Assembly (NCBI GenBank): GCA_019636755.1
Contig: JAHBWZ010000002.1
Location: 434,001-498,000 of the forward strand
Origin: Phycisphaeraceae bacterium
GTDB taxonomy: Bacteria > Planctomycetota > Phycisphaerae > Phycisphaerales > SM1A02
Direction: 5' to 3'
DNA: 64,000 nt
Shown: positions 1-64,000 of the stretch, piece after piece
Position numbering within the stretch: position 1 is the first letter of the stretch
Layout: every line of letters starts with the position of its first letter
Position numbers and translations under genes: made by a program
The notes under the pieces: model-generated
The model's input: the letters and a program-made list of their open reading frames with translations, nothing else
What the model was told of the DNA's origin: nothing
Databases searched by the model: none

Positions 1-2
1 AC

Positions 3-599
3 CTGGCGAACTACGGCGCCTTCATCGAGATCGAGCCGGGCATCGACGGCCTGCTCCACATCTCGGACATGTCGTGGACGGAGAAGATCTCACATCCCAA
101 CGAGAAGTACAAGAAGGGCGACAAGGTCCAGTGCATCGTGCTGGACATCGACCTTCAGAAGCAGCGCATCGGACTCGGCGTCAAGCAGCTTGGCGAGGAT
201 CCGTGGCTGCACGCGATTCCCGATGCCTACCGCCCGGGCATGGTGGTCCACGGCGTGGTCACCAAGATCACCAACTTCGGGGTCTTCGTGGAACTGGAGG
301 CAGGCCTGGAGGGACTGCTCCACATCTCCGAACTCTCCGATCAGAAGGTGGAGAACCCGCAGGACGTGGTGAAGTCCGGACAGGAGGTCGACGTCAAGAT
401 TCTCCGCGTCGACATCGACGACCGGAAGATCGGCCTCTCGCTCAAGCGCGCCCAGTGGGGCGACACGAGCGACGTGGAGGAAGGCGGTGCCCGCGGCAGC
501 GGCGAGCCCGGCCGTGGCGGCGGTTCGCAGCCGTCGCGAGGCGGTATGGACGATCACGGCGCCCTCGGCACGGACAAGATCCGCCTGCCGGGGACGTGA
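3..599 (+). CDS. rpsA: 30S ribosomal protein S1, C-terminal part (5' end outside window)
   Basis: RNA-binding protein of the small ribosomal subunit that helps mRNA docking. The reading frame is already open at base 3 and runs to a TGA at 597-599, so only the last ~198 residues are present. Two S1 (OB-fold) domains are visible: the end of one (GxFIEIEPGIDGLLHISDMSW, then KVQCIVLDID) and a complete one (residues ~80-150, GMVVHGVVTKITNFGVFVEL ... GLLHISELS ... IGLSLKRAQ). A Gly/Arg/Ser-rich tail follows. Tandem S1 domains with this spacing are characteristic of bacterial S1. A strong intrinsic terminator lies 34 nt downstream. The number of S1 domains upstream is unknown. Confidence 0.93.
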   Translation: MANYGAFIEIEPGIDGLLHISDMSWTEKISHPNEKYKKGDKVQCIVLDIDLQKQRIGLGVKQLGEDPWLHAIPDAYRPGMVVHGVVTKITNFGVFVELEAGLEGLLHISELSDQKVENPQDVVKSGQEVDVKILRVDIDDRKIGLSLKRAQWGDTSDVEEGGARGSGEPGRGGGSQPSRGGMDDHGALGTDKIRLPGT

Positions 600-632
600 C
601 GCCCGTCCTGTCCGTCACCTGATCGACCCGAT

Positions 633-670
633 CACCGCGGCGCCTCACTGCGAGGCGCCGCGGTGTCTTT
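633..670 (+). terminator. Rho-independent terminator after rpsA
   Basis: A perfect 14-bp GC-rich stem (633-646 with 652-665) closes a 5-nt loop and is followed by TCTTT. It starts 34 nt after the S1 stop codon. The downstream T run is short, but the stem is exceptionally stable. Confidence 0.8.
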
Positions 671-892
671 CTGCGCACCGGCGCCTCACGCCGCGCGGGA
701 TCCGGACCGCACTCTGCGAGGCGCCGCGGGGGCCCTGGTCACGGGCGGCGCCTCCAACCCCTCGTCCGGCGGTACAGTCCGCCGGGCGGACAGTCGCGGA
801 CGCCCGGACACGCGCCGAACGGCGGCGCGAGGCGCCGCGGACTCCGCGATGCGCGCCCGCGCCCGGCGCGACTGACGCGACGGGACCGTGCC

Positions 893-1690
893 GTGAACCT
901 CGCGCCGGAGGGACCCGTGCGACGAACCCATCCTCAGCGACGGCAGATCGCCGCCCGGTGCACCGGCGCCATCGCCGGACTCGCGCTGCTGATCGTGATC
1001 CTGCCGTGGTCGATACATACGCGGTCCGTGTCGCCGACGGAGACCGAGGTGTCGCATCGGTTCGGTGCCCTGACGTACCTGGTGCTCAGGCGCACGACCG
1101 CCGGCCCCGCCGGTCCTGAAGTCGCCAGGTCGTGGGAGTGGAATCTCACGCGACTGGCCGTCTCTGCACTGATTGTCAGCGGAATCACGATCGGAACCGG
1201 CACGGTGGGACGTCTGCTCGCCGACGGTCTGCGCCTTCCGCCGGATCAGTGCGACGCGTGCGGGTATCGGCTCGGACCGTCGGGGTCCGCGCGATGCCCG
1301 GAGTGCGGGGCCCCGGCAACGGCGCCGGATCATGCGCCCGGTCGCTGGCTCCGGGGACTTGCGACCATCGTGCGCGCGGCAGCCCTGATGCTGGCGATCA
1401 GCGCCGCGATCGTCCTGGTCGTGGCACTCTGGCGACCGACGATCACCATGCGCGCCTTCATCGAGGAGAGGCCGCATCGCGAGGCCGTCCGCTACGGCAT
1501 GCTCGGCTGGAGGACGATCGACCGGACCTGGGCCGACCCGTCGGTGACGACGCCCGCGGAGACGGTCACGCGCAGCCCGACGCGGCTGGCGGCAACCATC
1601 GGCATCACCGTGCTGCTTGCCGGCGCGCTGACGGCACCGATCGTTCGACGATGGCTGCGCCGGCGGGGGCTCCTCGCCGTCACACCGTGA
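893..1690 (+). CDS. Membrane protein with a CxxC/CPECG zinc ribbon
   Basis: Function unknown. The 265-residue product has hydrophobic segments near residues 27-45, 88-108, 160-182 and 233-252, and between the second and third a zinc ribbon (CDACGYRLG...CPECG, residues ~117-137). This membrane/ribbon architecture recurs five times in the window and is common in planctomycetes. The start used is GTG at 893; a second in-frame GTG at 917 follows a GGAGGG (907-912), so the true start may be eight codons later. It sits alone between the rpsA terminator and a convergent surface-protein gene. Confidence 0.7.
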   Translation: MNLAPEGPVRRTHPQRRQIAARCTGAIAGLALLIVILPWSIHTRSVSPTETEVSHRFGALTYLVLRRTTAGPAGPEVARSWEWNLTRLAVSALIVSGITIGTGTVGRLLADGLRLPPDQCDACGYRLGPSGSARCPECGAPATAPDHAPGRWLRGLATIVRAAALMLAISAAIVLVVALWRPTITMRAFIEERPHREAVRYGMLGWRTIDRTWADPSVTTPAETVTRSPTRLAATIGITVLLAGALTAPIVRRWLRRRGLLAVTP

Positions 1691-1777
1691 GGACCCGAGA
1701 TTCCCGCTCCCGTCGCCAGGCGCAGGCGTGCAGGAGGTCTGTCGGAGAGGCGCTTCCGCGCGCACTCGCGCGGCACG

Positions 1778-4129
1778 CTACGCGGACGGACACGACCCCC
1801 ACGCCGCCAGCAGCAGAAGCAGATCGCCCAGTCCGACCATGCCATCGCCATCAAGGTCGGCCGCATCGTCCGCCCCGCCCCACGTGCCGAGGAGCCGCAC
1901 CAGGTCGCCGAACCCGGTCACGCCGTCCCCGTCGATGTCCGTCGGGCACGCCGGGACGCAGGAGACGTCGACGAACACACCGGGCGATCCGCGTTCGCCG
2001 GTCGATGCCGTCCACGAGCCGAACGCGTCGCCGGTGGCCGCCAGCACCCATGCCGCGATCGCATCCTGCCCGATCTTCTGACGGCAGATCTGACCGCTGA
2101 CGCCCTGCGTGCGGATCGTGCCCGGGAAGGTCTGGTCGCCGTAGCGCAGGCGGTCGACGAGCCCGCCGCGCGCATCGAAGATGTTGATCTCGTCATTGCG
2201 GCCGAGTGCAGCGACCGTGTTCGGACCCAGGATCGTCACGCCCGTGAGCCCCCATGCCGACGCGAATGCGGCGGGCGCGGCGTCGGTGACGATCAGCGAC
2301 TCTCCCGGCGCGAGAGCGCCGGCACCGGACAGGCTGAGGGTCCCCGGCGTCGCGCTGTCGTCGTCCATGCTCCAGCCGGTCAGATCGACGGGACGGTCTC
2401 CCAGGTTCGTCAATTCGAAGAACTCGCCACCGGGCCCCTGGTACATGTACTCGGTGATCCGCACGCCGGACTGCCCGAAGCCGTACTCGAGGCGCATCGG
2501 TCCCTGCTCGGCAAGGACCGGCGCGAAGCTCAGCGACCGGTACACATTGTCCGAGGTCGCGGACACGTAGTACGCAACGCGCTGCCCGGGCAGCGCCCCG
2601 GCGGGGAGCATCGCCCCGTAGACACCGTCGCCTTCGATGCCGTCACCGGACTTCCCGTCGTCATACATGGGGAGGCGCTGATATCGCTCTGACGGTGATG
2701 GACGGTAATAGAGATCGGCCCTGAGGACCGGGGAATCCTGCGGCGACACGAGCGCCGTGATCCAGACCGGCTCTCCCGGACCCGGCGCATCCGTCGACGG
2801 CTGGACGCTGCTGATCACGGGACCGCGCGCCGCCAGCTCTGCGACCGACCCGAGCACGCCTGCACGCTGCGTCACGAAGGGCTGGAGGCCGATCATCGGA
2901 CCGCCGACCACGCCGCCGCCCGGCAGCTGCACGGTCGCCGTGAAGTTCTCGAGAAAGTGCTCGTAGGAGTAGAGCCGCTTCGGATCCGCCTGCACGGCGG
3001 CGTCGATGAGGTCGCGCAGCGCGAGGAACTCCGGGCCGAAGTACGCCCAGGTGAGTTCCGCCTTTGCCGTCCGCATGTGCGCCATGTAGCGCTGGCGGAG
3101 TTCCGGAACGGCCAGCACGCGGCTGAGCACGGGCCTGACCGCCGCCGTGAAATTCCGGGTCGGCGACCAGCCGGCGAACTGGAATGTCTCATTCGAATCC
3201 GCCTGGTGAAGGTGCATGCGACCGTCCACAGGGTCGCGATAGAGCATGAAATCGGCGCCCTTGTTCACGTAGCCGTCGTCATCGGTGAGAAGGTTCTCCA
3301 GCATGACCGACCAGGCGGCCGTGTCGATCACGAAGAGCGCGTCGATGTTCTCCCAGGACTCGAGGGGCTCGTTCGTGATCACATTGCAGACGTCGATGAG
3401 CGCGCCCAGCGGGAAGGCCAGTCCACCGTCGTCCCTGACCTCGTAGTCCGGGTAGCCGGAGGGGAGCGGCCCGTTGTACTGGAGCCCGGGACCGCTCGGA
3501 TTGTTGCCGCACCTGATGCGGAGCCCGTCCTCGTCGGCGAAGTACCGTCGCAGCAGGGCCTTGTTGTACTGCTGCACGTTGATGTACACGCCCCAGTTCT
3601 CTCCGTTGAGCGAGAGCACCACGTGATTCGCGCGCGGATTCGGAATGTACCGCGCGACGAAGTTGTTGTAGACAACCTCGCGGCAGAAGGTCGGATCGCG
3701 GAAGCCGTTGTTCAGGTTGAGCGTCCTGTAGCCCAGCAGGTCCTGGTCGGGATCGACGAAGTCCATCTCGATGTTCAGCGAGACCTTCTGAGACCCGGGC
3801 GGGAGCGTCGTGTACGACGTGTTGCCCCGGATCCGCACGCCGACGGACGGATAGACGATGCCGTCCATCTCGAGGTCCGCGAGGATGTTCGTTCCGGAGG
3901 CGTAGTTGTCCCTCAGCCGCTGCCACCAGTCCGCGTCATGGAAGTTCAGCGCGATCGTCCGCAGGATCGTCGTGTCGTACAGGTCCTGGCCCGACGCCCG
4001 CGGTCCGATGAGCACGCCCAGGAGGACGACGCCGATGTGGAGCCGCGCGGCGGTATCGCACACGGACAGCCGGCGGGCGGACGGGCAGCGCCGGGCCGCG
4101 GTGGAGGCTGGCGATGACGGGCTCGGCAT
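1778..4129 (-). CDS. Secreted CotH-family protein with lamin-tail and dockerin-like repeats
   Basis: Predicted exported 783-residue protein. An N-terminal hydrophobic segment (HIGVVLLGVLIGPRASG) is followed by a CotH-type domain (residues ~50-430) with typical signatures such as NWGVYINVQQYNK, DDGYVNKGADFMLYRDP and a QADSNETF motif matching the CotH WDxDETF metal-binding stretch. A Lamin Tail Domain follows (ITEYMYQGPGGEFFELTNLG ... DLTGWSMDDD). The C-terminus holds two EF-hand dockerin-like repeats (DIDGDGVTGFGDLVRLLGTW and DLDGDGMVGLGDLLLLLAAW). CotH proteins include spore-coat kinases; here a secreted or surface role is inferred from the signal peptide and dockerin repeats. No cohesin partner is visible. 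No Shine-Dalgarno site precedes the start, so the N-terminus is uncertain. Confidence 0.88.
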   Translation of the reverse strand: MPSPSSPASTAARRCPSARRLSVCDTAARLHIGVVLLGVLIGPRASGQDLYDTTILRTIALNFHDADWWQRLRDNYASGTNILADLEMDGIVYPSVGVRIRGNTSYTTLPPGSQKVSLNIEMDFVDPDQDLLGYRTLNLNNGFRDPTFCREVVYNNFVARYIPNPRANHVVLSLNGENWGVYINVQQYNKALLRRYFADEDGLRIRCGNNPSGPGLQYNGPLPSGYPDYEVRDDGGLAFPLGALIDVCNVITNEPLESWENIDALFVIDTAAWSVMLENLLTDDDGYVNKGADFMLYRDPVDGRMHLHQADSNETFQFAGWSPTRNFTAAVRPVLSRVLAVPELRQRYMAHMRTAKAELTWAYFGPEFLALRDLIDAAVQADPKRLYSYEHFLENFTATVQLPGGGVVGGPMIGLQPFVTQRAGVLGSVAELAARGPVISSVQPSTDAPGPGEPVWITALVSPQDSPVLRADLYYRPSPSERYQRLPMYDDGKSGDGIEGDGVYGAMLPAGALPGQRVAYYVSATSDNVYRSLSFAPVLAEQGPMRLEYGFGQSGVRITEYMYQGPGGEFFELTNLGDRPVDLTGWSMDDDSATPGTLSLSGAGALAPGESLIVTDAAPAAFASAWGLTGVTILGPNTVAALGRNDEINIFDARGGLVDRLRYGDQTFPGTIRTQGVSGQICRQKIGQDAIAAWVLAATGDAFGSWTASTGERGSPGVFVDVSCVPACPTDIDGDGVTGFGDLVRLLGTWGGADDAADLDGDGMVGLGDLLLLLAAWGSCPSA

Positions 4130-4292
4130 GGGTGGGCTCGCTGAGGGCTGAGCGAAGCCCGCCGCAGCGGCCTTCGTTCGGATACCGGGAACCTCGCCCG
4201 GCCGGTCGCGGGTGGACGACCTCGGGCACGGGCGACCGCACGGTCACCAGTATCACATGGTGGACCCGGAAGGGAAGCGACTTTCTGCCGAG

Positions 4293-4298
4293 TACGAT
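4293..4298 (+). promoter_or_regulatory. -10-like hexamer just upstream of ABC ATPase start
   Basis: TACGAT ends 6 nt before the ATG at 4305, the spacing expected of a leaderless transcript. The same arrangement recurs at other genes here. No convincing -35 box is present. Confidence 0.45.
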
Positions 4299-4304
4299 CC
4301 CCGC

Positions 4305-5159
4305 ATGGTCAGTACGGCGAGCGCGGGACCGCCCATCCTCGAGGTCAGGGACCTCCGCGTCTGGTTTCCGCTCCGCCGCGGGCTGCTGCGACGCTCGGCG
4401 GGCTGGGTGAAGGCGGTCGACGGCGTGAGTTTCGACCTCCATGCCGGCGAGACGCTGGGCATCGTCGGCGAATCGGGCTGCGGCAAGACGACGCTGGGCC
4501 GGGCCATCCTGCAGCTCCAGCCGGCGACCGGCGGCCGGGTCCTCTTCGAAGGCACCGCGCTCCTGGGCCGGACGACGCGCGAACTGAACGCCCTGCGACC
4601 GCGGATGCAGATCGTCTTTCAGGATCCGGTCGGGTCGCTGAATCCCCGTCTCCGGGTCGGCGAGATCATCGGAGAGGCACTCCACGTCCACCGCATCGCG
4701 CGGGGCGCGGCGCTCCGCGCACGCGTGGCCGATCTGCTCGACCGCTGCGGACTCTGGCCCGGCGCCGCGGACCGATATCCCCATGAGTTCTCCGGAGGCC
4801 AGCGCCAGCGCATCGCGATTGCGCGGGCGATCGCGCTCATGCCCCGACTCATCGTCTGCGATGAACCGACGTCCGCGCTCGATGTCTCCGTGCAGGCGCA
4901 GATTCTGAACCTGCTGCGCGACCTCCAGACGGAGTTCGACATCGCCTATCTCTTCATCTCGCACAACATGGCCGTCGTCGAGCACATGTGCGACCGGATC
5001 GCCGTGCTCCAGGCGGGACGCATCGTCGAACTCGACGCGCGAGACCGGGTCATCGGCGACCCGCAGCATCCTGCAACGCGGCGCCTGCTGGCGGCGGTGC
5101 CGTCGGCGAATCCGCAGGCCGCCGCCGCTCGTGCGACCGCGGAGCCGCCCCCGGCCTGA
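4305..5159 (+). CDS. Peptide/nickel ABC transporter ATP-binding protein (DppF/OppF type)
   Basis: Cytoplasmic ATPase of an oligopeptide-type importer. It contains Walker A ([15 protein letters not shown]), the Q-loop ([17 protein letters not shown]), the signature [15 protein letters not shown], Walker B ([14 protein letters not shown]) and the H-loop ([10 protein letters not shown]). The phrase QDPxxSLNPR is diagnostic of the DppF/OppF subfamily. The open frame extends up to 4212, but the ATG at 4305 begins just before the [11 protein letters not shown] strand and has a -10-like hexamer 6 nt upstream, so it is preferred. No permease, binding protein or partner DppD gene is adjacent; the subunit must work with components encoded elsewhere. 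Confidence 0.88.
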
Positions 5160-5211
5160 CCGTCGCCGGATGCAGGCGCGGTGGAGGCACCGGCCGCCCG
5201 GAGCCGCCTGA

Positions 5212-5217
5212 TACACT
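5212..5217 (+). promoter_or_regulatory. -10-like hexamer upstream of thyA
   Basis: TACACT lies in the 113-nt gap between the ABC ATPase stop and thyA, which implies a ~50-nt leader. No clear -35 element is seen at 16-18 bp. Confidence 0.4.
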
Positions 5218-5272
5218 CCGTTCCGGCCGTCCGCGTCACTCTCCGCGCCGCCGCTCCTTCACACCACGCCAC

Positions 5273-6082
5273 ATGCGCACCTACCTCGACCTGCTGGAAC
5301 ACGTCCTGCATCACGGCGTCCGGAAACAGGACCGGACGGGCGTCGGAACGCGGAGCATCTTCGGCCGGCAGATGCGATTCGACCTTGCCGACGGCTTCCC
5401 GCTGCTCACCACCAAGAAACTGCACCTGCGCTCGATCGTCCACGAACTGCTCTGGTTCATCCGCGGGGAGACGAACGTGCGCCCGCTCAACGATGCCGGG
5501 GTCACGATCTGGGACGAATGGGCGGACGCGTCCGGTGAACTCGGCCCGATCTACGGGCGGCAGTGGCGCGCGTGGACGGCCGTCGACCCGGACTCGAACG
5601 AGGTCCGGTACATCGATCAGCTGTCGTGGGTCATCGACGAGATCCGCCGGAACCCGGACTCCCGCCGACTGGTCGTCAGCGCTTGGAACGTGGGCGACGT
5701 TCCACGGATGGCGCTGCCGCCGTGCCACATCCTCTTCCAGTTCCATGTCGCCGAGGGGCGCCTGTCCTGCCAGCTCTACCAGCGATCCGCGGACGTCTTC
5801 CTGGGCGTTCCGTTCAACATCGCGTCCTACGCGCTGCTCACGATGATGATCGCGCAGGTGACGTCGCTCGCGCCCGGGGAGTTCATCCACACGCTCGGCG
5901 ACGCCCACCTGTATTCGAATCACGTCGAGCAGGCGGAGGAACAGCTCCGACGGGCGCCGCGGGCGCTGCCCAGGATGCGGCTCGATCCTGCCGTCCGGTC
6001 GATTTTCGACTTCCGGCCGGAGCATTTCACGCTCGAGCAGTACGATCCCCACCCGCACATCAAGGCACCGGTCGCCGTGTGA
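5273..6082 (+). CDS. thyA: Thymidylate synthase
   Basis: Converts dUMP to dTMP using methylene-tetrahydrofolate. The 269-residue product matches the ThyA family end to end: [11 protein letters not shown] (folate/phosphate loop), [30 protein letters not shown], the catalytic cysteine in [10 protein letters not shown] (Cys151), [20 protein letters not shown] and the C-terminal KAPVAV. The ATG at 5273 gives the usual N-terminus ([12 protein letters not shown]). The gene ends 4 nt before the sensor-kinase start, so the two are probably cotranscribed. The classical ThyA rather than the flavin-dependent ThyX is used here. Confidence 0.97.
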
Positions 6083-6086
6083 CGCC

Positions 6087-7787
6087 ATGCTGATTCTCCA
6101 GGTTCTCCAGGGACCGGATCGCGGGCGGCGTTTCGAACTGCCGGAGCATGAACCTCAACTCATCGGGCGCAGCACCGAGGCGCTTCCGATCACCGATCCC
6201 ACGGTGAGCCGCCGTCACGCGGAGCTGACGCCGGATCGCGGCGGCTGGTGGGTGCGCGACCTTGACTCGGCGAACGGCACGTTCGTCAACGGCCGGCGGA
6301 TCGCCGAGCGCGTCCGGCTGGCACCGGGCGACCAGGTGCGGTGCGGGTCGACACTGCTTCTCTTCGGCGCGCCGCGCATGGTCGATGCCGCGCCGACCGA
6401 CGTGGACATCGCCACCGATGCGGACATGGACGTGACGCTCGAGCATCGTGCGTCGGGTCCGCCCTCGGCGGCGCTGGCGGATTCCTCCGATCCCGCGCTG
6501 GTGGCGTCCGAGCACCTTCGCGTCATCTACGAACTCACGCGCCTGACGTCATCCGCGACCACGCGCGACGAGCTCTTCAAGCGCGTCCTGAACCTCGTCG
6601 TCGCGGAGTTCAGACCCGATCGGGCCTTCATCCTGCTCGGCGACCGCGCCGACAGTCCGCTGACCGTGGCGGGCGCGCGGTATCGGACACATCCACGATC
6701 CGTCGACGAAGGCCGCCTGCCGGTCAGCCGGACCATCATCCGGCACGCGCTCGAACTGGGCGAGGGCGTACTCTCGACCAATGCCATGAGTGACACGCGG
6801 TTCGCCGCCGGCGACTCGGTCCGCGATTACGGCATCCGCTCTGCGCTCTGTGTTCCCATCGCCACCGGTCGCCGCACCTTCGGCGTGATCCACATCGACT
6901 CCCAGCTTGCCGATGTCACGTTCACGGAGTCCCAGCTCCACCTGCTTCGCGCCATCGGGCGGTACGCGGGTCTTGCCCTGCTGTCGATCGATCTCTTCGA
7001 CGAGCGCCTCCAGAACGAGCGGCTGGCCGCGATCGGACAGACCGTCGCCTCGCTCAGCCATTCGATCAAGAACATCCTCCAGGGTCTGCGCGGCGGCGCG
7101 GATGCCGTCGAACTCGCGCTCGCCCGCGACGACCTCGCGCTCGCCCGCGAGGGCTGGCCGATCCTCGCCCGGAATCTCGACCGGATCCTCAACCTGACGC
7201 TCAACATGCTTGCGTGGTCGAGACCGACCTCACTGGACATCGAACTCAGTGACCTCAACAGCCTGGTCCGGGAGGCGACGGACCTCGTGGCGCGGCCCTG
7301 CGAGGAGGCACGCATCGCCCTTGTCACCGACTTCGACGACGGCATGCCGCCCGTACCCATCGACGCGGGAGGAATCCACCAGGCGATCGTGAATCTCCTG
7401 ATGAACGCGATGGAGGCCGTTCCCCCGCGACGGGGAACGATCGGCGTCTCGACACGCTTCGATCCGGAGCGACTCGAGGCCCGGATCCGCATCGGCGACA
7501 ACGGTCCCGGGATTCCGGAGCCGATGCGCGCCGGACTCTTCGAGGCGTTTCGAACCTCGAAGGGCCAGCGCGGCACGGGCCTCGGGCTCGCGGTGACGCG
7601 CAAGATCGTCGAGGAACACGGGGGCCGCGTGGAGATCGAGTCGGAACCGGGCCGTGGAACGGACGTGTCGATCGTGCTGCCGACCGCGCGCGCGCCGGTG
7701 GATCCGGGCGATACCCACCAGCCCAGGCCTCTGACGGACGAGGAGATCGAGCAGCGCTTCGGAGGCGTCCACGGGCCGGACGCATGA
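6087..7787 (+). CDS. FHA-GAF sensor histidine kinase
   Basis: Soluble signalling kinase of 566 residues with no membrane segment. An FHA phosphopeptide-binding domain comes first (residues ~1-92; LIGRSTEALPITDPTVSRRH and the SANGTFVNG loop). A GAF domain follows (~150-310; DTRFAAGDSV, SALCVPIATGRRTFGVIHID). The phosphoacceptor is probably His325 in SLSHSIKN. An HATPase_c domain closes the protein, with N box (HQAIVNLLMNAMEA), G1 (GDNGPGIPE) and G2 (GTGLGLAVTRKIVEEHGG). FHA at the head of a histidine kinase suggests input from Ser/Thr phosphorylation. No response regulator is adjacent. It begins 4 nt after thyA. Confidence 0.92.
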   Translation: MLILQVLQGPDRGRRFELPEHEPQLIGRSTEALPITDPTVSRRHAELTPDRGGWWVRDLDSANGTFVNGRRIAERVRLAPGDQVRCGSTLLLFGAPRMVDAAPTDVDIATDADMDVTLEHRASGPPSAALADSSDPALVASEHLRVIYELTRLTSSATTRDELFKRVLNLVVAEFRPDRAFILLGDRADSPLTVAGARYRTHPRSVDEGRLPVSRTIIRHALELGEGVLSTNAMSDTRFAAGDSVRDYGIRSALCVPIATGRRTFGVIHIDSQLADVTFTESQLHLLRAIGRYAGLALLSIDLFDERLQNERLAAIGQTVASLSHSIKNILQGLRGGADAVELALARDDLALAREGWPILARNLDRILNLTLNMLAWSRPTSLDIELSDLNSLVREATDLVARPCEEARIALVTDFDDGMPPVPIDAGGIHQAIVNLLMNAMEAVPPRRGTIGVSTRFDPERLEARIRIGDNGPGIPEPMRAGLFEAFRTSKGQRGTGLGLAVTRKIVEEHGGRVEIESEPGRGTDVSIVLPTARAPVDPGDTHQPRPLTDEEIEQRFGGVHGPDA

Positions 7788-8006
7788 TGTCCGGCCGGAG
7801 CCGGCGATCAGGCGCAAGTCGTGCGCCGCCGCGTCCGATCGTCGAGTACGCATCCGGACATGCCGCGGGGACCGCCGGACAGCACCCGCCGCGCCGCGCA
7901 GGCGCGCGTCATGAAATGTCCCGCCGCGGCTGCGGAGGCGATTCCATTCGGCCGATAGCCTGCCCGGATATCATCCCGGCCCGACCGACACGGAGACACG
8001 CCGCGC

Positions 8007-8711
8007 ATGGAATTCCCCGGCCTTCCCCCAAGTGACCTCAGGCGCCCCGCATTCGACCTGACCGTCGATGCCGCCCGGATGGGCGCCATCGCCGCAGGCG
8101 ATCGTCGCATGGTCGAGACATTCAACGCGATCCAGTACCAGCGGACGCGTGAGATGACCATCGACGAGATCATGCTCGAGAACCGGGTGGTCTTCCTGAT
8201 CGGGGAGATCAACCACGTCTCGGCGGCCCGCGTCATGATGCAGATGCTGTACCTCGAGGACCAGAAGCGAGGACAGGAGATCAACTTCTACATCAACAGC
8301 CCGGGCGGCGCCGTGGATGACACGCTGGCACTCTATGACACGATGCAGTTCATCTCCTCCCGCGTGGCGACGTACTGCATCGGTCGCGCCTACTCGGGCG
8401 GCGCGGTCCTGCTCTGTGCCGGACATGCCGGCCGCCGGCACATCCTCCCGCACGCCAAGGTGATGATCCATCAGCCGTACGGCGGCGTGACCGGCCAGAC
8501 GACGGATATCCAGATCCAGGCCGAGCAGATCATCAAGGCCAAGCGGACCCTCAACGAGATCATCGCGCGCCACAGCGGGCAGACGGTCGAACGCGTCGCC
8601 AAGGACGGAGAACGCGACAAGTTCTTCTCCGCCGAAGAGGCGAAGGCGTACGGCCTCGTCGACGAGGTGTTCAGTTTCGACCGGAAGAAGTCCGAGACCG
8701 CGAACAAGTAG
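8007..8711 (+). CDS. clpP: ATP-dependent Clp protease proteolytic subunit (first copy)
   Basis: Serine peptidase that forms the ClpP barrel and degrades substrates fed by ClpX/ClpA. The triad is complete: Ser130 (in [13 protein letters not shown]), His155 ([10 protein letters not shown]) and Asp204 ([12 protein letters not shown]), with the 25- and 49-residue spacings of the family. The serine motif is GRAYSGG rather than the usual GQAASMG. The 234-residue length includes a ~40-residue N-terminal extension compared with E. coli. It lies 10 nt upstream of a second clpP, so the pair is probably an operon making a mixed barrel. The 219-nt gap upstream shows no other gene. Confidence 0.95.
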
Positions 8712-8721
8712 GTGCCTCCGA

Positions 8722-9348
8722 ATGTCCACCCTGGTTCCCATCGTCATCGAGAAGACCGGTCGAGGCGAGCGCGCCTACGACATCTTCTCCCGACTGCTCA
8801 ACGACCGCATCGTCTTCCTCGGCGATGCCGTGCACGATGAAGGTGCCAACCTCATCGTCGCGCAGCTGCTCTTCCTGGCCAACTCGGATCCGAAGTCGGA
8901 CATCCACCTGTACGTCAACAGCCCCGGTGGAAGCGTGACCGCGGGACTCGGCATCATCGACACGATGCAGTATGTCCCCTGCGACGTGTGCACCTACATC
9001 ATCGGACAGGCCGCGTCGATGGGCTCGCTCATCGCGAGTTCCGGAACCAGGGGCAAGCGATTCGCCCTGCCCAGCGCCCGGAATCTCCTGCACCAGCCGC
9101 TCCTCTCCGGCGTGATGGAAGGCCAGGCCACGGATCTGGAGATCGAGGCGCGGGAGATGCTCCGGCTGCGGGAGATCCTCTATGCCATCTACGCCCGCAA
9201 CACGGGCCAGACCGCAGCACGGATCGCCGATGACTGCGAGCGCAACAAGTGGATGGGCTCGCAGGAGATGCTGGAGTACGGCCTCATCGATCATGTCCTG
9301 GATCGCCTTCCAGAGAGCGCGCTCCCGGAGCGTCCCGCAGAGTCCTGA
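8722..9348 (+). CDS. clpP: ATP-dependent Clp protease proteolytic subunit (second copy, Ser-His-Asn)
   Basis: Second ClpP paralogue, 208 residues, sharing [24 protein letters not shown] with Ser99 and [10 protein letters not shown] with His124. The position equivalent to the catalytic Asp (ERD in the first copy) is Asn175 (ERNKWM), and the handle region is two residues longer. An Asn triad member is known in Listeria ClpP1, so the subunit may be active only within a mixed complex. Start ATG at 8722 follows the first clpP by 10 nt. Its last 56 nt overlap the start of the lipoprotein gene in another frame. Confidence 0.94.
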
Positions 9349-10120
9349 ACGGCGCAGCCGGGTCGTCGCACGCGCCCACCTCGTGCTCGTCGTCGCGATC
9401 GCGGGCGGCTGCCGCGCGACGCATGTCGAGGCACTGCTGGACGAGTGCCGCGCTGACCGGATGGCCCTGGAGGAGCGTGTCCTCGCACTGGACCGCGAAC
9501 GCCATGGACTGCGCATCGCCCTGGCGGATGCCATGCGCACCACGTCGCCCGCTCCCGGTCATGCCCGGGAGGGATCGCCCGCCGGCACCGCAGCGGCGGC
9601 CGAGGCCTGGCTCATTCCGCATGTGACGTCGCTCGCGGTGATGCGCGGCAGCGGCATCGACACCGGCGATCGCGCGGCGAACCTCCCGACCGCGCGACTC
9701 TGGCTGCGGGGGCTCGACCAGTTCGGCCGGATGATCCCGCTGGTCGGGCCGGTCCACATCCGGATCGCCCGGTTCGATCCGGCGATCGGCGAGGAGACCA
9801 CGGCATCGGTCGAGGGTCGTCCGCACGGCGCCACCGACCTCGCGTCGCGCCGCTTCGATGCCGAGTCCGTGCACGCCGCCTGGCGAAGCGGATTCGGAGA
9901 ACCCCGGTCCGCCTTCGACGTGACGCTGCCGGCGGATGCGCTGCAGCCGGGCGGCCGGTTCATCGTCTCGGTCGAGCACATCGATCTGCGCACGGGCCGG
10001 CGGGTCGATCACGTCGAGCCGCTGCGCGTGCTCCCGTCGCGAGAGCGGGTTCGCGCGGCGCCCGGGGACGCACCCGCCCCCGGTGACACGTCCGGCACCC
10101 CGAGCGCCGGGAAAGCGTGA
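9293..10120 (+). CDS. Putative lipoprotein with N-terminal coiled coil
   Basis: Function unknown. The 275-residue product starts with a basic stretch and a hydrophobic run ending in a lipobox-like LVVAIAGGC (Cys at ~residue 40), so lipid attachment is likely. A short coiled coil follows ([26 protein letters not shown]). The remainder looks like a beta-rich domain ([40 protein letters not shown]) and the end is Pro/Ala-rich. The ATG at 9293 lies inside the end of clpP; no better start occurs before the signal sequence. It may be translationally coupled to the clpP pair, though a functional link is not evident. Confidence 0.7.
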
Positions 10121-10264
10121 GCCGAGCCTGACCGGAGGCGGTTGTCCGGTGTCCCGGACAGGTCGAACCCGCGCGATGGCGGCGGTCCCTCACCGGCCGG
10201 GCGACGGCAGATCCAGACTTCGCAACGACTTGCACAAAGTCCGGAAATCTTGTTGAATTTGGGC

Positions 10265-10293
10265 TCGACAGCCACCAGAGGCGGTGCTATTCT
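10265..10293 (+). promoter_or_regulatory. Sigma-70-like promoter for candidate small RNA
   Basis: TCGACA (10265-10270), a 17-bp spacer and TATTCT (10288-10293) lie in an unusually AT-rich patch. A second possible pair, TTGCAC (10230-10235) and TTGAAT (10253-10258), also has a 17-bp spacer just upstream. Confidence 0.5.
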
Positions 10294-10299
10294 CTGCGT

Positions 10300-10352
10300 C
10301 AGACCCCCGGAAGCCGACCCGGTTTGAGCTTGTCTCGCCGGGTCGGTTTTTT
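10300..10352 (+). ncRNA. Candidate small RNA (promoter plus intrinsic terminator)
   Basis: A plausible promoter at 10265-10293 would start transcription near 10300, and a textbook terminator ends at 10352, which gives a transcript of about 53 nt (about 90 nt from the upstream promoter). No ORF with a start site lies between. The 474-nt gap between the lipoprotein and the next gene otherwise shows only GC-rich sequence. It could instead be a terminated leader (attenuator) for the downstream GDD-repeat gene at 10595. No known RNA family was recognised. Confidence 0.4.
10314..10352 (+). terminator. Intrinsic terminator with T6 tract
   Basis: A 9-bp stem (10314-10322 with 10338-10346) with a 15-nt loop is followed directly by six Ts (10347-10352). 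This is the best canonical terminator in the window. It lies 194 nt after the lipoprotein gene and 243 nt before the next start. Confidence 0.8.
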
Positions 10353-10594
10353 CGTCCGGCACCCGTCGTGGCCCGCGCCGGTCCCCGGGGCCCCAGGTCC
10401 CGAGCCGCGGCGCCACCGGTGACATCCCGAGGTCGCGGTGCCCCGACCGCCCCATCCCGCCGCACTCCGCCGCCTGCCGAAGTGGATCCGCGGGCGTCGG
10501 CGCAGTCACGGCGCCCGCATCCGCGCCCCGGACCCGGACCCGTCGGGCGGGGGGGCGCTTGACCCCGGCGCCGATCGCTCGGACGATCGCGCGC

Positions 10595-12808
10595 ATGAAG
10601 CGATCGGGGATCCTGCCCGCATCCAGGTGGCGCCCGGCTCGACGGGCCCGATCCGTCGTCGCCGCACTCTGCATCACCGTCCTGTCCGCGCCCGATCGCG
10701 CTGCCGCGGGAGACGACGTCGATGCGCCGCCGGCGCCGCCTCCCCTGACCGTGCCGTTCACCGCCGGGCGCGCCGGCCTCGACCCGGGCGAGGCCGCATG
10801 GTCCTGGATCGCAGGCGCGCTGCCGGTGCCGCAGATCGGATACACGCCCGGGCAGATGGACGCATACAGCCGCGATCGTCACGTCCTGCGCACCGTCCGC
10901 GCGCTGTTCGACAACGTGGATGGCGCCATGCGTTTCAGTGGCCGCGTCACCGACGAACTGCTCGCCGCCGCAGATGATCCGATGGAGGCGGTCCGGCTTG
11001 CCTTCCTGCTCGTGGATGTCTCCGCAGGCAGGATGCTGCCCGGTCCGCCCGCCACGGGCGCGGCCGATGTGCCGTTCGGTGTCGAGTGGCTGGATGAGAC
11101 GCTGGACACCCGTGCGGCACTGGAGCTGGTCCTGACCGACCCGGATGCGATCGACGCCGCCGGTCGCCGCGCCTGGCATCGGCTTCCCGAGCCGATCCGG
11201 CGCGGCGTGCTGCGACTCATCATCGCCGCGCGTGAATCGAAGCCGTGGTTCCTGGATGCGCTGGATCGACGCCTGCTCTCGGCGCTCTCCGCCGACCGGA
11301 TGACGATGCCGGCCGACCCGGCCGAAGTGGTGGCGCTGCTCTCCCGGCCGTGGATCGAGCGCGCCTTCGGGCTGACCGCGGTCGGCGACCGGCGCACGCT
11401 CGATCTCATCGGCGCCGTGTCACTGGAGCGGATCGCGTTCGGCAGTGCCGTGGCACTCGTCCACCTGAGAGCCGCGCTCGCGGACTTCGCGGCGTGGAAG
11501 GCCAGCGGCGACACGACCGACCTGGAACTGCTCCGTCTCTCGTTCAGCACACCCATCGGACGCGTCCAGGTCTTCGGCACCGCCGGCGACGTCATCGACC
11601 GGGCCGCCGCCATCACGGTGGACCTGGGCGGCAGCGATCTCTGGGTCGGCGCGCACGGTGTCCCGGTGACGCCCGATCTGCCGGCGGCGTTCGCGATCGA
11701 CCTGGGCGGCAACGACCTGTACGACGCCGGTGATCACATCGGCGCGCTGGGCTGCGGCGTGCTCGGGATCGGCGTGCTGGTCGACTTCGAGGGCGACGAT
11801 GTCTATGTCGTCAGCAGCAGCGGGCTCGGCTACGGCCTGTACGGCACCGGGCTCCTCATCGATCTCGCCGGCGACGATCGCTACGAGGTCCGGGACCGGT
11901 GGGGGCAGGGGGCCGCGCACGTCGGCGTGGGCATGCTCATCGATCAGGCCGGCGACGATGTCTACATCTGCGGTACCCAGGCGCAGGGCCTGGGCAGCAC
12001 GCGCGGCGCCGGCATCCTCGTGGACGTGCAGGGCAACGATCGATACATCGCGCGCGACGACGGCAACCCGTCGCCACTCTATCTCGGTCAGTCGGTCGCG
12101 ATGGCGCAGGGGTGCGGATTCGGTCGCCGCGCGGACATCGGAGATGGAGACAGCCTCGCCGGCGGTTTCGGCATCCTGGTCGACGGCGCGGGCGATGACC
12201 GCTACGAGGCACCGGTCTGGGCGCAGGGCGCCGGCTACTGGTGGGGCGTCGGCATCATCGAGGACCGCGGCGGCAACGATACCTGGCGGAGTCACAAGTA
12301 CTCCCTCGGCTCGGCCGCACACTTCGCCATCGGCATCTGCATCGATCTCAGCGGTGATGACCGGTACAACCAGGGAAACACCGACGCGGTCAACCAGTTC
12401 CAGGGGCATGCCCGGGACGGCTCCATCGGCGTGTTCGTCGACGGCGACGGCGACGACCACTACTTCCTGCGCAGCCACTGCGGCGGATCGGGCGATCTCG
12501 GCAGCATCGGCCTCTTCTGGGATCGACGTGGCGCCGATGTCTACGAGGTCCGCCTGACGGCGCTCGGTGAACCGAACGGATGGAACGAGACCGCCGCCCT
12601 GGGCTCCTCGACGGCCTATCCGCCGTTCCGCTCGTTCCGCGATGACCTCGCGACGATCGGTCTCTTCATGGATACCGGCGGAACGAACCGGTGGATCGGG
12701 GACGTCGGCGCCGCCGGGGACGGCCGCACATGGACACAGCATCGCGGTCCCCGTTTCCGCGGCCTGGGGCTGGCGGCGACATGGTCCGATCCCGGCCCGG
12801 CACCCTGA
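10595..12808 (+). CDS. Exported protein with GGNDxY/GDDxY beta repeats
   Basis: Unknown function. A 737-residue product begins with a basic region and hydrophobic signal (RSVVAALCITVLSAPDRAAA). Residues ~60-320 form a mixed domain. From ~330 on there are about eleven imperfect repeats with the core [IV]D-x-x-G-[DN]-D-x-Y (IDLGGNDLY, VDFEGDDVY, IDLAGDDRY, VDGAGDDRY and so on) separated by Gly-rich strands, which suggests a calcium-binding beta-helical or solenoid surface domain. The open frame extends to 10559, but the ATG at 10595 (MKRSGILPASRW) gives a normal signal peptide. Its 28-nt gap to the next gene suggests cotranscription. Confidence 0.78.
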   Translation: MKRSGILPASRWRPARRARSVVAALCITVLSAPDRAAAGDDVDAPPAPPPLTVPFTAGRAGLDPGEAAWSWIAGALPVPQIGYTPGQMDAYSRDRHVLRTVRALFDNVDGAMRFSGRVTDELLAAADDPMEAVRLAFLLVDVSAGRMLPGPPATGAADVPFGVEWLDETLDTRAALELVLTDPDAIDAAGRRAWHRLPEPIRRGVLRLIIAARESKPWFLDALDRRLLSALSADRMTMPADPAEVVALLSRPWIERAFGLTAVGDRRTLDLIGAVSLERIAFGSAVALVHLRAALADFAAWKASGDTTDLELLRLSFSTPIGRVQVFGTAGDVIDRAAAITVDLGGSDLWVGAHGVPVTPDLPAAFAIDLGGNDLYDAGDHIGALGCGVLGIGVLVDFEGDDVYVVSSSGLGYGLYGTGLLIDLAGDDRYEVRDRWGQGAAHVGVGMLIDQAGDDVYICGTQAQGLGSTRGAGILVDVQGNDRYIARDDGNPSPLYLGQSVAMAQGCGFGRRADIGDGDSLAGGFGILVDGAGDDRYEAPVWAQGAGYWWGVGIIEDRGGNDTWRSHKYSLGSAAHFAIGICIDLSGDDRYNQGNTDAVNQFQGHARDGSIGVFVDGDGDDHYFLRSHCGGSGDLGSIGLFWDRRGADVYEVRLTALGEPNGWNETAALGSSTAYPPFRSFRDDLATIGLFMDTGGTNRWIGDVGAAGDGRTWTQHRGPRFRGLGLAATWSDPGPAP

Positions 12809-12835
12809 TCCTTCATCCGACGCTCGGACACCTCG

Positions 12836-14260
12836 ATGGTCATCGCCACGCCCGGACCGTTCATGCTCGCCGCGATCGGCTCGATGCTGACCGCCCTCGG
12901 CATCGCCGCCGTGCTCGTCGCCTCGATCATCGCGGCGTGGTTCGGTCTGTTCGGCGATCCGGCACGCGGCCGTCGGCGCTGTCCGCGCTGCTGGCATGAC
13001 CTTTCCGCGACGCCGGGGCGCACCTGCGGCGAGTGCGGCCATACGGCGCGGTCGGAGTCGCACCTCGGGCGTGCGCGCCGGCGGCCGGTGCTCTCCGCCG
13101 TCGGACTCCTCGGCGCGACGGCCGCCGGACTGGTGATCGGTGATCGCATCAGCGAGGGACTCTGGACGCGGCTCATTCCCGATGGCCTGCTCCTGCCCGT
13201 CTACGCGTATGCGGGGAATCCGGGGGGGCATGTGCTCGAGGAAATGCGGCGGCGGTTCGCCGACGGCGAACTCACCGGCGCGGACGCCGATCGGATGCTG
13301 CATGCCGCGCTGGCCGGCGATCGCTTCGCACGACCGCCGGATGCGGCGTGGCTCCGCCGGTACGCGCTCCTCGCCGAGCGTCTGGCGGACACCATCTCGC
13401 GCGACCCGGCCGGCGAGCCTGCCGCGCTGCGCCGCCGGTTCGTCGACGTACTCTGCGCGGCGCCGCCGGTGGTGCACGCGGCCGCAGCCCCGGACGGGTC
13501 GGCGCTCATCCGCGTCGAGGTCCGGGACTGGTGGCCCACCGTGAGCGCCGGAGATCTCGAACTGGATCTCACGCTCGCGTGCGGGAACATCACCGAGCGC
13601 AGTCTCTTCCGGCTCTCCCGCCGGAACGCCGGGCCTGCGGGCTTCACGCTGTGGTCCGGCATCTCCACGCCTTCGTGGAACGACGCGCATCTCCACATCC
13701 GAGCCCGGCGCCGTGCGGATGCCGATGAACCGTGGCGCGAGAGCGGCGGTCTCACGGTCCCGGTGACCGTCTCCGCACCGGGCGAGGACGACGCTGCGCT
13801 CGTGCCCACCGACGATCCGCAGATCGAGGACGCACTGCGCCGCGTCTTCGGCGGCGGCCTGATCCACCACGCAGAGGGAACGCTCCCTGTCCGCATCTCC
13901 ATCGACCGGCGCGCCACCGCGTCACCCGAGTTCGAAGACCACCTCTTCGGCGTGGAGGTCGAGGTCCGTCGCAACGCGATACCCGTCCGGCGGCTCGCAT
14001 CCTGGTGGGCCGGCGGCGAAGTGCGGTTCACCCCCGGCGCGCCGGCATTCGAGGTGCCGTGGTACGACGAGGCGCTGCTGGCACCGCCGCCCGCGGAAGA
14101 CGAGTCCTGGACGCTCTCCATCCGGGGACGGGCCGACCTCGCGCGCCGCGCGGGGCACCGCGGTCGTGTCTGGCTCGGTGCGTTCGAGATGCCGGTCCGG
14201 ATCGAGTCCATGCTCCGTCCGGCACCGCCCTCGGTCTGGCTCCCCGTTCCACGGGAGTGA
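12836..14260 (+). CDS. Membrane-anchored protein with CxxC zinc ribbon
   Basis: Unknown function, 474 residues. A first transmembrane helix (residues ~8-38) is followed by a ribbon-like CPRCWHDLS...CGECGH motif (residues ~49-70) and a second helix (~84-102). The long C-terminal part (~110-474) is probably outside the membrane and has no motif I recognise. The ATG at 12836 (MVIATPGPFMLAAIG) places the first helix correctly. It follows the GDD-repeat gene closely and precedes the HIT gene by 16 nt. Confidence 0.7.
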   Translation: MVIATPGPFMLAAIGSMLTALGIAAVLVASIIAAWFGLFGDPARGRRRCPRCWHDLSATPGRTCGECGHTARSESHLGRARRRPVLSAVGLLGATAAGLVIGDRISEGLWTRLIPDGLLLPVYAYAGNPGGHVLEEMRRRFADGELTGADADRMLHAALAGDRFARPPDAAWLRRYALLAERLADTISRDPAGEPAALRRRFVDVLCAAPPVVHAAAAPDGSALIRVEVRDWWPTVSAGDLELDLTLACGNITERSLFRLSRRNAGPAGFTLWSGISTPSWNDAHLHIRARRRADADEPWRESGGLTVPVTVSAPGEDDAALVPTDDPQIEDALRRVFGGGLIHHAEGTLPVRISIDRRATASPEFEDHLFGVEVEVRRNAIPVRRLASWWAGGEVRFTPGAPAFEVPWYDEALLAPPPAEDESWTLSIRGRADLARRAGHRGRVWLGAFEMPVRIESMLRPAPPSVWLPVPRE

Positions 14261-14264
14261 TCCG

Positions 14265-14270
14265 TACACT
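14265..14270 (+). promoter_or_regulatory. -10-like hexamer at HIT gene
   Basis: TACACT ends 6 nt before the ATG at 14277, consistent with leaderless transcription starting at or next to the start codon. Confidence 0.45.
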
Positions 14271-14276
14271 GCGGCG

Positions 14277-14837
14277 ATGCAGCCGGAAGACCTCTGGGCG
14301 CCGTGGCGGATGGCGTACCTCCGCGGACTCGATCAGCAGCGGGACGTGCTTCTCGCCGCCGATCCCGCCGCCGCGCGCGACACGTCGGACCGCAACTTCC
14401 TCGCCGCGTACTGGCGCTCACCCGACCTCGACGAGGCGCACCTCGTCATCCTTCGAGATGCGTCCGGGCTGATCCTCCTCAACCGGTACCCGTACGCCAA
14501 TGGCCACCTGCTGGTCGCCCTGGGCGACGCGCGTCCGACCCTCCTGGACTACGACCCGCCGCAGCGCGATGCGTTCTGGCGCCTGGTGGAGACCGCGTTC
14601 GCGCTGATGCGCCACGCGCTGGCCCCGCAGGGCATCAACTTCGGCATCAACGAAGGAACCGCCGCCGGCGCCGGCGTACCGGAACATCTGCATGCACACC
14701 TCGTGCCCCGCTGGAACGCGGACACCAACTTCATGTCCGTGATCCCCGGGGTCCGCGTCATTCCTGCATCGCTGGAGGCGGTCGCCGCCTCCTACCGCGA
14801 GAGCCTGCGCACGATGCCGGCGCCACGCGTCGGGTAG
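14277..14837 (+). CDS. HIT-family nucleotide hydrolase/transferase
   Basis: Small cytoplasmic enzyme (186 residues) of the histidine-triad superfamily, which acts on nucleoside phosphate esters. The triad HxHxH is present in VPEHLHAHLVPRWNADTNFM; that wording matches the AP4A-hydrolase/phosphorylase-like HIT branch. Other family marks are LWAPWRMAYL at the N-terminus, LNRYPYANGHLLVAL and INFGINEGTAAGAGV. A longer frame reaches back to 14166, but the ATG at 14277 gives the standard MQPEDLWAPWR start and has a -10-like element 6 nt upstream. It is convergent with the PP2C phosphatase gene, whose end lies 13 nt away. Confidence 0.93.
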   Translation: MQPEDLWAPWRMAYLRGLDQQRDVLLAADPAAARDTSDRNFLAAYWRSPDLDEAHLVILRDASGLILLNRYPYANGHLLVALGDARPTLLDYDPPQRDAFWRLVETAFALMRHALAPQGINFGINEGTAAGAGVPEHLHAHLVPRWNADTNFMSVIPGVRVIPASLEAVAASYRESLRTMPAPRVG

Positions 14838-14850
14838 GCCGCGTCTGCCC

Positions 14851-15813
14851 TCACGCATCGCCGCGCCGGCCGCCCGGCAGCCGCACGCGGTTGAGGCGGC
14901 GGACGAAGGCGCCGCCGATGTTCGCGATCGACCACTGCGGCCACGGAATCGGCTCCGGCCGGCCGCGCAGCCGGCCGAGGACCGCGGACAGGAAGAGTCC
15001 CGGAAGCCGCCGCCGCTCCGACGCGGGGAGCATCTCCGGTCCGCCGGTCGTGCGACGCACGGCCATGATCGTGCGATCGTCGATCGGGGATGTCCCCGCT
15101 TCGTGCGCATCGATCGCGCCGCACAGCACGCGCACCGCGTCCTGCTCGCCGCGGACGCCCGCGCCGCGCAGCACCTCCAGCAGGCCGTCCACGCCCATCT
15201 CCGTTCCGTCGGGATCGCGCGATTCGATTGTTCCATCGGTGAAGAAGATCACCATGTCTCCCGTGCGCAGGTCCAGCCGGACGACGTCGTATCGCGTCGG
15301 TTCGTCCACGCCCAGGGGGATGTTGTGGAATGCACCGCTCGTGTCGCGCCGCGTGCCGGCGGGGCCGTGGATCTGCGTCCAGATCCCCGTCGCCGCCCGG
15401 AAGAGCAGCGGTGCCGGATGACCCGCCAGGGAGATCCACGCCGTTCCTGTCGGGGCGAAGAACGTGCCGGCCGCGGAGGTCGCGAACAGCCCGGCGCGAC
15501 TCAGTCGCGCGAACTCCCGATTCACCTCCGCGACGAACCGCCGCTGATCGATCCAGTTGACGTATCGACGGAGCAGTCCGCCGAGGGTGATCGCCACCGC
15601 GCTCGCCGCTTCGCCATGACCGCTGACATCGGCAATGAGCAGGCGCGTCACGCGACCGCTGGCACACGAGGAGACGAAGTGCACATCACCGCCGACCGCG
15701 CCGCCCAGCGGCCGGCTGTGGAGACAGAGCGCGAATCCCGGCACGTCAAGCACCTGGTCGACGGACTCGTTCCCGCCGCGGACTTCCATGCACTGGAGGC
15801 CCTGGCCCTTCAT
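14851..15813 (-). CDS. PP2C/SpoIIE-type serine phosphatase
   Basis: Predicted soluble Ser/Thr phosphatase of 320 residues. Family motifs are visible: GGAVGGDVHF and LLIADVSGHGEAASAVA (metal-binding Asp residues), FAPTGTAWISLAGHPAPLLF, LRTGDMVIFFTDGTIESRD and DDRTIMAVRR (last metal Asp). This is the RsbU/SpoIIE class that usually reverses kinase action on anti-anti-sigma or related proteins. The ATG at 15813 overlaps the preceding MCE-protein stop as TGATG, so it is the last gene of a coupled minus-strand operon. The region after the catalytic core (~residues 250-320) has no recognised domain. Confidence 0.88.
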   Translation of the reverse strand: MKGQGLQCMEVRGGNESVDQVLDVPGFALCLHSRPLGGAVGGDVHFVSSCASGRVTRLLIADVSGHGEAASAVAITLGGLLRRYVNWIDQRRFVAEVNREFARLSRAGLFATSAAGTFFAPTGTAWISLAGHPAPLLFRAATGIWTQIHGPAGTRRDTSGAFHNIPLGVDEPTRYDVVRLDLRTGDMVIFFTDGTIESRDPDGTEMGVDGLLEVLRGAGVRGEQDAVRVLCGAIDAHEAGTSPIDDRTIMAVRRTTGGPEMLPASERRRLPGLFLSAVLGRLRGRPEPIPWPQWSIANIGGAFVRRLNRVRLPGGRRGDA

Positions 15814-17315
15814 CACGGGAACCCGGGCAGGAAGCCGATGCGCGGGCGCCGCCCGGTCAGGACGAGCACGCCGACCACCGCGCGATCCTCGGCGGCGATC
15901 ACCGGGGCACCGTGCCACGCCGCGTCGAAGACGATCGCGCCGTCGGCGCGCCACCCGTCGTGGTCGGCGCTCAGCCGGGACGCCGTCACCGGCAGAAGTG
16001 CCCCGCCGGGCCCCGTCACCACGAAGATGTCGATCGGCGCCGCGCCGTCGGCCAGCACGCGCGACTGCGGCTGAAGTCCACCCGGCGCCTCGGCGCCCGC
16101 CGGCGCCTCGGACGACCGTTCGGGCGCCCGCGCCGCCACCGCGCCCCGGCGATGCACACGAAGGGCGGCAAGGTCGGCGGCCTCGCCGTCGACGGCGATG
16201 GCGAGTTCGCGCACCTCGCCGGGATCCAGCACATCCGCCGGCCCGAACCAGCGCGTCACCGGACCGCTCGCCGTCATCCCCTCGGCGGCGACGACCCAGC
16301 TCTCGGCGCGCCGACCGCGCCGGATGACGGCGCCGGCCCGCCAGGTCGCCGTGGCGCGCCGTGGTGTCGGCGTCATGACGGCCGCGCGGGCACCGGACAC
16401 CTCCGACAGGCCCACGGTCCCGTCCGCGCCGATCACGGCCCCCGGACGCACCTCCGCCCAGCCGGACGGTGGCCCGGACTGCAACTGGAATCGATGCCCC
16501 GGCGCCGCGGGCGGATTGCGCGGACCAGCCGGCGCCGCGGCCAGGAAGAGCGCATCTTCCAGCAGTTCCGCGAGCGGACCGACCTCCACGCGCAAGCCGC
16601 GCAGCCCGAGGTCCGCGCGGACACCGCCGGCCACCCAGAAGTCGGTCTGCGCATGCACGAGGTCCCGGTACGGCGCATGCACCAGGACCCGGATCTCCAC
16701 GCTGCCGCCGTCCGCGGCCAGCGCGACATCCGTCACCACGCCCACGCGGATCCGCCGGTACAGCACGTGCGATCCGGCGCGAAGTGACTGCGCCTCCGGC
16801 GCCTCGATGATGACCTCCAGGTCCTCCGCGCCGCGCTCGGCGACGACCGGCGGCCCGGGAAGCCCGACGAACAACCGCTGCGGCGGCGCGCCCGCGGGTC
16901 CGGCAAGCACCGCGATCGCGTTCGGACCGACCAGCGTCTCCAGCCCGCTGATCCCGCCGCTCTCGAACCGGGGCCGCACGATCCAGTACCGCGCCCCGGC
17001 GCGCAGCACGCGGTCCTGCCCCTCGCGGATCCGGCAGCGCACCAGCACGTCCGGCGGACCGGGCACCACGCGCACGGACTCCACGTCGCCGATGCGCACG
17101 CCGAGATACCGGACGGGATCGCCGACCTTGAGGCCGTGCGCGTCGGCGAACCGGATCTCCACCACCTCGCCTCGCTCGGCCAGCGTGATCGCGATCAGGA
17201 TGACCGCGAGCGCGATCGCGCCGATGGGGACCGCCCATGCGATGAATGCGCCGCGCCGCGGTCGCTCGATCCGCGCGACGGGAAGGTCGTCCATGGTCCG
17301 CGTGGATGCGCTCAT
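15813..17315 (-). CDS. MlaD/PqiB-type MCE-domain membrane protein
   Basis: Predicted inner-membrane-anchored periplasmic lipid-transport component, 500 residues. One transmembrane helix near the N-terminus (FIAWAVPIGAIALAVILIAI) precedes an MCE domain (VEIRFADAHGLKVGDPVRYLGVRIGDVESV) and at least one more MCE-like unit (SLRAGSHVLYRRIRVGVVTDVAL). The C-terminal ~200 residues are unassigned. Start ATG at 17315 overlaps the PqiA-like stop by 4 nt (ATGA), and its own stop overlaps the phosphatase start. PqiA plus MCE protein matches PqiAB/YebST-type envelope lipid transport. Confidence 0.85.
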   Translation of the reverse strand: MSASTRTMDDLPVARIERPRRGAFIAWAVPIGAIALAVILIAITLAERGEVVEIRFADAHGLKVGDPVRYLGVRIGDVESVRVVPGPPDVLVRCRIREGQDRVLRAGARYWIVRPRFESGGISGLETLVGPNAIAVLAGPAGAPPQRLFVGLPGPPVVAERGAEDLEVIIEAPEAQSLRAGSHVLYRRIRVGVVTDVALAADGGSVEIRVLVHAPYRDLVHAQTDFWVAGGVRADLGLRGLRVEVGPLAELLEDALFLAAAPAGPRNPPAAPGHRFQLQSGPPSGWAEVRPGAVIGADGTVGLSEVSGARAAVMTPTPRRATATWRAGAVIRRGRRAESWVVAAEGMTASGPVTRWFGPADVLDPGEVRELAIAVDGEAADLAALRVHRRGAVAARAPERSSEAPAGAEAPGGLQPQSRVLADGAAPIDIFVVTGPGGALLPVTASRLSADHDGWRADGAIVFDAAWHGAPVIAAEDRAVVGVLVLTGRRPRIGFLPGFP

Positions 17316-17911
17316 GGTCCCGCATCCCGCCAGATGGAGCGCGGATCGAACACGGCGCCGGCGACCAGGCTGAGCAGGACCATCGTGGTGAACGCGACTG
17401 CACCCGGCCCCGGCCGGACCTCGACGAGGTCGCCGAGCTTCAGCACCGCCACCACGACGGCCACCAGGAGTACATCGAGCATCCCCCAGCGCCCGGTCCA
17501 TTCGACCGCCAGGTACATCCACAGGCGGATCCGCCGATGAAGCAGCAGCGGGGCAGCCAGCACGACCAGCATGGCCAGTTTCGCGAAGGGGATGACGACG
17601 GAGCAGAGCAGGACCACCGCCCCGATCAGGATCTCGCCGCCGCCCAGCAGCGTCAGCGCGGCGGCGAGCGCGCCGGACTCGCTTCGATGTCCGAACCGCT
17701 CCACCGAGAGCAGCGGCAGCGTGATCGCCGCCGGGAAGAGCAGGAGCGCGGAAAGCGCGAGGGTGAGCGCCCAGCGCAGGCGGAGCGTCGTGATCCGTCC
17801 GTCGTGCAGCCGATGGCTGCACCTGGCGCAGCGCAGGCGCGCCGGCCCCTGTCGGACGGGCAGCCGCTGGATCTGTCCGCAGGCATCGCAGGCGCCGAGC
17901 GCGTCGACCAT
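17312..17911 (-). CDS. PqiA-like membrane protein
   Basis: Polytopic inner-membrane protein of 199 residues and first gene of the pqiA - MCE - phosphatase operon. It carries the PqiA-type zinc motif at the N-terminus (CDACGQIQRLPVRQG...LRCARCSHRL) and about four membrane helices (LTLALSALLLFPAAITLPLL; ILIGAVVLLCSVVIPFAKLA; MLDVLLVAVVVAVLKL; TTMVLLSLVAGAVF), equal to one PqiA module, whereas E. coli PqiA has two. The ATG at 17911 sits just before the zinc motif as is usual for the family; the frame stays open further upstream without support. Confidence 0.88.
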   Translation of the reverse strand: MVDALGACDACGQIQRLPVRQGPARLRCARCSHRLHDGRITTLRLRWALTLALSALLLFPAAITLPLLSVERFGHRSESGALAAALTLLGGGEILIGAVVLLCSVVIPFAKLAMLVVLAAPLLLHRRIRLWMYLAVEWTGRWGMLDVLLVAVVVAVLKLGDLVEVRPGPGAVAFTTMVLLSLVAGAVFDPRSIWRDAGP

Positions 17912-18153
17912 GGCGGCATGGTAGGGATTCGATCGATCGTCCTGAGCGGCGGTCGCTGCGGGGCACTCCGCGGATTCCATCGCCTCCGACCTCGGCATGC
18001 ATCTTCGCGCCACCGATCGCCACCGGTAGCATGCGGGAAGACGGGCGTTCGAGGGCCCGAGCCCTGGCCGGCCCGTGGCAGGCGGTTGGACTCCCCAGCC
18101 GAAGGTGGACGAGTTCGACAGCCTGCTGACCCGCCGGGGCAAGGAGCATCACC

Positions 18154-19515
18154 TTGGCTGACCCAGGCACCGCACGGCTCCGGACGACTCGTCCGATCGC
18201 AGCCATCGTCCTTCCATGCGCACTCGGCGCCGCCACACTGTGCAGCGCCGCGGGGCCGCCATCCTGTCCGCCCGCATGGGTCCCGGACTTCGCCGCGCCG
18301 GGCCTGGGCGATCGCATCCGCTGCTTCGCGATCTTCGACGACGGTTCCGGCCCGGCGCTCTACGCCGGCGGGCACTTCACCACCGCGGGCGGCGACCCGG
18401 CACTTCGCATCGCCCGATTCGATGGTCGCACGTGGTCACCGGTCGGCGGCGGCATGAACAACACGGTCTATGACCTGGCCGTCTTCGATGACGGATCCGG
18501 TCCCGCGCTCTACGCGACGGGCGACTTCACCACCGCCGGCGGCAACCCGGCCCAGCGCATCGCGAAGTGGAATGGCACCACGTGGTCCGCCGTGGGTCCG
18601 GGACTGAACGACTGGGGCCGCGCACTCACCGTGTTCGACGACGGCACGGGCCCTGCGCTGTATGCGGGCGGCTGGTTCACCGGCACCGCTGACCAGGCGG
18701 TGGCGATGGGGCGCGTGGGCCGCTGGAACGGCACCACGTGGAGCGGCGTGGGCGCCGGGATGAGCAGCGCGGTGTTCACGCTCCGCGCGTTCGACGGTCA
18801 CCTGCACGCCGGGGGCGCGTTCCAACAGGCCGATGGCGGCGCCGCGACGTACATCGCGCGCTGGTCGGGCACGCAGTGGCAGCCCGTGGGCGGCGGCTTC
18901 GACGACTGGGTGCAGTCACTGGCCGTCCTCGATGACGGTGGCGGCCCGGCGCTCTACGCCGGTGGCAACTTCTTCAATGCAGACGGCGCCCCGGCGGTCA
19001 GCGTCGCGCGATGGGACGGCGGGACGTGGAGCGCGATGGACGGCGGGATGAACAGCATCGTCTACGCGCTTGCCGTCTACGACGACGGTTCGGGCCCGGG
19101 GCTCTACGCGGGCGGCACGTTCTCCATGGCCGGCGGCGAGTCGATCGCGCGAATTGCGCGGTGGACCGGCTCCGACTGGATTCCGCTGGCCGAGGGCGTC
19201 GGCGCGGCGGTCTATGCACTGACCACCTGGGACGACGGCGACGGCGAGGGCCTGGTGCCGGGCGGCCTGTTCCAGGTCGCCGGCGATCTTCCCGCCGCGC
19301 GCATCGCGATGTGGCGCCGCTGTGCCGACGGAACACCCTGTCCCGGGGACCTGGACGGCTCCCGCTCGGTGGGCTTCGAGGATCTCCTGCTGCTGCTCAG
19401 CGCCTGGGGACCATGTCCCGACCCGCCGGACCCGTGCAGCGCGGACCTGGACGGAAGCGAAGGCGTCGACTTCGCAGACCTGCTCATGCTCCTGGCAGGC
19501 TGGGGGCCGTGCTGA
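18154..19515 (+). CDS. Secreted repeat protein (LYAGGxF repeats) with dockerin-like C-terminus
   Basis: Predicted exported surface protein, 453 residues. After a signal peptide (IAAIVLPCALGAATLCSAA) come seven ~45-residue repeats with the core W-(S/N)-x-V-G...VFDDGSGPALYAGGxFTTAGG...RIAxWxG, probably a beta-propeller. The end has two EF-hand dockerin-like repeats (DLDGSRSVGFEDLLLLLSAW, DLDGSEGVDFADLLMLLAGW). The start is TTG at 18154, supported by AAGGAG at 18141-18146 with a 7-nt spacer; the lack of an ATG nearby makes this a well-supported rare start. It is a shorter paralogue of the repeat part of the 58514-61798 protein. Confidence 0.87.
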   Translation: MADPGTARLRTTRPIAAIVLPCALGAATLCSAAGPPSCPPAWVPDFAAPGLGDRIRCFAIFDDGSGPALYAGGHFTTAGGDPALRIARFDGRTWSPVGGGMNNTVYDLAVFDDGSGPALYATGDFTTAGGNPAQRIAKWNGTTWSAVGPGLNDWGRALTVFDDGTGPALYAGGWFTGTADQAVAMGRVGRWNGTTWSGVGAGMSSAVFTLRAFDGHLHAGGAFQQADGGAATYIARWSGTQWQPVGGGFDDWVQSLAVLDDGGGPALYAGGNFFNADGAPAVSVARWDGGTWSAMDGGMNSIVYALAVYDDGSGPGLYAGGTFSMAGGESIARIARWTGSDWIPLAEGVGAAVYALTTWDDGDGEGLVPGGLFQVAGDLPAARIAMWRRCADGTPCPGDLDGSRSVGFEDLLLLLSAWGPCPDPPDPCSADLDGSEGVDFADLLMLLAGWGPC

Positions 19516-19565
19516 CGACATCACGCACGGCGGATGCCTTGCGAGTCGTGGCAACGTGGTGTCCT

Positions 19566-19609
19566 GCGCGCCCGCAGCGCGACGTGCCGCGGGGCGCAGG
19601 CGCCGGGGG
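19566..19609 (+). repeat. Dispersed GC-rich repeat, type C, copy 1
   Basis: A 44-bp segment that matches 20641-20684 with about three differences; its core reads ACGTGCCGCGG then GCGCAGGCGCCGGGGG. A partial relative is at about 58176-58199. Both full copies lie between surface-protein genes. Confidence 0.7.
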
Positions 19610-19630
19610 AGGGGTTGGTGACAGGACCGA

Positions 19631-20278
19631 TCATGGCCCTGCGCGACGACGGCGCGACCCGCGCGCCGTCAGGGCACCCAGTGCGACCACCAGCAGTACC
19701 GCAGGGGCGGGCACGGGGACGATCCGCTGGAAGTGGAAGTCGTCGATGTGCACAGGCGGGAAGCCCATGGAGTCCTGCCAGTTGTACATCTCGATCGCGT
19801 CGAACTCGAAGTCCATGACGAGACCGAGGAAGTCAGCGGCACCACCTCCATACGTAGTGGTCTCATGGAGCAGGACACCATGCAGATAGAATCGGAAGCG
19901 TGACCCCTGCGGCCAATGCACCCCGATCGCCCTGATCGGCTCATCGAACTCCACGCGCATCTCGGCGCTGCTGCGAAGACCGTATCCGTCGTTCGGGTAG
20001 GCCGATTCACTCACACCCCAGACCTGTGAACCCAGGCTCGAGTTGAACGTCACGCCCAGGTGCGTGTAGTGATCCGTCACCCACGTCCCGACCGGGACCT
20101 CGTAGAACCCGATCGCCTCCCGTTCAGCACCGAGGTGCACCGCCATCCACGTGTTCCACGCGTCGAACGAGTGGAACCCCACGCCATGCGGGATCGGGTA
20201 CTCCGGACCGGCGGTGCTCACGCGGATGACCAGAAGCGAGATCATCGCGCCGACGAATCTGACTGTTGCCTGTCTCAT
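19631..20278 (-). CDS. PEP-CTERM-type sorted surface protein
   Basis: Exported protein of 215 residues, function unknown. It has a signal peptide (VRFVGAMISLLVIRVSTA), a beta-rich body (GVTFNSSLGSQVWGVSESAY, MRVEFDEPIRAIGVHWPQG, IDDFHFQRI) and a C-terminal sorting tail: VPVPAPAV, a hydrophobic helix and a basic end (RGSRRRR). Such tails are processed by exosortase in PEP-CTERM systems; no exosortase gene lies in this window. The start ATG at 20278 overlaps the stop of the small upstream gene (TGATG) and has GAGGAG upstream within that gene, so translation is coupled. Confidence 0.8.
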   Translation of the reverse strand: MRQATVRFVGAMISLLVIRVSTAGPEYPIPHGVGFHSFDAWNTWMAVHLGAEREAIGFYEVPVGTWVTDHYTHLGVTFNSSLGSQVWGVSESAYPNDGYGLRSSAEMRVEFDEPIRAIGVHWPQGSRFRFYLHGVLLHETTTYGGGAADFLGLVMDFEFDAIEMYNWQDSMGFPPVHIDDFHFQRIVPVPAPAVLLVVALGALTARGSRRRRAGP

Positions 20279-20499
20279 CACTCCTCCTCCTCCGCTGACT
20301 GCCCGATGAGTGCGAACAGGTCCACCAGCCCGACCGCGGGACTCTCGTGGTGCAGGCACGCCGCGACTGCCGCTGTGCTGATCTCGTTCGAGATCAGCGC
20401 CTCGGCGCCGCCGACGGCCAGCCAGAGTTCGATGTACTCCAGCGGGCGTTCTTCGCCGTCTCGAGTCCGCTCTCGCGTCACGACGGTGACCGTCTGCAT
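20278..20499 (-). CDS. Small acidic protein, coupled to PEP-CTERM gene
   Basis: A 73-residue protein not recognised from any family. It starts at ATG 20499 with AGGAGAG a few bases upstream (good Shine-Dalgarno), is rich in Glu and Ala, and ends EEEE. Its stop overlaps the next start as TGATG, so it is translated ahead of and probably with the PEP-CTERM gene. Features such as LEYIELWLAVGGAEALISNE and GLVDLFALIG suggest a compact helical fold. The second copy of the region (61-63 kb) has no equivalent. The open frame upstream of 20499 covers repeat elements and is not used. Confidence 0.6.
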   Translation of the reverse strand: MQTVTVVTRERTRDGEERPLEYIELWLAVGGAEALISNEISTAAVAACLHHESPAVGLVDLFALIGQSAEEEE

Positions 20500-20533
20500 G
20501 GCTCTCTCCTTCACTCGTTCGCTCTCCGAACGC

Positions 20534-20570
20534 ATGCCAATGGGGGCTGTCGCCCCCCTTGAACCCCCCT
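20534..20570 (+). repeat. Dispersed hairpin repeat, type A, copy 1
   Basis: Contains CCAATGGGGGCTGTCGCCCCCC followed by TTGAACCCCCCT. GGGGGC pairs with GCCCCC around a 3-nt loop, and the trailing CCCCCC run can compete for the same G run. Other copies: 23603-23637, 23799-23834, 58399-58433 and 63945-63980. Confidence 0.8.
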
Positions 20571-20640
20571 GGCGGATGCGCGGTTTCCGTCGCGTCTGCG
20601 CCAGCGGATCGACGCCTCCGGCGCCAACCACCCGGCGCCT

Positions 20641-20684
20641 GCGCGTCCGCAGCACGACGTGCCGCGGAGCGCAGGCGCCGGGGG
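20641..20684 (+). repeat. Dispersed GC-rich repeat, type C, copy 2
   Basis: Near-identical to 19566-19609 in the same orientation, 1075 bp apart. It lies between two PEP-CTERM genes next to a type A hairpin. Confidence 0.7.
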
Positions 20685-20714
20685 GAACACCTAACGGGCG
20701 CTGAGGCACCGGTG

Positions 20715-21341
20715 TCACCAGACCGTTGTCCAGTGACGGGAGCGCCTGCGGCGCCTTCGCATGAACCACGCCGCCGGCAGCAGCAGCGCCACCGTGGCAG
20801 GACCGGGTACCGCCACGGGGACGAAGTGCAGGTCGTCGATCGCGAAGTCATGGTCCGAGTCGAACAGCCGGACGCGATTGAACGGCGTGGTCGAGATGAC
20901 GCCGGAGAAGCGGTCAACGCCTGAGTCCCCAAAGGCCACGCTGCCAAGATAGTGATCGTCGTAGTACAGCTGCGCAGTCAATGTCCCCGGCATGTCCGCC
21001 GCCAGCGCCTGCATCGGGCGGTCGAAGTGCAGGATCGCGTCGCTGTTCACGGCTTTCATGCCGCGCCCGTCCCGCGGCAAGTCGGGAAGTGATGACCAGA
21101 TCTGCACCCACCCTGACCCTGTCACCGTGAGTCCGTGGGACTCCTGATACTGCATGTTGAGCAGCGCGACCGGGTGTTCCGTGAACGTGATCGTCTCGAT
21201 CGCGTTGAGCGCGGCCGCCTCCTCGAACCACGCGTCGCGATGCCATGTCCATGGATAGTGAATCAACGCTGCATCCGCGTGATGTCCTGAGGCGCCGAGT
21301 GCGCCAGCACAGATCACGCTCAGAATGGCTTCTCTCTGCAT
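20715..21341 (-). CDS. PEP-CTERM-type surface protein (copy 1 of duplicated pair)
   Basis: Exported protein of 208 residues. The ATG at 21341 has GGAGGTG upstream and opens a signal peptide (AILSVICAGALGASGHHADA). The body is a beta-sandwich-like domain (ETITFTEHPVALLN, YQESHGLTVTGSGWVQI, ILHFDRPMQALAADMPG, VRLFDSDHDFAIDDLHFV). The tail VPGPATVALLLPAAWFM followed by six Arg is a PEP-CTERM sorting signal. It closely matches the N-terminal ~210 residues of the 58514-61798 protein. It follows the dockerin gene by 60 nt, the same gene order as in the other copy. Confidence 0.83.
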   Translation of the reverse strand: MQREAILSVICAGALGASGHHADAALIHYPWTWHRDAWFEEAAALNAIETITFTEHPVALLNMQYQESHGLTVTGSGWVQIWSSLPDLPRDGRGMKAVNSDAILHFDRPMQALAADMPGTLTAQLYYDDHYLGSVAFGDSGVDRFSGVISTTPFNRVRLFDSDHDFAIDDLHFVPVAVPGPATVALLLPAAWFMRRRRRRSRHWTTVW

Positions 21342-21401
21342 GATTGCACCTCCACTCCGGCAGTCCGCACTTGGACGAGGCCGGAGCACACTGTGATCTC
21401 A

Positions 21402-23083
21402 TCACTCGATCGTCGCGATGCACGCCGACAGCGCCACCGGGTCGTAGCCCACACGCGCGATGCAGTCCTGCACCGACTGCGGCAGACCCTGCGCCTGCTG
21501 GCCGCAGACGCCCCAGTTGGAACTCAGGATCAGGAGATCGGTGAACCCGGCATCACGATTCCCGTCCAGATCCCACGGACACCACGCGCACGCATGGCCG
21601 CACGGACCCCAGTTGGCCAGGAGCAGCAGCAGATCGCTGAACCCGATCTCGCCGTCCTCGTCCAGGTCTCCGGGACGGTCGCAGTCGTCGATCGGGGTCA
21701 GCAGATAGAGCCGGTACAGATCCTCCGTCTGACCACTTGTGTCGCGGCCCCACGCGATGATCCAGCCGTGGTCATTGATGTCGAACGCCTGGAAGAGGAG
21801 GACCGACCCGCAGTCTTCGCACTCGATGTCCACGGTCCCGGAGCCGCCGCCCACCTGGAGCCGCCAGCCTTCCCATGCACCGCTGTTCGTCATCGATGCA
21901 AACGCCGGGAGTCTCCAGAGGAGTGGGAACCCCTGAATGGGATGCCATCCGACGACCTGCGCCATGAAGGACCCTCGATTGATTGACTCGGCACGCGACT
22001 CAGATGCCACCGCATCCACCGCATCGTGCAGCCGCACCAGCGACGACGATGACGCCGGCCAGAGCGCCGCCTCCCGCCGACAGTCGATCTCCTCCTCTTC
22101 CCCTTCGTAGAACGCGAAACTGAAGCCCACTGCCGTGCCCTGGACCTGCACGCCGCGCGCGGTCGAGTGCCGGATCTGCGGAGGCGAGGCAGCGTCGCCC
22201 AGGGTCTCCAGCACTTCGATGGACGGCTGGAAGCGCAGCGGGCGCACACCGTCCTGGCATGCCACCGCAGATGTGATCTGACACGCCTCGCTCCGCGGCG
22301 TCTGCCACGCGCGGCCCGCCAGGATGATCTGTTCCACTTCCACCTGCGCGATCACCACCGTGCGGCGCTCCGCGTCGTACGCGAGCGTGCTGGGCATCGC
22401 GGGGCCACCCGTGACACACACCGCACGATCCAGCGGTGAGAAGGCCGGCGTGCCGCCCAGGTCCTCCAGGACGCCCGCCGACACGAAGCAGCGCGAGTCC
22501 TCGCTTCCCTGGCAGTCCGAGTACACGCACGTCCCGTCTCTGCCCGTCTCGAGCACGACCGCAGGATCGTCGTCTCCGGTCACCGCCATCGCCCGTGCCC
22601 ACCGGGACCCCGGATTGCACGGATCGGGTGCTTCGCCGTCGAAGACCAGCACCTGCCACCGCAGTCCCAGGAGGTCCGCGGGATCGGCGATGAACGCCTT
22701 GCCGATGCCCGCGAGGACGCCTTCGCCGCCGAACTGCCCCACGATGAAGCCCCCGTCACCAATGTCACGCGCGTAGGAGTCGCCGGTCAGGATGGGCTCC
22801 GGGTCCTGCCCGGAGGTATCCACGAAGCAGGTCGAGAGATCGTGCACACCGGCGTCCTTGCCGAATGCCGCTTCCGGAAGCCAGACCATCGCGCGGTACG
22901 ACCCGCCCGAGAGGCGCCGCGTGAAAGCGACCTGGCCGCAGTTGTTGATCCCGAAGCGGCCTTCAAGGTCCGCATCGGGCTGGAACCCGATGATCGAGAT
23001 CTCCGTCATCTGGTACCTGGGAGGAGTGGCCTGCGCCGAGCGCGCCATGTCACGCAGCCCCGGCAGAAGACATGCCAGCGCCA

Positions 23084-23084
<1 letters not shown>
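21402..23084 (-). CDS. Secreted dockerin-repeat protein (copy 1 of duplicated pair)
   Basis: Predicted exported protein, 560 residues, of unknown role. The body has the look of HAF-type extracellular repeats (FGINNCGQVAFTRRL, ARDIGDGGFIVGQFGG, FDINDHGWIIAWG). The C-terminus has two EF-hand dockerin-like units (DLDEDGEIGFSDLLLLLANW and DLDGNRDAGFTDLLILSSNW) and a Cys-containing tail. The ATG at 23084 has no Shine-Dalgarno site; instead it overlaps the stop of a 39-residue leader ORF (TGATG). The frame upstream of the ATG is open for ~35 more codons and encodes an Arg-rich stretch that would complete a signal peptide, but it lacks its own start. A shorter copy is at 61820-63259, lacking an internal ~81 residues. 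Confidence 0.83.
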
Positions 23085-23203
<119 letters not shown>

Positions 23204-23602
23204 GACGGGGGGTACTCCTTTGTTGAGGTCTGGTGTCATGAACGCGATAAGGCGGATCCAGTGAAGGAGGGTGGGAGGCACGAGGTCGGCCGGGCCGGAG
23301 CGGGAGGCCCCGCGGGTCCGGGGGTCCGGGGGCCGAGCACGGGCCAGACCGTCCTCTTCTTCTTCAGGTACGCCATCCTGCACGGGATCCTGCGGGCATC
23401 GGCGCGAAATCAGAAAAATTGTTCGGGACGGGTGGGGAGCCGGCGCTGGGCCTCGAGCACGCATAGGGCCAGCATGCCCGGCAGGGGGCAGGCACTCGCG
23501 CCTGACCGGACGCCTGTCGATGAGGCCGACGAGCCCGACGGGCAGACGCCAGTCGAGGAAACGCCGAATCCGAGCCAGACCAACCGAGCGCGCACCTTCG
23601 CC

Positions 23603-23637
23603 AGGGGGGTTCAAGGGGGGCGACAGCCCCCATTGGC
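23603..23637 (-). repeat. Dispersed hairpin repeat, type A, copy 2
   Basis: Reverse-complement copy of the element at 20534-20570 (AGGGGGGTTCAAGGGGGG then CGACAGCCCCCATTGGC). Together with the copy at 23799-23834 it forms an inverted pair about 160 bp apart. Confidence 0.8.
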
Positions 23638-23798
23638 CTGCGCTTTCAGGCCGTATCAAGGAGCGAGATGACCGACTGCGCCTGTTCGATGACGTGCTCC
23701 TGTTCGATCTGAACGACATCACTGAGCCGCCTGGGTCGCGCTCGACAGATGACCTTCATCTCGCGAGAGATCCTCTTCCTGCGCGACCCGATCGCGCA

Positions 23799-23834
23799 CG
23801 CCAATGGGGGCTGTCGCCCCCCTTGACCCCCCCT
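23799..23834 (+). repeat. Dispersed hairpin repeat, type A, copy 3
   Basis: Same core as 20534-20570 with one base missing in the TTGAACC part (TTGACC). Forward orientation. Confidence 0.8.
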
Positions 23835-24187
23835 CGCAGTCGTCAGGCTCCGGCACGATGAACCGGAGCCTGCACGTCGTCGCTCTGGACATCCTCGTCT
23901 GCGTGCATCGGCGTGGCTCGCGCGCAGCAGCACGGTCGGGGATGCTCGCGGGACCTTCGCGCCAAGCGGCATCGACCCTCGTGGCATCGCCGTCCTCGGC
24001 GATGGTTACGTCGACGTCCTCGCCGACGCCACGGCAGGCGATGGAACGCCAGGGCGATCGCAGCGCAGCAGGCGCACGCCTCTACAATCACCGCGCACCT
24101 GCACGCGCCACCGCGGCCGGGGACGGCGATGCCACGAGAGCGATGCCACGATGGGCGATTTGCCGCCTCGGCGTCCCCGCCGGCAGG

Positions 24188-24220
24188 CGGGGGCCGGGTG
24201 ATGCACGCACCCGGCCCCCG
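24188..24220 (-). terminator. Perfect 13-bp hairpin downstream of ruined beta-helix gene
   Basis: Stem 24188-24200 pairs with 24208-24220 around a 7-nt loop. It lies about 60 nt beyond the pseudogene's last codon on the minus strand. No T run follows, so it may be a structural or processing hairpin rather than an intrinsic terminator. Confidence 0.45.
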
Positions 24221-24992
24221 TCCCGGTCCAGGCACATCCGGTGGCGCCGTCATCCGATCCAGCGCCGTCGGACCGGAGGCCCTACTGGCCCTGCTGGATG
24301 ATGGCCGCCTCGATGCACGCCATCAGCGCCTCGATGTTCCAGCCGACGCGCTGCATGCAGTCCGAGACCGTGATCGCCGCGTCATCGAACGCGCAGTTCC
24401 CGGCGCCGGCACACGAGCCCCAGTTCGAGAGGATCTCCAGCACGTCCGTGAAGCCCACGTCGCCGCTCGTCAGTCGACACGGGCACGGCAAGCCGCCACC
24501 CGGGCACGAAGGCCCCAGCTGGCGGGACCTGCAGCAGGTCGTTGAATCCAACCTGCCCGCGTCATCGTCCGAGATTCGTACGGGCACGCAGCCTCCAGGT
24601 CGTGCTCGTACGCGCCCATGTCCACGTGGCAGTTCTTCCGCCGCGCGGTCAAGTCCAGGTCCGGCGTGGGTGCTTCGACGAACCCGTTCTGGTCAAGGTC
24701 ATAGACGTCACGCCACCGCTCCAGCAGGATCTCGACGGTGTCGCCCGTATCCCGGCAGGGACTGGTCGACTGGAGCCGGTAGTCGCGGTCGCGGGGGTCC
24801 GTCGCGTCGGGGTCCACGAACTCGGGGTCGTCGTCGATGTTGCCGGTATCGCAGTCGCTGTATTGCGGGATCCCGGCCTGATCGGTCTCGATGCAGGAGT
24901 GGCGGAGTCGTCCGAAGCCCGCGCCCGGAAGTCGGGCCTCGCCCATCTGCAGCCATCACGTGGACATCCGGTTGACTTGTGGTATCGACCCA

Positions 24993-25066
24993 CGCGCGCC
25001 GGCTGACCACCGCCCACCCTCATGCGCGCAAGGGGGTTGCAGGGGGGGCCTCAGCCCCCCCTGCGC
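24993..25066 (+). repeat. Type B GC-rich repeat, copy 1
   Basis: 74 bp that begins CGCGCGCCGGCTGACCAC and ends with the hairpin core AAGGGGGTTGCAGGGGGGGC / CAGCCCCCCCTGCGC. It is repeated directly at 25422-25494. The core resembles the type A element (GGGGGTTxxAGGGGGGC...AGCCCCC). Confidence 0.8.
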
Positions 25067-25238
25067 TCACGCACCCGTGCGGTGAATCTCGTGATCGGGG
25101 GGACATGAGGTCAACCCGAGTTCTTGAAAGACATCGAGCGATCGAGCACGCGCGCGCCCGCACACATGAACGAATCAATGACCTTGACGATGCACCAGAG
25201 CATTGCGCCGCGAATGTTCGCGCTTCCCGGACGCGCGA

Positions 25239-25275
25239 GCGCAGGGGGGCTGAAGCGCCCCCCTGCAACCCCCTC
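25239..25275 (-). repeat. Type B GC-rich repeat, inverted short copy
   Basis: Core hairpin only, in the opposite orientation to the two flanking copies (GCAGGGGGGCTGAAGC then GCCCCCCTGCAACCCCCT). Confidence 0.7.
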
Positions 25276-25421
25276 GGCGATGGGACGACGGCGGGAGCGC
25301 CCTGGCTCGCGAATCATCGAACGCGGACGCGCCGCGCCGGACGCGCCAGATCGGACGCGCCGTCAGCGCCAGTGGTCCTCGGCGCGCGCCCCTGAACGCA
25401 ATGCGCGAAGCCACCACCACT

Positions 25422-25494
25422 CGCGCGCCGGCTGACCACGACAACCCTCCTGCGCGCAAGGGGGTTGCAGGGGGGGCATCAGCCCCCCCTGCGC
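25422..25494 (+). repeat. Type B GC-rich repeat, copy 3
   Basis: 73-bp direct repeat of 24993-25066, 429 bp downstream. It marks the point where the beta-helix reading frame is lost. Confidence 0.8.
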
Positions 25495-26099
25495 GTGCGT
25501 CGTCAACGGCCCGGTCTACCCACACGAAGGCCGGAAGACCCTCCTCCAGGAACCCCGTCTGAGGATCGTCGTCATCCTGGTTGAGATCGCCGCAGAGGAT
25601 GGTCACGTTCGACGTGTGGTCGCGCAGATTGAACTCCTCCTCGTCCTCCGTCCCCGCGAACCCGCCGAAGATGAAGATGCCGTCGGACAGCACGAAACTG
25701 GCCTCCAGCGCGGCCTGACCCGTCAGGTGGCCGAGTTCCGACTGGTGCGGGAGGTAGGGCGACTGCGTGTTGCCCTTGACCCAGATGTGGACGGCGGACG
25801 GCGGATCCTCTCCGCCGAGGACACTCTCAGCCCGCGCGATGGCATCGCGAAGGTACTTGTAGGCGGAAGCGCCCCAGTCCTCACCATCGGCGTTCGGGGG
25901 CACCGCCGCTCCATTGTCGCCATCCACGCGGATGATCATCTGGGCCGTGACCGGCGCGCTCAGCAGCGCGCAGAGACACAGCGCCGGCAGAATCAGGATT
26001 GCCTTCATCATGTGACTCCAGAATGTTCCGTCCGCGCACGGACAGCCGATCACCCGCCGCCGCCGTCCACGCGGACGGCGCACCCGGCGGGCGATCCGG

Positions 26100-27449
26100 T
26101 CAGTCCGTCCACGCGGACAGCAGAAGCAGAAGATCCATCAGCCCCACCACGCCGTCACCGTCGATGTCCGATGGCACATGCGGCAGGGACCATTCATCCA
26201 GCAATCGGAGCAGGTCCCGGTGGTCCACGCGGCAGTCGCCTGTCACGTCACCGACCTGGCGAAGAACCGGACGTGCGAAGTACATGGCGGAACGGTACGT
26301 CGGCCCAAGGCCGACCGCCCTGCCCGCAATCATGCCGTCCGAACGAACACCGATCGGTCGTTCCAACCAGCTGAACCGATCTGCGTCGCTCACAAGATCC
26401 GCGATCAGCAGCGGTCCGTCCGGCGTCAGGATCGATGCCATGTGTTTCAGATTGCCGAGAGAGTCCGGCATCGTGCAGGAGCCCAGGAGTTCGCCGTTGG
26501 GGCCTTCGAAGTAGATAGCGCAACGGGCGGCATCCGACCGCTTCGGCAGCAACATGACCTCGCCCCCAGTCCAGATCGTGGGGTATGCCGCTCCGGGCCA
26601 GGGTGGGTCGACCGACGCCGGAGCCATCCCTGTGACACCGAGCAGTCGTCGTCCATCCGGGCTTGAATGCGCAACCGCATACTGCGCCCACTTGTGAGGC
26701 TCTATCTCCTCGAGCGCACCATCACGAACCGACAGCGGCCGTCGGAACGAAAGTGACGGATACCCGCTTCCGATCAGCAGTCCATCCGGCGCGATTGCCG
26801 ACAGTTCACTCGGCCCCTGCGACGACGGCCCGATGCTCGTCACCGTCCATGTCATGAAGTCCACGATCAGCCCGTGATACTGACCGCCGCCACCGAGCGG
26901 CTTGTGCCGGCCGACCATCAGCCGGTCGTCGTTCATCGCGAAGATCTCGCTCCGATGGCCAGGCATCGGCGTCAGCAGGATCGTGTTGTGCACCTGCGGG
27001 AAGTAGATGAACGGGCCGGCATTCACGCCGAACATTGCCGTCCCCGCCACCTCGTCGTGGATGTTGATCGCGTACGGAAGGAAGTTCGTCGCCCCCTGCG
27101 GCCGCGGAATCCAGGTGAACCCCGTCTCCGGCCGCCAGATGAACGGCAGCGTGTCCGTGCCGCCGCACGTCGACAGCCACCCGCACACGTGCCCGTGCTC
27201 GTTCATCGCCTGCGGGTAGATCCACCGGGGCCCGCCATCAGCGCATGGCGGCGGGTACACCATCTCCACCTCGTACCGGCACAGCCATGTCTCCGGATCC
27301 GGCAGCGCGACCGGATCCGGCGGCGGGCCGGGCGGACCGGCGAGCGCTGCCGTGGCCAGCAGGAGCACGCACGCGCCGGGCACGGTCGCACGTGCGCCAC
27401 GCCAGGGCCGGCGCGCGGCCGCCCCGTCGTTCTGAAGTCCCGGGTGCAT
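26100..27449 (-). CDS. Secreted HAF-like protein with dockerin-like repeats
   Basis: Predicted exported protein, 449 residues, role unknown. The ATG at 27449 begins a basic region and signal peptide (ATVPGACVLLLATAALAGP). The body has extracellular-repeat phrases (YPQAMNEHGHVCGWL, YAINIHDEVAGTAMFG, IFAMNDDRLMVGRH, LSAIAPDGLLIGSGY) like the dockerin proteins at 21402 and 61820. Two dockerin-like units end the protein (DVTGDCRVDHRDLLRLLDEW, DIDGDGVVGLMDLLLLLSAW). The frame is open to 27731, but that upstream part reads a 14-bp tandem repeat and is not protein-like. Confidence 0.8.
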   Translation of the reverse strand: MHPGLQNDGAAARRPWRGARATVPGACVLLLATAALAGPPGPPPDPVALPDPETWLCRYEVEMVYPPPCADGGPRWIYPQAMNEHGHVCGWLSTCGGTDTLPFIWRPETGFTWIPRPQGATNFLPYAINIHDEVAGTAMFGVNAGPFIYFPQVHNTILLTPMPGHRSEIFAMNDDRLMVGRHKPLGGGGQYHGLIVDFMTWTVTSIGPSSQGPSELSAIAPDGLLIGSGYPSLSFRRPLSVRDGALEEIEPHKWAQYAVAHSSPDGRRLLGVTGMAPASVDPPWPGAAYPTIWTGGEVMLLPKRSDAARCAIYFEGPNGELLGSCTMPDSLGNLKHMASILTPDGPLLIADLVSDADRFSWLERPIGVRSDGMIAGRAVGLGPTYRSAMYFARPVLRQVGDVTGDCRVDHRDLLRLLDEWSLPHVPSDIDGDGVVGLMDLLLLLSAWTD

Positions 27450-27576
27450 GACGTCGGCGCGCTGACGCACCGCCACCGCTGTGCCCTGCGCGCACAGACA
27501 ACCCGCTGATTCCACGCCAATGCCGACACCGGGACACTGTCCCATGGTCGTACCTCCCGGCCCGGAAGGGCCGCCA

Positions 27577-27618
27577 GATGGGCCCGTTCGGATGGGCCCG
27601 TTCGGATGGGCCCGTTCG
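27577..27618. repeat. Tandem repeat, 3 x 14 bp
   Basis: Three exact copies of GATGGGCCCGTTCG upstream of the secreted-protein gene that starts at 27449 (minus strand). Each unit contains the palindrome GGGCCC. It could affect the promoter or leader of that gene. Confidence 0.9.
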
Positions 27619-27745
27619 GGCCGATGGTATCGGCAGCCGGAACAGACCCACGTCTCCCTGCCGGCCTGGAAAGACGTGCTCGGCGCCGGCAGAGGACACG
27701 GGCACCTTACACGCACACTCGACCGCTCCATGCAATCGCCGGCCG

Positions 27746-29026
27746 TCAGCGTTCGCTGCCCGCCCGAGAGTGGATATCCACCCGGATCTTCTCGATCGCG
27801 GTCGGGGACGCGGCAAGCACCGTGAACTTCGCGCCGTCGGCCTCGAACGACTCGCCCGGCTCCGGTACGCGTCCCATCGACGCGAGCACGAAGCCCGCCA
27901 CGGTGTCGAAGTCCTCCTCCGGGATGGAGAGACCGAGGCGCTCGTTGAGGTCGTCCACGCGGTAGGCGCCGGCGACGATGCTCGCGTGCTCGTCGATCGT
28001 CTGCACCTCCGGGATCTCCTCCTCGCCCGTGTCGTGTTCGTCCTGGATCTCGCCGACGATCTCCTCCAGCACGTCCTCGATCGTCACCAGTCCGGCGGTG
28101 CCGCCGTACTCGTCGATGACCATCGCCATGTGCACCTCGCCGCGCTGGAAGTCGGTGAGGAGGTCCGCCACCGGTTTCGTGTCCGGCACGATGATCGGCC
28201 TCCGGAGCAGCGGCTCCAGGCGGAAGTCCTCGACATCGCGCCCGAGGAACGGGATGAGATCCTTCACGTAGAGGATGCCGACGACGGAGTCCAGGTTTTC
28301 ACGGTAGACCGGGATCCGCGAATGGCCCGCGGTGGCGATGAAGTCGCGGATCGCCGCGAGGTCGTCTGTGTACTCCAGGCCGTCGATCCGCGTCCGCGGT
28401 GTCATCACCTCGCTGACGGTGGTCGTGTTGAACTCGACGATGTTCTCCAGCAGTTCGGCCGCCTGCTGGTCGATGCGTCCCTCGCGCTCGGTGTCCTCGA
28501 TGCGGCGGAGCAGTTCCGCCTGCGCCTCGTCTTCGCCCTCGCGGAGGTTGGCGCCGGAGAGCCGGCGGACCACCTCGTCCACGAATGCGAACATCCGAGT
28601 GAGCGGCTGGAACGCGATCGCCATCGCCTTGAGCAGCGGCAGCGATCCGGCGACCAGGCCCGCGGAGACGTGACGTGACAGCGCCGACGCGATCACGACC
28701 GTCACCAGCCAGAGCAGGAGCATCGACACGATGCCGGCCAGGACGAGATCCCGGATCTCGATCCGCAGCCCCGAGTCCGCGTCGGCCGCGAACTCGACCA
28801 GGATGCACGCGAAGAACCCGAGCCGGCATCCGGTGCGGACGAGCGACACGGCAAGGCGCGCCGCATCCTGTCGGGCGAGCACCCAGCGGGCCATCTCCAG
28901 GCGGCCCTTCCGCTCGGCGCGGCTCTCCAGCGCCGACCGGCTCAGCACGATGAGCGACAACGAGAGCGCCGAGAGATACCCCGCCATCGCGAGCAGGATG
29001 GCCGCGGCCAGCATCACGAAGTTCAT
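27746..29026 (-). CDS. CNNM/CorC-type CBS-pair membrane protein
   Basis: Membrane protein of 426 residues in the HlyC/CorC (TlyC) family, linked to divalent-cation homeostasis. It has a DUF21-type membrane part (helices at residues ~4-28, 62-80, 92-115 and 122-140), a pair of CBS domains ([83 protein letters not shown]) and a C-terminal CorC/HlyC transporter-associated domain ([13 protein letters not shown] ... [19 protein letters not shown]). The start overlaps the ybeY stop by 4 nt (ATGA). The ybeY-corC order is common in bacteria. Confidence 0.93.
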
Positions 29027-29577
29027 CGCGTCCTTTCCTCTCCCGGATCATGCTCGTCCCTCCGGAAGACGGGCGGGAGTCCGAGCGCGCCGAGGATCCG
29101 GTCCTCCTCCGCGTGCATCGCCCGGAACGCGTCCGCATCGTGGTCGTCGTGCCCCGCGGCGTGCAGCAGGCCGTGCAGGATGTAGAGCAGGAGTTCCTCG
29201 CGAACCCCGTGCCTGCGCGCGGCGGCCTCCCGCCGCGCCACGTCCGCCCCGACGGCGATGTCCACGTCGATCGGCGCGGGCGGCGCCGCGTGGACGAACG
29301 TCAGGACATCCGTCGGGCCCGACTCGCCCAGGTGGCGCCCATGCATGTCCGCCATCGCGGCATCGTCCAGCAGCACCACGGCGACCCGCTCCACCGCGCA
29401 CGGCAGGTGCGGCAGGGCGCGCACGGTCATCTCGCGCAGCCACGCCTCCATGCCGGGACTGCCGGGACCGCCGGGACCGCCGGGACCGCCCCGGACCGTG
29501 ACATCGCAGCGCCCCGCGTCCGGGCGGTCGTCGGCCGCGCCGGTGCATTCCGACGGCGCCTCGCGTGCTCGCGGCAT
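29023..29577 (-). CDS. ybeY: Endoribonuclease YbeY (rRNA maturation)
   Basis: Zinc-dependent RNase of 16S rRNA maturation and ribosome quality control. Recognised by VAVVLLDDAAMADMHGRHLG, the diagnostic TDVLTFVH and the zinc motif HGLLHAAGHDDHD. The classical motif HxxxHxxxxxH is altered: the first two His fit (about residues 135 and 139), but the third expected position is Asp, with His at +8 and +11 relative to the first. The N-terminal strand (CDVTVRG) is followed by a Gly-Pro run. The start is uncertain: ATG 29577 is chosen as the nearest one before that strand, and the frame is open to 29811. It is cotranscribed with the corC-type gene. Confidence 0.85.
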   Translation of the reverse strand: MPRAREAPSECTGAADDRPDAGRCDVTVRGGPGGPGGPGSPGMEAWLREMTVRALPHLPCAVERVAVVLLDDAAMADMHGRHLGESGPTDVLTFVHAAPPAPIDVDIAVGADVARREAAARRHGVREELLLYILHGLLHAAGHDDHDADAFRAMHAEEDRILGALGLPPVFRRDEHDPGEERTR

Positions 29578-30171
29578 GCGAGGCCGAGGTTCAGGCGGGG
29601 GGTCCGAACTGCCGGCGTCCGCGCCCGCGGCGGCGCTGTCGCGCCGCTCCGCCGGAGGCGCGGTCGCCGAGGCGCCGTGGCCGCGACCGGTCGCCGCGCG
29701 CCCGTTCGACCGGGTCGCACCGGTCCGGCCGGTCAGGGTCCGGCGCGCCGACTGCGCCGCGGCACCACGCGGGTGCTGACCTTGCCTGCCTGACCTGTTC
29801 GACGCGTTCACGAGTGCGGTTCATCCACGGACCCGACGCGGGTCCACCCCGGGGCCGGCATCTCCCGCGTTCGCGGCGAGGCACCGGCACACCCCCCGCG
29901 ACGTGCACCCTTCCGGGAGGCGCGGGGGCAGAGAGTAGCATGATACTGGTCGATGGTGCCGCCGAGACCGGTCGGCGCGGCCTGTCCGTCGGTTCGAGCG
30001 CCGCAGAGCCGCACCGCGACCGCCCGGGCCGTTTCCCGCGGTGGATTCCCGGACCAGATGAGGGTCACGGGCGCGCCGCCCCCGGGCTCGCGCCCGCGCG
30101 GATCCACGCGGCGCCGAGTCACCCGCCTCCGTCCATGGGATCCTGACCGCCTGACCGCCGATGAGCCCCGC
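29578..30171. other. Divergent region between ybeY and Ser/Thr kinase
   Basis: About 590 nt between divergently transcribed genes. The 29578-29811 part is open in the ybeY frame and could be an N-terminal extension, but it is Arg/Ala/Pro-rich low complexity. TAGCAT/GATACT-like hexamers near 29935-29948 could be promoter elements. Nothing else is recognised. Confidence 0.4.
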
Positions 30172-32310
30172 GTGAACGTACCGGACCAGATCGGCTCCTA
30201 CCGCATCCAGCGCATCCTCGGCAGCGGAGGCTCGGCGACCGTCTACGCGGCGCTCCAGACGCGGCCGCGCCGGACGGTGGCCATCAAGATGCTCCGCGGC
30301 GCCGCGTCCGACGCGGTGTCGATCCGCCGCTTCCAGCGAGAGATCGAGATCCTCGGCCGCCTGCGCCACCCCTGGGTCGGCCAGGTCTACGAGGCGGGCG
30401 TCCATCAGGACGGCGATCGTCAGATTCCGTACTACGTGATGGAGTACGTCCCCGGCGCCAAGCCGATCACGGAGTACTGCGAGTCGGCGGGACTCGACCT
30501 GCGTGATCGCATCAAGCTCTTCGTCAAGGTCTGCGCCGCCGTGCAGCACGGCCACCACCGGCGCATCGTCCACCGCGATCTCAAGCCCGGCAACATCCTG
30601 ATCGACGATCGCGGCGAACCGAAGATCATCGACTTCGGAATCGCGCGGGCTCCCGACGCCGAGACGCTCGACGATGCCGAGGTCACCGAACCCGGTCGAT
30701 TCACCGGGACCATCCAGTACATGGCGCCGGAGCGCCTGGGCAGCGAGGAGCAGGATGCCGATGCCCGCGGCGATGTCTATGCGCTCGGCGCGGTCCTGCA
30801 TCGACTGCTGACCGGGCGGCTCCCGCATGACCTCAGCGGGCTCACGCTCTTCACCGCCGCGAAGCGCGTCCGCGAGCGCGAACCCGAGCGTCCGTCCGCG
30901 GTCAACCCGGCGCTGCGCGGCGATCTCGAGACCATCCTGCTCAAGGCGCTTGCGCGCGCGCCGGAGGATCGATACCGGTCGGCCGGAAGCCTGGGGCGCG
31001 ACCTCCTGCGGTGGCTTGCCCACAAGCCGATCAATGCACGCCGTGCGGGACACTGGCACCGGTTGCGCCTGCTCGTGCGCCGGCACCGGACGGAGTCGAT
31101 CGCGGCGCTCCTCGTCCTGATGATCATCGGCGCGGCGGCGACCGCGCTGCTCATTCAGAACGCGATGCTGCGCGGTCTTGCGACGCCCGGCATCGCACCG
31201 TCCACCGACCGCCTGGCGGGCGTGGAACCCGGCGCCACGAACGGGGGCGCCGACGGCGACGCCGGCGCGGCGGATCCGGATCCGGACCGCGTCGTACGGC
31301 CGCCCGACAGCCGCCGCCCGGGACGCGACCCCTCGCGCGACGGCGATCCCGAGCGCGGGGAGAACGTCGTCATCGCCGTGCCGGGTCAGCCGGTGGCGCT
31401 GATCGAGGCCGACCACGGGTCCGGCGCGCGCGTGATCCTCGCGCTCGCCGACGGCGCCGCCGAGGTTCATGATGCACGGAACCGGCGCGCCATCGCCCGC
31501 ATTCCGGCCGGCGCGACCGGCGTGATCGGCGCCGGGTTCGTGAACGATGGCGCCGGCGTCGCCGTGATCGACGCCGGCGGCGCGATCCGCATCACCGGCC
31601 GCGCCGCCGAAGCCGCGGACCTGCAGATCGCCGGCGCCGGCAACGCATTTGCAGCCGTCGTGGCGCCGCCGGTCCCGGCGGGCGCGCTCGCACCGGACGG
31701 CTCCGGTGACGCGGGGATCGACACGCCGACGTGGATCGCGGTGTCCCACGGAGACCTCACCATCCGCATGCACCGACCCGGCGTCGCCGGCGCGCGGATC
31801 ATCCGCAGTACACAGGGCGCCTTCACGCGGCTCGCGTCGGACGCCGCCGGTGCGCAGCTCGCGGCATGGGCGCCGGGCTCGCGCGCCCTGGTCGTCTTCG
31901 ATGCCGCGTCCGGGCAGGAGCGCGGGGTCGCACGGCTGCCCGACGCCGACGGGCCGGTACTTGCCATCGGGTTCGTACCCGAAGGAACGGCGGTCCTCAC
32001 CGCGCATCCCGACATGGTGGTCCGGCGACCGCTCGACGGCGCGCCACCGACGCGCCGGGCGCTGGATCCCGGCAGCGCGACGTTCGCCGCCGTGGACCCG
32101 GTGCTGGGACGTGTCGTCTGCATCGCGGGATCGATCGTCCATGTGATCGACGTCCGCGGGCTCGAGATGCTCGCGCGCGCCATCGAGCGACCCGAGTCCG
32201 ATCCTCCCACGTCCGCAGCGTCCGTCAGTGCCCTGCAGGCCGTGGCCATCGTGGGATCGAGGGGGACGGTCGTACTTCTGCCCGCCCCGCGCGTACACTC
32301 GCCGTCATGA
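30172..32310 (+). CDS. Transmembrane Ser/Thr protein kinase
   Basis: Hanks-type kinase of 712 residues. Catalytic features are complete: glycine loop GSGGSATVY (17-25), Lys39 in [14 protein letters not shown] with Asp136, DFG at 154-156 and MAPE at 184-187. A membrane helix ([20 protein letters not shown], residues ~307-326) separates it from a C-terminal domain (~330-712) with repeating beta-type segments such as [12 protein letters not shown] and [15 protein letters not shown], probably a sensor propeller. GTG at 30172 is chosen because it falls just before the kinase fold; the frame is open to 29953 but that part is not kinase-like. The stop overlaps the hslV start (ATGA). Confidence 0.9.
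32294..32299 (+). promoter_or_regulatory. -10-like hexamer at hslV
   Basis: TACACT ends 7 nt before the hslV ATG at 32307, inside the end of the kinase gene. This could give hslV its own leaderless transcript. Confidence 0.4.
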
Positions 32311-32870
32311 CGCAGCCGCGCATCCGCTCCACGACGATTCTCGCCGTCCGTCGCGACGGACGTGTCGCCATCGCCGGCGACGGACAGGTCACGCTCGGCC
32401 AGATGGTCGCCAAGGCGGACGCCACCAAGATCCGACTGCTCGGGGATCTGGGGGCGGGCCGCCGCGGCGTGCTCGCCGGCTTCGCGGGGTCGGCGGCGGA
32501 CGCGTTCGCGCTGCTGGAGCGGTTCGAGGCGCGCCTGCGCGAGTCTCCGACCAGCCTGCTCAAGGCCGCGATCGAACTGGCGCGGCAGTGGCGGATGGAT
32601 CGCGCGCTGCGCCGACTGGAGTCCCTGCTCGTCGTCGCGGACCTGGAGCGCACGCTCATGCTCTCCGGCCAGGGCGACGTGATCGAGCCGGCGGAGGGCT
32701 GCTGCGCGATCGGGTCAGGCGGCGGCTATGCCACCGCGGCGGCACGCGCGCTTCTGCAGCACACACCCATGCCGGCCGGCGCCATCGCCGAGGAGGCACT
32801 GCGCATCGCCGGTGAACTCTGCGTCTACACGAACACGAACATCACGCGGCTTGAAATCGCGCCGTCCTGA
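32307..32870 (+). CDS. hslV: ATP-dependent protease subunit HslV
   Basis: Proteasome-like threonine protease of 187 residues that works with the HslU ATPase. The N-terminus shows a short propeptide followed by the catalytic threonine ([25 protein letters not shown]; Thr9 is the expected nucleophile) and the [10 protein letters not shown] segment. Other marks are [25 protein letters not shown] and [16 protein letters not shown]. It overlaps the kinase gene by 4 nt. No hslU gene lies nearby, so the partner must be encoded elsewhere. Confidence 0.93.
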
Positions 32871-32878
32871 CACGGATC

Positions 32879-33226
32879 ATGCGGCACCGACCGGCTTCTC
32901 CGAATCGAACCCGGCTGATCATCGATCAGACGCTCAGCGGCGCGGGGCTCATCGCGATCGGTGCCGCGAGCACCGCGCTCCACCTGATCGGTGATCCACC
33001 GCGCCGGCCCTTCCAGCTTCTCTGGCTGGCGGGCGCCCGGGACGCGATCGTCGTGCTCCTGGCCGCGACCACGGCGCTCTGCATGCTGCTGGTTCTCGGG
33101 CTCCTGCGGCGCCGGCTGCCGCCGATGCTCCTGCTGGCCGCGGGCGCCTTCCTGCTCCTGGCGCTGACGATCTTTCCGGACCGTCTCCGGGCGGTGGCGA
33201 CGGGCGTCTCCGGCCGACTGCCGTGA
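32879..33226 (+). CDS. Small membrane protein
   Basis: Unrecognised 115-residue protein with three predicted membrane helices (SGAGLIAIGAASTALHLI, AIVVLLAATTALCMLLVLGL, MLLLAAGAFLLLALTIF) and basic connecting ends. It starts 8 nt after hslV and is probably the last gene of that transcript. No functional clue is seen. Confidence 0.65.
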   Translation: MRHRPASPNRTRLIIDQTLSGAGLIAIGAASTALHLIGDPPRRPFQLLWLAGARDAIVVLLAATTALCMLLVLGLLRRRLPPMLLLAAGAFLLLALTIFPDRLRAVATGVSGRLP

Positions 33227-33284
33227 TGCCGGCACCGCGCGCCCGCACTCAGTCTGCCCCGGCGAATCGCCGACATTCCTCTCC

Positions 33285-34016
33285 ATGGAGTGGCTTCTTC
33301 GCCTCTGGCATGCCGGAGCAGGCGAGGTCCATCCGGACGTGCGATCGCACCTGGAGGCCGCGCTGAAGCGGCGCGCCCGCGTGGAACTCGTATCACTGCG
33401 CGACGGCGAGGATGCGGGGCCGCTCGTGACCACGATCGAAGCGCTCCACGACGGCGTCATCATCGCGATCCCGGCGCTGCGCGGGGTCAGCCGACCGCTC
33501 AGGCGATTCCAGTCCGTCCAGTGCACGTTCGACGATGACCACGTCAGGCTGACGGGCACGACCCACGTGCGCGGACGTGCCCGGTTCCGCGCCGCGGCCG
33601 GCGGCGAGGGCACGGGCTACCGGCTCGCCTGGCCGACCGCGCTCGCCCCCGTGGCCTGCCGCCGGACGGTCCGTGAAGCGATCGGCGACCCGCTGCGCGA
33701 GGCGGTGCTCACGCTGCCCGAGCGATCCGGACCGATGCTCGGCGCGATCGAGGACCTGGATGAGAACGGTGCGCTGCTTCGATGCCGCAACGGATCGCCG
33801 GAGCGGCTGGACGGTCGGATCGCGCACCTCTCGATGCAGCTGGCCGACCCCATCGGCCGCGTCGATGACGCCGTCCGGATCGTCTCGGTCCTTCCCGATG
33901 GCGCTCACCTGCTCGTGCGCATCGCGTTCACCGCGCCGAACGAGGCCATTGCCAGGGTCCTTGGACGGCACGACCGCGGGCTGCGCCGCAACGCCGACCT
34001 GCACCCGACGGGCTGA
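33285..34016 (+). CDS. PilZ/YcgR-like protein (tentative)
   Basis: Cytoplasmic 243-residue protein. Its layout resembles YcgR-type cyclic-di-GMP effectors: an N-terminal beta domain (RARVELVSLRDGEDAGPLVT, GVIIAIPALRG, QCTFDDDHVRLTGTTHVRG), then CRRTVREAIGDPL in the place of the RxxxR motif, and a second barrel beginning GAIEDLDENGALLRC where PilZ domains have DLSxxG. The key DxSxxG motif is therefore degenerate (DLDENG), and c-di-GMP binding is doubtful. It is separated from the membrane-protein gene by 58 nt. Confidence 0.5.
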   Translation: MEWLLRLWHAGAGEVHPDVRSHLEAALKRRARVELVSLRDGEDAGPLVTTIEALHDGVIIAIPALRGVSRPLRRFQSVQCTFDDDHVRLTGTTHVRGRARFRAAAGGEGTGYRLAWPTALAPVACRRTVREAIGDPLREAVLTLPERSGPMLGAIEDLDENGALLRCRNGSPERLDGRIAHLSMQLADPIGRVDDAVRIVSVLPDGAHLLVRIAFTAPNEAIARVLGRHDRGLRRNADLHPTG

Positions 34017-34029
34017 TCCTCCGGCGCCT

Positions 34030-34335
34030 CTACTCCGGTGCGGCGCCGTCACATTCCGCGGGGCCCGCGTCCTTCGCTTCGCGCCGCGCCTGCCGGTACG
34101 CCGCGCGCTGCTCGGCGTACCGCTGCGGATCGATCCCGAGGTCTGGCTCGGCCTCGCCGGATGCCCACTGCCCATGCAGCGCAGTCAGCGACCGGACGCA
34201 CCAGCCGCAGCCCGTCCCCGCGCCCAGGCACTCGCTCAAGCGCGACGCGACCGTCGGACGCTCGCGCCGGAGGAACGCGCGGATCTTCCGCAGGCTCACG
34301 TGGAAGCAGAGACAGACGTCTTCGTCGGGATCCAT
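34030..34335 (-). CDS. BFD-like [2Fe-2S] protein
   Basis: Small 101-residue protein with a bacterioferritin-associated-ferredoxin fold: Cys-x-Cys (VCLCFHVSLRKIRAFL) and Cys-x2-Cys (GTGCGWCVRSL), about 33 residues apart, the arrangement that binds a 2Fe-2S cluster. Such proteins help to release stored iron or act as redox domains. A ~45-residue charged tail follows. The start is ATG 34335 (MDPDEDVCLC), immediately before the cluster motif; the frame upstream is not conserved-looking. No bacterioferritin gene lies nearby. Confidence 0.8.
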   Translation of the reverse strand: MDPDEDVCLCFHVSLRKIRAFLRRERPTVASRLSECLGAGTGCGWCVRSLTALHGQWASGEAEPDLGIDPQRYAEQRAAYRQARREAKDAGPAECDGAAPE

Positions 34336-34517
34336 GCGCTCACTTCGACCCGCATCGTATCGAGTGCGCACCGCACCAGGTCCGCCCGTGGTGCCGCGGG
34401 CCGCGGCGCTCGTGCGTCCCCGCCGCGATGCGCCACCGCCCGGGCGGATCGCCGGCACCCGTCCCGCGTCGTTTCCGCGGCGTGACTCGGGAGGCCCATC
34501 GGCACCGGCCGCGTCAA

Positions 34518-34547
34518 TTGACGCTCGCCCGGACTCCCCCGTAGGAT
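34518..34547 (+). promoter_or_regulatory. Sigma-70-like promoter for metallophosphoesterase gene
   Basis: TTGACG (34518-34523), an 18-bp spacer and TAGGAT (34542-34547). It would give a leader of about 110 nt before the GTG at 34666. The 330-nt gap holding it shows no gene. Confidence 0.6.
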
Positions 34548-34665
34548 CGCCGCTTCGGCCGGTCGGGGGACGGCCCGCCGCTCACAGGACAGCCCGATTC
34601 CGGGGCTCGCCGGGTGACCGTCTCCCACGTGCCGGGCACAGTGCCGCCCACCTCGAGTCCCATCG

Positions 34666-35427
34666 GTGCGTATCGCGATCATCTCCGACATCCACGGCAA
34701 CCTCGAAGCGCTCCAGGCGGTCTTTGCGCACATGGAGAACGAGCGCGTGGATCGGGTGATCTGCCTCGGCGACATCCTCGGCTACGGGCCGGACCCGGTG
34801 GCCTGCGTGGACCTCGTGTCGGCGCGGTGCGAGTGGAGCCTGATGGGCAACCACGACTTCGGCGTGCTCTACGAGCCCACGAACTTCAACGCGTCGGCCG
34901 AACAGGCCGCGTTCTGGACGCGGGCGCAGTTCGAGGCCGAGACCGACCCCGAGCGCGCCCGGCGACGCTGGGACTTCCTCGGCCGGCTGCGCGTCCGCGT
35001 CTCGTTCGGCGAGTTCCTCTGCGTGCACGGGACGCCGCGGCGCCCGATCAATGAGTACCTCTTCCCCGACGACGCCCTCAACTCCCCGGTCAAGATGCAG
35101 CAGATCTTCGAGCGGGTGGAGCACTACTGCCTCGTCGGCCACACGCATGTCCCGGGCGTCTTCACGAACGAGCCGGACTTCTACCCGCCCGACGACCTCG
35201 GCGGCGTCTACCGGCTGAACGGGAACGAGAAGGCCATCATCAATCCCGGGTCGGTCGGACAGCCGCGCGATCTCGACCCGAGGTCCAGTTACGCCATCCT
35301 TGACGAGGACGCGCGGGAAGTTCACTTTCACCGCCTCACCTACGACGTCGACGCGGTCGTCGCGAAGATCCACGCCATCGCCGAACTCTCGGACTGGCTC
35401 GGCGATCGCCTGCGTGATGGCCGCTGA
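34666..35427 (+). CDS. Metallophosphoesterase (YfcE/MJ0936-like)
   Basis: Calcineurin-like phosphoesterase of 253 residues. Metal-binding motifs are visible in order: SDIHGNLEAL (D-x-H), CLGDILGYGPDP (GD), MGNHDFGV (GNH), VHGTPRRP and VGHTHVPGVF (GH-T-H), plus INPGSVGQPRD near the end. The family hydrolyses phosphodiesters or phosphoesters; the substrate is unknown. The GTG at 34666 is the only start that gives the family N-terminus (MRIAIISDIHGN). A clear promoter lies upstream, and yidC follows after 39 nt. Confidence 0.92.
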   Translation: MRIAIISDIHGNLEALQAVFAHMENERVDRVICLGDILGYGPDPVACVDLVSARCEWSLMGNHDFGVLYEPTNFNASAEQAAFWTRAQFEAETDPERARRRWDFLGRLRVRVSFGEFLCVHGTPRRPINEYLFPDDALNSPVKMQQIFERVEHYCLVGHTHVPGVFTNEPDFYPPDDLGGVYRLNGNEKAIINPGSVGQPRDLDPRSSYAILDEDAREVHFHRLTYDVDAVVAKIHAIAELSDWLGDRLRDGR

Positions 35428-35466
35428 CGCTTCCACACCGCGCGCCGCGAGAACGCCCGAGACGCA

Positions 35467-37854
35467 ATGACGCCACGCGCCCGCCGCCTTGTCCTTGTTT
35501 CCATCGTCGGTGCCGCTGCGATCGGCATCGTCTTCTTCGTGTTCCTCTCGACGCTGTCGAGGACGCGCGCCGTGCCGGCCGATCGGACGCGCACCGCCGC
35601 GTCCGCCGCGAACGAAGCGGTGACACCCGCGGATGCCCCGGCGACGGACGGGACCGGCGCGGTCGCGCAGCGCACGGGATCCGCAGCGGATGCCTCGGCC
35701 GGCGACGGTCCGCCGGCCGAGGGCGAGTCGCCGCGCCTCGACGGGGACGGGGCCGCGGTCACCGAGCCGCCGGCGCCGGACCGCCCGCCGCTCGTCGGAC
35801 TGACTTCGCGCGCGCCGGATCGCGGGACCCGCGGACTGGAGACGCCGACGCAGGCGCTCGGCAGCCTGGATCCCGCCGTCGCGCCGATGCAGGTGCGCTT
35901 CTCCCGCGCGGGCGCCGGCATCGAGGCGATCGTCTTCGCCGACATCTGGGAACGGGCGCGGGACAAGCACCGTGCCGACCGCGCCCGCGCCGCGCAGCGC
36001 GCCGGCCGCCCGGCCGACGACATGCCTCCGGACGAGGCGCGGTACCAGCTCGTCGGCACACGGCGACTTGCGAATGACCGGATGCGGACGAGGCTGGCGC
36101 CCGTGGGCGAGACCGGCATCGACGTACCGGAACTCGCCCTCAACGACATCGTCATCGACGGACAGACCGTCAACCTGCTGGCGTACAACCGCGACGCGGA
36201 CGACAACCGGATCTACATCTGGTCCGAGACCGGACCGGGGCGGTTCGAGACGGAGGTGGTCGACGCCGACGGCCGGCCGATCGTCGCCATCGAGCGGTCG
36301 TTCCACCTGGGCGCCCAGTACGACCTCACGGTCACGCAGCGGGTGCGCAACCTGAGCGGCCGACCGCTCTCGATCCGCCTCTCCCAGTACGGGCCCGGCG
36401 ACCTGCGCGTCGACCGGTCACGGTACATCGATCGCCGCCGGTATCGCTTCGGGTACCTCGTCCCGGCGCAGGATCCGCAGCGGCTCTACCCGCAGGCGGA
36501 CGACACCGGCGTCAGTTTCGATCGAAGCGAGATCGTCAAGCGCGACGACGTGGACGTGTGGCCGAACGCCAGGTCCGTGAAGCAGGACTATGAACTCTCC
36601 TGGTTCGGCGTCACCAACCGCTATTTTGCCTTCTGCGTCCACCCGATCGTCGACCGGACGACCGGCGCCGGGTCCCGGCGGCTCCAGGACACGTTCGTCC
36701 GGATCCTGCATGAGAAGGCGGATCCGGTCGGCGAGAACCAGGACTTCGACAAGGTCGCGCTGTTCACGTATCTCGTCAGCGCGGATCGGACGCTTCCGGC
36801 GGACGGTGAACTGGCGTTCGACTTCGGTGCCTACACCGGCCCGCTGGAACGGAGCATCCTCAATGCCGAGCCGACCTACACCTCGCTGGGGATGGGCAAC
36901 CTGATCCTCTACCGGATGTCGGACTGGTGCGCGATGTGCACCTTCCAGTGGCTCGCCGTCCTGCTGCTCAACTTCCTCGCGCTGATCCATGACTATGCGG
37001 TCTTCGACTGGGGCGTTGCGATCATCGTCCTGGTGGTCATCGTCCGCGCCCTGCTTCATCCGATCACGCGGAAGTCCCAGATCAACATGCAGCGCTTCGG
37101 CCGGCGCATGGCCGCGATGAAGCCGGAGATCGACCGGCTCAAGAAGAAGTACGGCGATGATCAGAAGCGGTTCCAGCAGGAGCAGATGCGGCTCATGCGG
37201 GAACACGGCGTCAATCCGCTGCACATGCTGGGCTGCCTGCCGCTCTTCCTGCAGACGCCCATCTGGTTCGCCCTGTACGCGATGCTCTACTTCGCGTTCG
37301 ATCTCCGCCACGAGGCGGCGTTCTACGGGGTCTTCCAGGCGATCAGCGGCGGCTCATGGGCGTTCCTCGCCGACCTCTCCGCGGCCGATCACTTCCTGGG
37401 TGAACTCGAGAAGCCGGTCAACTTCCTCTTCTTCAACATCACCGGCATCAACGTTCTCCCGGTCCTCATGGGGATCATCTTCTTCGTCCAGCAGAAGTAC
37501 CTGACCCCGCCGCCGTCGGCGGCGATGACGCCGGAGCAGATCCAGCAGCAGAAGATCATGCGGGTCATGTTCGTGGTGCTCCTGCCGGTCATGCTCTATG
37601 GCGCGCCGGCGGGACTCACGCTGTACATGATCACCTCCAGCCTGATCGGCATCATCGAGAGCCGCTACATCCGCAACCACATCACCCAGCAGGACCTGGA
37701 ACCGACGAAGAAGGAAGCGGAGCGGCAGAAGAAGCCCTCCCGGTTCGGTCGGGACGCCCAGAGCCGGGCGATGCGCGGCATGCTGGAACGGGCGCAGGAG
37801 CGGGAAGCGGAGAAGCGCCGCGAAAAGGAGCGTCGCTTCAAGAAGCGGCGGTGA
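35467..37854 (+). CDS. yidC: Membrane protein insertase YidC
   Basis: Inserts and folds inner-membrane proteins with or without Sec. The 795-residue product has an N-terminal helix ([20 protein letters not shown]), a Pro/Ala-rich linker, a large periplasmic beta domain (~120-470) and the conserved five-helix core (~480-760): [76 protein letters not shown] and [27 protein letters not shown] basic tail ends in KKRR. A large periplasmic domain indicates a diderm. The stop overlaps the mnmE GTG start (GTGA). Confidence 0.95.
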
Positions 37855-39347
37855 GCGGCATCGGACCGTCGCCCGCCGATGCGGCGCCCGGCACCATCGG
37901 CGCTGCCGCCGCCGAGCCGGTCATCGTGGCCGTCGCCTCGCCGCCGGGCCGCGCCGTCCGCGGACTCGTCCGGCTCTCAGGCGACGACCTGCCCGCGCTG
38001 CTTGCGCAGGTGATCGAGGTACACCCGTCGAGCGCCTGCCCGGCGCGGGACGATCCGGCCGCCCGCACCACCGCCGTGGCCGGCAGCGCCGAGCGGGATC
38101 CGCGGCGCACGCGCGGGATCTTCGCGGTCACGCTCCGCGCACCGCTGCCGCCGCTGCCGTGCCTGATGATCCGCCTGGTGGCGCCGGCGTCCTACACCGG
38201 GGAGGAGTCTGCGGAACTGCTGCTCCCGGGCAACCCGCTGCTGCTGGACGCGGTGGTCGAGGCGCTGGTCCGCGCCGGGGGCGCCGCGGGCGTTCCGACG
38301 CGGCGGGCGCGCCCGGGTGAGTTCACGGCGCGGGCGTTTCTCAACGGGAAACTGGACGCGGCGCAGGCGGAGGGCGTGGCGCTCCAGATCGCCGCGCGGA
38401 CCGAGCAGGAGCGCCGTGCGGCCGCGCACCTGGCCGGCAGCGCGGCGCACGACGCAGCCTGTCGATGGGCGGACGAGATCGCGACCCTGCTCGCGCTGGT
38501 GGAGGCGGGCATCGACTTCACGGACGAGGAGGACGTGCGGCCGATCCCGCAGGAACACCTGGTCCGACGGCTGCGCGCGGTGGCGGACGCGATGCGCGCG
38601 CTGCGGACCTCGACGACCGGTGGCGAGGTCCCGCACGCGTGCCCCATCATCGCGATCACGGGACCGCCCAACGCGGGCAAGAGCACCCTGTTCAACGCGC
38701 TGCTGGGACGGTCGCGTGCGATCGTCTCACCGATCGCCGGTACCACGCGCGACGCGCTCCTGGAGCCGCTGGAACTCGACGTGCCTGCCGAGGACGGCGC
38801 CGGCGCCGCCCCGGCGCGCCGCATGCCCGTCATGCTCGCGGACACGGCCGGGGAGGAGCCGCCCGACGATGCCCTGCGCGCCGAGATGGCGCGCGTCCGG
38901 GCATCGCTCCTGCAGGAAGCCACGCTCCGGCTGCGGTGCATCCCGGCCGGGCCCGATGTCCCCGAACCAGGAACCTCGGAACTGCTGGTCCGCACGATGG
39001 CGGATCGGGTCCCGGGGTACGTGGCGGGGCCCGGCAGCGTCGCGATCTGTGCACCGCGGGGCGAGGGTCTCGCGGCGCTGCGGGCTGCGATCGTGCAGCG
39101 CCTCCGCGACAGGACGGAGAGCGAGCCCGGCCTGCGGCTCCTCGCCGGTCTGCACCGCGGCGCGCAACTGGACGCGGCGATCGAGCACCTGCAGACCTCG
39201 ATCGGGGAAGCCGGCGCCGGAGGCGGGGCGGAACTCATCGCGTCTGCGCTGCGCAGCGTGCTGGATGCGCTGGCGCCGATCACCGGTCGCATGACGCCCG
39301 ATGACATCCTCGGACGGATCTTCGCAACGTTCTGCGTGGGGAAGTGA
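37851..39347 (+). CDS. mnmE: tRNA modification GTPase MnmE with degenerate G4 motif
   Basis: With MnmG, modifies the wobble U34 of certain tRNAs. The N-terminal folate-binding domain (residues ~20-135; [19 protein letters not shown]), the helical domain ([23 protein letters not shown]) and the C-terminal FCVGK motif are present. In the G domain, G1 (GPPNAGKST, from 271), G2 (GTTRD) and G3 (DTAG, from 331) are intact, but the expected NKxD has become TMAD (382-385, in [10 protein letters not shown]), and the strand before it has shrunk. Guanine specificity may be altered. GTG start overlaps yidC; the yidC-mnmE order is common. Confidence 0.93.
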
Positions 39348-39360
39348 CCGGCCGGTCCGG

Positions 39361-39819
39361 TACAGTCCGCCGGCATGCAGCGCGGTGCTCTCCGCGCTCG
39401 GCCTGCGCCGCCGGCATCCGCTCAATCCATGGTCGCGGCTCATCGTCATCAGCGCCGCCGGCGCCGGAGAGAGCATCGGACAGGTGCACCCGGTCCTGCG
39501 CAGGCCGATCCGGCGCAGTTCGCTGGGCGCGGCGTACGCGGACCTGACCGCGATGGAGGCACGCCTCCGATCCAGCACGCTCGACTGGCTGGCCGTCCGA
39601 CCAACGACACTGATCCCGGGCCGTCGGACCGGCCCGGTCCGATGCGCGCAGCGCTACGGCCTGTTCAGTTGCATTTCGCGCGCCGGCGTCGCAGCCTGGA
39701 TGCCGGACGCGCTCACGCGGTCGGGCACGTACGCGGATCGGGCGCCCATGATCACAATGGGGCGATCGGATTCCGGAGTGCCAGGGACCGCTCGCGCGTC
39801 AGCGCCGACACCCGACTGA
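39361..39819 (+). pseudogene. 5'-truncated NAD(P)H-binding (NmrA/SDR-like) gene
   Basis: The reading frame from just after mnmE matches the second half of short NAD(P)-binding reductase-like proteins: AVLSALG, RLIVISAAGAGES, AAYADLTAMEARLRSSTLDW, LAVRPTTLIPG and the C-terminal ISRAGVAAWMPDAL...TYADRAPMITMG. The N-terminal nucleotide-binding GxxGxxG half is missing, no suitable start exists (only a GTG at 39385), and the frame upstream is mnmE. It overlaps the end of the minus-strand zinc-ribbon gene by 21 nt. Best read as a decayed remnant. Confidence 0.7.
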
Positions 39820-40956
39820 CCGGCTGCCGGGTGCGCACCGCCGGACCGGCCTGGAAAGCGCGGCGATCCCGGCGGCAAGTCGCCGACGACGCCCGATCCG
39901 CAGGCCGATCGCCGCGGCCGCGAGAAGCGCGACCGCGAGCACCGCGAAGTACGCGGCGCTCACCGGTTCCCCTTCGCGAAGCGACACCGGAATGCCCCCC
40001 GCGATGCAGACGAGCACGAGCGGTGCCGCGAACGCATGCGCTGCCAGGCGCGGCATGCCCTGGAGGAACCGGCCGCTCAGCGCACCGCAGCCGATGCTGC
40101 CCGCGGTCAAGCCGGTGGCGATGAGCAGGGGATAGCCCCACGACTCGGGCGGCTCGACGCCCCAGCCGAGCCACACACGGAAGAGCACGACGCCCGCGGT
40201 GAACATCACACCGATGAACACACCGGCGCTCAGCGCTTCCCATGGCGTCGCCGGCCGCGGGCGCAGGAGGTCGGTCGAGATCGACCCGTCCAGGCCGCAC
40301 TCCGGACACGGGCCGGGCACCGTTCCCTGTGCCGACGGCAGCGGGTAGCCGCACCAGGCACACGACCGCGCAACCCATGCCCTGCGGGCGCTGACCATGC
40401 CCGCCCGCGCGATCGCGACCGCCCGTTGGAGGACCTCCGCGCTCCCGAAGGCCGTGACCGGGAGCAGGATCGCCTGCTGCGGCTCACGCAGCCGGATGAG
40501 CAACCCCTCGCGCAGCGGCGCTGCCGACCGCACCCGCGCCCAGTCGAGCGTCTCCGCGTCGCCCTCGCCCGCACGGACGACGATGCCCTTCGGGCCCAGG
40601 TCGCCGGCCACCGTGCAGGCGGGGAGCCCGGCCGAACGCACCTGCCGGCGGGCGCGCCGCACGGCGCGGATCGGCGCTGCGAGCAGGAGGAAGCTGCCGG
40701 CAACGACGGCGATGGAGAAGAGATCCGGCCCGCGCACCAGGATGGTCCGGAGGGCGAAGAAGACCGCGGCCACCAGCACGATCCCGAGCGTCACGCCGGC
40801 GGGGCCGAGGTACGTCACGCGAACGAGGACGCGGACGGCTCGATCGCGCTGCCCGTCGTCCAGAGAGAACCTGAACCCGACCGATCGGCTCGCGGCGCCG
40901 GTCGCGTCCGCCCCGGCTGCATCGACTGCGCGCGTGTCACTCGCATCGGTCCGCAT
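39799..40956 (-). CDS. Membrane protein with YcxB-like region and zinc ribbon
   Basis: Unrecognised function, 385 residues. The N-terminal part has two helices (GPAGVTLGIVLVAAVFFAL, FSIAVVAGSFLLLAAPI) followed by a YcxB/PH-like stretch (GPKGIVVRAGEGDAETLDWA, LIRLREPQQAILLPVTAF). A zinc ribbon (CAWCGYPLPS...GPCPECGLDG) comes next, then four helices (AGVFIGVMFTAGVVLFRVW, LLIATGLTAGSIGCGAL, APLVLVCIAGGIPV, AAYFAVLAVALLAAAAIGL). It is divergent from the ABC-F gene 22 nt away, and the two may share a short promoter region. Confidence 0.72.
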   Translation of the reverse strand: MRTDASDTRAVDAAGADATGAASRSVGFRFSLDDGQRDRAVRVLVRVTYLGPAGVTLGIVLVAAVFFALRTILVRGPDLFSIAVVAGSFLLLAAPIRAVRRARRQVRSAGLPACTVAGDLGPKGIVVRAGEGDAETLDWARVRSAAPLREGLLIRLREPQQAILLPVTAFGSAEVLQRAVAIARAGMVSARRAWVARSCAWCGYPLPSAQGTVPGPCPECGLDGSISTDLLRPRPATPWEALSAGVFIGVMFTAGVVLFRVWLGWGVEPPESWGYPLLIATGLTAGSIGCGALSGRFLQGMPRLAAHAFAAPLVLVCIAGGIPVSLREGEPVSAAYFAVLAVALLAAAAIGLRIGRRRRLAAGIAALSRPVRRCAPGSRSVGCRR

Positions 40957-40977
40957 GGCCGCCGGCCGACATCGTAC

Positions 40978-42885
40978 ATGGGCCGCCCATCCGCGCGACT
41001 ACCATCCGCGTCCGTGCTGCTCCGCACCGCCAATCTCGGACGTTCCTTCAGCCACCGCGGCCTCTTCGCGCACGTGGCGCTCACCATCGACGCAGGGGAG
41101 CGGATCGGCCTGATCGGACCCAACGGCTCCGGGAAGTCCACGCTGCTGCGGCTGATCGCCGGGATGGACGACCCCGATGAAGGCGAGATCATGCGCCGCC
41201 GCGGCCTCCGCATCGCGTTCGTTCCGCAGCAGGACGACTTCGACCCGCAGGCGTCGGTCGGGGAGACGCTCGCGCGCCTGGCCGGTGAGGTCGCGGGCGG
41301 GACATCCGGCGCCGCGCGGACACCCGCGGACCAGGCGGCGCTGGCCGCCGTCCTGCAGCAGGCGGGATTCACCGACCCGTCGGCGCAGGTCGGTTCGCTC
41401 TCCGGCGGCTGGCGGAAGCGCCTGGCGATCGCGGGCGGGCTCGCCGCCGCGCCGGACCTCCTTCTGCTGGACGAACCGACGAACCACCTGGACCTGGAGG
41501 GCATCGCGTGGCTGGAGGACCGCATCCGCCGCGCGCCCTGCACCAGTCTCTTCGTCACCCATGACCGCTTCTTCCTGGAGCGGGTCGCGACGCGGATCAT
41601 CGAACTCAGCCACCAGTATCCGACGGGGACCTTCGAAGCCCGCGGTGGATACGACGAGTTCCTGCGCCGCCGGGACGAGTTCCTCGCGGGCCAGCAGCGC
41701 GAGCGCGATGCCCTGGCGAACCGCGTGCGGGAGGACATCGCCTGGCTCCGGCAGGGGGCGCAGGCGCGGCGCACCAAGGCGAAGTCGCGCATCCAGGATG
41801 CCGGCGATCGCATGGACCGGCTCTCACAACTGCGCGACCGCACCCGCGAAACCAGCCGCGCGGGCATCGACTTCCAGGCCTCGGGCCGGCGGTCGCGGAA
41901 ACTGCTGCGCGCAACGGACCTGGCGAAGTCCCTGGGCGGGCGCACGCTCTTCCGGAACCTCTCGCTGGAACTCGGCCCGGGTGACCGCCTGGGACTTCTC
42001 GGCGCCAACGGCAGCGGCAAGACGACGCTCATCCGCATCCTGACCGGCGCGCTGGCGCCGGACGAAGGCGCGGTGGAGCGCGCCGAGGCGCTCAGGCTGG
42101 TCACGTTCACGCAGTACCGCGAATCGCTGGATCCGGATCGCACGCTGCACGAGTCGCTCGTCCCGGTGGGCGACACGGTGCACTTCCAGGGCCGCGCGAT
42201 GCACATCACGACGTGGGCGAAGCGCTTCCTGTTCCGGCCGGAGCAGCTCCAGTCACCGGTCGGGCAGCTCTCCGGCGGCGAGCAGGCGCGCGTCCTCATC
42301 GCGCGGCTCATGCTCGAGCCGGCGGACGTCCTGATCCTGGATGAGCCGACAAACGACCTGGACATTCCCACGCTCGAAGTCCTGGAGCAGAGCATCGAGG
42401 CGTTCCCCGGCGCGGTCGTTCTTGTCACGCATGATCGATTCATGCTGGAGCGACTTGCGACGGAACTGCTCTGGCTGGACGGCCGCGGCGGGACGCACGG
42501 GTTCGCCAGTTTCGACCAGTTCGAGGCCGCGGCGGCGGCGCGGGCGGAGCGCCGCGACACGACAGCGCGGACGGGAAGCCCGCGCACGCAGCCGACCGAG
42601 CCTCCTGCCGGCGCCCTGGGTGCGGCCACGGCCACCGCGGCGCGACCGCGACGCAGGCTTTCGAACCGCGAGCAGCGCGAATGGGACGGCATGGAGTCGG
42701 TGATCGAGCAGGCCGAGCGGCGCGTCGGCGCACTGGAGCACGCCCTCGCAGATCCGGCCACCGCGGGCGATCACGTCCGAAGCCACGCGCTCTACGAGGA
42801 ACTCAGCCGCGCGCAGGCCGAGGTCGCTCGCCTCTACACCCGCTGGGCGGAACTGGAGTCCCTGCAGCGCGGTCCGTCCGGATGA
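40978..42885 (+). CDS. ABC-F family ATPase (Uup/EttA-type)
   Basis: Cytoplasmic tandem ATPase acting on ribosomes or translation rather than transport. Two nucleotide-binding domains are seen: Walker A GPNGSGKSTLLRL and GANGSGKTTLIRI, signatures SLSGGWRKRLAIAGGL and QLSGGEQARVLIARLM, Walker B LLLLDEPTNHLDLEG and VLILDEPTNDLDIPT. Between them is the ABC-F linker (~60-80 residues, rich in Arg/Glu). A C-terminal coiled coil (REWDGMESVIEQAERRVGALE ... AEVARLYTRWAELE) matches Uup. ATG 40978 is used; GTG 41014 immediately before LLRTANLG is an alternative. Confidence 0.92.
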   Translation: MGRPSARLPSASVLLRTANLGRSFSHRGLFAHVALTIDAGERIGLIGPNGSGKSTLLRLIAGMDDPDEGEIMRRRGLRIAFVPQQDDFDPQASVGETLARLAGEVAGGTSGAARTPADQAALAAVLQQAGFTDPSAQVGSLSGGWRKRLAIAGGLAAAPDLLLLDEPTNHLDLEGIAWLEDRIRRAPCTSLFVTHDRFFLERVATRIIELSHQYPTGTFEARGGYDEFLRRRDEFLAGQQRERDALANRVREDIAWLRQGAQARRTKAKSRIQDAGDRMDRLSQLRDRTRETSRAGIDFQASGRRSRKLLRATDLAKSLGGRTLFRNLSLELGPGDRLGLLGANGSGKTTLIRILTGALAPDEGAVERAEALRLVTFTQYRESLDPDRTLHESLVPVGDTVHFQGRAMHITTWAKRFLFRPEQLQSPVGQLSGGEQARVLIARLMLEPADVLILDEPTNDLDIPTLEVLEQSIEAFPGAVVLVTHDRFMLERLATELLWLDGRGGTHGFASFDQFEAAAAARAERRDTTARTGSPRTQPTEPPAGALGAATATAARPRRRLSNREQREWDGMESVIEQAERRVGALEHALADPATAGDHVRSHALYEELSRAQAEVARLYTRWAELESLQRGPSG

Positions 42886-43030
42886 GCCGGCCTGCTGCCA
42901 CGCCCGGCGAGCACGCCGGTATCGTGATCGGGCACCCCCTCGTGCAAGCAGCGCCTTCGCACGCATCGAGATCCGCACCGAGTCACTTCGTCTTCATCAC
43001 GCCATGCCGCACCTCTCCGGAGAAGCACCG

Positions 43031-43858
43031 ATGACCCGCCTTCGAACTCTGTCGCCGGCCGCAATCCTCTTTGTCGGGGCCCTGGTGCTGCTGGCCCGCG
43101 CGGGCGGGGCACCGGGCACCGCCGGCGCCGACGCGACCGGCGCCGATCCGATCGCGCCGGCCATGGATGTCGCGCCGCGGCGCGTCGCGCTGATCACCGG
43201 CGCGAATCGCGGCATCGGACTGGAGTTCGCCCGCCAACTCGCGGCGGACGGCTGGACCGTCATCGGCACCGCGCGGGCACCGGCGGACGCGGTCGACCTT
43301 GCGGCGACCGGAGCGCGCGTCGAGGCGCTGGATGTCGCCGATCCGGCCAGCGTGGAGGCGCTCGCGAAGCGGCTGGACGGCACGCCGATCGATCTGCTCA
43401 TCAACAATGCCGGGCGCGGCGCCTCGCCGCGCAGCGGGAAGCTCTCCGGGATCGACTTCGACGCGGTGCGGGACGTGATCGCCGTCAACACGATCGGCCC
43501 GATGCGTGTCACGCAGGCGCTGCTCCCGAACCTGCAGGCCGGCGCGGGGAAACTGATCGTGAGTATCTCCAGCCGGCTGGCAAGCGTGGAACTCAATACG
43601 AACGCCGGCTACTACGGCTATCGGGAGAGCAAGACGGCGCTCAACATGTTCATGCGTTCCCTTGCGGCAGAACTGAAGCCCGATGGATTCCGCTGCATCG
43701 CGATCAGCCCGGGCTGGGTGCGCACGGACATGGGCGGACCGGAGGCCACGCTGAGTCCGGAGCAGAGCGTCGGCGGGATGCTCCGGGTCCTCTCCACGCT
43801 GACGATCGATGACAGCGGCGGCTACTTCTCGTACGACGGCAGTCGATTGCCGTGGTAG
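43031..43858 (+). CDS. SDR-family oxidoreductase with N-terminal signal/anchor
   Basis: NAD(P)-dependent short-chain dehydrogenase of 275 residues. It has the cofactor loop (ITGANRGIGLEF), NNAG, the catalytic SISS...YYGYRESK triad and the SPGWVRTDMGG segment seen in sepiapterin-reductase-like members. Unusually, the enzyme is preceded by ~45 residues with a hydrophobic helix (TLSPAAILFVGALVLLARAGG), which looks like a membrane anchor or signal peptide. The ATG at 43031 has GGAG about 8 nt upstream, so the anchor is part of the protein; an earlier in-frame ATG at 43004 lacks that support. Confidence 0.87.
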   Translation: MTRLRTLSPAAILFVGALVLLARAGGAPGTAGADATGADPIAPAMDVAPRRVALITGANRGIGLEFARQLAADGWTVIGTARAPADAVDLAATGARVEALDVADPASVEALAKRLDGTPIDLLINNAGRGASPRSGKLSGIDFDAVRDVIAVNTIGPMRVTQALLPNLQAGAGKLIVSISSRLASVELNTNAGYYGYRESKTALNMFMRSLAAELKPDGFRCIAISPGWVRTDMGGPEATLSPEQSVGGMLRVLSTLTIDDSGGYFSYDGSRLPW

Positions 43859-44250
43859 GTGTTGCGGCACGAGTGCCGTGGTCCGGGAGCGCATGTCGAT
43901 GGAGACTGCGCGCGCCTGGCGTTGCGTTCTCCGGGGTGGCGCCATTTGCGTGTGCTCTGTCGCCAGCAGCCGGGCGATTCTCGACAGGTTGAGCGAAGAC
44001 GGGGCACGCCCGGCCGGTTGCTGGATCTTCCATCGCCCGGAGACCCGGGCGCGGCGCAGCCCGCCGACCACCCCCGGATCACCTCGCATATGCCGCCGTC
44101 AGCGTCCGGCTCATGGCGGCAGGATGCGCTTTCTGGCAGCGCGCCGGGCGGGGGTGCCGAAGAGGGCGACAATCAGTCGGACAGGGCGGAAGCGTGGGAC
44201 ATGCCTGACGAGTCTGAACTGGTTGACGCTATGGAACCGGAGGGGGACCC
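43859..44250. other. Intergenic region before four-helix-bundle gene
   Basis: About 390 nt with no supported gene. A TTGACG at 44222-44227 is close to the next start but has no matching -10. GGAGGGGG just before 44251 is a clear ribosome-binding site for the following gene. Confidence 0.4.
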
Positions 44251-45000
44251 ATGAGCCGCGACGGGGGCGTGTTGTTGCCGCACGGCGGCTACGAGAAGCT
44301 GCGCGCCTACGCGGTGGCGGAGGCCGTGTACGACGCCACGGTCGTCTTCTGCGACCGCTTCGTCGACCGGCGGTCGCGCACACACGACCAGATGGTGCAG
44401 GCGGCGCGCAGCGGGGTTCGCAACATCTCCGAGGGCAGCGGCGCGGCGGCCACTTCCAGAAAGACCGAGATCAAGCTGACCAATGTTGCCCGCGCCAGCC
44501 TGAATGATGAGCTGCGCAAGGATTACAGGAGTTTCCTGATCCAGAACGGACTGCGGGTCTGGCACAAGGACGCGCCCGAAGCTCTGGCCATGCGCGAGCG
44601 CCTGAAGCACGATGTGGCGCCCGATCTGCCGCCGGCCAGGCCGGGAGTGGTGCGCCTGAGCGGCCTGGCGGGGCTTGCGCAGTTTGTCGGCGTGGCGGAG
44701 CCGGAGATGGCGGCCAATGCCATGCTCTGCGCGGTGAACCAGGCCGCCTATCTGCTGCGCCGCCTCTGCGAGCAACAGGCGCGCGCGTTTCTCGAAACGG
44801 GCGGTTTCACGGAGAACCTCTATGCCGCGCGCGTTCGGGCCCGGGCAAGTATCGCCAATGCCATGGTGCCGGCCTGCCCCCTGTGCGGAAAGCCCATGCG
44901 CCAGCGCACGGCCCGACAGGGCCCCCATGCCGGCCAGCCCTTCTGGGGCTGCACCGGCTATCCGGACTGCAAGGGCACGATGGCCTCTGGCAGGGAATAG
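44251..45000 (+). CDS. Four-helix-bundle protein with C-terminal C4 zinc finger
   Basis: Product of 249 residues. The N-terminal ~110 residues match the S23/four-helix-bundle family (YEKLRAYAVAEAVYDATVVF ... QMVQAARSGVRNISEGSGAAATSRKTEIKLTNVARASLNDEL). The C-terminal end is a topoisomerase-like C4 zinc finger (CPLCGKPMRQRTARQG...FWGCTGYPDCKGTM), the combination known as the four helix bundle suffix class. A strong ribosome-binding site precedes ATG 44251. Function unknown; S23 relatives include proteins encoded in 23S rRNA intervening sequences and Avd of diversity-generating retroelements, but neither context is visible. A 9-bp tandem array follows the stop by 6 nt. Confidence 0.87.
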   Translation: MSRDGGVLLPHGGYEKLRAYAVAEAVYDATVVFCDRFVDRRSRTHDQMVQAARSGVRNISEGSGAAATSRKTEIKLTNVARASLNDELRKDYRSFLIQNGLRVWHKDAPEALAMRERLKHDVAPDLPPARPGVVRLSGLAGLAQFVGVAEPEMAANAMLCAVNQAAYLLRRLCEQQARAFLETGGFTENLYAARVRARASIANAMVPACPLCGKPMRQRTARQGPHAGQPFWGCTGYPDCKGTMASGRE

Positions 45001-45006
45001 TCTGGC

Positions 45007-45060
45007 CGGTCTGACCCGTCGGACCGGTCAGACAAGTCAGCCCGGTCCGACGGATCGGAC
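45007..45060. repeat. Array of six degenerate 9-bp units
   Basis: Six consecutive nonamers fitting NNGTCNGAC loosely: CGGTCTGAC, CCGTCGGAC, CGGTCAGAC, AAGTCAGCC, CGGTCCGAC, GGATCGGAC. Units differ from one another yet keep the GTCxGAC core, which makes the array partly self-complementary. It begins 6 nt after the four-helix-bundle gene. Confidence 0.75.
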
Positions 45061-45339
45061 GCCTCTGGAGGGAAACCCCAGTGACCACCGACACCAGCGA
45101 AAGGGGCCCCGAAACCCTGATCATGCGGCACATGACCGGTACCGACGGTTTCGCCGTAGCTCCGGACCGGGTTGCCGAACGGCCACCGCGATAGAGCAGC
45201 ATCCCGTCTGCAGATCTACGCCCCTGCGCGCCCGAAGTCCGTCCGGCCACGTTGCTTGACAGGCCGCCCGCCGGATCGAGAGGATGTCGGCTTCGTCCAA
45301 TTCTGCTCCGCTCCTCCCCGACGGCACGAGAGGCCCACC

Positions 45340-45459
45340 ATGCGCACGCGTGAGATCAACCCGGCGGACGGCTGCAGGCCGGTGTGCACGCTTCTCGGCG
45401 TCGCCCGGCTGTTCGAGCCGGAACTCATGATCGAACTGGAGGCCACCGCGGTGGCGTGA
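45340..45459 (+). pseudogene. RidA-family C-terminal fragment
   Basis: The 39-codon frame from ATG 45340 ends RPVCTLLGVARLFEPELMIELEATAVA, matching the last ~27 residues of RidA/YjgF-type enamine deaminases (RPxxTxxGVxxLxxPxxLxEIEAxAV). The rest of the ~125-residue family is absent; the frame upstream is unrelated. Read as a gene remnant in a decayed region. Confidence 0.55.
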
Positions 45460-45546
45460 GGCCGTCGGCGTTACAGGTCGCTGCTCGCCGTGCGCCGGTC
45501 TCGCCCGATGCACTGGTCCGCGTATGGCGTTTGCCGGGCCCGAGTC

Positions 45547-46098
45547 ATGAACGATCCGACCATCAGGTTCGATTGCACGGTCGAAGACTACGCCTACATG
45601 CTTCGCCGGATGAGCGAATTGAACCCGGACCTGCTCCCCAGGCTCTGGCCCATTCGATTCGTAACCGCCGGCTTCATCGGCCTGGCCTTGTACTTCCTGT
45701 CGACCTGGCTCTTCTCCCTCGGCGCTCCGTCGGGAGCGGCGGCAGGCCTGGCCGTCGCCCTGTGGGTGTTGTGGGCCTTCCCGCGACACATGCGCCGGAA
45801 CCTGGACAAGGCATGTCGCCGCATCGCCGGGAAGCAACCCGCGCTCACGCCATACGAGATTTCGTTGAGTGCTGGAGGCGTGCGAGTCGTGACTCCGAGC
45901 GTCGACGCCGTCTCGCGATGGCACACCGTCCGTTCCGTCGCGCAGGGGCCACGGTGCGTTGAGTTCCGTCTCGTCGACGGTGCGATCACACTGGTGCCGA
46001 ATCGGGCGTTCGAGAGCCCCGACCATGCCGCGGCCTTCATCGCACAGGCAGAGCAGCTGCGGCAGGCGACCGTTCATGGTGACGGCCAGGCCACCTGA
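45547..46098 (+). CDS. YcxB-like membrane protein
   Basis: Product of 183 residues starting MNDPTIRFDCTVEDYAYMLR. Two membrane helices (IRFVTAGFIGLALYFLSTWLF, GAAAGLAVALWVLWAFP) are followed by a PH-like cytoplasmic domain (ISLSAGGVRVVTPSVDAVSRW, VRSVAQGPRCVEFRLVDGAITLVPNRAF), the typical YcxB layout. Function of the family is unknown. ATG 45547 is chosen because FDCTVEDY begins the domain; an open frame to 45490 adds non-conserved residues. Confidence 0.75.
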   Translation: MNDPTIRFDCTVEDYAYMLRRMSELNPDLLPRLWPIRFVTAGFIGLALYFLSTWLFSLGAPSGAAAGLAVALWVLWAFPRHMRRNLDKACRRIAGKQPALTPYEISLSAGGVRVVTPSVDAVSRWHTVRSVAQGPRCVEFRLVDGAITLVPNRAFESPDHAAAFIAQAEQLRQATVHGDGQAT

Positions 46099-46276
46099 CA
46101 AGCCGGTGCAGTCGACGATCGGCGGGGGCGCGCGCGGGGCGGGTGCGATAGCATGGGACGCGCCGCTCGCGACGGCTCGGCAAGGCGTCCGGCAGACGGC
46201 CTCACCGCCGGCCAACCGTGGAACACGCAATCCATCGCGTTGCGATCACACCCCCGAAAGAACCAGAGTCCCCAGT

Positions 46277-46738
46277 ATGACCAGGGTCACACCGTTCCTG
46301 ATGTTCAACGATCAGCTCGAGGCGGCCATGGCGTTCTACACCGCCACCTTCCCGGATTCCGAGATCAGGAACGCGGCGCGCACCGGCGAGGACGGTCCGA
46401 TCACCTCCGCCGAGTTCGTCGTGGGCGGCCAGGTCTTCATGGGCTACAACGGCGGCCCGCACTTCACGTTCTCCCAGGGTGTCTCGTTCTTCGTTGACTG
46501 CGAAGACCAGGCTGAAGTGGACGCGTACTGGGACAGGTTCGTCAAGGCCGGTGCGACGCCGGTTCAGTGCGGCTGGATCAGAGATCCGTTCGGTCTCTCG
46601 TGGCAGATCGTGCCGCGCCGGTTCATGGAACTGATCCGCGACAACGACGCCAGGCGCGTGAAGGCTGTGATGGCGGCCATGATGACGATGGTCAAGCTCG
46701 ACGTCGCGGCCCTTGAGCGAGCCTTCAGTGAGGCGTAG
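46277..46738 (+). CDS. VOC-family protein (PhnB/3-demethylubiquinone methyltransferase-like)
   Basis: A 153-residue glyoxalase-fold protein. Signatures of the PhnB-like branch: TPFLMFNDQLEAAMAFYTATFPDSEI, FVVGGQVFMGYNGGPHFTFSQGVSFFVDCEDQ, VDAYWDRFVKAGATPVQCGWIRDPFGLSWQIVPRRFMELI. Role unknown; these often occur in small detoxification-type accessory clusters. ATG 46277 gives the canonical start. Its stop is directly followed, in frame, by the truncated reductase remnant. Confidence 0.9.
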   Translation: MTRVTPFLMFNDQLEAAMAFYTATFPDSEIRNAARTGEDGPITSAEFVVGGQVFMGYNGGPHFTFSQGVSFFVDCEDQAEVDAYWDRFVKAGATPVQCGWIRDPFGLSWQIVPRRFMELIRDNDARRVKAVMAAMMTMVKLDVAALERAFSEA

Positions 46739-47152
46739 CGGTGCCACACACCACACCTGGCCGCGCTGCCCGACAACGTGCTGCACCTGACGGCGCTGCG
46801 CGAGTGGGCGATCAGACTGGAGGCCAAGCCGAAGTACGTCGTGTCGTCGACGCGAAGGGACTTCCCGTGGACCAGCAGCCACCACCTCGCCGGCGACCTG
46901 CGCACGGACGTACAGAGTCTGAAGGACGCGACCCCGGCCGGCGCGCTCCTCGGGAGCGGCACGCTCGCGACCGGACTGGACCGGCTGGATCTGATCGACG
47001 AGTACAGGTCCCTCATTCACCCCAGGATCGCCGGCCAGGGCCCGACCCTGTACCAGGGCGGACTGCCCGGCACGCGACGGCTCGAGCTGGTCTCGGCGAC
47101 GCCGCTCCGAAGCGGTACGGTCGCCATGCACGACCGGCGCGCACGCCGCTGA
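46739..47152 (+). pseudogene. 5'-truncated dihydrofolate-reductase-family (RibD-C-like) gene
   Basis: Beginning directly after the VOC stop, the frame matches the C-terminal two thirds of YyaP-type dihydrofolate-reductase-like proteins: LEAKPKYVVSSTRRDFPW, LKDATPAGALLGSGTLATGLDRLDLIDEYRSLIHPRIAGQGPTLY. The usual N-terminal ~60 residues with the first strand and cofactor contacts are missing, and the only start is GTG 46778. Probably non-functional. Confidence 0.7.
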
Positions 47153-47353
47153 CGACTGGTTACAGCGGCCGGTCGGCGCGAGCGCGGCGGCGCACCATCG
47201 CGTTCAGGTCAGAGAACGATGAGACGCGGACTCAAGGCGCACCGGTCCCAACCGACTGCGAGCACCCCGACCCCGCTCTGTGCGCTCCGCGTCCTCGCGG
47301 TCACTCTTCCTGCATCCCCGCCGATCGCCGCGCCCCGCGCCCGCCACGGCCCC

Positions 47354-48559
47354 TCACCCCAGGTTCTCTGCATCCAGCGGGACCTGCGCTTCGATCGTCA
47401 GTCCGAATCCGTGCAGTGCCGGCAGCGTCTTGGGGTGATTGGTCAGCAGGCGCAGTCGGGAGAGCCCCAGGTCGCGCAGGATCTGGCCGCCGATGCCGAT
47501 GTCGCGCTGACTGATGGGCATGGCGCGCCCGCCGGGGCCATCGGCACGCGTGAGATCCGGTGCGTTGACGCTGTCCACGCCCGAGCGCCGGATGCGGAGC
47601 AGGCGGTTGCGCAGGTCGTCGCCGAATCCCTCGGTGCGCAGATAGACGACCGCGCCGCGGCCCTCCCGCTGGATCCGGCGCATCGCCGCGCGCAGGGACT
47701 CGCCGGTGGGATTCGTCCGTTCCAGGAAGATATCGCCGAGCAGGTCGCGCCGGTGCATGCGCACCAGCGTCGGATCATCGACGGGGACCACGCGTCCCGT
47801 GTCATCGAGTGCACCGATGCCGCCCGTGGTCAGGGCAAGGTGCGGCAGGGGATCGATCTCGCTCTGCCAGGCGAAGAGCGTGAACGAGCCCTCGGGGGTC
47901 TCGATCGGCGTGCCGTTGACCGGCTCCAGGCGCGAGACCAGCGTTTCCCGCGCCATCCGGTACTCGATGATCTGCTCCACCGAGCACATGCGCAGACCGT
48001 GCTCGGCGCAGAGGCGCTCGAGCTGCGGCATGCGGGCCATCGCGCCGTCGCTGTCCACGACTTCGATGATGACCGCGCTGGGATGCAGCCCGGCGAGCCG
48101 GCAGAGATCCACCGATCCCTCGGTCTGCCCGGTGCGGACCAGCACGCCCCCGTCGCGGGCGCGCAGCGGATTGATGTGGCCGGGACGGACGAAGTCGTCG
48201 ATCGTCGAGGCGGGATCGATGAGCAGGCGGATCGTCTTCGCGCGATCGGGTGACGAGACGCCGGTGCCCACGCCGCGCCGCGGGTGACCGTCCACGGAGA
48301 CGGTGAAGGGCGTGCCCCACATGCTGGTGTTGAAGGTTGCCTGCGGCTTGAGGTCCAGGCGATCACAGTCGGCACCGGTCAGGGCGACACAGAGGTACCC
48401 GCCCCCGACCCGGGTCATGAAGGTGATCGTTTCCGGCGTGATCTTCTCCGCCGCGCAGACGAAGTCGCCCTCGTTCTCACGGTCCTCGTCGTCGACCAGG
48501 ACGATGATCCGGCCCGCGCGCAGGTCGTCGAGGATCTCAGGAATGGGCGAGAGCGGCAT
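47354..48559 (-). CDS. ribB: Bifunctional RibBA-like protein with degenerate GTP cyclohydrolase II half
   Basis: Riboflavin-synthesis protein of 401 residues. The N-terminal half (1-~205) is a complete 3,4-dihydroxy-2-butanone-4-phosphate synthase: DDEDRENEGDFVCAAE, TSMWGTPFTVSVDG, RPGHINPLRARDGGVLVRTGQTEGSVDLCRLAG. The second half is GTP cyclohydrolase II-like (VRMHRRDLLGDIFLERTNPTGESL ... QRDIGIGGQILRDLGLSRLRLLTNHPKT), but the three zinc cysteines normally in SxCLTGDxFGSxRCDCG are all absent. RibB activity is expected; RibA activity is not. ATG 48559 has TAGAGT 6 nt upstream, suggesting a leaderless mRNA. Confidence 0.9.
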   Translation of the reverse strand: MPLSPIPEILDDLRAGRIIVLVDDEDRENEGDFVCAAEKITPETITFMTRVGGGYLCVALTGADCDRLDLKPQATFNTSMWGTPFTVSVDGHPRRGVGTGVSSPDRAKTIRLLIDPASTIDDFVRPGHINPLRARDGGVLVRTGQTEGSVDLCRLAGLHPSAVIIEVVDSDGAMARMPQLERLCAEHGLRMCSVEQIIEYRMARETLVSRLEPVNGTPIETPEGSFTLFAWQSEIDPLPHLALTTGGIGALDDTGRVVPVDDPTLVRMHRRDLLGDIFLERTNPTGESLRAAMRRIQREGRGAVVYLRTEGFGDDLRNRLLRIRRSGVDSVNAPDLTRADGPGGRAMPISQRDIGIGGQILRDLGLSRLRLLTNHPKTLPALHGFGLTIEAQVPLDAENLG

Positions 48560-49421
48560 TCCGGCACTCTACCGCCGGGTGTGACAGGGCGGGACGTGCC
48601 TGGCGCTCGCGGGCGCGGTGGCGGCGAGCCCACGACAGCGCCTCGGACATCGGAACGCGTGCGCAGGCGCACATGAGGCCGACAGGGCGGATTCCGCCCC
48701 CTGCGGCCCCCGTTCGCGCACGCGGCACTCTGGCGTTGCGCACACCGCGCCGTGGCGCGGCGGTCCACGGCGATGGCTCCGCCGGCGCTGACCAGGTCCC
48801 GGCGCTGCCTCGACATCGTCAAGCGGTGATCCGCCGACCGCGGGACGGGGCGGGGGAGCCGGGGACCGGACGGCCGCGGGGCCGGGGGCCGGCGAGCGAT
48901 GGCGACGACCCCTGGATGGCGTCGGCCACCGACCCGGTGCCTCGAGCCGAGGCGACCACCCCCCACGCGATCTCGCCGGGCGGTTCCTCGTGCGGCGTGC
49001 CGGCGCAGAGCGACCCGCGCCGACCGATCCGCCGGCGGCTCTGCAGGCACCGCGCGCCGGCGCACCGAGGCCTGGCCCTGGACGACCGCCGCCCAATCCG
49101 CCCAGCCTGCCCATGTTCTGCGTGTCCGAACCCGGCGTGTTCTGCGTGTCCGAACCTGCCTGGTTGTGCGTGTCCGAACCTGCCCTGACCTGTCTCCAGC
49201 CGCCGGGCGGGCCGACGGCCCATGCCTTCCTGCACCCCCCGCGCCGGCACCGCGCGCCGGTCACGACCGGCCGGCGCGTTCATTGCGGTGCCGCGCCGTG
49301 CCCATCGGCCGGCGTCGGACCGAGAATCTCCCGGCGGAAACGCGCGTGAGACGGCGCTTCGACGAACTTTGGCATCACGCGCTCAACCCGCGCAGACCCC
49401 GCGTTAGAGTGTCCGTCGACC
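48560..49421. other. Long intergenic region, no supported gene
   Basis: About 860 nt. It contains the ribBA -10-like element (TAGAGT on the minus strand, 48566-48571) and a 3 x 24-bp tandem repeat (49115-49186). Open frames crossing the region on both strands are Arg/Pro/Gly-rich and look like GC-driven noise. Confidence 0.5.
49115..49186. repeat. Tandem repeat, 3 x 24 bp
   Basis: Three 24-bp units (49115-49138, 49139-49162, 49163-49186) with core GTTCTGCGTGTCCGAACC and a variable CCGGCGT/TGCCTG end; a few substitutions between units. The 24-bp length keeps any reading frame, but no start or homology supports translation. Confidence 0.85.
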
Positions 49422-50066
49422 ATGTCGGTGATCACGTCCATCCCGCCCGCGCTCGACCCGGCTGACCTGGTCCAGTTGCTGGACGAGCATCACCTGGCGC
49501 TCATCGGAGGCCGGGCGCGGGACCGCGTGTTCCTGCTGTCCGAACTGGCATCCCGGCTGGAGTGCCTCTCCGGGAGCCGCATCGTCCGGATCTCCTCCGG
49601 CAGCAGCCCGACCTGCGACCGGATCGTCCGGCAGCTGGAGCGCGGCTTCGGCCTCCCGCTGCGGACCGCGCCCCGCGGCCCCGAGGAACTCCGCGCGGCC
49701 CTCGCCGGACGGACCGCCCGGGAGCAGCGCAGTTTCCTCTTCTGGGCAGACGCCGATGCCCTCCTGGAGCATGATGTTGACGGGTTCGGCGCCATCGCGG
49801 GGGCCATCATGGCCGCCTCCGCCGACCGCGAGTTCATGAGCGAGGACCGCCTCACGATCGAGCGGGCCATCTTCGCCGGAGGCGCCAAACTGGGCGCGTA
49901 CGCGGAGGAGGACGGGGGGCAGTTCCGATCGTGGCACCGGGCGGCACGGACCGCGCCCGTCGTTGACGGGCCCGGGCGGCGTGGGCGCTTTCCCGTCCGT
50001 ACCTCGCCCGAGAATCACGCGCTGCCGCAACGACCGCGGGTACTCATTTTCCGCCTCGACGGATGA
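49422..50066 (+). CDS. Conserved-looking hypothetical protein
   Basis: Not recognised. The 214-residue product is soluble, with an N-terminal helical part (LDPADLVQLLDEHHLALIGG), and a central region that resembles nucleoside-triphosphatase-like folds (RIVRISSGSSPTCDRIVRQLERGFG, SFLFWADADALLEHDVDGFG), but no Walker A is present. The last ~50 residues are Arg/Pro-rich and less ordered. A TAGAGT hexamer lies 11 nt upstream of the ATG. It precedes upp by 95 nt. Confidence 0.65.
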   Translation: MSVITSIPPALDPADLVQLLDEHHLALIGGRARDRVFLLSELASRLECLSGSRIVRISSGSSPTCDRIVRQLERGFGLPLRTAPRGPEELRAALAGRTAREQRSFLFWADADALLEHDVDGFGAIAGAIMAASADREFMSEDRLTIERAIFAGGAKLGAYAEEDGGQFRSWHRAARTAPVVDGPGRRGRFPVRTSPENHALPQRPRVLIFRLDG

Positions 50067-50148
50067 CGCCGGGCGCGGTCGATCCGCCGCGCTGCGGACA
50101 TCGCCCCGCGCACCGCGACGGCCCGACGCGCTGCTGCGCCGACTCCGC

Positions 50149-50154
50149 TAGACT
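50149..50154 (+). promoter_or_regulatory. -10-like hexamer at upp
   Basis: TAGACT ends 7 nt before the upp ATG at 50162, consistent with leaderless transcription. No -35 consensus. Confidence 0.45.
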
Positions 50155-50161
50155 CGGGGGC

Positions 50162-50809
50162 ATGCCGTCAGAGCACGCTGAGTTCCCGAACCTGCGCGTC
50201 TTTGACCACCCGCTCATCCAGGCGAAGTTGACACGCGTCCGGGACGCGCGGACCGATCACGCGGAGTTCCGCCGGCTGCTCAATGAGATCGCGGCGCTGA
50301 TGACATTCACGGCCAGCCGCGACCTTCCGGTGACCGCGGTCGAGATCGCGACGCCGCTCGAGCGCACCCGCGGCGTCGCCCTCGCCCGACAGGTCGCCCT
50401 CGTGCCCATCCTTCGGGCCGGGCTCGCCATGACCGACGGCATCCTTGCCCTCATGCCGGAGGCGAAGGTCGGGCACATAGGCGTCTATCGCGATGAGAAG
50501 ACGCTTCGGCCCGTCTCCTACTACGCGAAGCTGCCGATCGACATCGCGGAGAGCGAGACCTTCGTGGTGGATCCCATGCTCGCCACCGGCGGCTCGGCCA
50601 GCCACGCCGTGACCGAGCTCCGCAGGCGCGGCTGCCGGTCCATCCGCCTGGTCTGCCTGGTCGCGGCGCCGGAGGGCGTCCGCCGGATGTACACAGACCA
50701 TCCGCAGGTCCCTGTCTTTGCCGCGTCGCTGGACCGTGAACTCGACGGCCGCGGGTACATTCGCCCCGGCCTCGGAGACGCGGGCGACCGGATCTTCGGC
50801 ACCCAGTAA
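50162..50809 (+). CDS. upp: Uracil phosphoribosyltransferase
   Basis: Salvages uracil to UMP with PRPP. The 215-residue product shows the family throughout: NLRVFDHPLIQAKLTRVRD, EIATPLERTRG, VALVPILRAGLAMTDGIL, HIGVYRDEKTLRPVSYYAKLP, the PRPP loop VVDPMLATGGSASHAV and the uracil-binding end RGYIRPGLGDAGDRIFGTQ. ATG 50162 gives the standard N-terminus; a longer frame from 50063 overlaps the previous gene and is not used. It is followed by the DNA methyltransferase after 52 nt. Confidence 0.96.
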   Translation: MPSEHAEFPNLRVFDHPLIQAKLTRVRDARTDHAEFRRLLNEIAALMTFTASRDLPVTAVEIATPLERTRGVALARQVALVPILRAGLAMTDGILALMPEAKVGHIGVYRDEKTLRPVSYYAKLPIDIAESETFVVDPMLATGGSASHAVTELRRRGCRSIRLVCLVAAPEGVRRMYTDHPQVPVFAASLDRELDGRGYIRPGLGDAGDRIFGTQ

Positions 50810-50861
50810 CGCCGGGGTCCGGGCGCCTGATCGGGCACGCACGCCCGGAGAACTCCTTCCT

Positions 50862-51881
50862 ATGGCAGAACAGAAGAACCTCGAGTTCGATCGTCCCGGC
50901 GGTTACGCGGCGCCCAGCGGCGCGACCGCCGTGCAGCGCCGGGCGGCGCAGGAATTGCGATCCGCTGACATCCGGCTCTTCGGCGACCGGGCCGCGCCCC
51001 ACGTCCCGCGCGTGACGACGCTCCGACCGGATCACAGCGCGGCGGCGCCGGACACCCGCGTCTATGTCGGCGACTGCCGGGACGTGCTGGCCAGCCTGCC
51101 CGACCGCGGCTCGGTCGACCTGATCTTCGCGGATCCGCCGTTCAACTGGGACGTGCCCTATGAGAACTGGAACGACGGCATGCCGCGCGACGTCTTCGAG
51201 AAGTTCACGTTCGAGTGGCTTGACGGGTGCATCGAGGCACTCGCCCCGCACGGCAGCCTCTGGGTGAACATTCCGGACGACACGGCGGCGGAGATCGTGG
51301 TGCATCTCAAGCGGCGCGGCCTCACGATGATCAACTGGTGCGTCTGGCATTTCCGGTTCGGCCAGAACCGTTCCAGTTCCTTCATCATGTCGAAGGTGCA
51401 CGCGCTGTACTTCGCGAAGGATCCGGACGCCCGGCGATGGAATCCGGACGCGATCCTGGAGCAGTCCGATCGCGCCGCGATCTACGGCGACGCGCGCACG
51501 ATGGCGAAGGAGTCGAACAAGGGCATGCGCGTCCCGATGGATGTCTGGTACGGCCCCTACTGGGGTCGCATTCAGGGCAACAACCTGGAACGGCGTCACC
51601 AGCACCACAACCAGATCCCGGAGGTCTACCTGGAGCGCGTGATCCTCGCCTGCTCCAATGAAGGCGACCTGGTTCTGGATCCGTTCCTCGGCAGCGGCAC
51701 GACATGCACCGTCGCGCGGGCATGGAACCGGCGCTCGATCGGCATCGAGTATTCGGCGGTGAACGCCCGCAGCGCGTGGTCGCGCATCACGGAGGTCGGC
51801 ATGCTCCGCAAGGGGCAGAGCGTCGGCGGCTCCAGCGCGCTCCACCCGAAGCGCCGTGAACTGGTGCCGCCCACCGACTGA
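50862..51881 (+). CDS. Site-specific DNA methyltransferase (orphan)
   Basis: SAM-dependent adenine-N6 or cytosine-N4 methyltransferase of 339 residues. Catalytic motif IV is DPPF (Asp91-Phe94, in LIFADPPFNWDVPYENW) and the SAM motif I is DPFLGSGTTCTVA (from Asp273). The order IV before I is that of the beta class. An NQIPEVYLERVI segment precedes motif I. The first ~65 residues are probably target-recognition or linker. No restriction endonuclease lies nearby, so it is likely a solitary regulatory or housekeeping methyltransferase. ATG 50862 has GGAG 11 nt upstream. Confidence 0.9.
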   Translation: MAEQKNLEFDRPGGYAAPSGATAVQRRAAQELRSADIRLFGDRAAPHVPRVTTLRPDHSAAAPDTRVYVGDCRDVLASLPDRGSVDLIFADPPFNWDVPYENWNDGMPRDVFEKFTFEWLDGCIEALAPHGSLWVNIPDDTAAEIVVHLKRRGLTMINWCVWHFRFGQNRSSSFIMSKVHALYFAKDPDARRWNPDAILEQSDRAAIYGDARTMAKESNKGMRVPMDVWYGPYWGRIQGNNLERRHQHHNQIPEVYLERVILACSNEGDLVLDPFLGSGTTCTVARAWNRRSIGIEYSAVNARSAWSRITEVGMLRKGQSVGGSSALHPKRRELVPPTD

Positions 51882-51901
51882 CCGATGCGCTGGCCAGTGT
51901 C

Positions 51902-52867
51902 TCACACGTGGGCCGACGACGACGACGCCGTGGGGTCCATGATCTCCCGCGCCTGCGGCGATGCCTGCCACGCGAGCGCGGCAAGGACATGCCGCTGGAG
52001 CGTGAAGAGGTAGATCAGGTAGAGGATCGCCGCGATAAGCGGCCCGACGATCACGCACGATCCGAAGACATACAGCACCGGCAGAAGCCAGAGATAGAGC
52101 CTGGACTGCCGGACGAGGTTCGGATCCGGCACACGTGCAGCCAGCCACCGCGCGTAGACGATCGATCCGAAGAAGAGGACGATGCCCGCGAGTCCGGCGG
52201 CCATCTGCGAACCGGACATGATGAGCAGGCTGGTCAGACTCAGCGCCGTCGCCGCGGGACCGGCACCGCCGGCCGCGCCGGTCGCGAACATCGGCGTCGG
52301 ACCGACGAACAGCAGCAGGTTGCCGATCACCGTGCCGACGCCGCTCAGCACCGCGCAGATACGGACCACGTTCCGCGCCCGCGAACCGCGATTCGTTCCC
52401 GCGATGCCGGGATCCTCGATGCTCACCATCAGCCATCCGGCGACGACCACCAGCGTGAGGAGCGTCCCGCCGAGTGCGGCGCCGATCATCACGACGCCCT
52501 GCATCGCCATCCCGCCACCCTGCGTCACGGCCATGAAGCTGAGCGCCGCGCCGGCGATGCCGCCCATGATCGACAGCACGGTCTTCGCGATCGTGCCCCA
52601 GATCACCAGTTGAAGGCCGCGCGCGATCGCCTGGAGGTACTCCGCCGACGCGAACCGCAGCAGGTTTCCGGCCAGCGTGCGCGCCACCGCCGTCCCGCAC
52701 TCCGGACATCGGCCGTTGCGCCGCTGGCCACGAAGGTTGTATGAGCAGACGATGCATGGTGTATCCGCGTCCACCACGTTGACGACGGGCGGAGGAACGG
52801 ATGCGGCCGGCGCGGTCGGAACCGGCTCGACCGGACGCGGCTGGACTGTCTGATCGTCGTCGTTCAT
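51902..52867 (-). CDS. Polytopic membrane protein with zinc ribbon (tandem paralogue 2)
   Basis: Unknown function, 321 residues. A Pro-rich N-terminus is followed by a zinc ribbon (CIVCSYNLRGQRRNGRCPECG, residues ~38-58) and five or six membrane helices (VLSIMGGIAGAALSFMAV, GVVMIGAALGGTLLTLVVVAG, ICAVLSGVGTVIGNLLLFVG, LLIMSGSQMAAGLAGIVLFFGSI, LYLWLLPVLYVFGSCVIVGP). It overlaps the upstream paralogue by 4 nt (ATGA). The two share ribbon position, helix count and a LRxYLxxxxRG-type post-ribbon segment, indicating tandem duplication. Confidence 0.75.
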   Translation of the reverse strand: MNDDDQTVQPRPVEPVPTAPAASVPPPVVNVVDADTPCIVCSYNLRGQRRNGRCPECGTAVARTLAGNLLRFASAEYLQAIARGLQLVIWGTIAKTVLSIMGGIAGAALSFMAVTQGGGMAMQGVVMIGAALGGTLLTLVVVAGWLMVSIEDPGIAGTNRGSRARNVVRICAVLSGVGTVIGNLLLFVGPTPMFATGAAGGAGPAATALSLTSLLIMSGSQMAAGLAGIVLFFGSIVYARWLAARVPDPNLVRQSRLYLWLLPVLYVFGSCVIVGPLIAAILYLIYLFTLQRHVLAALAWQASPQAREIMDPTASSSSAHV

Positions 52868-53823
52868 GGGGCGGCGGCCTCCGGCTGCTCGAGCAGCCCC
52901 CGGAGGTCGCTGCGGAGCTGTGCGATGATGACAAGGTAGCCTGCCGGCGCCAGCAGCGGACCGATGCAGAGCAGCGGCGACAGCAGCAGGGTCGCAAGCG
53001 GCAGGACCCAGATGCCCAGCCCCGCGCCGGCGCGGAGCCTCTCATTGGGAATCCGCGCCGCCAGCCATCGCACGTGCAGCATGGATGCCACGAAGAGGGT
53101 CGCCTGGACGACCATCTCTGACACGGGCAGGAACGCGGTCGGGCCATCCACGAGCCGGCCGATCTCGCGCATCCAGGGCGCCGGGGCCGCCTGAGAGTCA
53201 TGCACCCACCCGATCAGGCCGGCCCCGACGGTCAGTGTCGCCGCGATGACCGCGGCACCGGCCGCAACGCGCACCATGACGGACACCGTGATCGCCGCGC
53301 GATCGTGCACATAGTCCGGATGGAGGGTACCGAGCAGCGACCAGCCGCCAAAGAGCACGAGCAGTCCGCCGAGGCGCGCGGCGATGATGATCGGTGCGGC
53401 GACCATAGTCAGCGCGCCATTGCCGGCCAGGAGGCCGTGGAGTGCCATTACCACCCACGGCACCGCGATCGCGACCACGAGTCCGCCGAAGACGAGGCTC
53501 GTGCCGGCGGACAGGCGGCGCAGATACGCGCGCGGCGCGCAGGACAGTCGATCGCCCCGGATCGACCGCTCGATGGGTCGACCGCACTCGGGGCACGCGC
53601 CCTCCTCCGGAAGGCCCGCGAGGTCGTTGGCGCAGAAGACGCAGAGGACATCGTCGGTCGACGGTCGATGGCGCCGCGCCGCGCTGAACCACCGGCCCTG
53701 ACCCGTGCGATCCCCGCGCTGCCGATCCGGCGCCTCGGTCAGCGCCGGTTCGAGGCGGTAGCCCGGATCCTCAGTCCGCTCCGGATGCTCCGGATCATGT
53801 CCGCGCGCGTCCTCGTCGGGCAT
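52864..53823 (-). CDS. Polytopic membrane protein with zinc ribbon (tandem paralogue 1)
   Basis: Unknown function, 319 residues. A charged N-terminus precedes a ribbon (CVFCANDLAGLPEEGACPECG) and helices (SLVFGGLVVAIAVPWVVMAL, MVAAPIIIAARLGGLLVLFGG, VAAGAAVIAATLTVGAGLIGW, MVVQATLFVASMLHVRWL, GLGIWVLPLATLLLSPLLCIG). TACGAT ends 7 nt before ATG 53823; the earlier ATG at 53832 falls inside this hexamer and is less likely. First gene of a two-gene minus-strand operon, divergent from apbE. Confidence 0.75.
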   Translation of the reverse strand: MPDEDARGHDPEHPERTEDPGYRLEPALTEAPDRQRGDRTGQGRWFSAARRHRPSTDDVLCVFCANDLAGLPEEGACPECGRPIERSIRGDRLSCAPRAYLRRLSAGTSLVFGGLVVAIAVPWVVMALHGLLAGNGALTMVAAPIIIAARLGGLLVLFGGWSLLGTLHPDYVHDRAAITVSVMVRVAAGAAVIAATLTVGAGLIGWVHDSQAAPAPWMREIGRLVDGPTAFLPVSEMVVQATLFVASMLHVRWLAARIPNERLRAGAGLGIWVLPLATLLLSPLLCIGPLLAPAGYLVIIAQLRSDLRGLLEQPEAAAP

Positions 53824-53830
53824 GGCTCGC

Positions 53831-53884
53831 ATCGTATCGGCATCGATTCCGGCATCCGGACGTACCCCCGGCGCCGCGTACAAT
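53831..53884. promoter_or_regulatory. Divergent leaderless-type promoters of zinc-ribbon operon and apbE
   Basis: Minus strand TACGAT (53831-53836) ends 7 nt before ATG 53823; plus strand TACAAT (53879-53884) ends 9 nt before GTG 53894. The two genes are only 70 nt apart, so any -35 elements must overlap. Confidence 0.5.
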
Positions 53885-53893
53885 CGATCCGTC

Positions 53894-54937
53894 GTGCGCC
53901 TGTGCTGCCATCGGATCACCCGCCACCCGTTCACGGCACTCCGTACCCGCGGCGTGCTTGTTGCATGCCTGCTGCTCCCGGCCGCGTGCCGGGCGGAGCC
54001 CGCCGGCCGCCACACGTTCACAGAACCCGCGATGGGCGTCGCGGCCCGCATCACGGTCGTCGCCCCGAGCGCGGACGCGGCGCGTCCCGCGGTCCGCGCC
54101 GCATTCGACCGCATCGCGGCGATCGAGTCCGCCCTGAGCGACTGGCAGGCGGACAGCGAGGCCATGCGCCTCTGTGCCCGCGGTCGCGGCTCGTGGCCCG
54201 CCGGCGATGATCTGCGCCAGGTCCTGGCGAGATCAATCGAGATCCACGCCGCCACCGACGGCGCCTTCGATCCGACCCTCGGACCACTGACGGCGCTCTG
54301 GCGCGCGGCGCGTCGCGACGGACGCGTTCCCCCGGAGGGCGCGCGGCGCGACGCCCGCGCACGCAGCGGGCTGGACGCGGTCCACCTGGATCCGGATCGA
54401 GGTCACGTGACGCTGGCCAAGGCCGGGATGCGCTTCGACTTCGGCGGTATCGGTAAGGGATACGCCGCGGACGAAGCGCTGGCCGTTCTCGCGCAGTACG
54501 GCTTCGATGCGGCACTCGTGGAGCTCGGCGGCGACCTCGCCATCGGCGGTGCGCCGCCGGGCTGCGCGGGCTGGACGGTTCAGGTCGATCCCGGACTGAG
54601 CGACGAGGCACCCTTCACGCTCGTACTCGAGCACGCCGGCGTCGCCACCTCCGGCGATCGCGAGCAGCACGTGGTCGACTCCGAAGGCCTCGTGCACTCG
54701 CACATCCTCGATCCTCGGACCGGGGAACCCGTGACACACCGCATCGCGGTGGCGGTGATCGCGCCGGATGCGACGATGGCAGACGCACTCGCGTCGGCGC
54801 TGTCGGTCCTCGGCCCTCGCGACGCCGCCCGCATCCTGGCGCGTCTCCCCGGGACCTCGACCATCTTCGAGATCGCCACGGAACAGGGCGTACTGCGCGG
54901 CTGGAGCGGCGGATCCGCGCTGCCGCCGCCGCCCTGA
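53894..54937 (+). CDS. apbE: FAD:protein FMN transferase (ApbE), lipoprotein
   Basis: Attaches FMN covalently to Thr of periplasmic flavoproteins such as Nqr/Rnf subunits. The 347-residue product begins with a signal and lipobox (GVLVACLLLPAAC), then EPAMGVAARITV, the flavin-binding block DGAFDPTLGPLTALW, FDFGGIGKGYAADEAL, VELGGDLAIGG and the C-terminal HILDPRTGEPVTHRIAVAVIAPDATMADALASALSVLG with the metal-binding Asp/Thr. GTG 53894 with a -10-like TACAAT 9 nt upstream is used; a longer frame to 53822 has no support. No Nqr/Rnf genes are in the window. Confidence 0.93.
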   Translation: MRLCCHRITRHPFTALRTRGVLVACLLLPAACRAEPAGRHTFTEPAMGVAARITVVAPSADAARPAVRAAFDRIAAIESALSDWQADSEAMRLCARGRGSWPAGDDLRQVLARSIEIHAATDGAFDPTLGPLTALWRAARRDGRVPPEGARRDARARSGLDAVHLDPDRGHVTLAKAGMRFDFGGIGKGYAADEALAVLAQYGFDAALVELGGDLAIGGAPPGCAGWTVQVDPGLSDEAPFTLVLEHAGVATSGDREQHVVDSEGLVHSHILDPRTGEPVTHRIAVAVIAPDATMADALASALSVLGPRDAARILARLPGTSTIFEIATEQGVLRGWSGGSALPPPP

Positions 54938-54941
54938 CGGT

Positions 54942-54965
54942 CCGGCACCACGCGGTGCGTGCCGG
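54942..54965. terminator. Hairpin between convergent apbE and rpsG
   Basis: CCGGCAC (54942-54948) pairs with GTGCCGG (54959-54965), with further pairing possible inside. It lies 4 nt after apbE and about 90 nt beyond rpsG, so could serve both strands. There is no T run. Confidence 0.35.
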
Positions 54966-55056
54966 CGCAGAATGCCACTGCCTGCGCGATCACCGACCAC
55001 GCGCACCGGAGCACACTCGGCGGATCCGAAGAAGAAGTGCGACGGCGTCGCCCGGC

Positions 55057-55551
55057 TCACCACGCGAAGTGGGCGAAGGCCTTGTTGGCGTCGGCCATGC
55101 GGTGCGTCTGCTCCCGCGTGGCGATCGCCTTGCCTTCACCGCGCGCCGCGTCGTACAGCTCCTTCGCCAGTCGCTCCGCCATCGGCCGGCCCTTCTCGCC
55201 GCGGGTGGCGACAAGGATCCACCGGAAGCCGAGGCTCTGGCGGCGGCGCTGGCTGACGGGCATCGGCACCTGGTAGTTGGCACCACCGACGCGCTTGGAG
55301 CGGACTTCCACGTTGGGCTTGACGTTCTCGATCGCCATGTGGAAGACCTCCAGCGCCGTCTTCGGGGCGCCTTCCTGGGCTTCCTTGTCCAGCCGCTTCT
55401 GGATCAGGTCCAGCGCGTCATAGACGATCGACTGCGCGACGGTCTTCTTGCCGTCGTACATGATGCAGTTGACGAACTTGCTCAGCGTCCGGTCCTGGTA
55501 CCGGGGGTCGGGACGAAGCTGCTCGTCCGACATCGTGATGCGTCCGGCCAT
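55057..55551 (-). CDS. rpsG: 30S ribosomal protein S7
   Basis: Primary 16S rRNA-binding protein of the 30S head, 164 residues. Family marks: [61 protein letters not shown] and [22 protein letters not shown] 55551 has GAGGAG 10 nt upstream. It follows rpsL after 123 nt, the str-operon order; no elongation-factor gene follows (apbE is convergent), so the operon is cut short here. Confidence 0.97.
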
Positions 55552-55674
55552 CGATCGAAACTCCTCTGGCTCATCTCCCGGCTGCGTGCCGCAGGGCACC
55601 GACCGGGTCTGTTCACCGCGTCGCCCTTCCGACCGGTCGGGCAGGACGCGATTACTTGCCGACTGTCCTGTGGA

Positions 55675-56070
55675 TTACTTCTTGCCCTTCGTGGTCGCGG
55701 CGGCCTTCTTCTTGGCACCGTACTTCGAGCGGCCCTGCTTCCGACCGTCGACGCCGAGGCAGTCCAGCGCGCCGCGGACGACGTGATACCGGACACCGGG
55801 AAGGTCGCGCACACGACCGCCGCGCACGAGCACGATGGAGTGTTCCTGGAGGTTGTGGCCTTCGCCGCCGATGTACGCGGTCACTTCCTTGCCGTTCGAG
55901 AGCCGCACGCGGCAGACCTTGCGAAGCGCCGAGTTCGGCTTCTTCGGCGTGATCGTCCGCACCTGCAGACAGACCCCGCGCTTCTGCGGGCACGCGTCCA
56001 GGTCACGGACCTTCGACTTGCGGGTCTGGACCTCGCGGGGCTTGCGAACGAGTTGATTCACTGTGGGCAT
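55675..56070 (-). CDS. rpsL: 30S ribosomal protein S12 (Arg at streptomycin site)
   Basis: Decoding-centre protein, 131 residues, matching S12 throughout ([82 protein letters not shown]). Lys43 is conserved, but the residue normally Lys88 (GGRVKDLPG) is Arg88 (GGRVRDLPG). K88R is a classic streptomycin-resistance substitution. A Lys-rich C-terminal tail follows. A sigma-70-like promoter at 56106-56134 precedes it, and a purine-rich GAGGCGG lies just upstream of the ATG. Confidence 0.97.
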
Positions 56071-56105
56071 ACGACCGCCTCTGGAGAAGGAAACGCGAGC
56101 CGGGC

Positions 56106-56134
56106 AGTGTACCGCGGGGTCTCAGGGGTCGCAA
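56106..56134 (-). promoter_or_regulatory. Promoter of rpsL-rpsG
   Basis: On the minus strand TTGCGA (56134-56129), a 17-bp spacer and TACACT (56111-56106). Predicted start of transcription is about 30 nt before the rpsL ATG at 56070. Confidence 0.65.
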
Positions 56135-56161
56135 GACAGTCCGGGCGGGCCCGGGCGGGGG

Positions 56162-57364
56162 CTATTCGTCGCTCACCCGCTCATCGGCGAGGACGGTCAC
56201 GCTCACCGCGAAGTACCCATGGTCGCCGTCGTCGGGCCCGGGATCGCGCGGTCGGATCCCGTCGATGACCAGTTCCACCCGATGCCGGCCGGGGGTCAGT
56301 TCCGGCACCGGGATGACGAGGCCCGACACGGCCGTGCCCGGCGCCCACCCCGCGCGATCGAGGTCGCTGGACCAGACGATCCGGCCCCCGAGCCGCCTGC
56401 GACCCGCCCAGAGGTTCGCGGCGCGCAGGTCCGGCCGGCCCTCGGCCCAGGGCCGCCATCGGGCCACCTCGATCCCATCGACGCGCAGGATGTGCGCGGC
56501 GGTGACGAACTCGTTCGCGCCGCGCCCGTCGCTGGCGTGCCCGGTGGAGAGGATCCGCAGCCGCGGCGTCTCCATCCCGGACGGGATCACCACCTCCATG
56601 AGGCGGTCCGGCCGCCCGGCGTCGACATGCAGGTCGGTCAGCAGGCCGCGCACGAAACGCGGCCGGCGGATGCCGGACTCTCCCGGCACCGCGCGCAGGC
56701 GGACGGTCGCGTACCAGCCGGGCTCCTCGGTGTAGGTCGAGATGTATGTCCGGATCGTCACCGCACCGCGGAAGAGGGGGGCGAAGGCGGTCACGTCCTC
56801 CACGAATCGGCCGGGCGACCCGAACCCGGTGACGAACCGCATCAGTTCGATCTCCGCCGCCGTCCGCGGGGCCTGGCCCGCCGCACCCTCGGCCACAGCC
56901 GGCCCCAGGTCCTCGGAGAGCAGGAACACCGCACCGAGGCGCGGCCAGGGATCGCGCGGCGGACCGGACGAGGCACCCGGCCGTCCGGCGCGGACCGGAT
57001 CGACATCCACCTCCAGGAGCAGCCGCGCATCACCGCCGGGCGCGGGGCCATCGGTCCCGAGGTGGACGGTCGCGTCCTTCACCTGGCCCGCGAAGCGCAG
57101 CACGAAGCCATCGGGCTCCGCGAGCAGGACGGTGTCCTTCTCCCACCGGAAGGGATGGCGATCGAGCATCACCGTCACCCCGGCCTGCGGCGCCGCCGGT
57201 CCCTGCGGGTCACGCGCCGGATCGACCGATGGCGCCGATGCCGCGACAGCAGCGTCCGGGCCGATGCCGGGCGGGACCACACTCAGCGCCGCGCCCAGCG
57301 CGCTCGCGACGAGCGCCGCGGAGGCAAGCGAGGTCCTGCGGGATGGAGTTGCGGTCGGGATCAT
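56162..57364 (-). CDS. Exported PNGase-F-like jelly-roll protein
   Basis: Secreted protein of 400 residues with a signal peptide (TSLASAALVASALGAALSVV). The second half resembles peptide-N-glycosidase F type domains: RLRILSTGHASDGRGANEFV, HILRVDGIEVARWRPWAEG, NLWAGRRRLGGRIVWSSDLDRAGWAPGTAV, parallel to the TGHG...NCAEF...W...DRAGWCPG pattern. The cysteines of that pattern are replaced (NEF without NC; GWAPG for GWCPG), so it may be a non-catalytic relative. ATG 57364 begins the signal peptide; the frame is open to 57583 with low-complexity sequence. Confidence 0.7.
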   Translation of the reverse strand: MIPTATPSRRTSLASAALVASALGAALSVVPPGIGPDAAVAASAPSVDPARDPQGPAAPQAGVTVMLDRHPFRWEKDTVLLAEPDGFVLRFAGQVKDATVHLGTDGPAPGGDARLLLEVDVDPVRAGRPGASSGPPRDPWPRLGAVFLLSEDLGPAVAEGAAGQAPRTAAEIELMRFVTGFGSPGRFVEDVTAFAPLFRGAVTIRTYISTYTEEPGWYATVRLRAVPGESGIRRPRFVRGLLTDLHVDAGRPDRLMEVVIPSGMETPRLRILSTGHASDGRGANEFVTAAHILRVDGIEVARWRPWAEGRPDLRAANLWAGRRRLGGRIVWSSDLDRAGWAPGTAVSGLVIPVPELTPGRHRVELVIDGIRPRDPGPDDGDHGYFAVSVTVLADERVSDE

Positions 57365-57500
57365 GCGTGTGGATGCCGTCGGATGGGCCGAAAGTCCCGC
57401 CGATCGGGCCTGTGCGGCGGGGGAAGGACGACGACCGTCGTCCACGGATTCCGCCCGGACCGGGAGAACCCGTCGGACGGCCGGTCGCCGCAGTCGCGCC

Positions 57501-58109
57501 TCACCAGAGCCGACCTCCCTCGACCCGGGCGTCATCATCATCATCGTCATCGCCATCCCCATCATCGACGCGTCCGGGCGCATCGCCCACCGATTCTCCG
57601 ACCGGTCCGTGCGTCAGCGCCGCCTGCGCCGCCGCGGCGACCGCGAGCCGATCGCAGAACTCGTTCTCCGGGTGGCCGACATGCCCGCGGATCCAGACCG
57701 GCGTGATCTCGTGCTCGCGCCGGAGGGCGTCCAGCGTTCGCCAGAGATCCTCGTTCATCACCGCCGCGCCCTTGCCCCGGCCGCGCCCGCGCCGCCATCC
57801 CCTGGCGATCCAGCCGTCCAGCCACTCGCGAAGCCCGTGGATCACGTACTGGCTGTCGCTGACCAGCTGCACGCGCGACCGCTGCTTGAGTCGGCGAAGC
57901 CCATGGATCACCGCCTGGAGTTCCATCCGGTTGTTCGTGGTCCGGGGTTCGCCACCGCTTCCGGAGAGTTCGCGGCCCGTGCGATGGCAGCGCAGCAGGT
58001 ACCCCCACCCGCCCGGCCCGGGATTGCCGGTGCAGGCACCGTCTGTGTACAGCGCCACCTCCGGAAGTGACCCGGATGCACGTCCGTCATCCTGCGCCGA
58101 TCCGCTCAT
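57501..58109 (-). CDS. rnhA: Ribonuclease HI with acidic C-terminal tail
   Basis: Cleaves RNA in RNA-DNA hybrids. Active-site acidic residues are all in place: YTDGACTGNPGPGGWG (Asp), TTNNRMELQAVIHGL (Glu), LVSDSQYVIHGL (Asp) and GHPENEFCDRLA (Asp). Length 202 residues, with ~40 extra at the C-terminus ending in a run of Asp (DDGDGDDDDDDDARVEGG) encoded by a GAT-rich microsatellite (57533-57570). ATG 58109 has TACAAT 9 nt upstream, suggesting a leaderless message. Confidence 0.95.
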   Translation of the reverse strand: MSGSAQDDGRASGSLPEVALYTDGACTGNPGPGGWGYLLRCHRTGRELSGSGGEPRTTNNRMELQAVIHGLRRLKQRSRVQLVSDSQYVIHGLREWLDGWIARGWRRGRGRGKGAAVMNEDLWRTLDALRREHEITPVWIRGHVGHPENEFCDRLAVAAAAQAALTHGPVGESVGDAPGRVDDGDGDDDDDDDARVEGGRLW

Positions 58110-58118
58110 GCGGGGCGG

Positions 58119-58124
58119 ATTGTA
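58119..58124 (-). promoter_or_regulatory. -10-like hexamer at rnhA
   Basis: On the minus strand TACAAT ends 9 nt before the ATG at 58109. Confidence 0.45.
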
Positions 58125-58513
58125 CGAGCGACTTCCGGGAGGAGCCCCGGCGCGTGCGCGACAGTCGCTCTGGTCTCCGCGGGACGCAGGCGCCGGGACC
58201 GCATCCTGTGCACCCGGTCACCCGGATGCGCATGGCCCCCATGCCTCCGGCAGATGCAGCAGATCCACGATCTCGACGTCGCGGCCGCGGCGGCTGCCCG
58301 GATCCGGCGGAGGCGCTTGATCGCTCACTCGCGTATCTCGCGCGCTCTCTCGCAGTCTCGGGTTCTCTTGCGCGCGTGCTTCCTTCCTTCCTGATCGCAT
58401 GCCAATGGGAGCTGCGCCCCCCTTGAACCCCCCACGCAGATGGGCGGCCTCTGTGAGGTCCGGCCCGGCGCATCGGCGCCGCTCATGCCGCGCCCGCACG
58501 CGGGCCGCGGGAA
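58125..58513. other. Intergenic region with type A/C repeat relatives
   Basis: About 390 nt. It contains a type A hairpin repeat (58399-58433) and a partial type C repeat (about 58176-58199). No gene supported. Confidence 0.5.
58399..58433 (+). repeat. Dispersed hairpin repeat, type A, copy 4
   Basis: ATGCCAATGGGAGCTGCGCC then CCCCTTGAACCCCCC; a slightly diverged copy of 20534-20570. Confidence 0.75.
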
Positions 58514-61500
58514 TCACGGACACCCCCCCCATGCGGCGAGGAGGATCAGCACATCGCCGAACGCCACCTCGCCGTCGCCATCGAGATCCGGATCGCATCC
58601 CTCGCATGGCCCCCACGCGGCGAGCAGCACCAGCAGATCGCCCATGCCGACGGTGCCGTCGGCGGTGAGATCCGCCGGACACGCACGCACCGCCGGGCAC
58701 GCCTGCCACTTCGCAAGCTGACCCGCCGGGACTCCGTCGGCGAGCGTGAACAGCCCGCTGGCGAAGAGCGCCGGACCGCTGCCGTCGTCGAACGCTGCCA
58801 GCGCGCTCACGACGTTGTTCATCCCCTCGCCCGTCGCGTGCCAGGCCGCTCCGTCCCAGCGCGCGATGCGGAACTTGAACACCGGGCCGCCGCCGGCGCT
58901 CGTGAATGCGCCGCCCGCCCAGAGAGAGGGACCGTTGACGTCGTTGAGTACCGCCAGCGCGTACACCGTATCGCCCATCCCGGTCCCGAAGCCCAGCCAG
59001 GCGCTTCCGTTCCACCGCGCGATGCGCAGTCGCGACGTGCCACCGGCGACGGTGAACGCGCCCCCCGCACAGAGCACCGGACCGCTGCCGTCGTCGTAGA
59101 CGGTCAGCGCGTGCACCTCGCCCATGATGTTGCCGCCCACCGACGACCATGCGCGGCCGTCCCACCGCGCGATGTGGTGGATCGGCGCGCCGCCGACGCT
59201 GATGAACGCTCCGCCCGCATACAGCGCAGGACCCGACCCGTCGTCGAACACCGCCAGCGCATTCACCGGTGCATCGATCCCGCCCGCAAGGGGCGACCAC
59301 GAGGCACCATCCCACTTCGCGATGCGGAGCGCAGACACACCACCCGCCATCGTGAACGATCCACCCGCGTAGAGCGCGGGGCCACTGCCGTCATCGAATA
59401 CCGCGAGCGCGCGGACCGACCCGTTCAGCCCGCTGCCGACCGCGGACCATGAGACACCGTTCCACCGCGCGATGCGCTCCACGGGTATACCGCCGGCCTT
59501 GGTGAATGACCCGCCGACATACAGCGCTGCGCCCGAACCATCGTCGAAGACCGTCATCGCACCGACCGGCAGGTCAGTCCCCCCGCCGACCGGCGACCAC
59601 GACGCACCATCCCACCGTGCGATGTGCCGCGCGACACACTCGCCTGCGGTCGTGAACTGGCCGCCGGCATACAGCGCGGGACCCGAGCCGTCGTCGAAGG
59701 CGGCAAAGACGGCCGCTTGCGCATTCATGCCCTGGCCGCTTCCCACGGCGCTCCACGCCTGTCCGTCCCAGAGGGCCAGCGCATGTGCCGGCACCCCGCC
59801 CGCAATCGAGAACCAGCCACCCGCCGCAAGCCGGGCGCCGCTGCCACCCTCGATCGCGGCAAGAGTCCGCACCTGGCTGTCCATGCCGCTCCCCACCGCA
59901 GACCACGACACACCGTTCCACGTCGCCACGGACTTCGCCGACACGCCGCCGGCGGTGGTGAACGCACCGCCGGCATGGAGTTGCGGACCGCCGTCACCCT
60001 CCGCCATCGCCAGGGCGTACACCGTGGCATTCATGCCGCTTCCGATCGCCGACCACGCGGTGCCGTTCCATCGCGCGATGCGGTTCGTCGGAATGCCGGA
60101 TGCCAGCGTGAACGCACCGCCCGCGCAGAGCACCGCCGTCCCACCGTCCGGCACGACCGCAAGGGCATGCACCGCGCCGTTCGTCCCGCTCCCGACCGGG
60201 TGCCACGCGGCGCCGTCCCACTTCGCGATGTTGCTCGCGGGAGCGCCGCCGGCGGTCTGGAAGGTGCCGCCCGCATAGAGCGCGGGACCGGTCCCGTCAT
60301 CGAACACCGCCAGCGCGCGCAGCTCCGTCCCGATGCCCGTTCCGAGGCCCGCCCCGAGGGCGGACCACGACGCGCCGTCCCACTTCGCGATGCGACTCGC
60401 CGACTGGCCGCTCGCACTCGTGAACCGCCCGCCCACATAGAGGGCGGGACCCGAGCCGTCGTCGAAGACCGTCATCGCATTCACGGTGCCGCTCACGCCG
60501 TTCCCGAGCGACACCCATGAGACGCCGTTCCACTTCGCGATGCCGTTCACCGTGACTCCGCCCGCGGTGGAGAAACCGCCGCCCGCATAGAGCGCGGGAC
60601 CCGCGCCGTCGTCGAAGACGGCCAGCGCATACACCCCGAAGCTGAATCCGCTTCCCAGCGGCGACCACGCGGTGCCGTCCCACTTCGCCACGCGATACGC
60701 CGGGACGCCTCCGGCACCGGTGAAGTCTCCCCCTGCGTAGAGCGCCGGACCGCTACCGTCGTCGAAGACCACGATGGCGTAGACCGCCGGATCCATCCCG
60801 GGCCGACCGAACCCCGGCAGCCACGAACCTTCGCACCCGGTGGCCGCGCGGACGGTGATGATGCCGCCGTCGATGGTGGTCTGCCGACCACCGGCCCGCC
60901 GCACCTCCTCGATCGCCAGACGGCGCTGACCCGTCAGCGTCACTCCCTGGCTGCCGGACATCGCCGAGAGGTCGATCCCCGCCACGGTGATCCCGTCGAG
61001 GCCGCCGGTCCGGGCACCTGTGGCGCCGGCCGGCATGGACAGCGCCGACAGCAGCCAGGCACAGAGGCCCCGCGCGATCCACCCGGACGAGTCCGGACGC
61101 CGCCCGTGCCGTCCAGCCCTGTGCGCCGCGCGGGAACGCATGGCCGGCGCGGGCGCACCCGGGTCACCGGCCGTCATCCGGTGAATGGGGCGCCGTCTGC
61201 GTCCTTGCATGAACCATGCCGCCGGCAGCAGCAGCGCCAGTGTCCCCGGACCGGGCACCGCCATGGGGACGAAGTGCAGGTCGTCGATGCCGAAGTCATG
61301 ATCCGAGTCGAACAGCCGGACGCGGTTGAACGGCGTGGTCGAGATCACGCCGGAGAAATTGCCGGGGCCACCGGGACCATCGAACACCCAGTGGCCGATG
61401 AAGAGATCGTCCCAGTAGAACTGCGCCGTGAATACTCCCGGGAAGTCCGCCGCCAGCGCCTGCATCGGACGGTCGAAGTGCAGGACCGCGTCACTGTTGA

Positions 61501-61798
61501 CCGCGCGCATCCCACGACCGTCGATGGGGAAACTGAGTGTCGACGAGGCGATCTGCACCCAGCCAGACCCGGTCACCGTCAGCCCGTGGGACTCCTGGTA
61601 CTGCGTGTTGAGCAGCGCGACCGGGTGCTCCGTGAACGTGATCGTCTCGATCCCGCCGAGGGCGTTGGCGTCCGCGAACCACGCATCACGTTCGTTGTGC
61701 CAGTACTTGACCAGAGCCGCACATGCCCTGGAACTGAGGGTCTGCACCGGGAGAACGACGATCATGACCGCGCCGACCAGTCGAAGTACACGTCTCAT
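58514..61798 (-). CDS. Read-through fusion: PEP-CTERM protein joined to LYAGGxF-repeat dockerin protein
   Basis: One continuous frame of 1094 residues. Residues 1-~210 are a PEP-CTERM surface protein closely matching 20715-21341 (ETITFTEHPVALLN, VRLFDSDHDFGIDDLHFV, VPGPGTLALLLPAAWFM plus four Arg). The rest is a second exported protein: its own signal-like segment (WIARGLCAWLLSALSMPAGA), fourteen ~45-residue VFDDGSGPALYAGGxFTxAGG repeats and two dockerin-like units (DLTADGTVGMGDLLVLLAAW, DLDGDGEVAFGDVLILLAAW). Alignment with copy 1 shows that the ancestral TGA stop of the first gene survives at 61164-61166 but is out of frame after loss of one base. The second part has its own ATG at 61141, so two products are possible. 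Confidence 0.82.
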   Translation of the reverse strand: MRRVLRLVGAVMIVVLPVQTLSSRACAALVKYWHNERDAWFADANALGGIETITFTEHPVALLNTQYQESHGLTVTGSGWVQIASSTLSFPIDGRGMRAVNSDAVLHFDRPMQALAADFPGVFTAQFYWDDLFIGHWVFDGPGGPGNFSGVISTTPFNRVRLFDSDHDFGIDDLHFVPMAVPGPGTLALLLPAAWFMQGRRRRPIHRMTAGDPGAPAPAMRSRAAHRAGRHGRRPDSSGWIARGLCAWLLSALSMPAGATGARTGGLDGITVAGIDLSAMSGSQGVTLTGQRRLAIEEVRRAGGRQTTIDGGIITVRAATGCEGSWLPGFGRPGMDPAVYAIVVFDDGSGPALYAGGDFTGAGGVPAYRVAKWDGTAWSPLGSGFSFGVYALAVFDDGAGPALYAGGGFSTAGGVTVNGIAKWNGVSWVSLGNGVSGTVNAMTVFDDGSGPALYVGGRFTSASGQSASRIAKWDGASWSALGAGLGTGIGTELRALAVFDDGTGPALYAGGTFQTAGGAPASNIAKWDGAAWHPVGSGTNGAVHALAVVPDGGTAVLCAGGAFTLASGIPTNRIARWNGTAWSAIGSGMNATVYALAMAEGDGGPQLHAGGAFTTAGGVSAKSVATWNGVSWSAVGSGMDSQVRTLAAIEGGSGARLAAGGWFSIAGGVPAHALALWDGQAWSAVGSGQGMNAQAAVFAAFDDGSGPALYAGGQFTTAGECVARHIARWDGASWSPVGGGTDLPVGAMTVFDDGSGAALYVGGSFTKAGGIPVERIARWNGVSWSAVGSGLNGSVRALAVFDDGSGPALYAGGSFTMAGGVSALRIAKWDGASWSPLAGGIDAPVNALAVFDDGSGPALYAGGAFISVGGAPIHHIARWDGRAWSSVGGNIMGEVHALTVYDDGSGPVLCAGGAFTVAGGTSRLRIARWNGSAWLGFGTGMGDTVYALAVLNDVNGPSLWAGGAFTSAGGGPVFKFRIARWDGAAWHATGEGMNNVVSALAAFDDGSGPALFASGLFTLADGVPAGQLAKWQACPAVRACPADLTADGTVGMGDLLVLLAAWGPCEGCDPDLDGDGEVAFGDVLILLAAWGGCP

Positions 61799-61819
61799 GG
61801 CTCTGCTCCTCTCTTCCGA

Positions 61820-63259
61820 TCACTCGATCGTCGCGATGCACGCGGCCAGTGCCACCGGGTCATAGCCCACGCGGGCGATGCAGTCCTGCACCGACTGCGG
61901 CAGGCCCATCGCCTGCTGGCCGCAGACACCCCAGTTGGAACTCAGGATCAGGAGGTCGGAGAACCCGACATCACGATTCCCGTCCAGGTCCCACGGGCAC
62001 CACGCGCAGGCATGGCCGCACGGGCCCCAGTTGGCCAGGAGCAGCAGCAGATCGCTGAACCCGATCCCGCCGTCCTCGTCCAGGTCTCCGGGACGGTCGC
62101 AGCCGTCGATCGGGGTCAGAAGGTACAGGCGATAGCGGTCATCTCCCTGGGAACCACGTTCGCCCCACGCGATGATCCAGCCGTGATCGTTGACGTCGAA
62201 CGCCTGGCGCAGAAGGACGGTCTCGCAGTCCTCGCACTCGATCTCCACGGTCCCGGCACCGCCGCCTATCTGGAGCCGCCACCCCTCCCATGCACCGCTG
62301 TTCGTCATCGATGCATACGCCGGGAGTCTCCAGAGGAGCGGGACCACCTGATCGGTATCCCACCCCACGACCTGCGTCAGGAACGATGCGCGGTTGATCG
62401 ACTCGGCGCGGGAATGAAACGCCACCGCATCCACCGCATCGTGCAGCCGCACCAGCGCCGACGATGATGCCGGCCAGAGCACCGCCTCGCGCCGGCAGTC
62501 GATCTCCTCCACCTCCTCCTCTTCGATCACCACCGTGCGGCGCTCCGCGTCGTACGCGAGCGTGCTGGGCATCGCGGGGCCACCCGTGACACACACCGCA
62601 CGATCCAGCGGTGAGAAGGCCGGCGTGCCGCCCAGGTCCTCCAGGACGCCCGCCGACACGAAGCAGCGCGAGTCCTCGCTTCCCTGGCAGTCCGAGTACA
62701 CGCACGTCCCGTCTCTGCCCGTCTCGAGCACGACCGCAGGATCGTCGTCTCCGGTGACCGCCATCGCCCGTGCCCATCGGTTCTCGGGATCGCAGGGGCT
62801 GGGCGCTTCGCCTTGGAAGACCAGCACCTGCCACGGCAGTCCCAGGATGTCCGCGGGATCGGCGATGAACGCCTTGCCGGTGCCCGCGATGATGCCGGTG
62901 CCGCCGAACTGGCCCACGATGAAGCCCCCGTCACCGATGTCACGCGCATAGGAATGGCCGGTCAGGATGGGCTCAGGATCCTGGCCGGAAGTGTCCACGA
63001 ACCAGGTCGAGAGATCGTGCACACCGGCGGCCTTCCCGAATGCGGCCTCCGGCAGCCACACCATCGCGCGGTACGACCCGCCCGAGAGGCGCCGCGTGAA
63101 GGCGATCTGGCCGCAGTTGTTGATCCCGAACCGGCCTTCAAGGTCCGCATCAGGCTGGAACCCGATGATCGAGATCTCCGTCATCTGGTACCGCGGCGGG
63201 TCGGCGTGGGCTGAGCGCGACATGTCACGCAGCCCCGGAAACAGGCATGAGAGCGCCAT
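61820..63259 (-). CDS. Secreted dockerin-repeat protein (copy 2 of duplicated pair)
   Basis: 479-residue paralogue of 21402-23084 with very high identity (for example AMVWLPEAAFGKAAGVHDLS, VTGDDDPAVVLETGRDGTCV). Compared with copy 1 it lacks an in-frame ~81-residue segment between RRTVVI and EEIDCRREA, a 243-bp deletion. The two dockerin-like units and Cys-containing tail are kept (DLDEDGGIGFSDLLLLLANW, DLDGNRDVGFSDLLILSSNW). The ATG at 63259 lacks a Shine-Dalgarno site and overlaps the TGA of the leader ORF. It is followed after 21 nt by the PEP-CTERM fusion gene. Confidence 0.83.
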   Translation of the reverse strand: MALSCLFPGLRDMSRSAHADPPRYQMTEISIIGFQPDADLEGRFGINNCGQIAFTRRLSGGSYRAMVWLPEAAFGKAAGVHDLSTWFVDTSGQDPEPILTGHSYARDIGDGGFIVGQFGGTGIIAGTGKAFIADPADILGLPWQVLVFQGEAPSPCDPENRWARAMAVTGDDDPAVVLETGRDGTCVYSDCQGSEDSRCFVSAGVLEDLGGTPAFSPLDRAVCVTGGPAMPSTLAYDAERRTVVIEEEEVEEIDCRREAVLWPASSSALVRLHDAVDAVAFHSRAESINRASFLTQVVGWDTDQVVPLLWRLPAYASMTNSGAWEGWRLQIGGGAGTVEIECEDCETVLLRQAFDVNDHGWIIAWGERGSQGDDRYRLYLLTPIDGCDRPGDLDEDGGIGFSDLLLLLANWGPCGHACAWCPWDLDGNRDVGFSDLLILSSNWGVCGQQAMGLPQSVQDCIARVGYDPVALAACIATIE

Positions 63260-63354
63260 CAGCGCGCAAGAACCGCGAACCGCGAACCGCGAACGGGAAT
63301 CGTGCCGGCCGACGCGCCGGCGTCAAGGGAGATGGGATGTCGAGTGTTCGTCAT
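63259..63354 (-). CDS. Leader ORF with heptanucleotide repeats (copy 2)
   Basis: A 31-residue ORF, ATG 63354 with AAAGGAG upstream, ending in TGATG over the dockerin start. It equals the 39-residue leader of copy 1 minus one Arg codon and three heptamers. Same start, same ribosome-binding site and same overlap are kept. Function inferred only. Confidence 0.5.
   Translation of the reverse strand: MTNTRHPISLDAGASAGTIPVRGSRFAVLAR
63270..63290 (-). repeat. Tandem heptanucleotide tract, 3 x GCGGTTC
   Basis: Three perfect units in the same position as the six-unit tract at 23095-23136. Confidence 0.95.
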
Positions 63355-63655
63355 GACGGCGGGTACTCCTTTGGTGAGGTCTGGTGTCATGAACGCGAAA
63401 AGGCGGATCCAGTGAACGAGGGCGGGAGGCACGAGGTCGGCCGGGCCGGAGCGGGAGGTCCCCGGGGGTCCGGGGGTCCGGGGGTCCGGGGGTTCGGGGG
63501 TTCGGGGGCCAAGCACGGGCCAAGCCGTCCTCTTCTTCTTCAGGTACGCCATCCTGCACGGGATCCTGCGGGCATCGGCGCGAAATCAGAAATTTCTTCG
63601 GGGCGGGATGGGGAGGCGGAGGGGGCCTCGAGCACGCACGCACGGCACCAGAGGG

Positions 63656-63875
63656 GCCAAGGTCGGTAGCCGCCAGTACGCCGGCCGAGCCGAAGGCGAG
63701 GACGGCGTACTGGCGGTTGCGGCGCCAGAATCTTCCCCGCCCCGCGAGGGGCGGCGGAGGCGGTCGACGTCGTGCGCTTCCGCTCCCCCTTGCGGGGGAG
63801 GATTGTTCTTGGCGCGCGATGTCCACGAGTTCCGCTTCGCTCCCTTCGACTGTGCTCAGGGCTACCGACCTTGGC
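63656..63875. mobile_element. MITE-like segment with 16-bp terminal inverted repeats
   Basis: GCCAAGGTCGGTAGCC (63656-63671) is exactly inverted at 63860-63875, bounding 220 bp with no coding capacity. Inside, CCGCCAGTACGCC (63670-63682) pairs with GGCGTACTGGCGG (63704-63716), a perfect 13-bp hairpin. No flanking target-site duplication was confirmed, so mobility is inference. Confidence 0.45.
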
Positions 63876-63944
63876 TCCTTCGGAGCCGCAGGCGCGCGCA
63901 CCACCGCATCCCGGCGAGAGAGCAATCGGGCATGCTCCCTTCGC

Positions 63945-63980
63945 AAGGGGGGTTCAAGGGGGGCGACAGCCCCCATTGGC
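63945..63980 (-). repeat. Dispersed hairpin repeat, type A, copy 5
   Basis: Reverse-orientation copy (AAGGGGGGTTCAAGGGGGG then CGACAGCCCCCATTGGC), closest to copy 2 at 23603-23637. Confidence 0.8.
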
Positions 63981-64000
63981 GTGCGCTTTACGTATGCCCC

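What the first reader, a model, noticed from the sequence alone, without database searches (positions are those of the whole stretch)
44251..45060. Four-helix-bundle/zinc-finger gene followed by a nonamer array
Six 9-bp units with a GTCxGAC core begin 6 nt after an S23-like protein that also has a topoisomerase-type C4 finger. Units vary at flanking bases but keep the core, an arrangement of a recognition array. S23 relatives bind nucleic acid (Avd). A protein with its own repeat array could be an uncharacterised selfish or DNA-processing module; neighbouring genes are decayed, in keeping with a mobile locus.
Basis: partly seen in the sequence, partly recalled or inferred. Interest (0 to 1): 0.6.

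Follow-up and report, generated by a model that had tools for sequence, protein, structure and literature searches.

The report
Helical-bundle gene with own repeat arrays
A small helical protein gene sits on a short nine-letter repeat array, and its relatives in many bacterial phyla do the same with the repeat length and spelling following the type of protein, which points to a widespread, so far unnamed gene-plus-repeat element that may account for many of the puzzling seven-letter repeats of bacteria.

Summary
The array is real: seven 9-bp units (four perfect GTCnGAC cores) at 45000-45062, overlapping the stop codon of an S23/IVP-type bundle gene with the TIGR04258 'suffix' and a Top1 zinc ribbon. 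Lag-9 self-similarity is 26/36, reached by 0 of 1000 shuffles.

Of 80 homologue loci, 44 carry 9-bp arrays in or beside the gene, against at most 3 at any of ten other lags and 13 of 1261 control windows. The control surprised: plain S23 genes carry 7-bp (36 of 60) or 8-bp (12 of 60) arrays and 9-bp in 0 of 60, mostly as inverted flanks (37 of 41). Spelling follows the protein tree (6 dialects, 6 changes, shuffled mean 32). Several host genomes hold more arrays of the gene's dialect.

Best reading: S23 proteins and arrays form REPIN-like elements, one unit recognised per subunit. Linkage is shown; binding and mobility are inferred. In the window's genome no further copy was found, and the neighbours tested are not decayed. 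Heptamers beside the Coxiella S23 ORF are in print; the general link was not found in ten searches.

The parts
44251..45000 (+). Gene for a 249-aa S23/IVP-type helical bundle protein with TIGR04258 suffix and Top1-type zinc ribbon
44302..44544 (+). Helices 1-3 of the bundle (residues 18-98), with the conserved DQMVQAARSG..NI.EG stretch
   Evidence: AlphaFold2 model, mean pLDDT 90.8; alignments A1 and A2
44608..44661 (+). Loop before the suffix (residues 120-137; pLDDT 54 and 64 in blocks 121-130 and 131-140): about where many homologues hold an internal 9-bp array; none seen here
44701..44847 (+). TIGR04258 suffix (residues 151-199); helix 151-183 takes the place of the last bundle helix when laid on 2gsc/2rld
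44872..44979 (+). Topoisomerase-type C4 zinc ribbon (residues 208-243)
45000..45062 (+). Nonamer array: GTCTGGCCG GTCTGACCC GTCGGACCG GTCAGACAA GTCAGCCCG GTCCGACGG ATCGGACGC; overlaps the stop codon
   Evidence: as RNA, 44995-45085 folds at -48.3 kcal/mol, z -4.62

Best explanation
The gene and its array are one member of a widespread kind of element: an S23/IVP-type helical bundle gene together with short tandem arrays whose unit length and spelling belong to that protein lineage. Shown: linkage of gene and array; period 9 for suffix-type proteins, 7 or 8 for plain S23; unit spelling following the protein tree; same-dialect arrays elsewhere in several of the host genomes. Inferred: the protein, an oligomer (its solved relatives have five chains), recognises the array, one unit per subunit, on DNA or on the transcript; the arrays (typically 4-5 units, in plain S23 mostly as inverted flanks) are the cis part that is copied or kept in the genome, so that S23 plus arrays behaves like a REPIN-type selfish pair, with the gene-bearing copy as the coding member and gene-less inverted array pairs as its small non-coding relatives. 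The Pfam scan shows no catalytic domain in the protein, so copying would need borrowed host or transposon enzymes. In the window's genome the element has no dispersed copies and may now be a single resident or an autoregulated gene.
For: 1) 9-bp arrays in or within 400 bp of 44 of 80 homologue loci, other lags at most 3 of 80, controls 13 of 1261. 2) Plain S23 genes as control: lag 7 in 36 of 60, lag 8 in 12 of 60, lag 9 in 0 of 60 near the gene at 26/36; far windows 8, 6 and 2 of 120. Suffix genes at 26/36: lag 9 in 30 of 80, lag 7 in 2, lag 8 in 0. 3) Period 7 versus 8 on a tree of 63 plain S23 proteins: 8 changes, shuffled mean 14.4, 0 of 500 as low. 4) Dialect on the suffix-protein tree: 6 dialects in 67 loci need 6 changes (least 5), shuffled 32.2, 0 of 200; with the first 100 residues only, 7 changes against 32.1, while 14 phyla on 48 rows of that tree need 24 changes, shuffled 28.8. 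The dialect classes were defined by me after looking at the arrays. 5) Unit core constrained: mismatch rates 0.00 0.06 0.04 0.46 0.08 0.08 0.12 0.31 0.45 along the nonamer in 60 arrays (phasing on GTC biases positions 1-3). 6) In trans: GTCCnnnnn x4 gives 5-42 hits in 6 of 12 gene-bearing genomes searched, 2 hits in two and 0 in four (overlapping hits of one array count apart, and some G237 hits look like coding repeats); genomes with at least 5 hits are 8 of 22 gene-bearing and 5 of 276 others, P 2.4e-7; the GAAGTTA array of one S23 gene has 296 hits in its own genome, 20-68 in three genomes of its genus, 0-6 in eight others. 7) 37 of 41 plain S23 loci with both flanks have inverted arrays of one dialect. 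8) Fold: 2gsc Z 15.5 and 2rld Z 13.3, each deposited with 5 chains. 9) Array length about 5 units at the median. 10) Coxiella rRNA IVS: tandem heptamers in front of S23p, number varying between strains (PMC4990558, section 16 read).
Against: No binding, expression or transposition datum for this protein. In the window's genome no dispersed array was found (its one GTCC-type hit is the GC-rich repeat at window 29456). 36 of 80 suffix loci show no array at the threshold used, and 13 of 86 plain S23 loci none. In a first set of plain S23 loci 2 of 30 did reach 24/36 at lag 9 and 2 at lag 12. Three genomes without a detected suffix gene (G179, G186, G214) hold array-like hits. For suffix genes the two flanks are not mostly inverted (4 of 11). 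Dialect and period could follow the protein simply because gene and array are inherited together. The Coxiella paper found no sign that S23p is made in vivo.
Confidence: 0.6

Rival explanations
1. The array is a set of operator or RNA sites for autoregulation: the protein binds the repeats in its own message or promoter, and the dispersed arrays are a regulon. Nothing moves.
For: Arrays lie next to and inside the gene; the window array forms a strong RNA hairpin at the stop codon (z -4.62); units with a fixed core and free spacer bases recall ring proteins such as TRAP (recalled, not looked up).
Against: In G103 and G132, 18 array pairs were seen as elements of roughly 100-210 bp whose centres are largely shared, some with other heptamer dialects nested in them, which looks like insertion rather than a regulon; array orientation to the gene is mixed.
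Confidence: 0.2
2. Passenger model: another enzyme (for example a Y1/RAYT transposase) or replication slippage makes the arrays, and S23 genes only ride in such repeats.
For: Y1 transposase matches in 10 of 12 genomes searched; slippage was proposed for heptamers by Mrazek and co-workers as cited in PMC4679880 (section 3 read).
Against: G237, which has 42 GTCC-type hits, and its relative G155 have no Y1 match; slippage does not explain why unit length changes with the S23 subtype or why spelling follows the protein tree.
Confidence: 0.12
3. Terminator or mRNA-stability hairpin: the palindromic GTCnGAC units at 45000-45062 are just a strong 3' stem-loop of this gene.
For: 15-bp stem in the RNA fold, -48.3 kcal/mol, 0 of 200 shuffles as good.
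Against: Homologues carry the arrays upstream and inside the coding region as well; non-palindromic dialects (GTCCnAT, GTCCAC) are used by other clades; no T-run follows in the sequence.
Confidence: 0.08

Closest known systems
23S rRNA intervening sequence (IVS) elements with an S23/IVP ORF
   Same: S23 ORF between terminal inverted repeats; the Coxiella IVS has tandem heptamers before the ORF, differing in number between strains (PMC4990558, section 16 read and passages seen)
   Different: Window gene is not in an rRNA gene (0 Rfam hits at 42000-47500; protein-coding neighbours); unit 9 bp, not 7; has suffix and zinc ribbon; no significant upstream array
REPIN/RAYT (REP doublets with a REP-associated tyrosine transposase)
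   Same: A gene beside repeats whose own group is dispersed as inverted pairs; each gene has its repeat group (PMC3116915, passages seen)
   Different: The protein is a helical bundle with no Y1 match in the Pfam scan; the repeats are tandem 7-, 8- or 9-bp units and not single palindromes
STRR and other heptameric repeats (cyanobacteria, GGGAATC of Xanthomonas, TAACTGA of Beggiatoaceae)
   Same: Tandem units, in X. campestris mostly four per site with 70 convergent pairs and 89% intergenic (PMC4692102, section 10 read); the solved S23 protein 2gsc (XCC0516) is from X. campestris; S23 genes on Nostoc, Calothrix and other cyanobacterial plasmids have 7-bp flanks
   Different: No S23 partner is named in the two papers ('S23' and 'four helix': 0 occurrences in either main text); the window's units are 9 bp
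Avd of diversity-generating retroelements
   Same: Related bundle; PMC10053308 notes homology of Avd (4DWL) with PF05635 (2GSC) (passages seen)
   Different: No search for a reverse transcriptase or a template/variable repeat pair was made; none among the five neighbouring ORFs scanned

Membership tests
TIGR04258 four helix bundle suffix | score over the curated cut-off | tested here: met
   63.4 bits, cut-off 40
S23/IVP four-helix bundle (TIGR02436, PF05635) | TIGR02436 score over cut-off | tested here: met
   25.5 bits, cut-off 24
S23/IVP four-helix bundle (TIGR02436, PF05635) | PF05635 score over gathering cut-off | tested here: not met
   23.7 bits, cut-off 33.8: a divergent relative by this model, so I call it S23-like
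S23/IVP four-helix bundle (TIGR02436, PF05635) | S23 fold | tested here: met
   2gsc_B Z 15.5, rmsd 2.0, 114 of 117 residues; 2rld_E Z 13.3; next row 10.4. Foldseek E-values are weak (best 0.057)
S23/IVP four-helix bundle (TIGR02436, PF05635) | ring of five | not testable with these tools
   relatives deposited with 5 chains; title of Lin et al. 2006 in the reference list of PMC3936711
Top1 C4 zinc ribbon | Pfam score over cut-off | tested here: met
   34.2 bits, cut-off 32
rRNA intervening sequence | lies inside an rRNA gene | tested here: not met
   0 Rfam matches at 42000-47500
REPIN/RAYT | repeat-linked gene encodes a Y1 tyrosine transposase | tested here: not met
   no Y1_Tnp among the Pfam matches up to E 1
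REPIN/RAYT | cognate repeats dispersed in the same genome | tested here: not met
   own genome: only this array; met in several related genomes
STRR heptamers | 7-bp unit | tested here: not met
   unit is 9 bp
DGR Avd | reverse transcriptase and TR/VR pair nearby | not tested
   only five neighbouring ORFs were scanned with Pfam

The most novel reading that the evidence does not exclude
S23/IVP proteins are the missing partners of bacterial short tandem repeats: each S23 lineage specifies the unit length (7, 8 or, with the suffix, 9 bp) and spelling of arrays that it binds and helps to spread, in a REPIN-like way but without a transposase of its own; the rRNA IVS, cyanobacterial STRR, Xanthomonas GGGAATC repeats and S23 genes inside cas and other operons would all be forms of this one element class, and the window holds its nonamer, zinc-ribbon branch.
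Probability: 0.45. Interest if true: 0.95.

Novelty: new variant of a known kind. Interest (0 to 1): 0.83.

Why it matters
[quoted passage not shown] A protein family whose subtype predicts unit length turns that open question into a test: delete or swap the S23 gene and watch the arrays. It would also give a function to S23/IVP proteins, which are found in rRNA genes, plasmids and cas operons without a known role (PMC3936711 reports 18 in cas loci), and would warn against reading them as cas genes.

Tried and rejected
GTC x5 at spacing 9 as a genome-wide probe: 152 of 298 genomes matched and the reversed control was often as rich, since runs of GTC/GAC codons mimic it; dropped for GTCC x4, which misses the window's own GTCnGAC spelling. 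Upstream array of the window gene: not significant. Window heptamers GAACCGC (23095, 63270): no S23-like ORF in the ORF lists beside them (by eye), and of the two plain S23 genes of this genome one (L256) shows 8-bp arrays and one (L257) none, not GAACCGC. rRNA context of plain S23 loci: 0 Rfam hits in the 20 loci given of the 86 analysed. Insertion test: the G265 hairpin array at L151 764-836 lies in a gap of 145 bp where its relative G277 has 84 bp; the flanks are only 75-78% alike, so this is compatible with insertion but is no clean empty site. G155, same genus as G237: BLAST found mainly a dispersed repeat of about 150 bp, not followed further. Inverted flanks for suffix genes: 4 of 11. 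VIA-align rows other than 2gsc and 2rld were not pursued; Avd (4DWL) is not among the 50 rows shown, which excludes nothing.

Rows dropped or odd: from L001-L030, 9 loci were left out of the tree, and from L066-L145 the 4 with an internal stop; 97 entered and 67 had a classifiable dialect. In one search, 65 of 80 loci were aligned. The 86 plain S23 loci are 60 others, loci under about 3250 bases being dropped. In one search, 63 of 86 rows had a usable array label. In one search one locus with different periods on its two sides (L226) was set aside. In one search three of 60 loci were shorter than 3200 bases and were kept. The 69 suffix arrays include one run of N (L125) and a few without GTC units. 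Of 28 plasmid records with a plain S23 match, 13 were fetched, some of them near copies of each other.

Literature: searches listed no paper that I recognised as tying S23 or TIGR04258 proteins to tandem arrays in general; the library holds open-licence PubMed Central papers only, so older and subscription work (for example on cyanobacterial STRR) is unseen.

Full report
What is at the spot. The window (G000:C12:434001-498000 of a 4.11-Mb genome) has at 44251-45000 a 249-aa gene with three recognised parts: an S23/IVP-like bundle (TIGR02436, 25.5 bits against a cut-off of 24; PF05635 only 23.7 against 33.8), the TIGR04258 suffix (63.4 against 40) and a topoisomerase-type zinc ribbon (34.2 against 32). 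Seven 9-bp units follow at 45000-45062, the first starting on the last base of the stop codon; four have a perfect GTCnGAC core. Lag-9 self-similarity is 26 of 36 and 0 of 1000 shuffles reach it; the fainter pattern upstream is not significant. The neighbours include an intact short-chain dehydrogenase and an intact 3-dmu-9_3-mt protein; the short ORFs between have no Pfam match over a cut-off. So decay is not supported as far as tested.

Homologues carry such arrays. In 298 genomes of the class, 22 have a TIGR04258 match at E 0.001, 21 over the cut-off. Reading those loci showed 9-bp arrays in several spellings. Within 400 bp of or inside the gene, 44 of 80 reach 24/36 at lag 9 (18 upstream, 30 inside, 11 downstream), while lags 5-8 and 10-15 give 0 to 3 of 80 and distant windows 13 of 1261; at 26/36 the figures are 30 of 80, 0 to 2, and 8 of 1261. 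Inside the gene they sit at two linkers, one before and one after the suffix; in the model of the window protein the first is a low-confidence loop.

The control that changed the picture. Plain S23 genes without the suffix were meant as a negative control. The first 30 loci gave lag 7 in 18, lag 14 in 14, lag 8 in 3, lag 9 in 2 and lag 12 in 2 at 24/36. A second set of 60 gave, at 26/36 near the gene, lag 7 in 36, lag 8 in 12, lag 14 in 21 (the double of 7), lag 15 in 1 and all other lags from 5 to 13, including 9, in 0; far windows gave 8, 6 and 2 of 120 at lags 7, 8 and 9. So plain S23 genes have 7- or 8-bp arrays, suffix-type genes 9-bp arrays. Of 86 plain loci 73 have an array at 21/28 within 600 bp (56 with 7, 17 with 8), and of 41 with arrays of one period on both sides 37 are better matched as inverted than as direct repeats; mean similarity is 0.67 inverted, 0.42 direct, and 0.44 inverted between different loci. 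On named plasmids, 10 of 13 S23 loci fetched (of 28 records) show 7- or 8-bp arrays at 21/28 beside the gene, in cyanobacteria and Gemmatirosa; the Azospirillum and Picosynechococcus loci show inverted repeats by eye only, and Pseudanabaena PCC 7367 none. Several of these genes sit between genes of one pathway (cas10-S23-cmr3, cas6-S23-cas4 twice, the two ribonucleotide reductase subunits). A suffix gene on a Prevotella plasmid has a weak 9-bp repeat downstream (21/28).

Period and spelling follow the protein. On a tree of 63 plain S23 proteins, period 7 or 8 needs 8 changes, shuffled mean 14.4, 0 of 500 as low. On a tree of 67 suffix-type proteins, six spellings (GTCnGAC, GATC-type, GTCCnAT, GTCCnTT, GTCCA, GTCAA; classes set by me after seeing the arrays) need 6 changes where 5 is the least, shuffled mean 32.2. 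A tree from the first 100 residues, which end before the usual internal array, gives 7 changes; with arrays outside the gene only, 38 rows, 8 changes against 20.9. Phylum labels on the 48 rows with a phylum need 24 changes (shuffled 28.8), so the proteins have crossed phyla and the spelling went with them. The window's spelling is that of its closest relatives in Lentisphaerae, Verrucomicrobia and Planctomycetes. Arrays within one locus resemble each other more than arrays of different loci (0.67 against 0.56). Co-inheritance of gene and array would give the same pattern, so this shows linkage, not binding. Along the nonamer, mismatch between units is low at the core and 0.31-0.46 at three positions, as expected for a recognised core with free spacers; positions 1-3 are biased by how arrays were phased.

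Copies elsewhere in genomes. GTCCnnnnn x4 finds 2 to 42 hits in 8 of 12 gene-bearing genomes (5 or more in 6) and none in 4; reversed controls give 0 to 3 (overlapping hits of one array count apart). G070 has suffix genes with two spellings and dispersed arrays of both. Over 298 genomes, at least 5 hits occur in 8 of 22 gene-bearing and 5 of 276 other genomes, Fisher P 2.4e-7; of those five, G057 and G295 look like coding repeats to my eye, but G179, G186 and G214 look genuine and no suffix gene was found there. For a plain S23 gene of G103, GAAGTTA x3 with up to 3 mismatches has 296 hits in its genome and 20, 56 and 68 in three genomes of its genus, against 0 to 6 in eight others with controls of 0 to 4. 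In G103 and G132, 18 pairs were read as elements of about 100-210 bp: array, largely shared centre with hairpins, inverted array, at times with other heptamer arrays nested inside. In the window's genome nothing of the kind was found.

Structure. The AlphaFold2 model has mean pLDDT 90.8. Foldseek ranks 2gsc first with probability 1.00 but a weak E-value of 0.057; VIA-align gives 2gsc Z 15.5 over 114 of 117 residues and 2rld Z 13.3, the next rows being other helical proteins at 10.4 and less. The 2gsc alignment runs from residue 10 to 177, so the suffix helix completes the S23 bundle and the loop where homologues hold arrays lies within it. Both solved relatives have five chains in their entry, and the title of Lin et al. 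2006 speaks of five four-helix bundles (reference list of PMC3936711). Array length is 5 units at the median for plain S23 (108 arrays) and 4.9 for suffix types (69 arrays); the detection threshold cuts off short arrays, so the match with five subunits is only suggestive.

What is in print. PMC4990558 (section 16 read, other passages seen) reports tandem GACAGAT heptamers before the S23p ORF of the Coxiella rRNA IVS, differing in number between strains. PMC4692102 (section 10 read, passages) reports GGGAATC heptamers in X. campestris, mostly four units, 70 convergent pairs. PMC4679880 (outline with abstract, introduction, passages) reports TAACTGA heptamers, suggests S1, Csp or Csr proteins as binders and cites slippage as an explanation. 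PMC3936711 (passages) reports 18 IVP genes in cas loci. PMC11270868 (passages) finds IVP ORFs at several insertion sites of CPR rRNA genes. PMC3116915 (passages) describes REPINs. In what I saw, none connects S23 with arrays in general, nor did the ten searches listed under Tried and rejected.

How it most likely works. Shown: a reproducible physical linkage of S23-type genes to arrays with a period set by protein subtype and a spelling that follows protein lineage, and same-spelling copies elsewhere in several genomes. Inferred: recognition of the unit by an S23 oligomer, and copying or maintenance of arrays as a REPIN-like pair. Not known: nucleic acid form, partner enzymes, benefit to host. 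Against it stand the lone array in this genome, the loci without arrays, the three array-bearing genomes without the gene, the mixed orientation in the suffix branch, and the absence of any experiment. I put 0.6 on the recognition-plus-element model for the family and hold the autoregulation model as main rival.

Noticed in passing
window 22007-23540 and 62422-63508: Two similar regions, each with a minus-strand ORF that looks like a dockerin-type secreted protein by eye (21402-23084, 61820-63259), share GAACCGC heptamer and CCGGGGGT octamer arrays with different copy numbers; no S23-like ORF in the lists there.
   Followed up: partly
window 29440-29501: The only other strong 9-bp periodicity of the window (score 31/36), GCCGGGACC units, i.e. 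GTCCCGGCG on the minus strand; perhaps a coding repeat, frame not checked.
   Followed up: partly
L256 (G000:C18:40901-41215): A plain S23 gene of the same genome with 8-bp arrays in both orientations upstream.
   Followed up: partly
L018, downstream of the gene: A suffix-type gene fragment lies directly before a CRISPR-like array with repeat ATCTACGACAGTAGAAATTTTATAAGGCCTTTAGAC.
   Followed up: no
L265-L268 (G103, G132): Dispersed elements carry nested arrays of several heptamer dialects and GGCAGG..CCTGCC hairpins in the centre, a candidate structured RNA or DNA element.
   Followed up: partly
L282, L285, L286: S23 genes between cas10 and cmr3 and between cas6 and cas4 on cyanobacterial plasmids; in L285 long CTAAAAG/AAAAGCC arrays flank it and lie between the neighbouring genes too.
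   Followed up: partly
H2-H4 (Nitrosococcus plasmids): Proteins annotated as restriction endonuclease match residues 135-243 of the window protein, suffix and zinc ribbon, at 29-30% identity.
   Followed up: no
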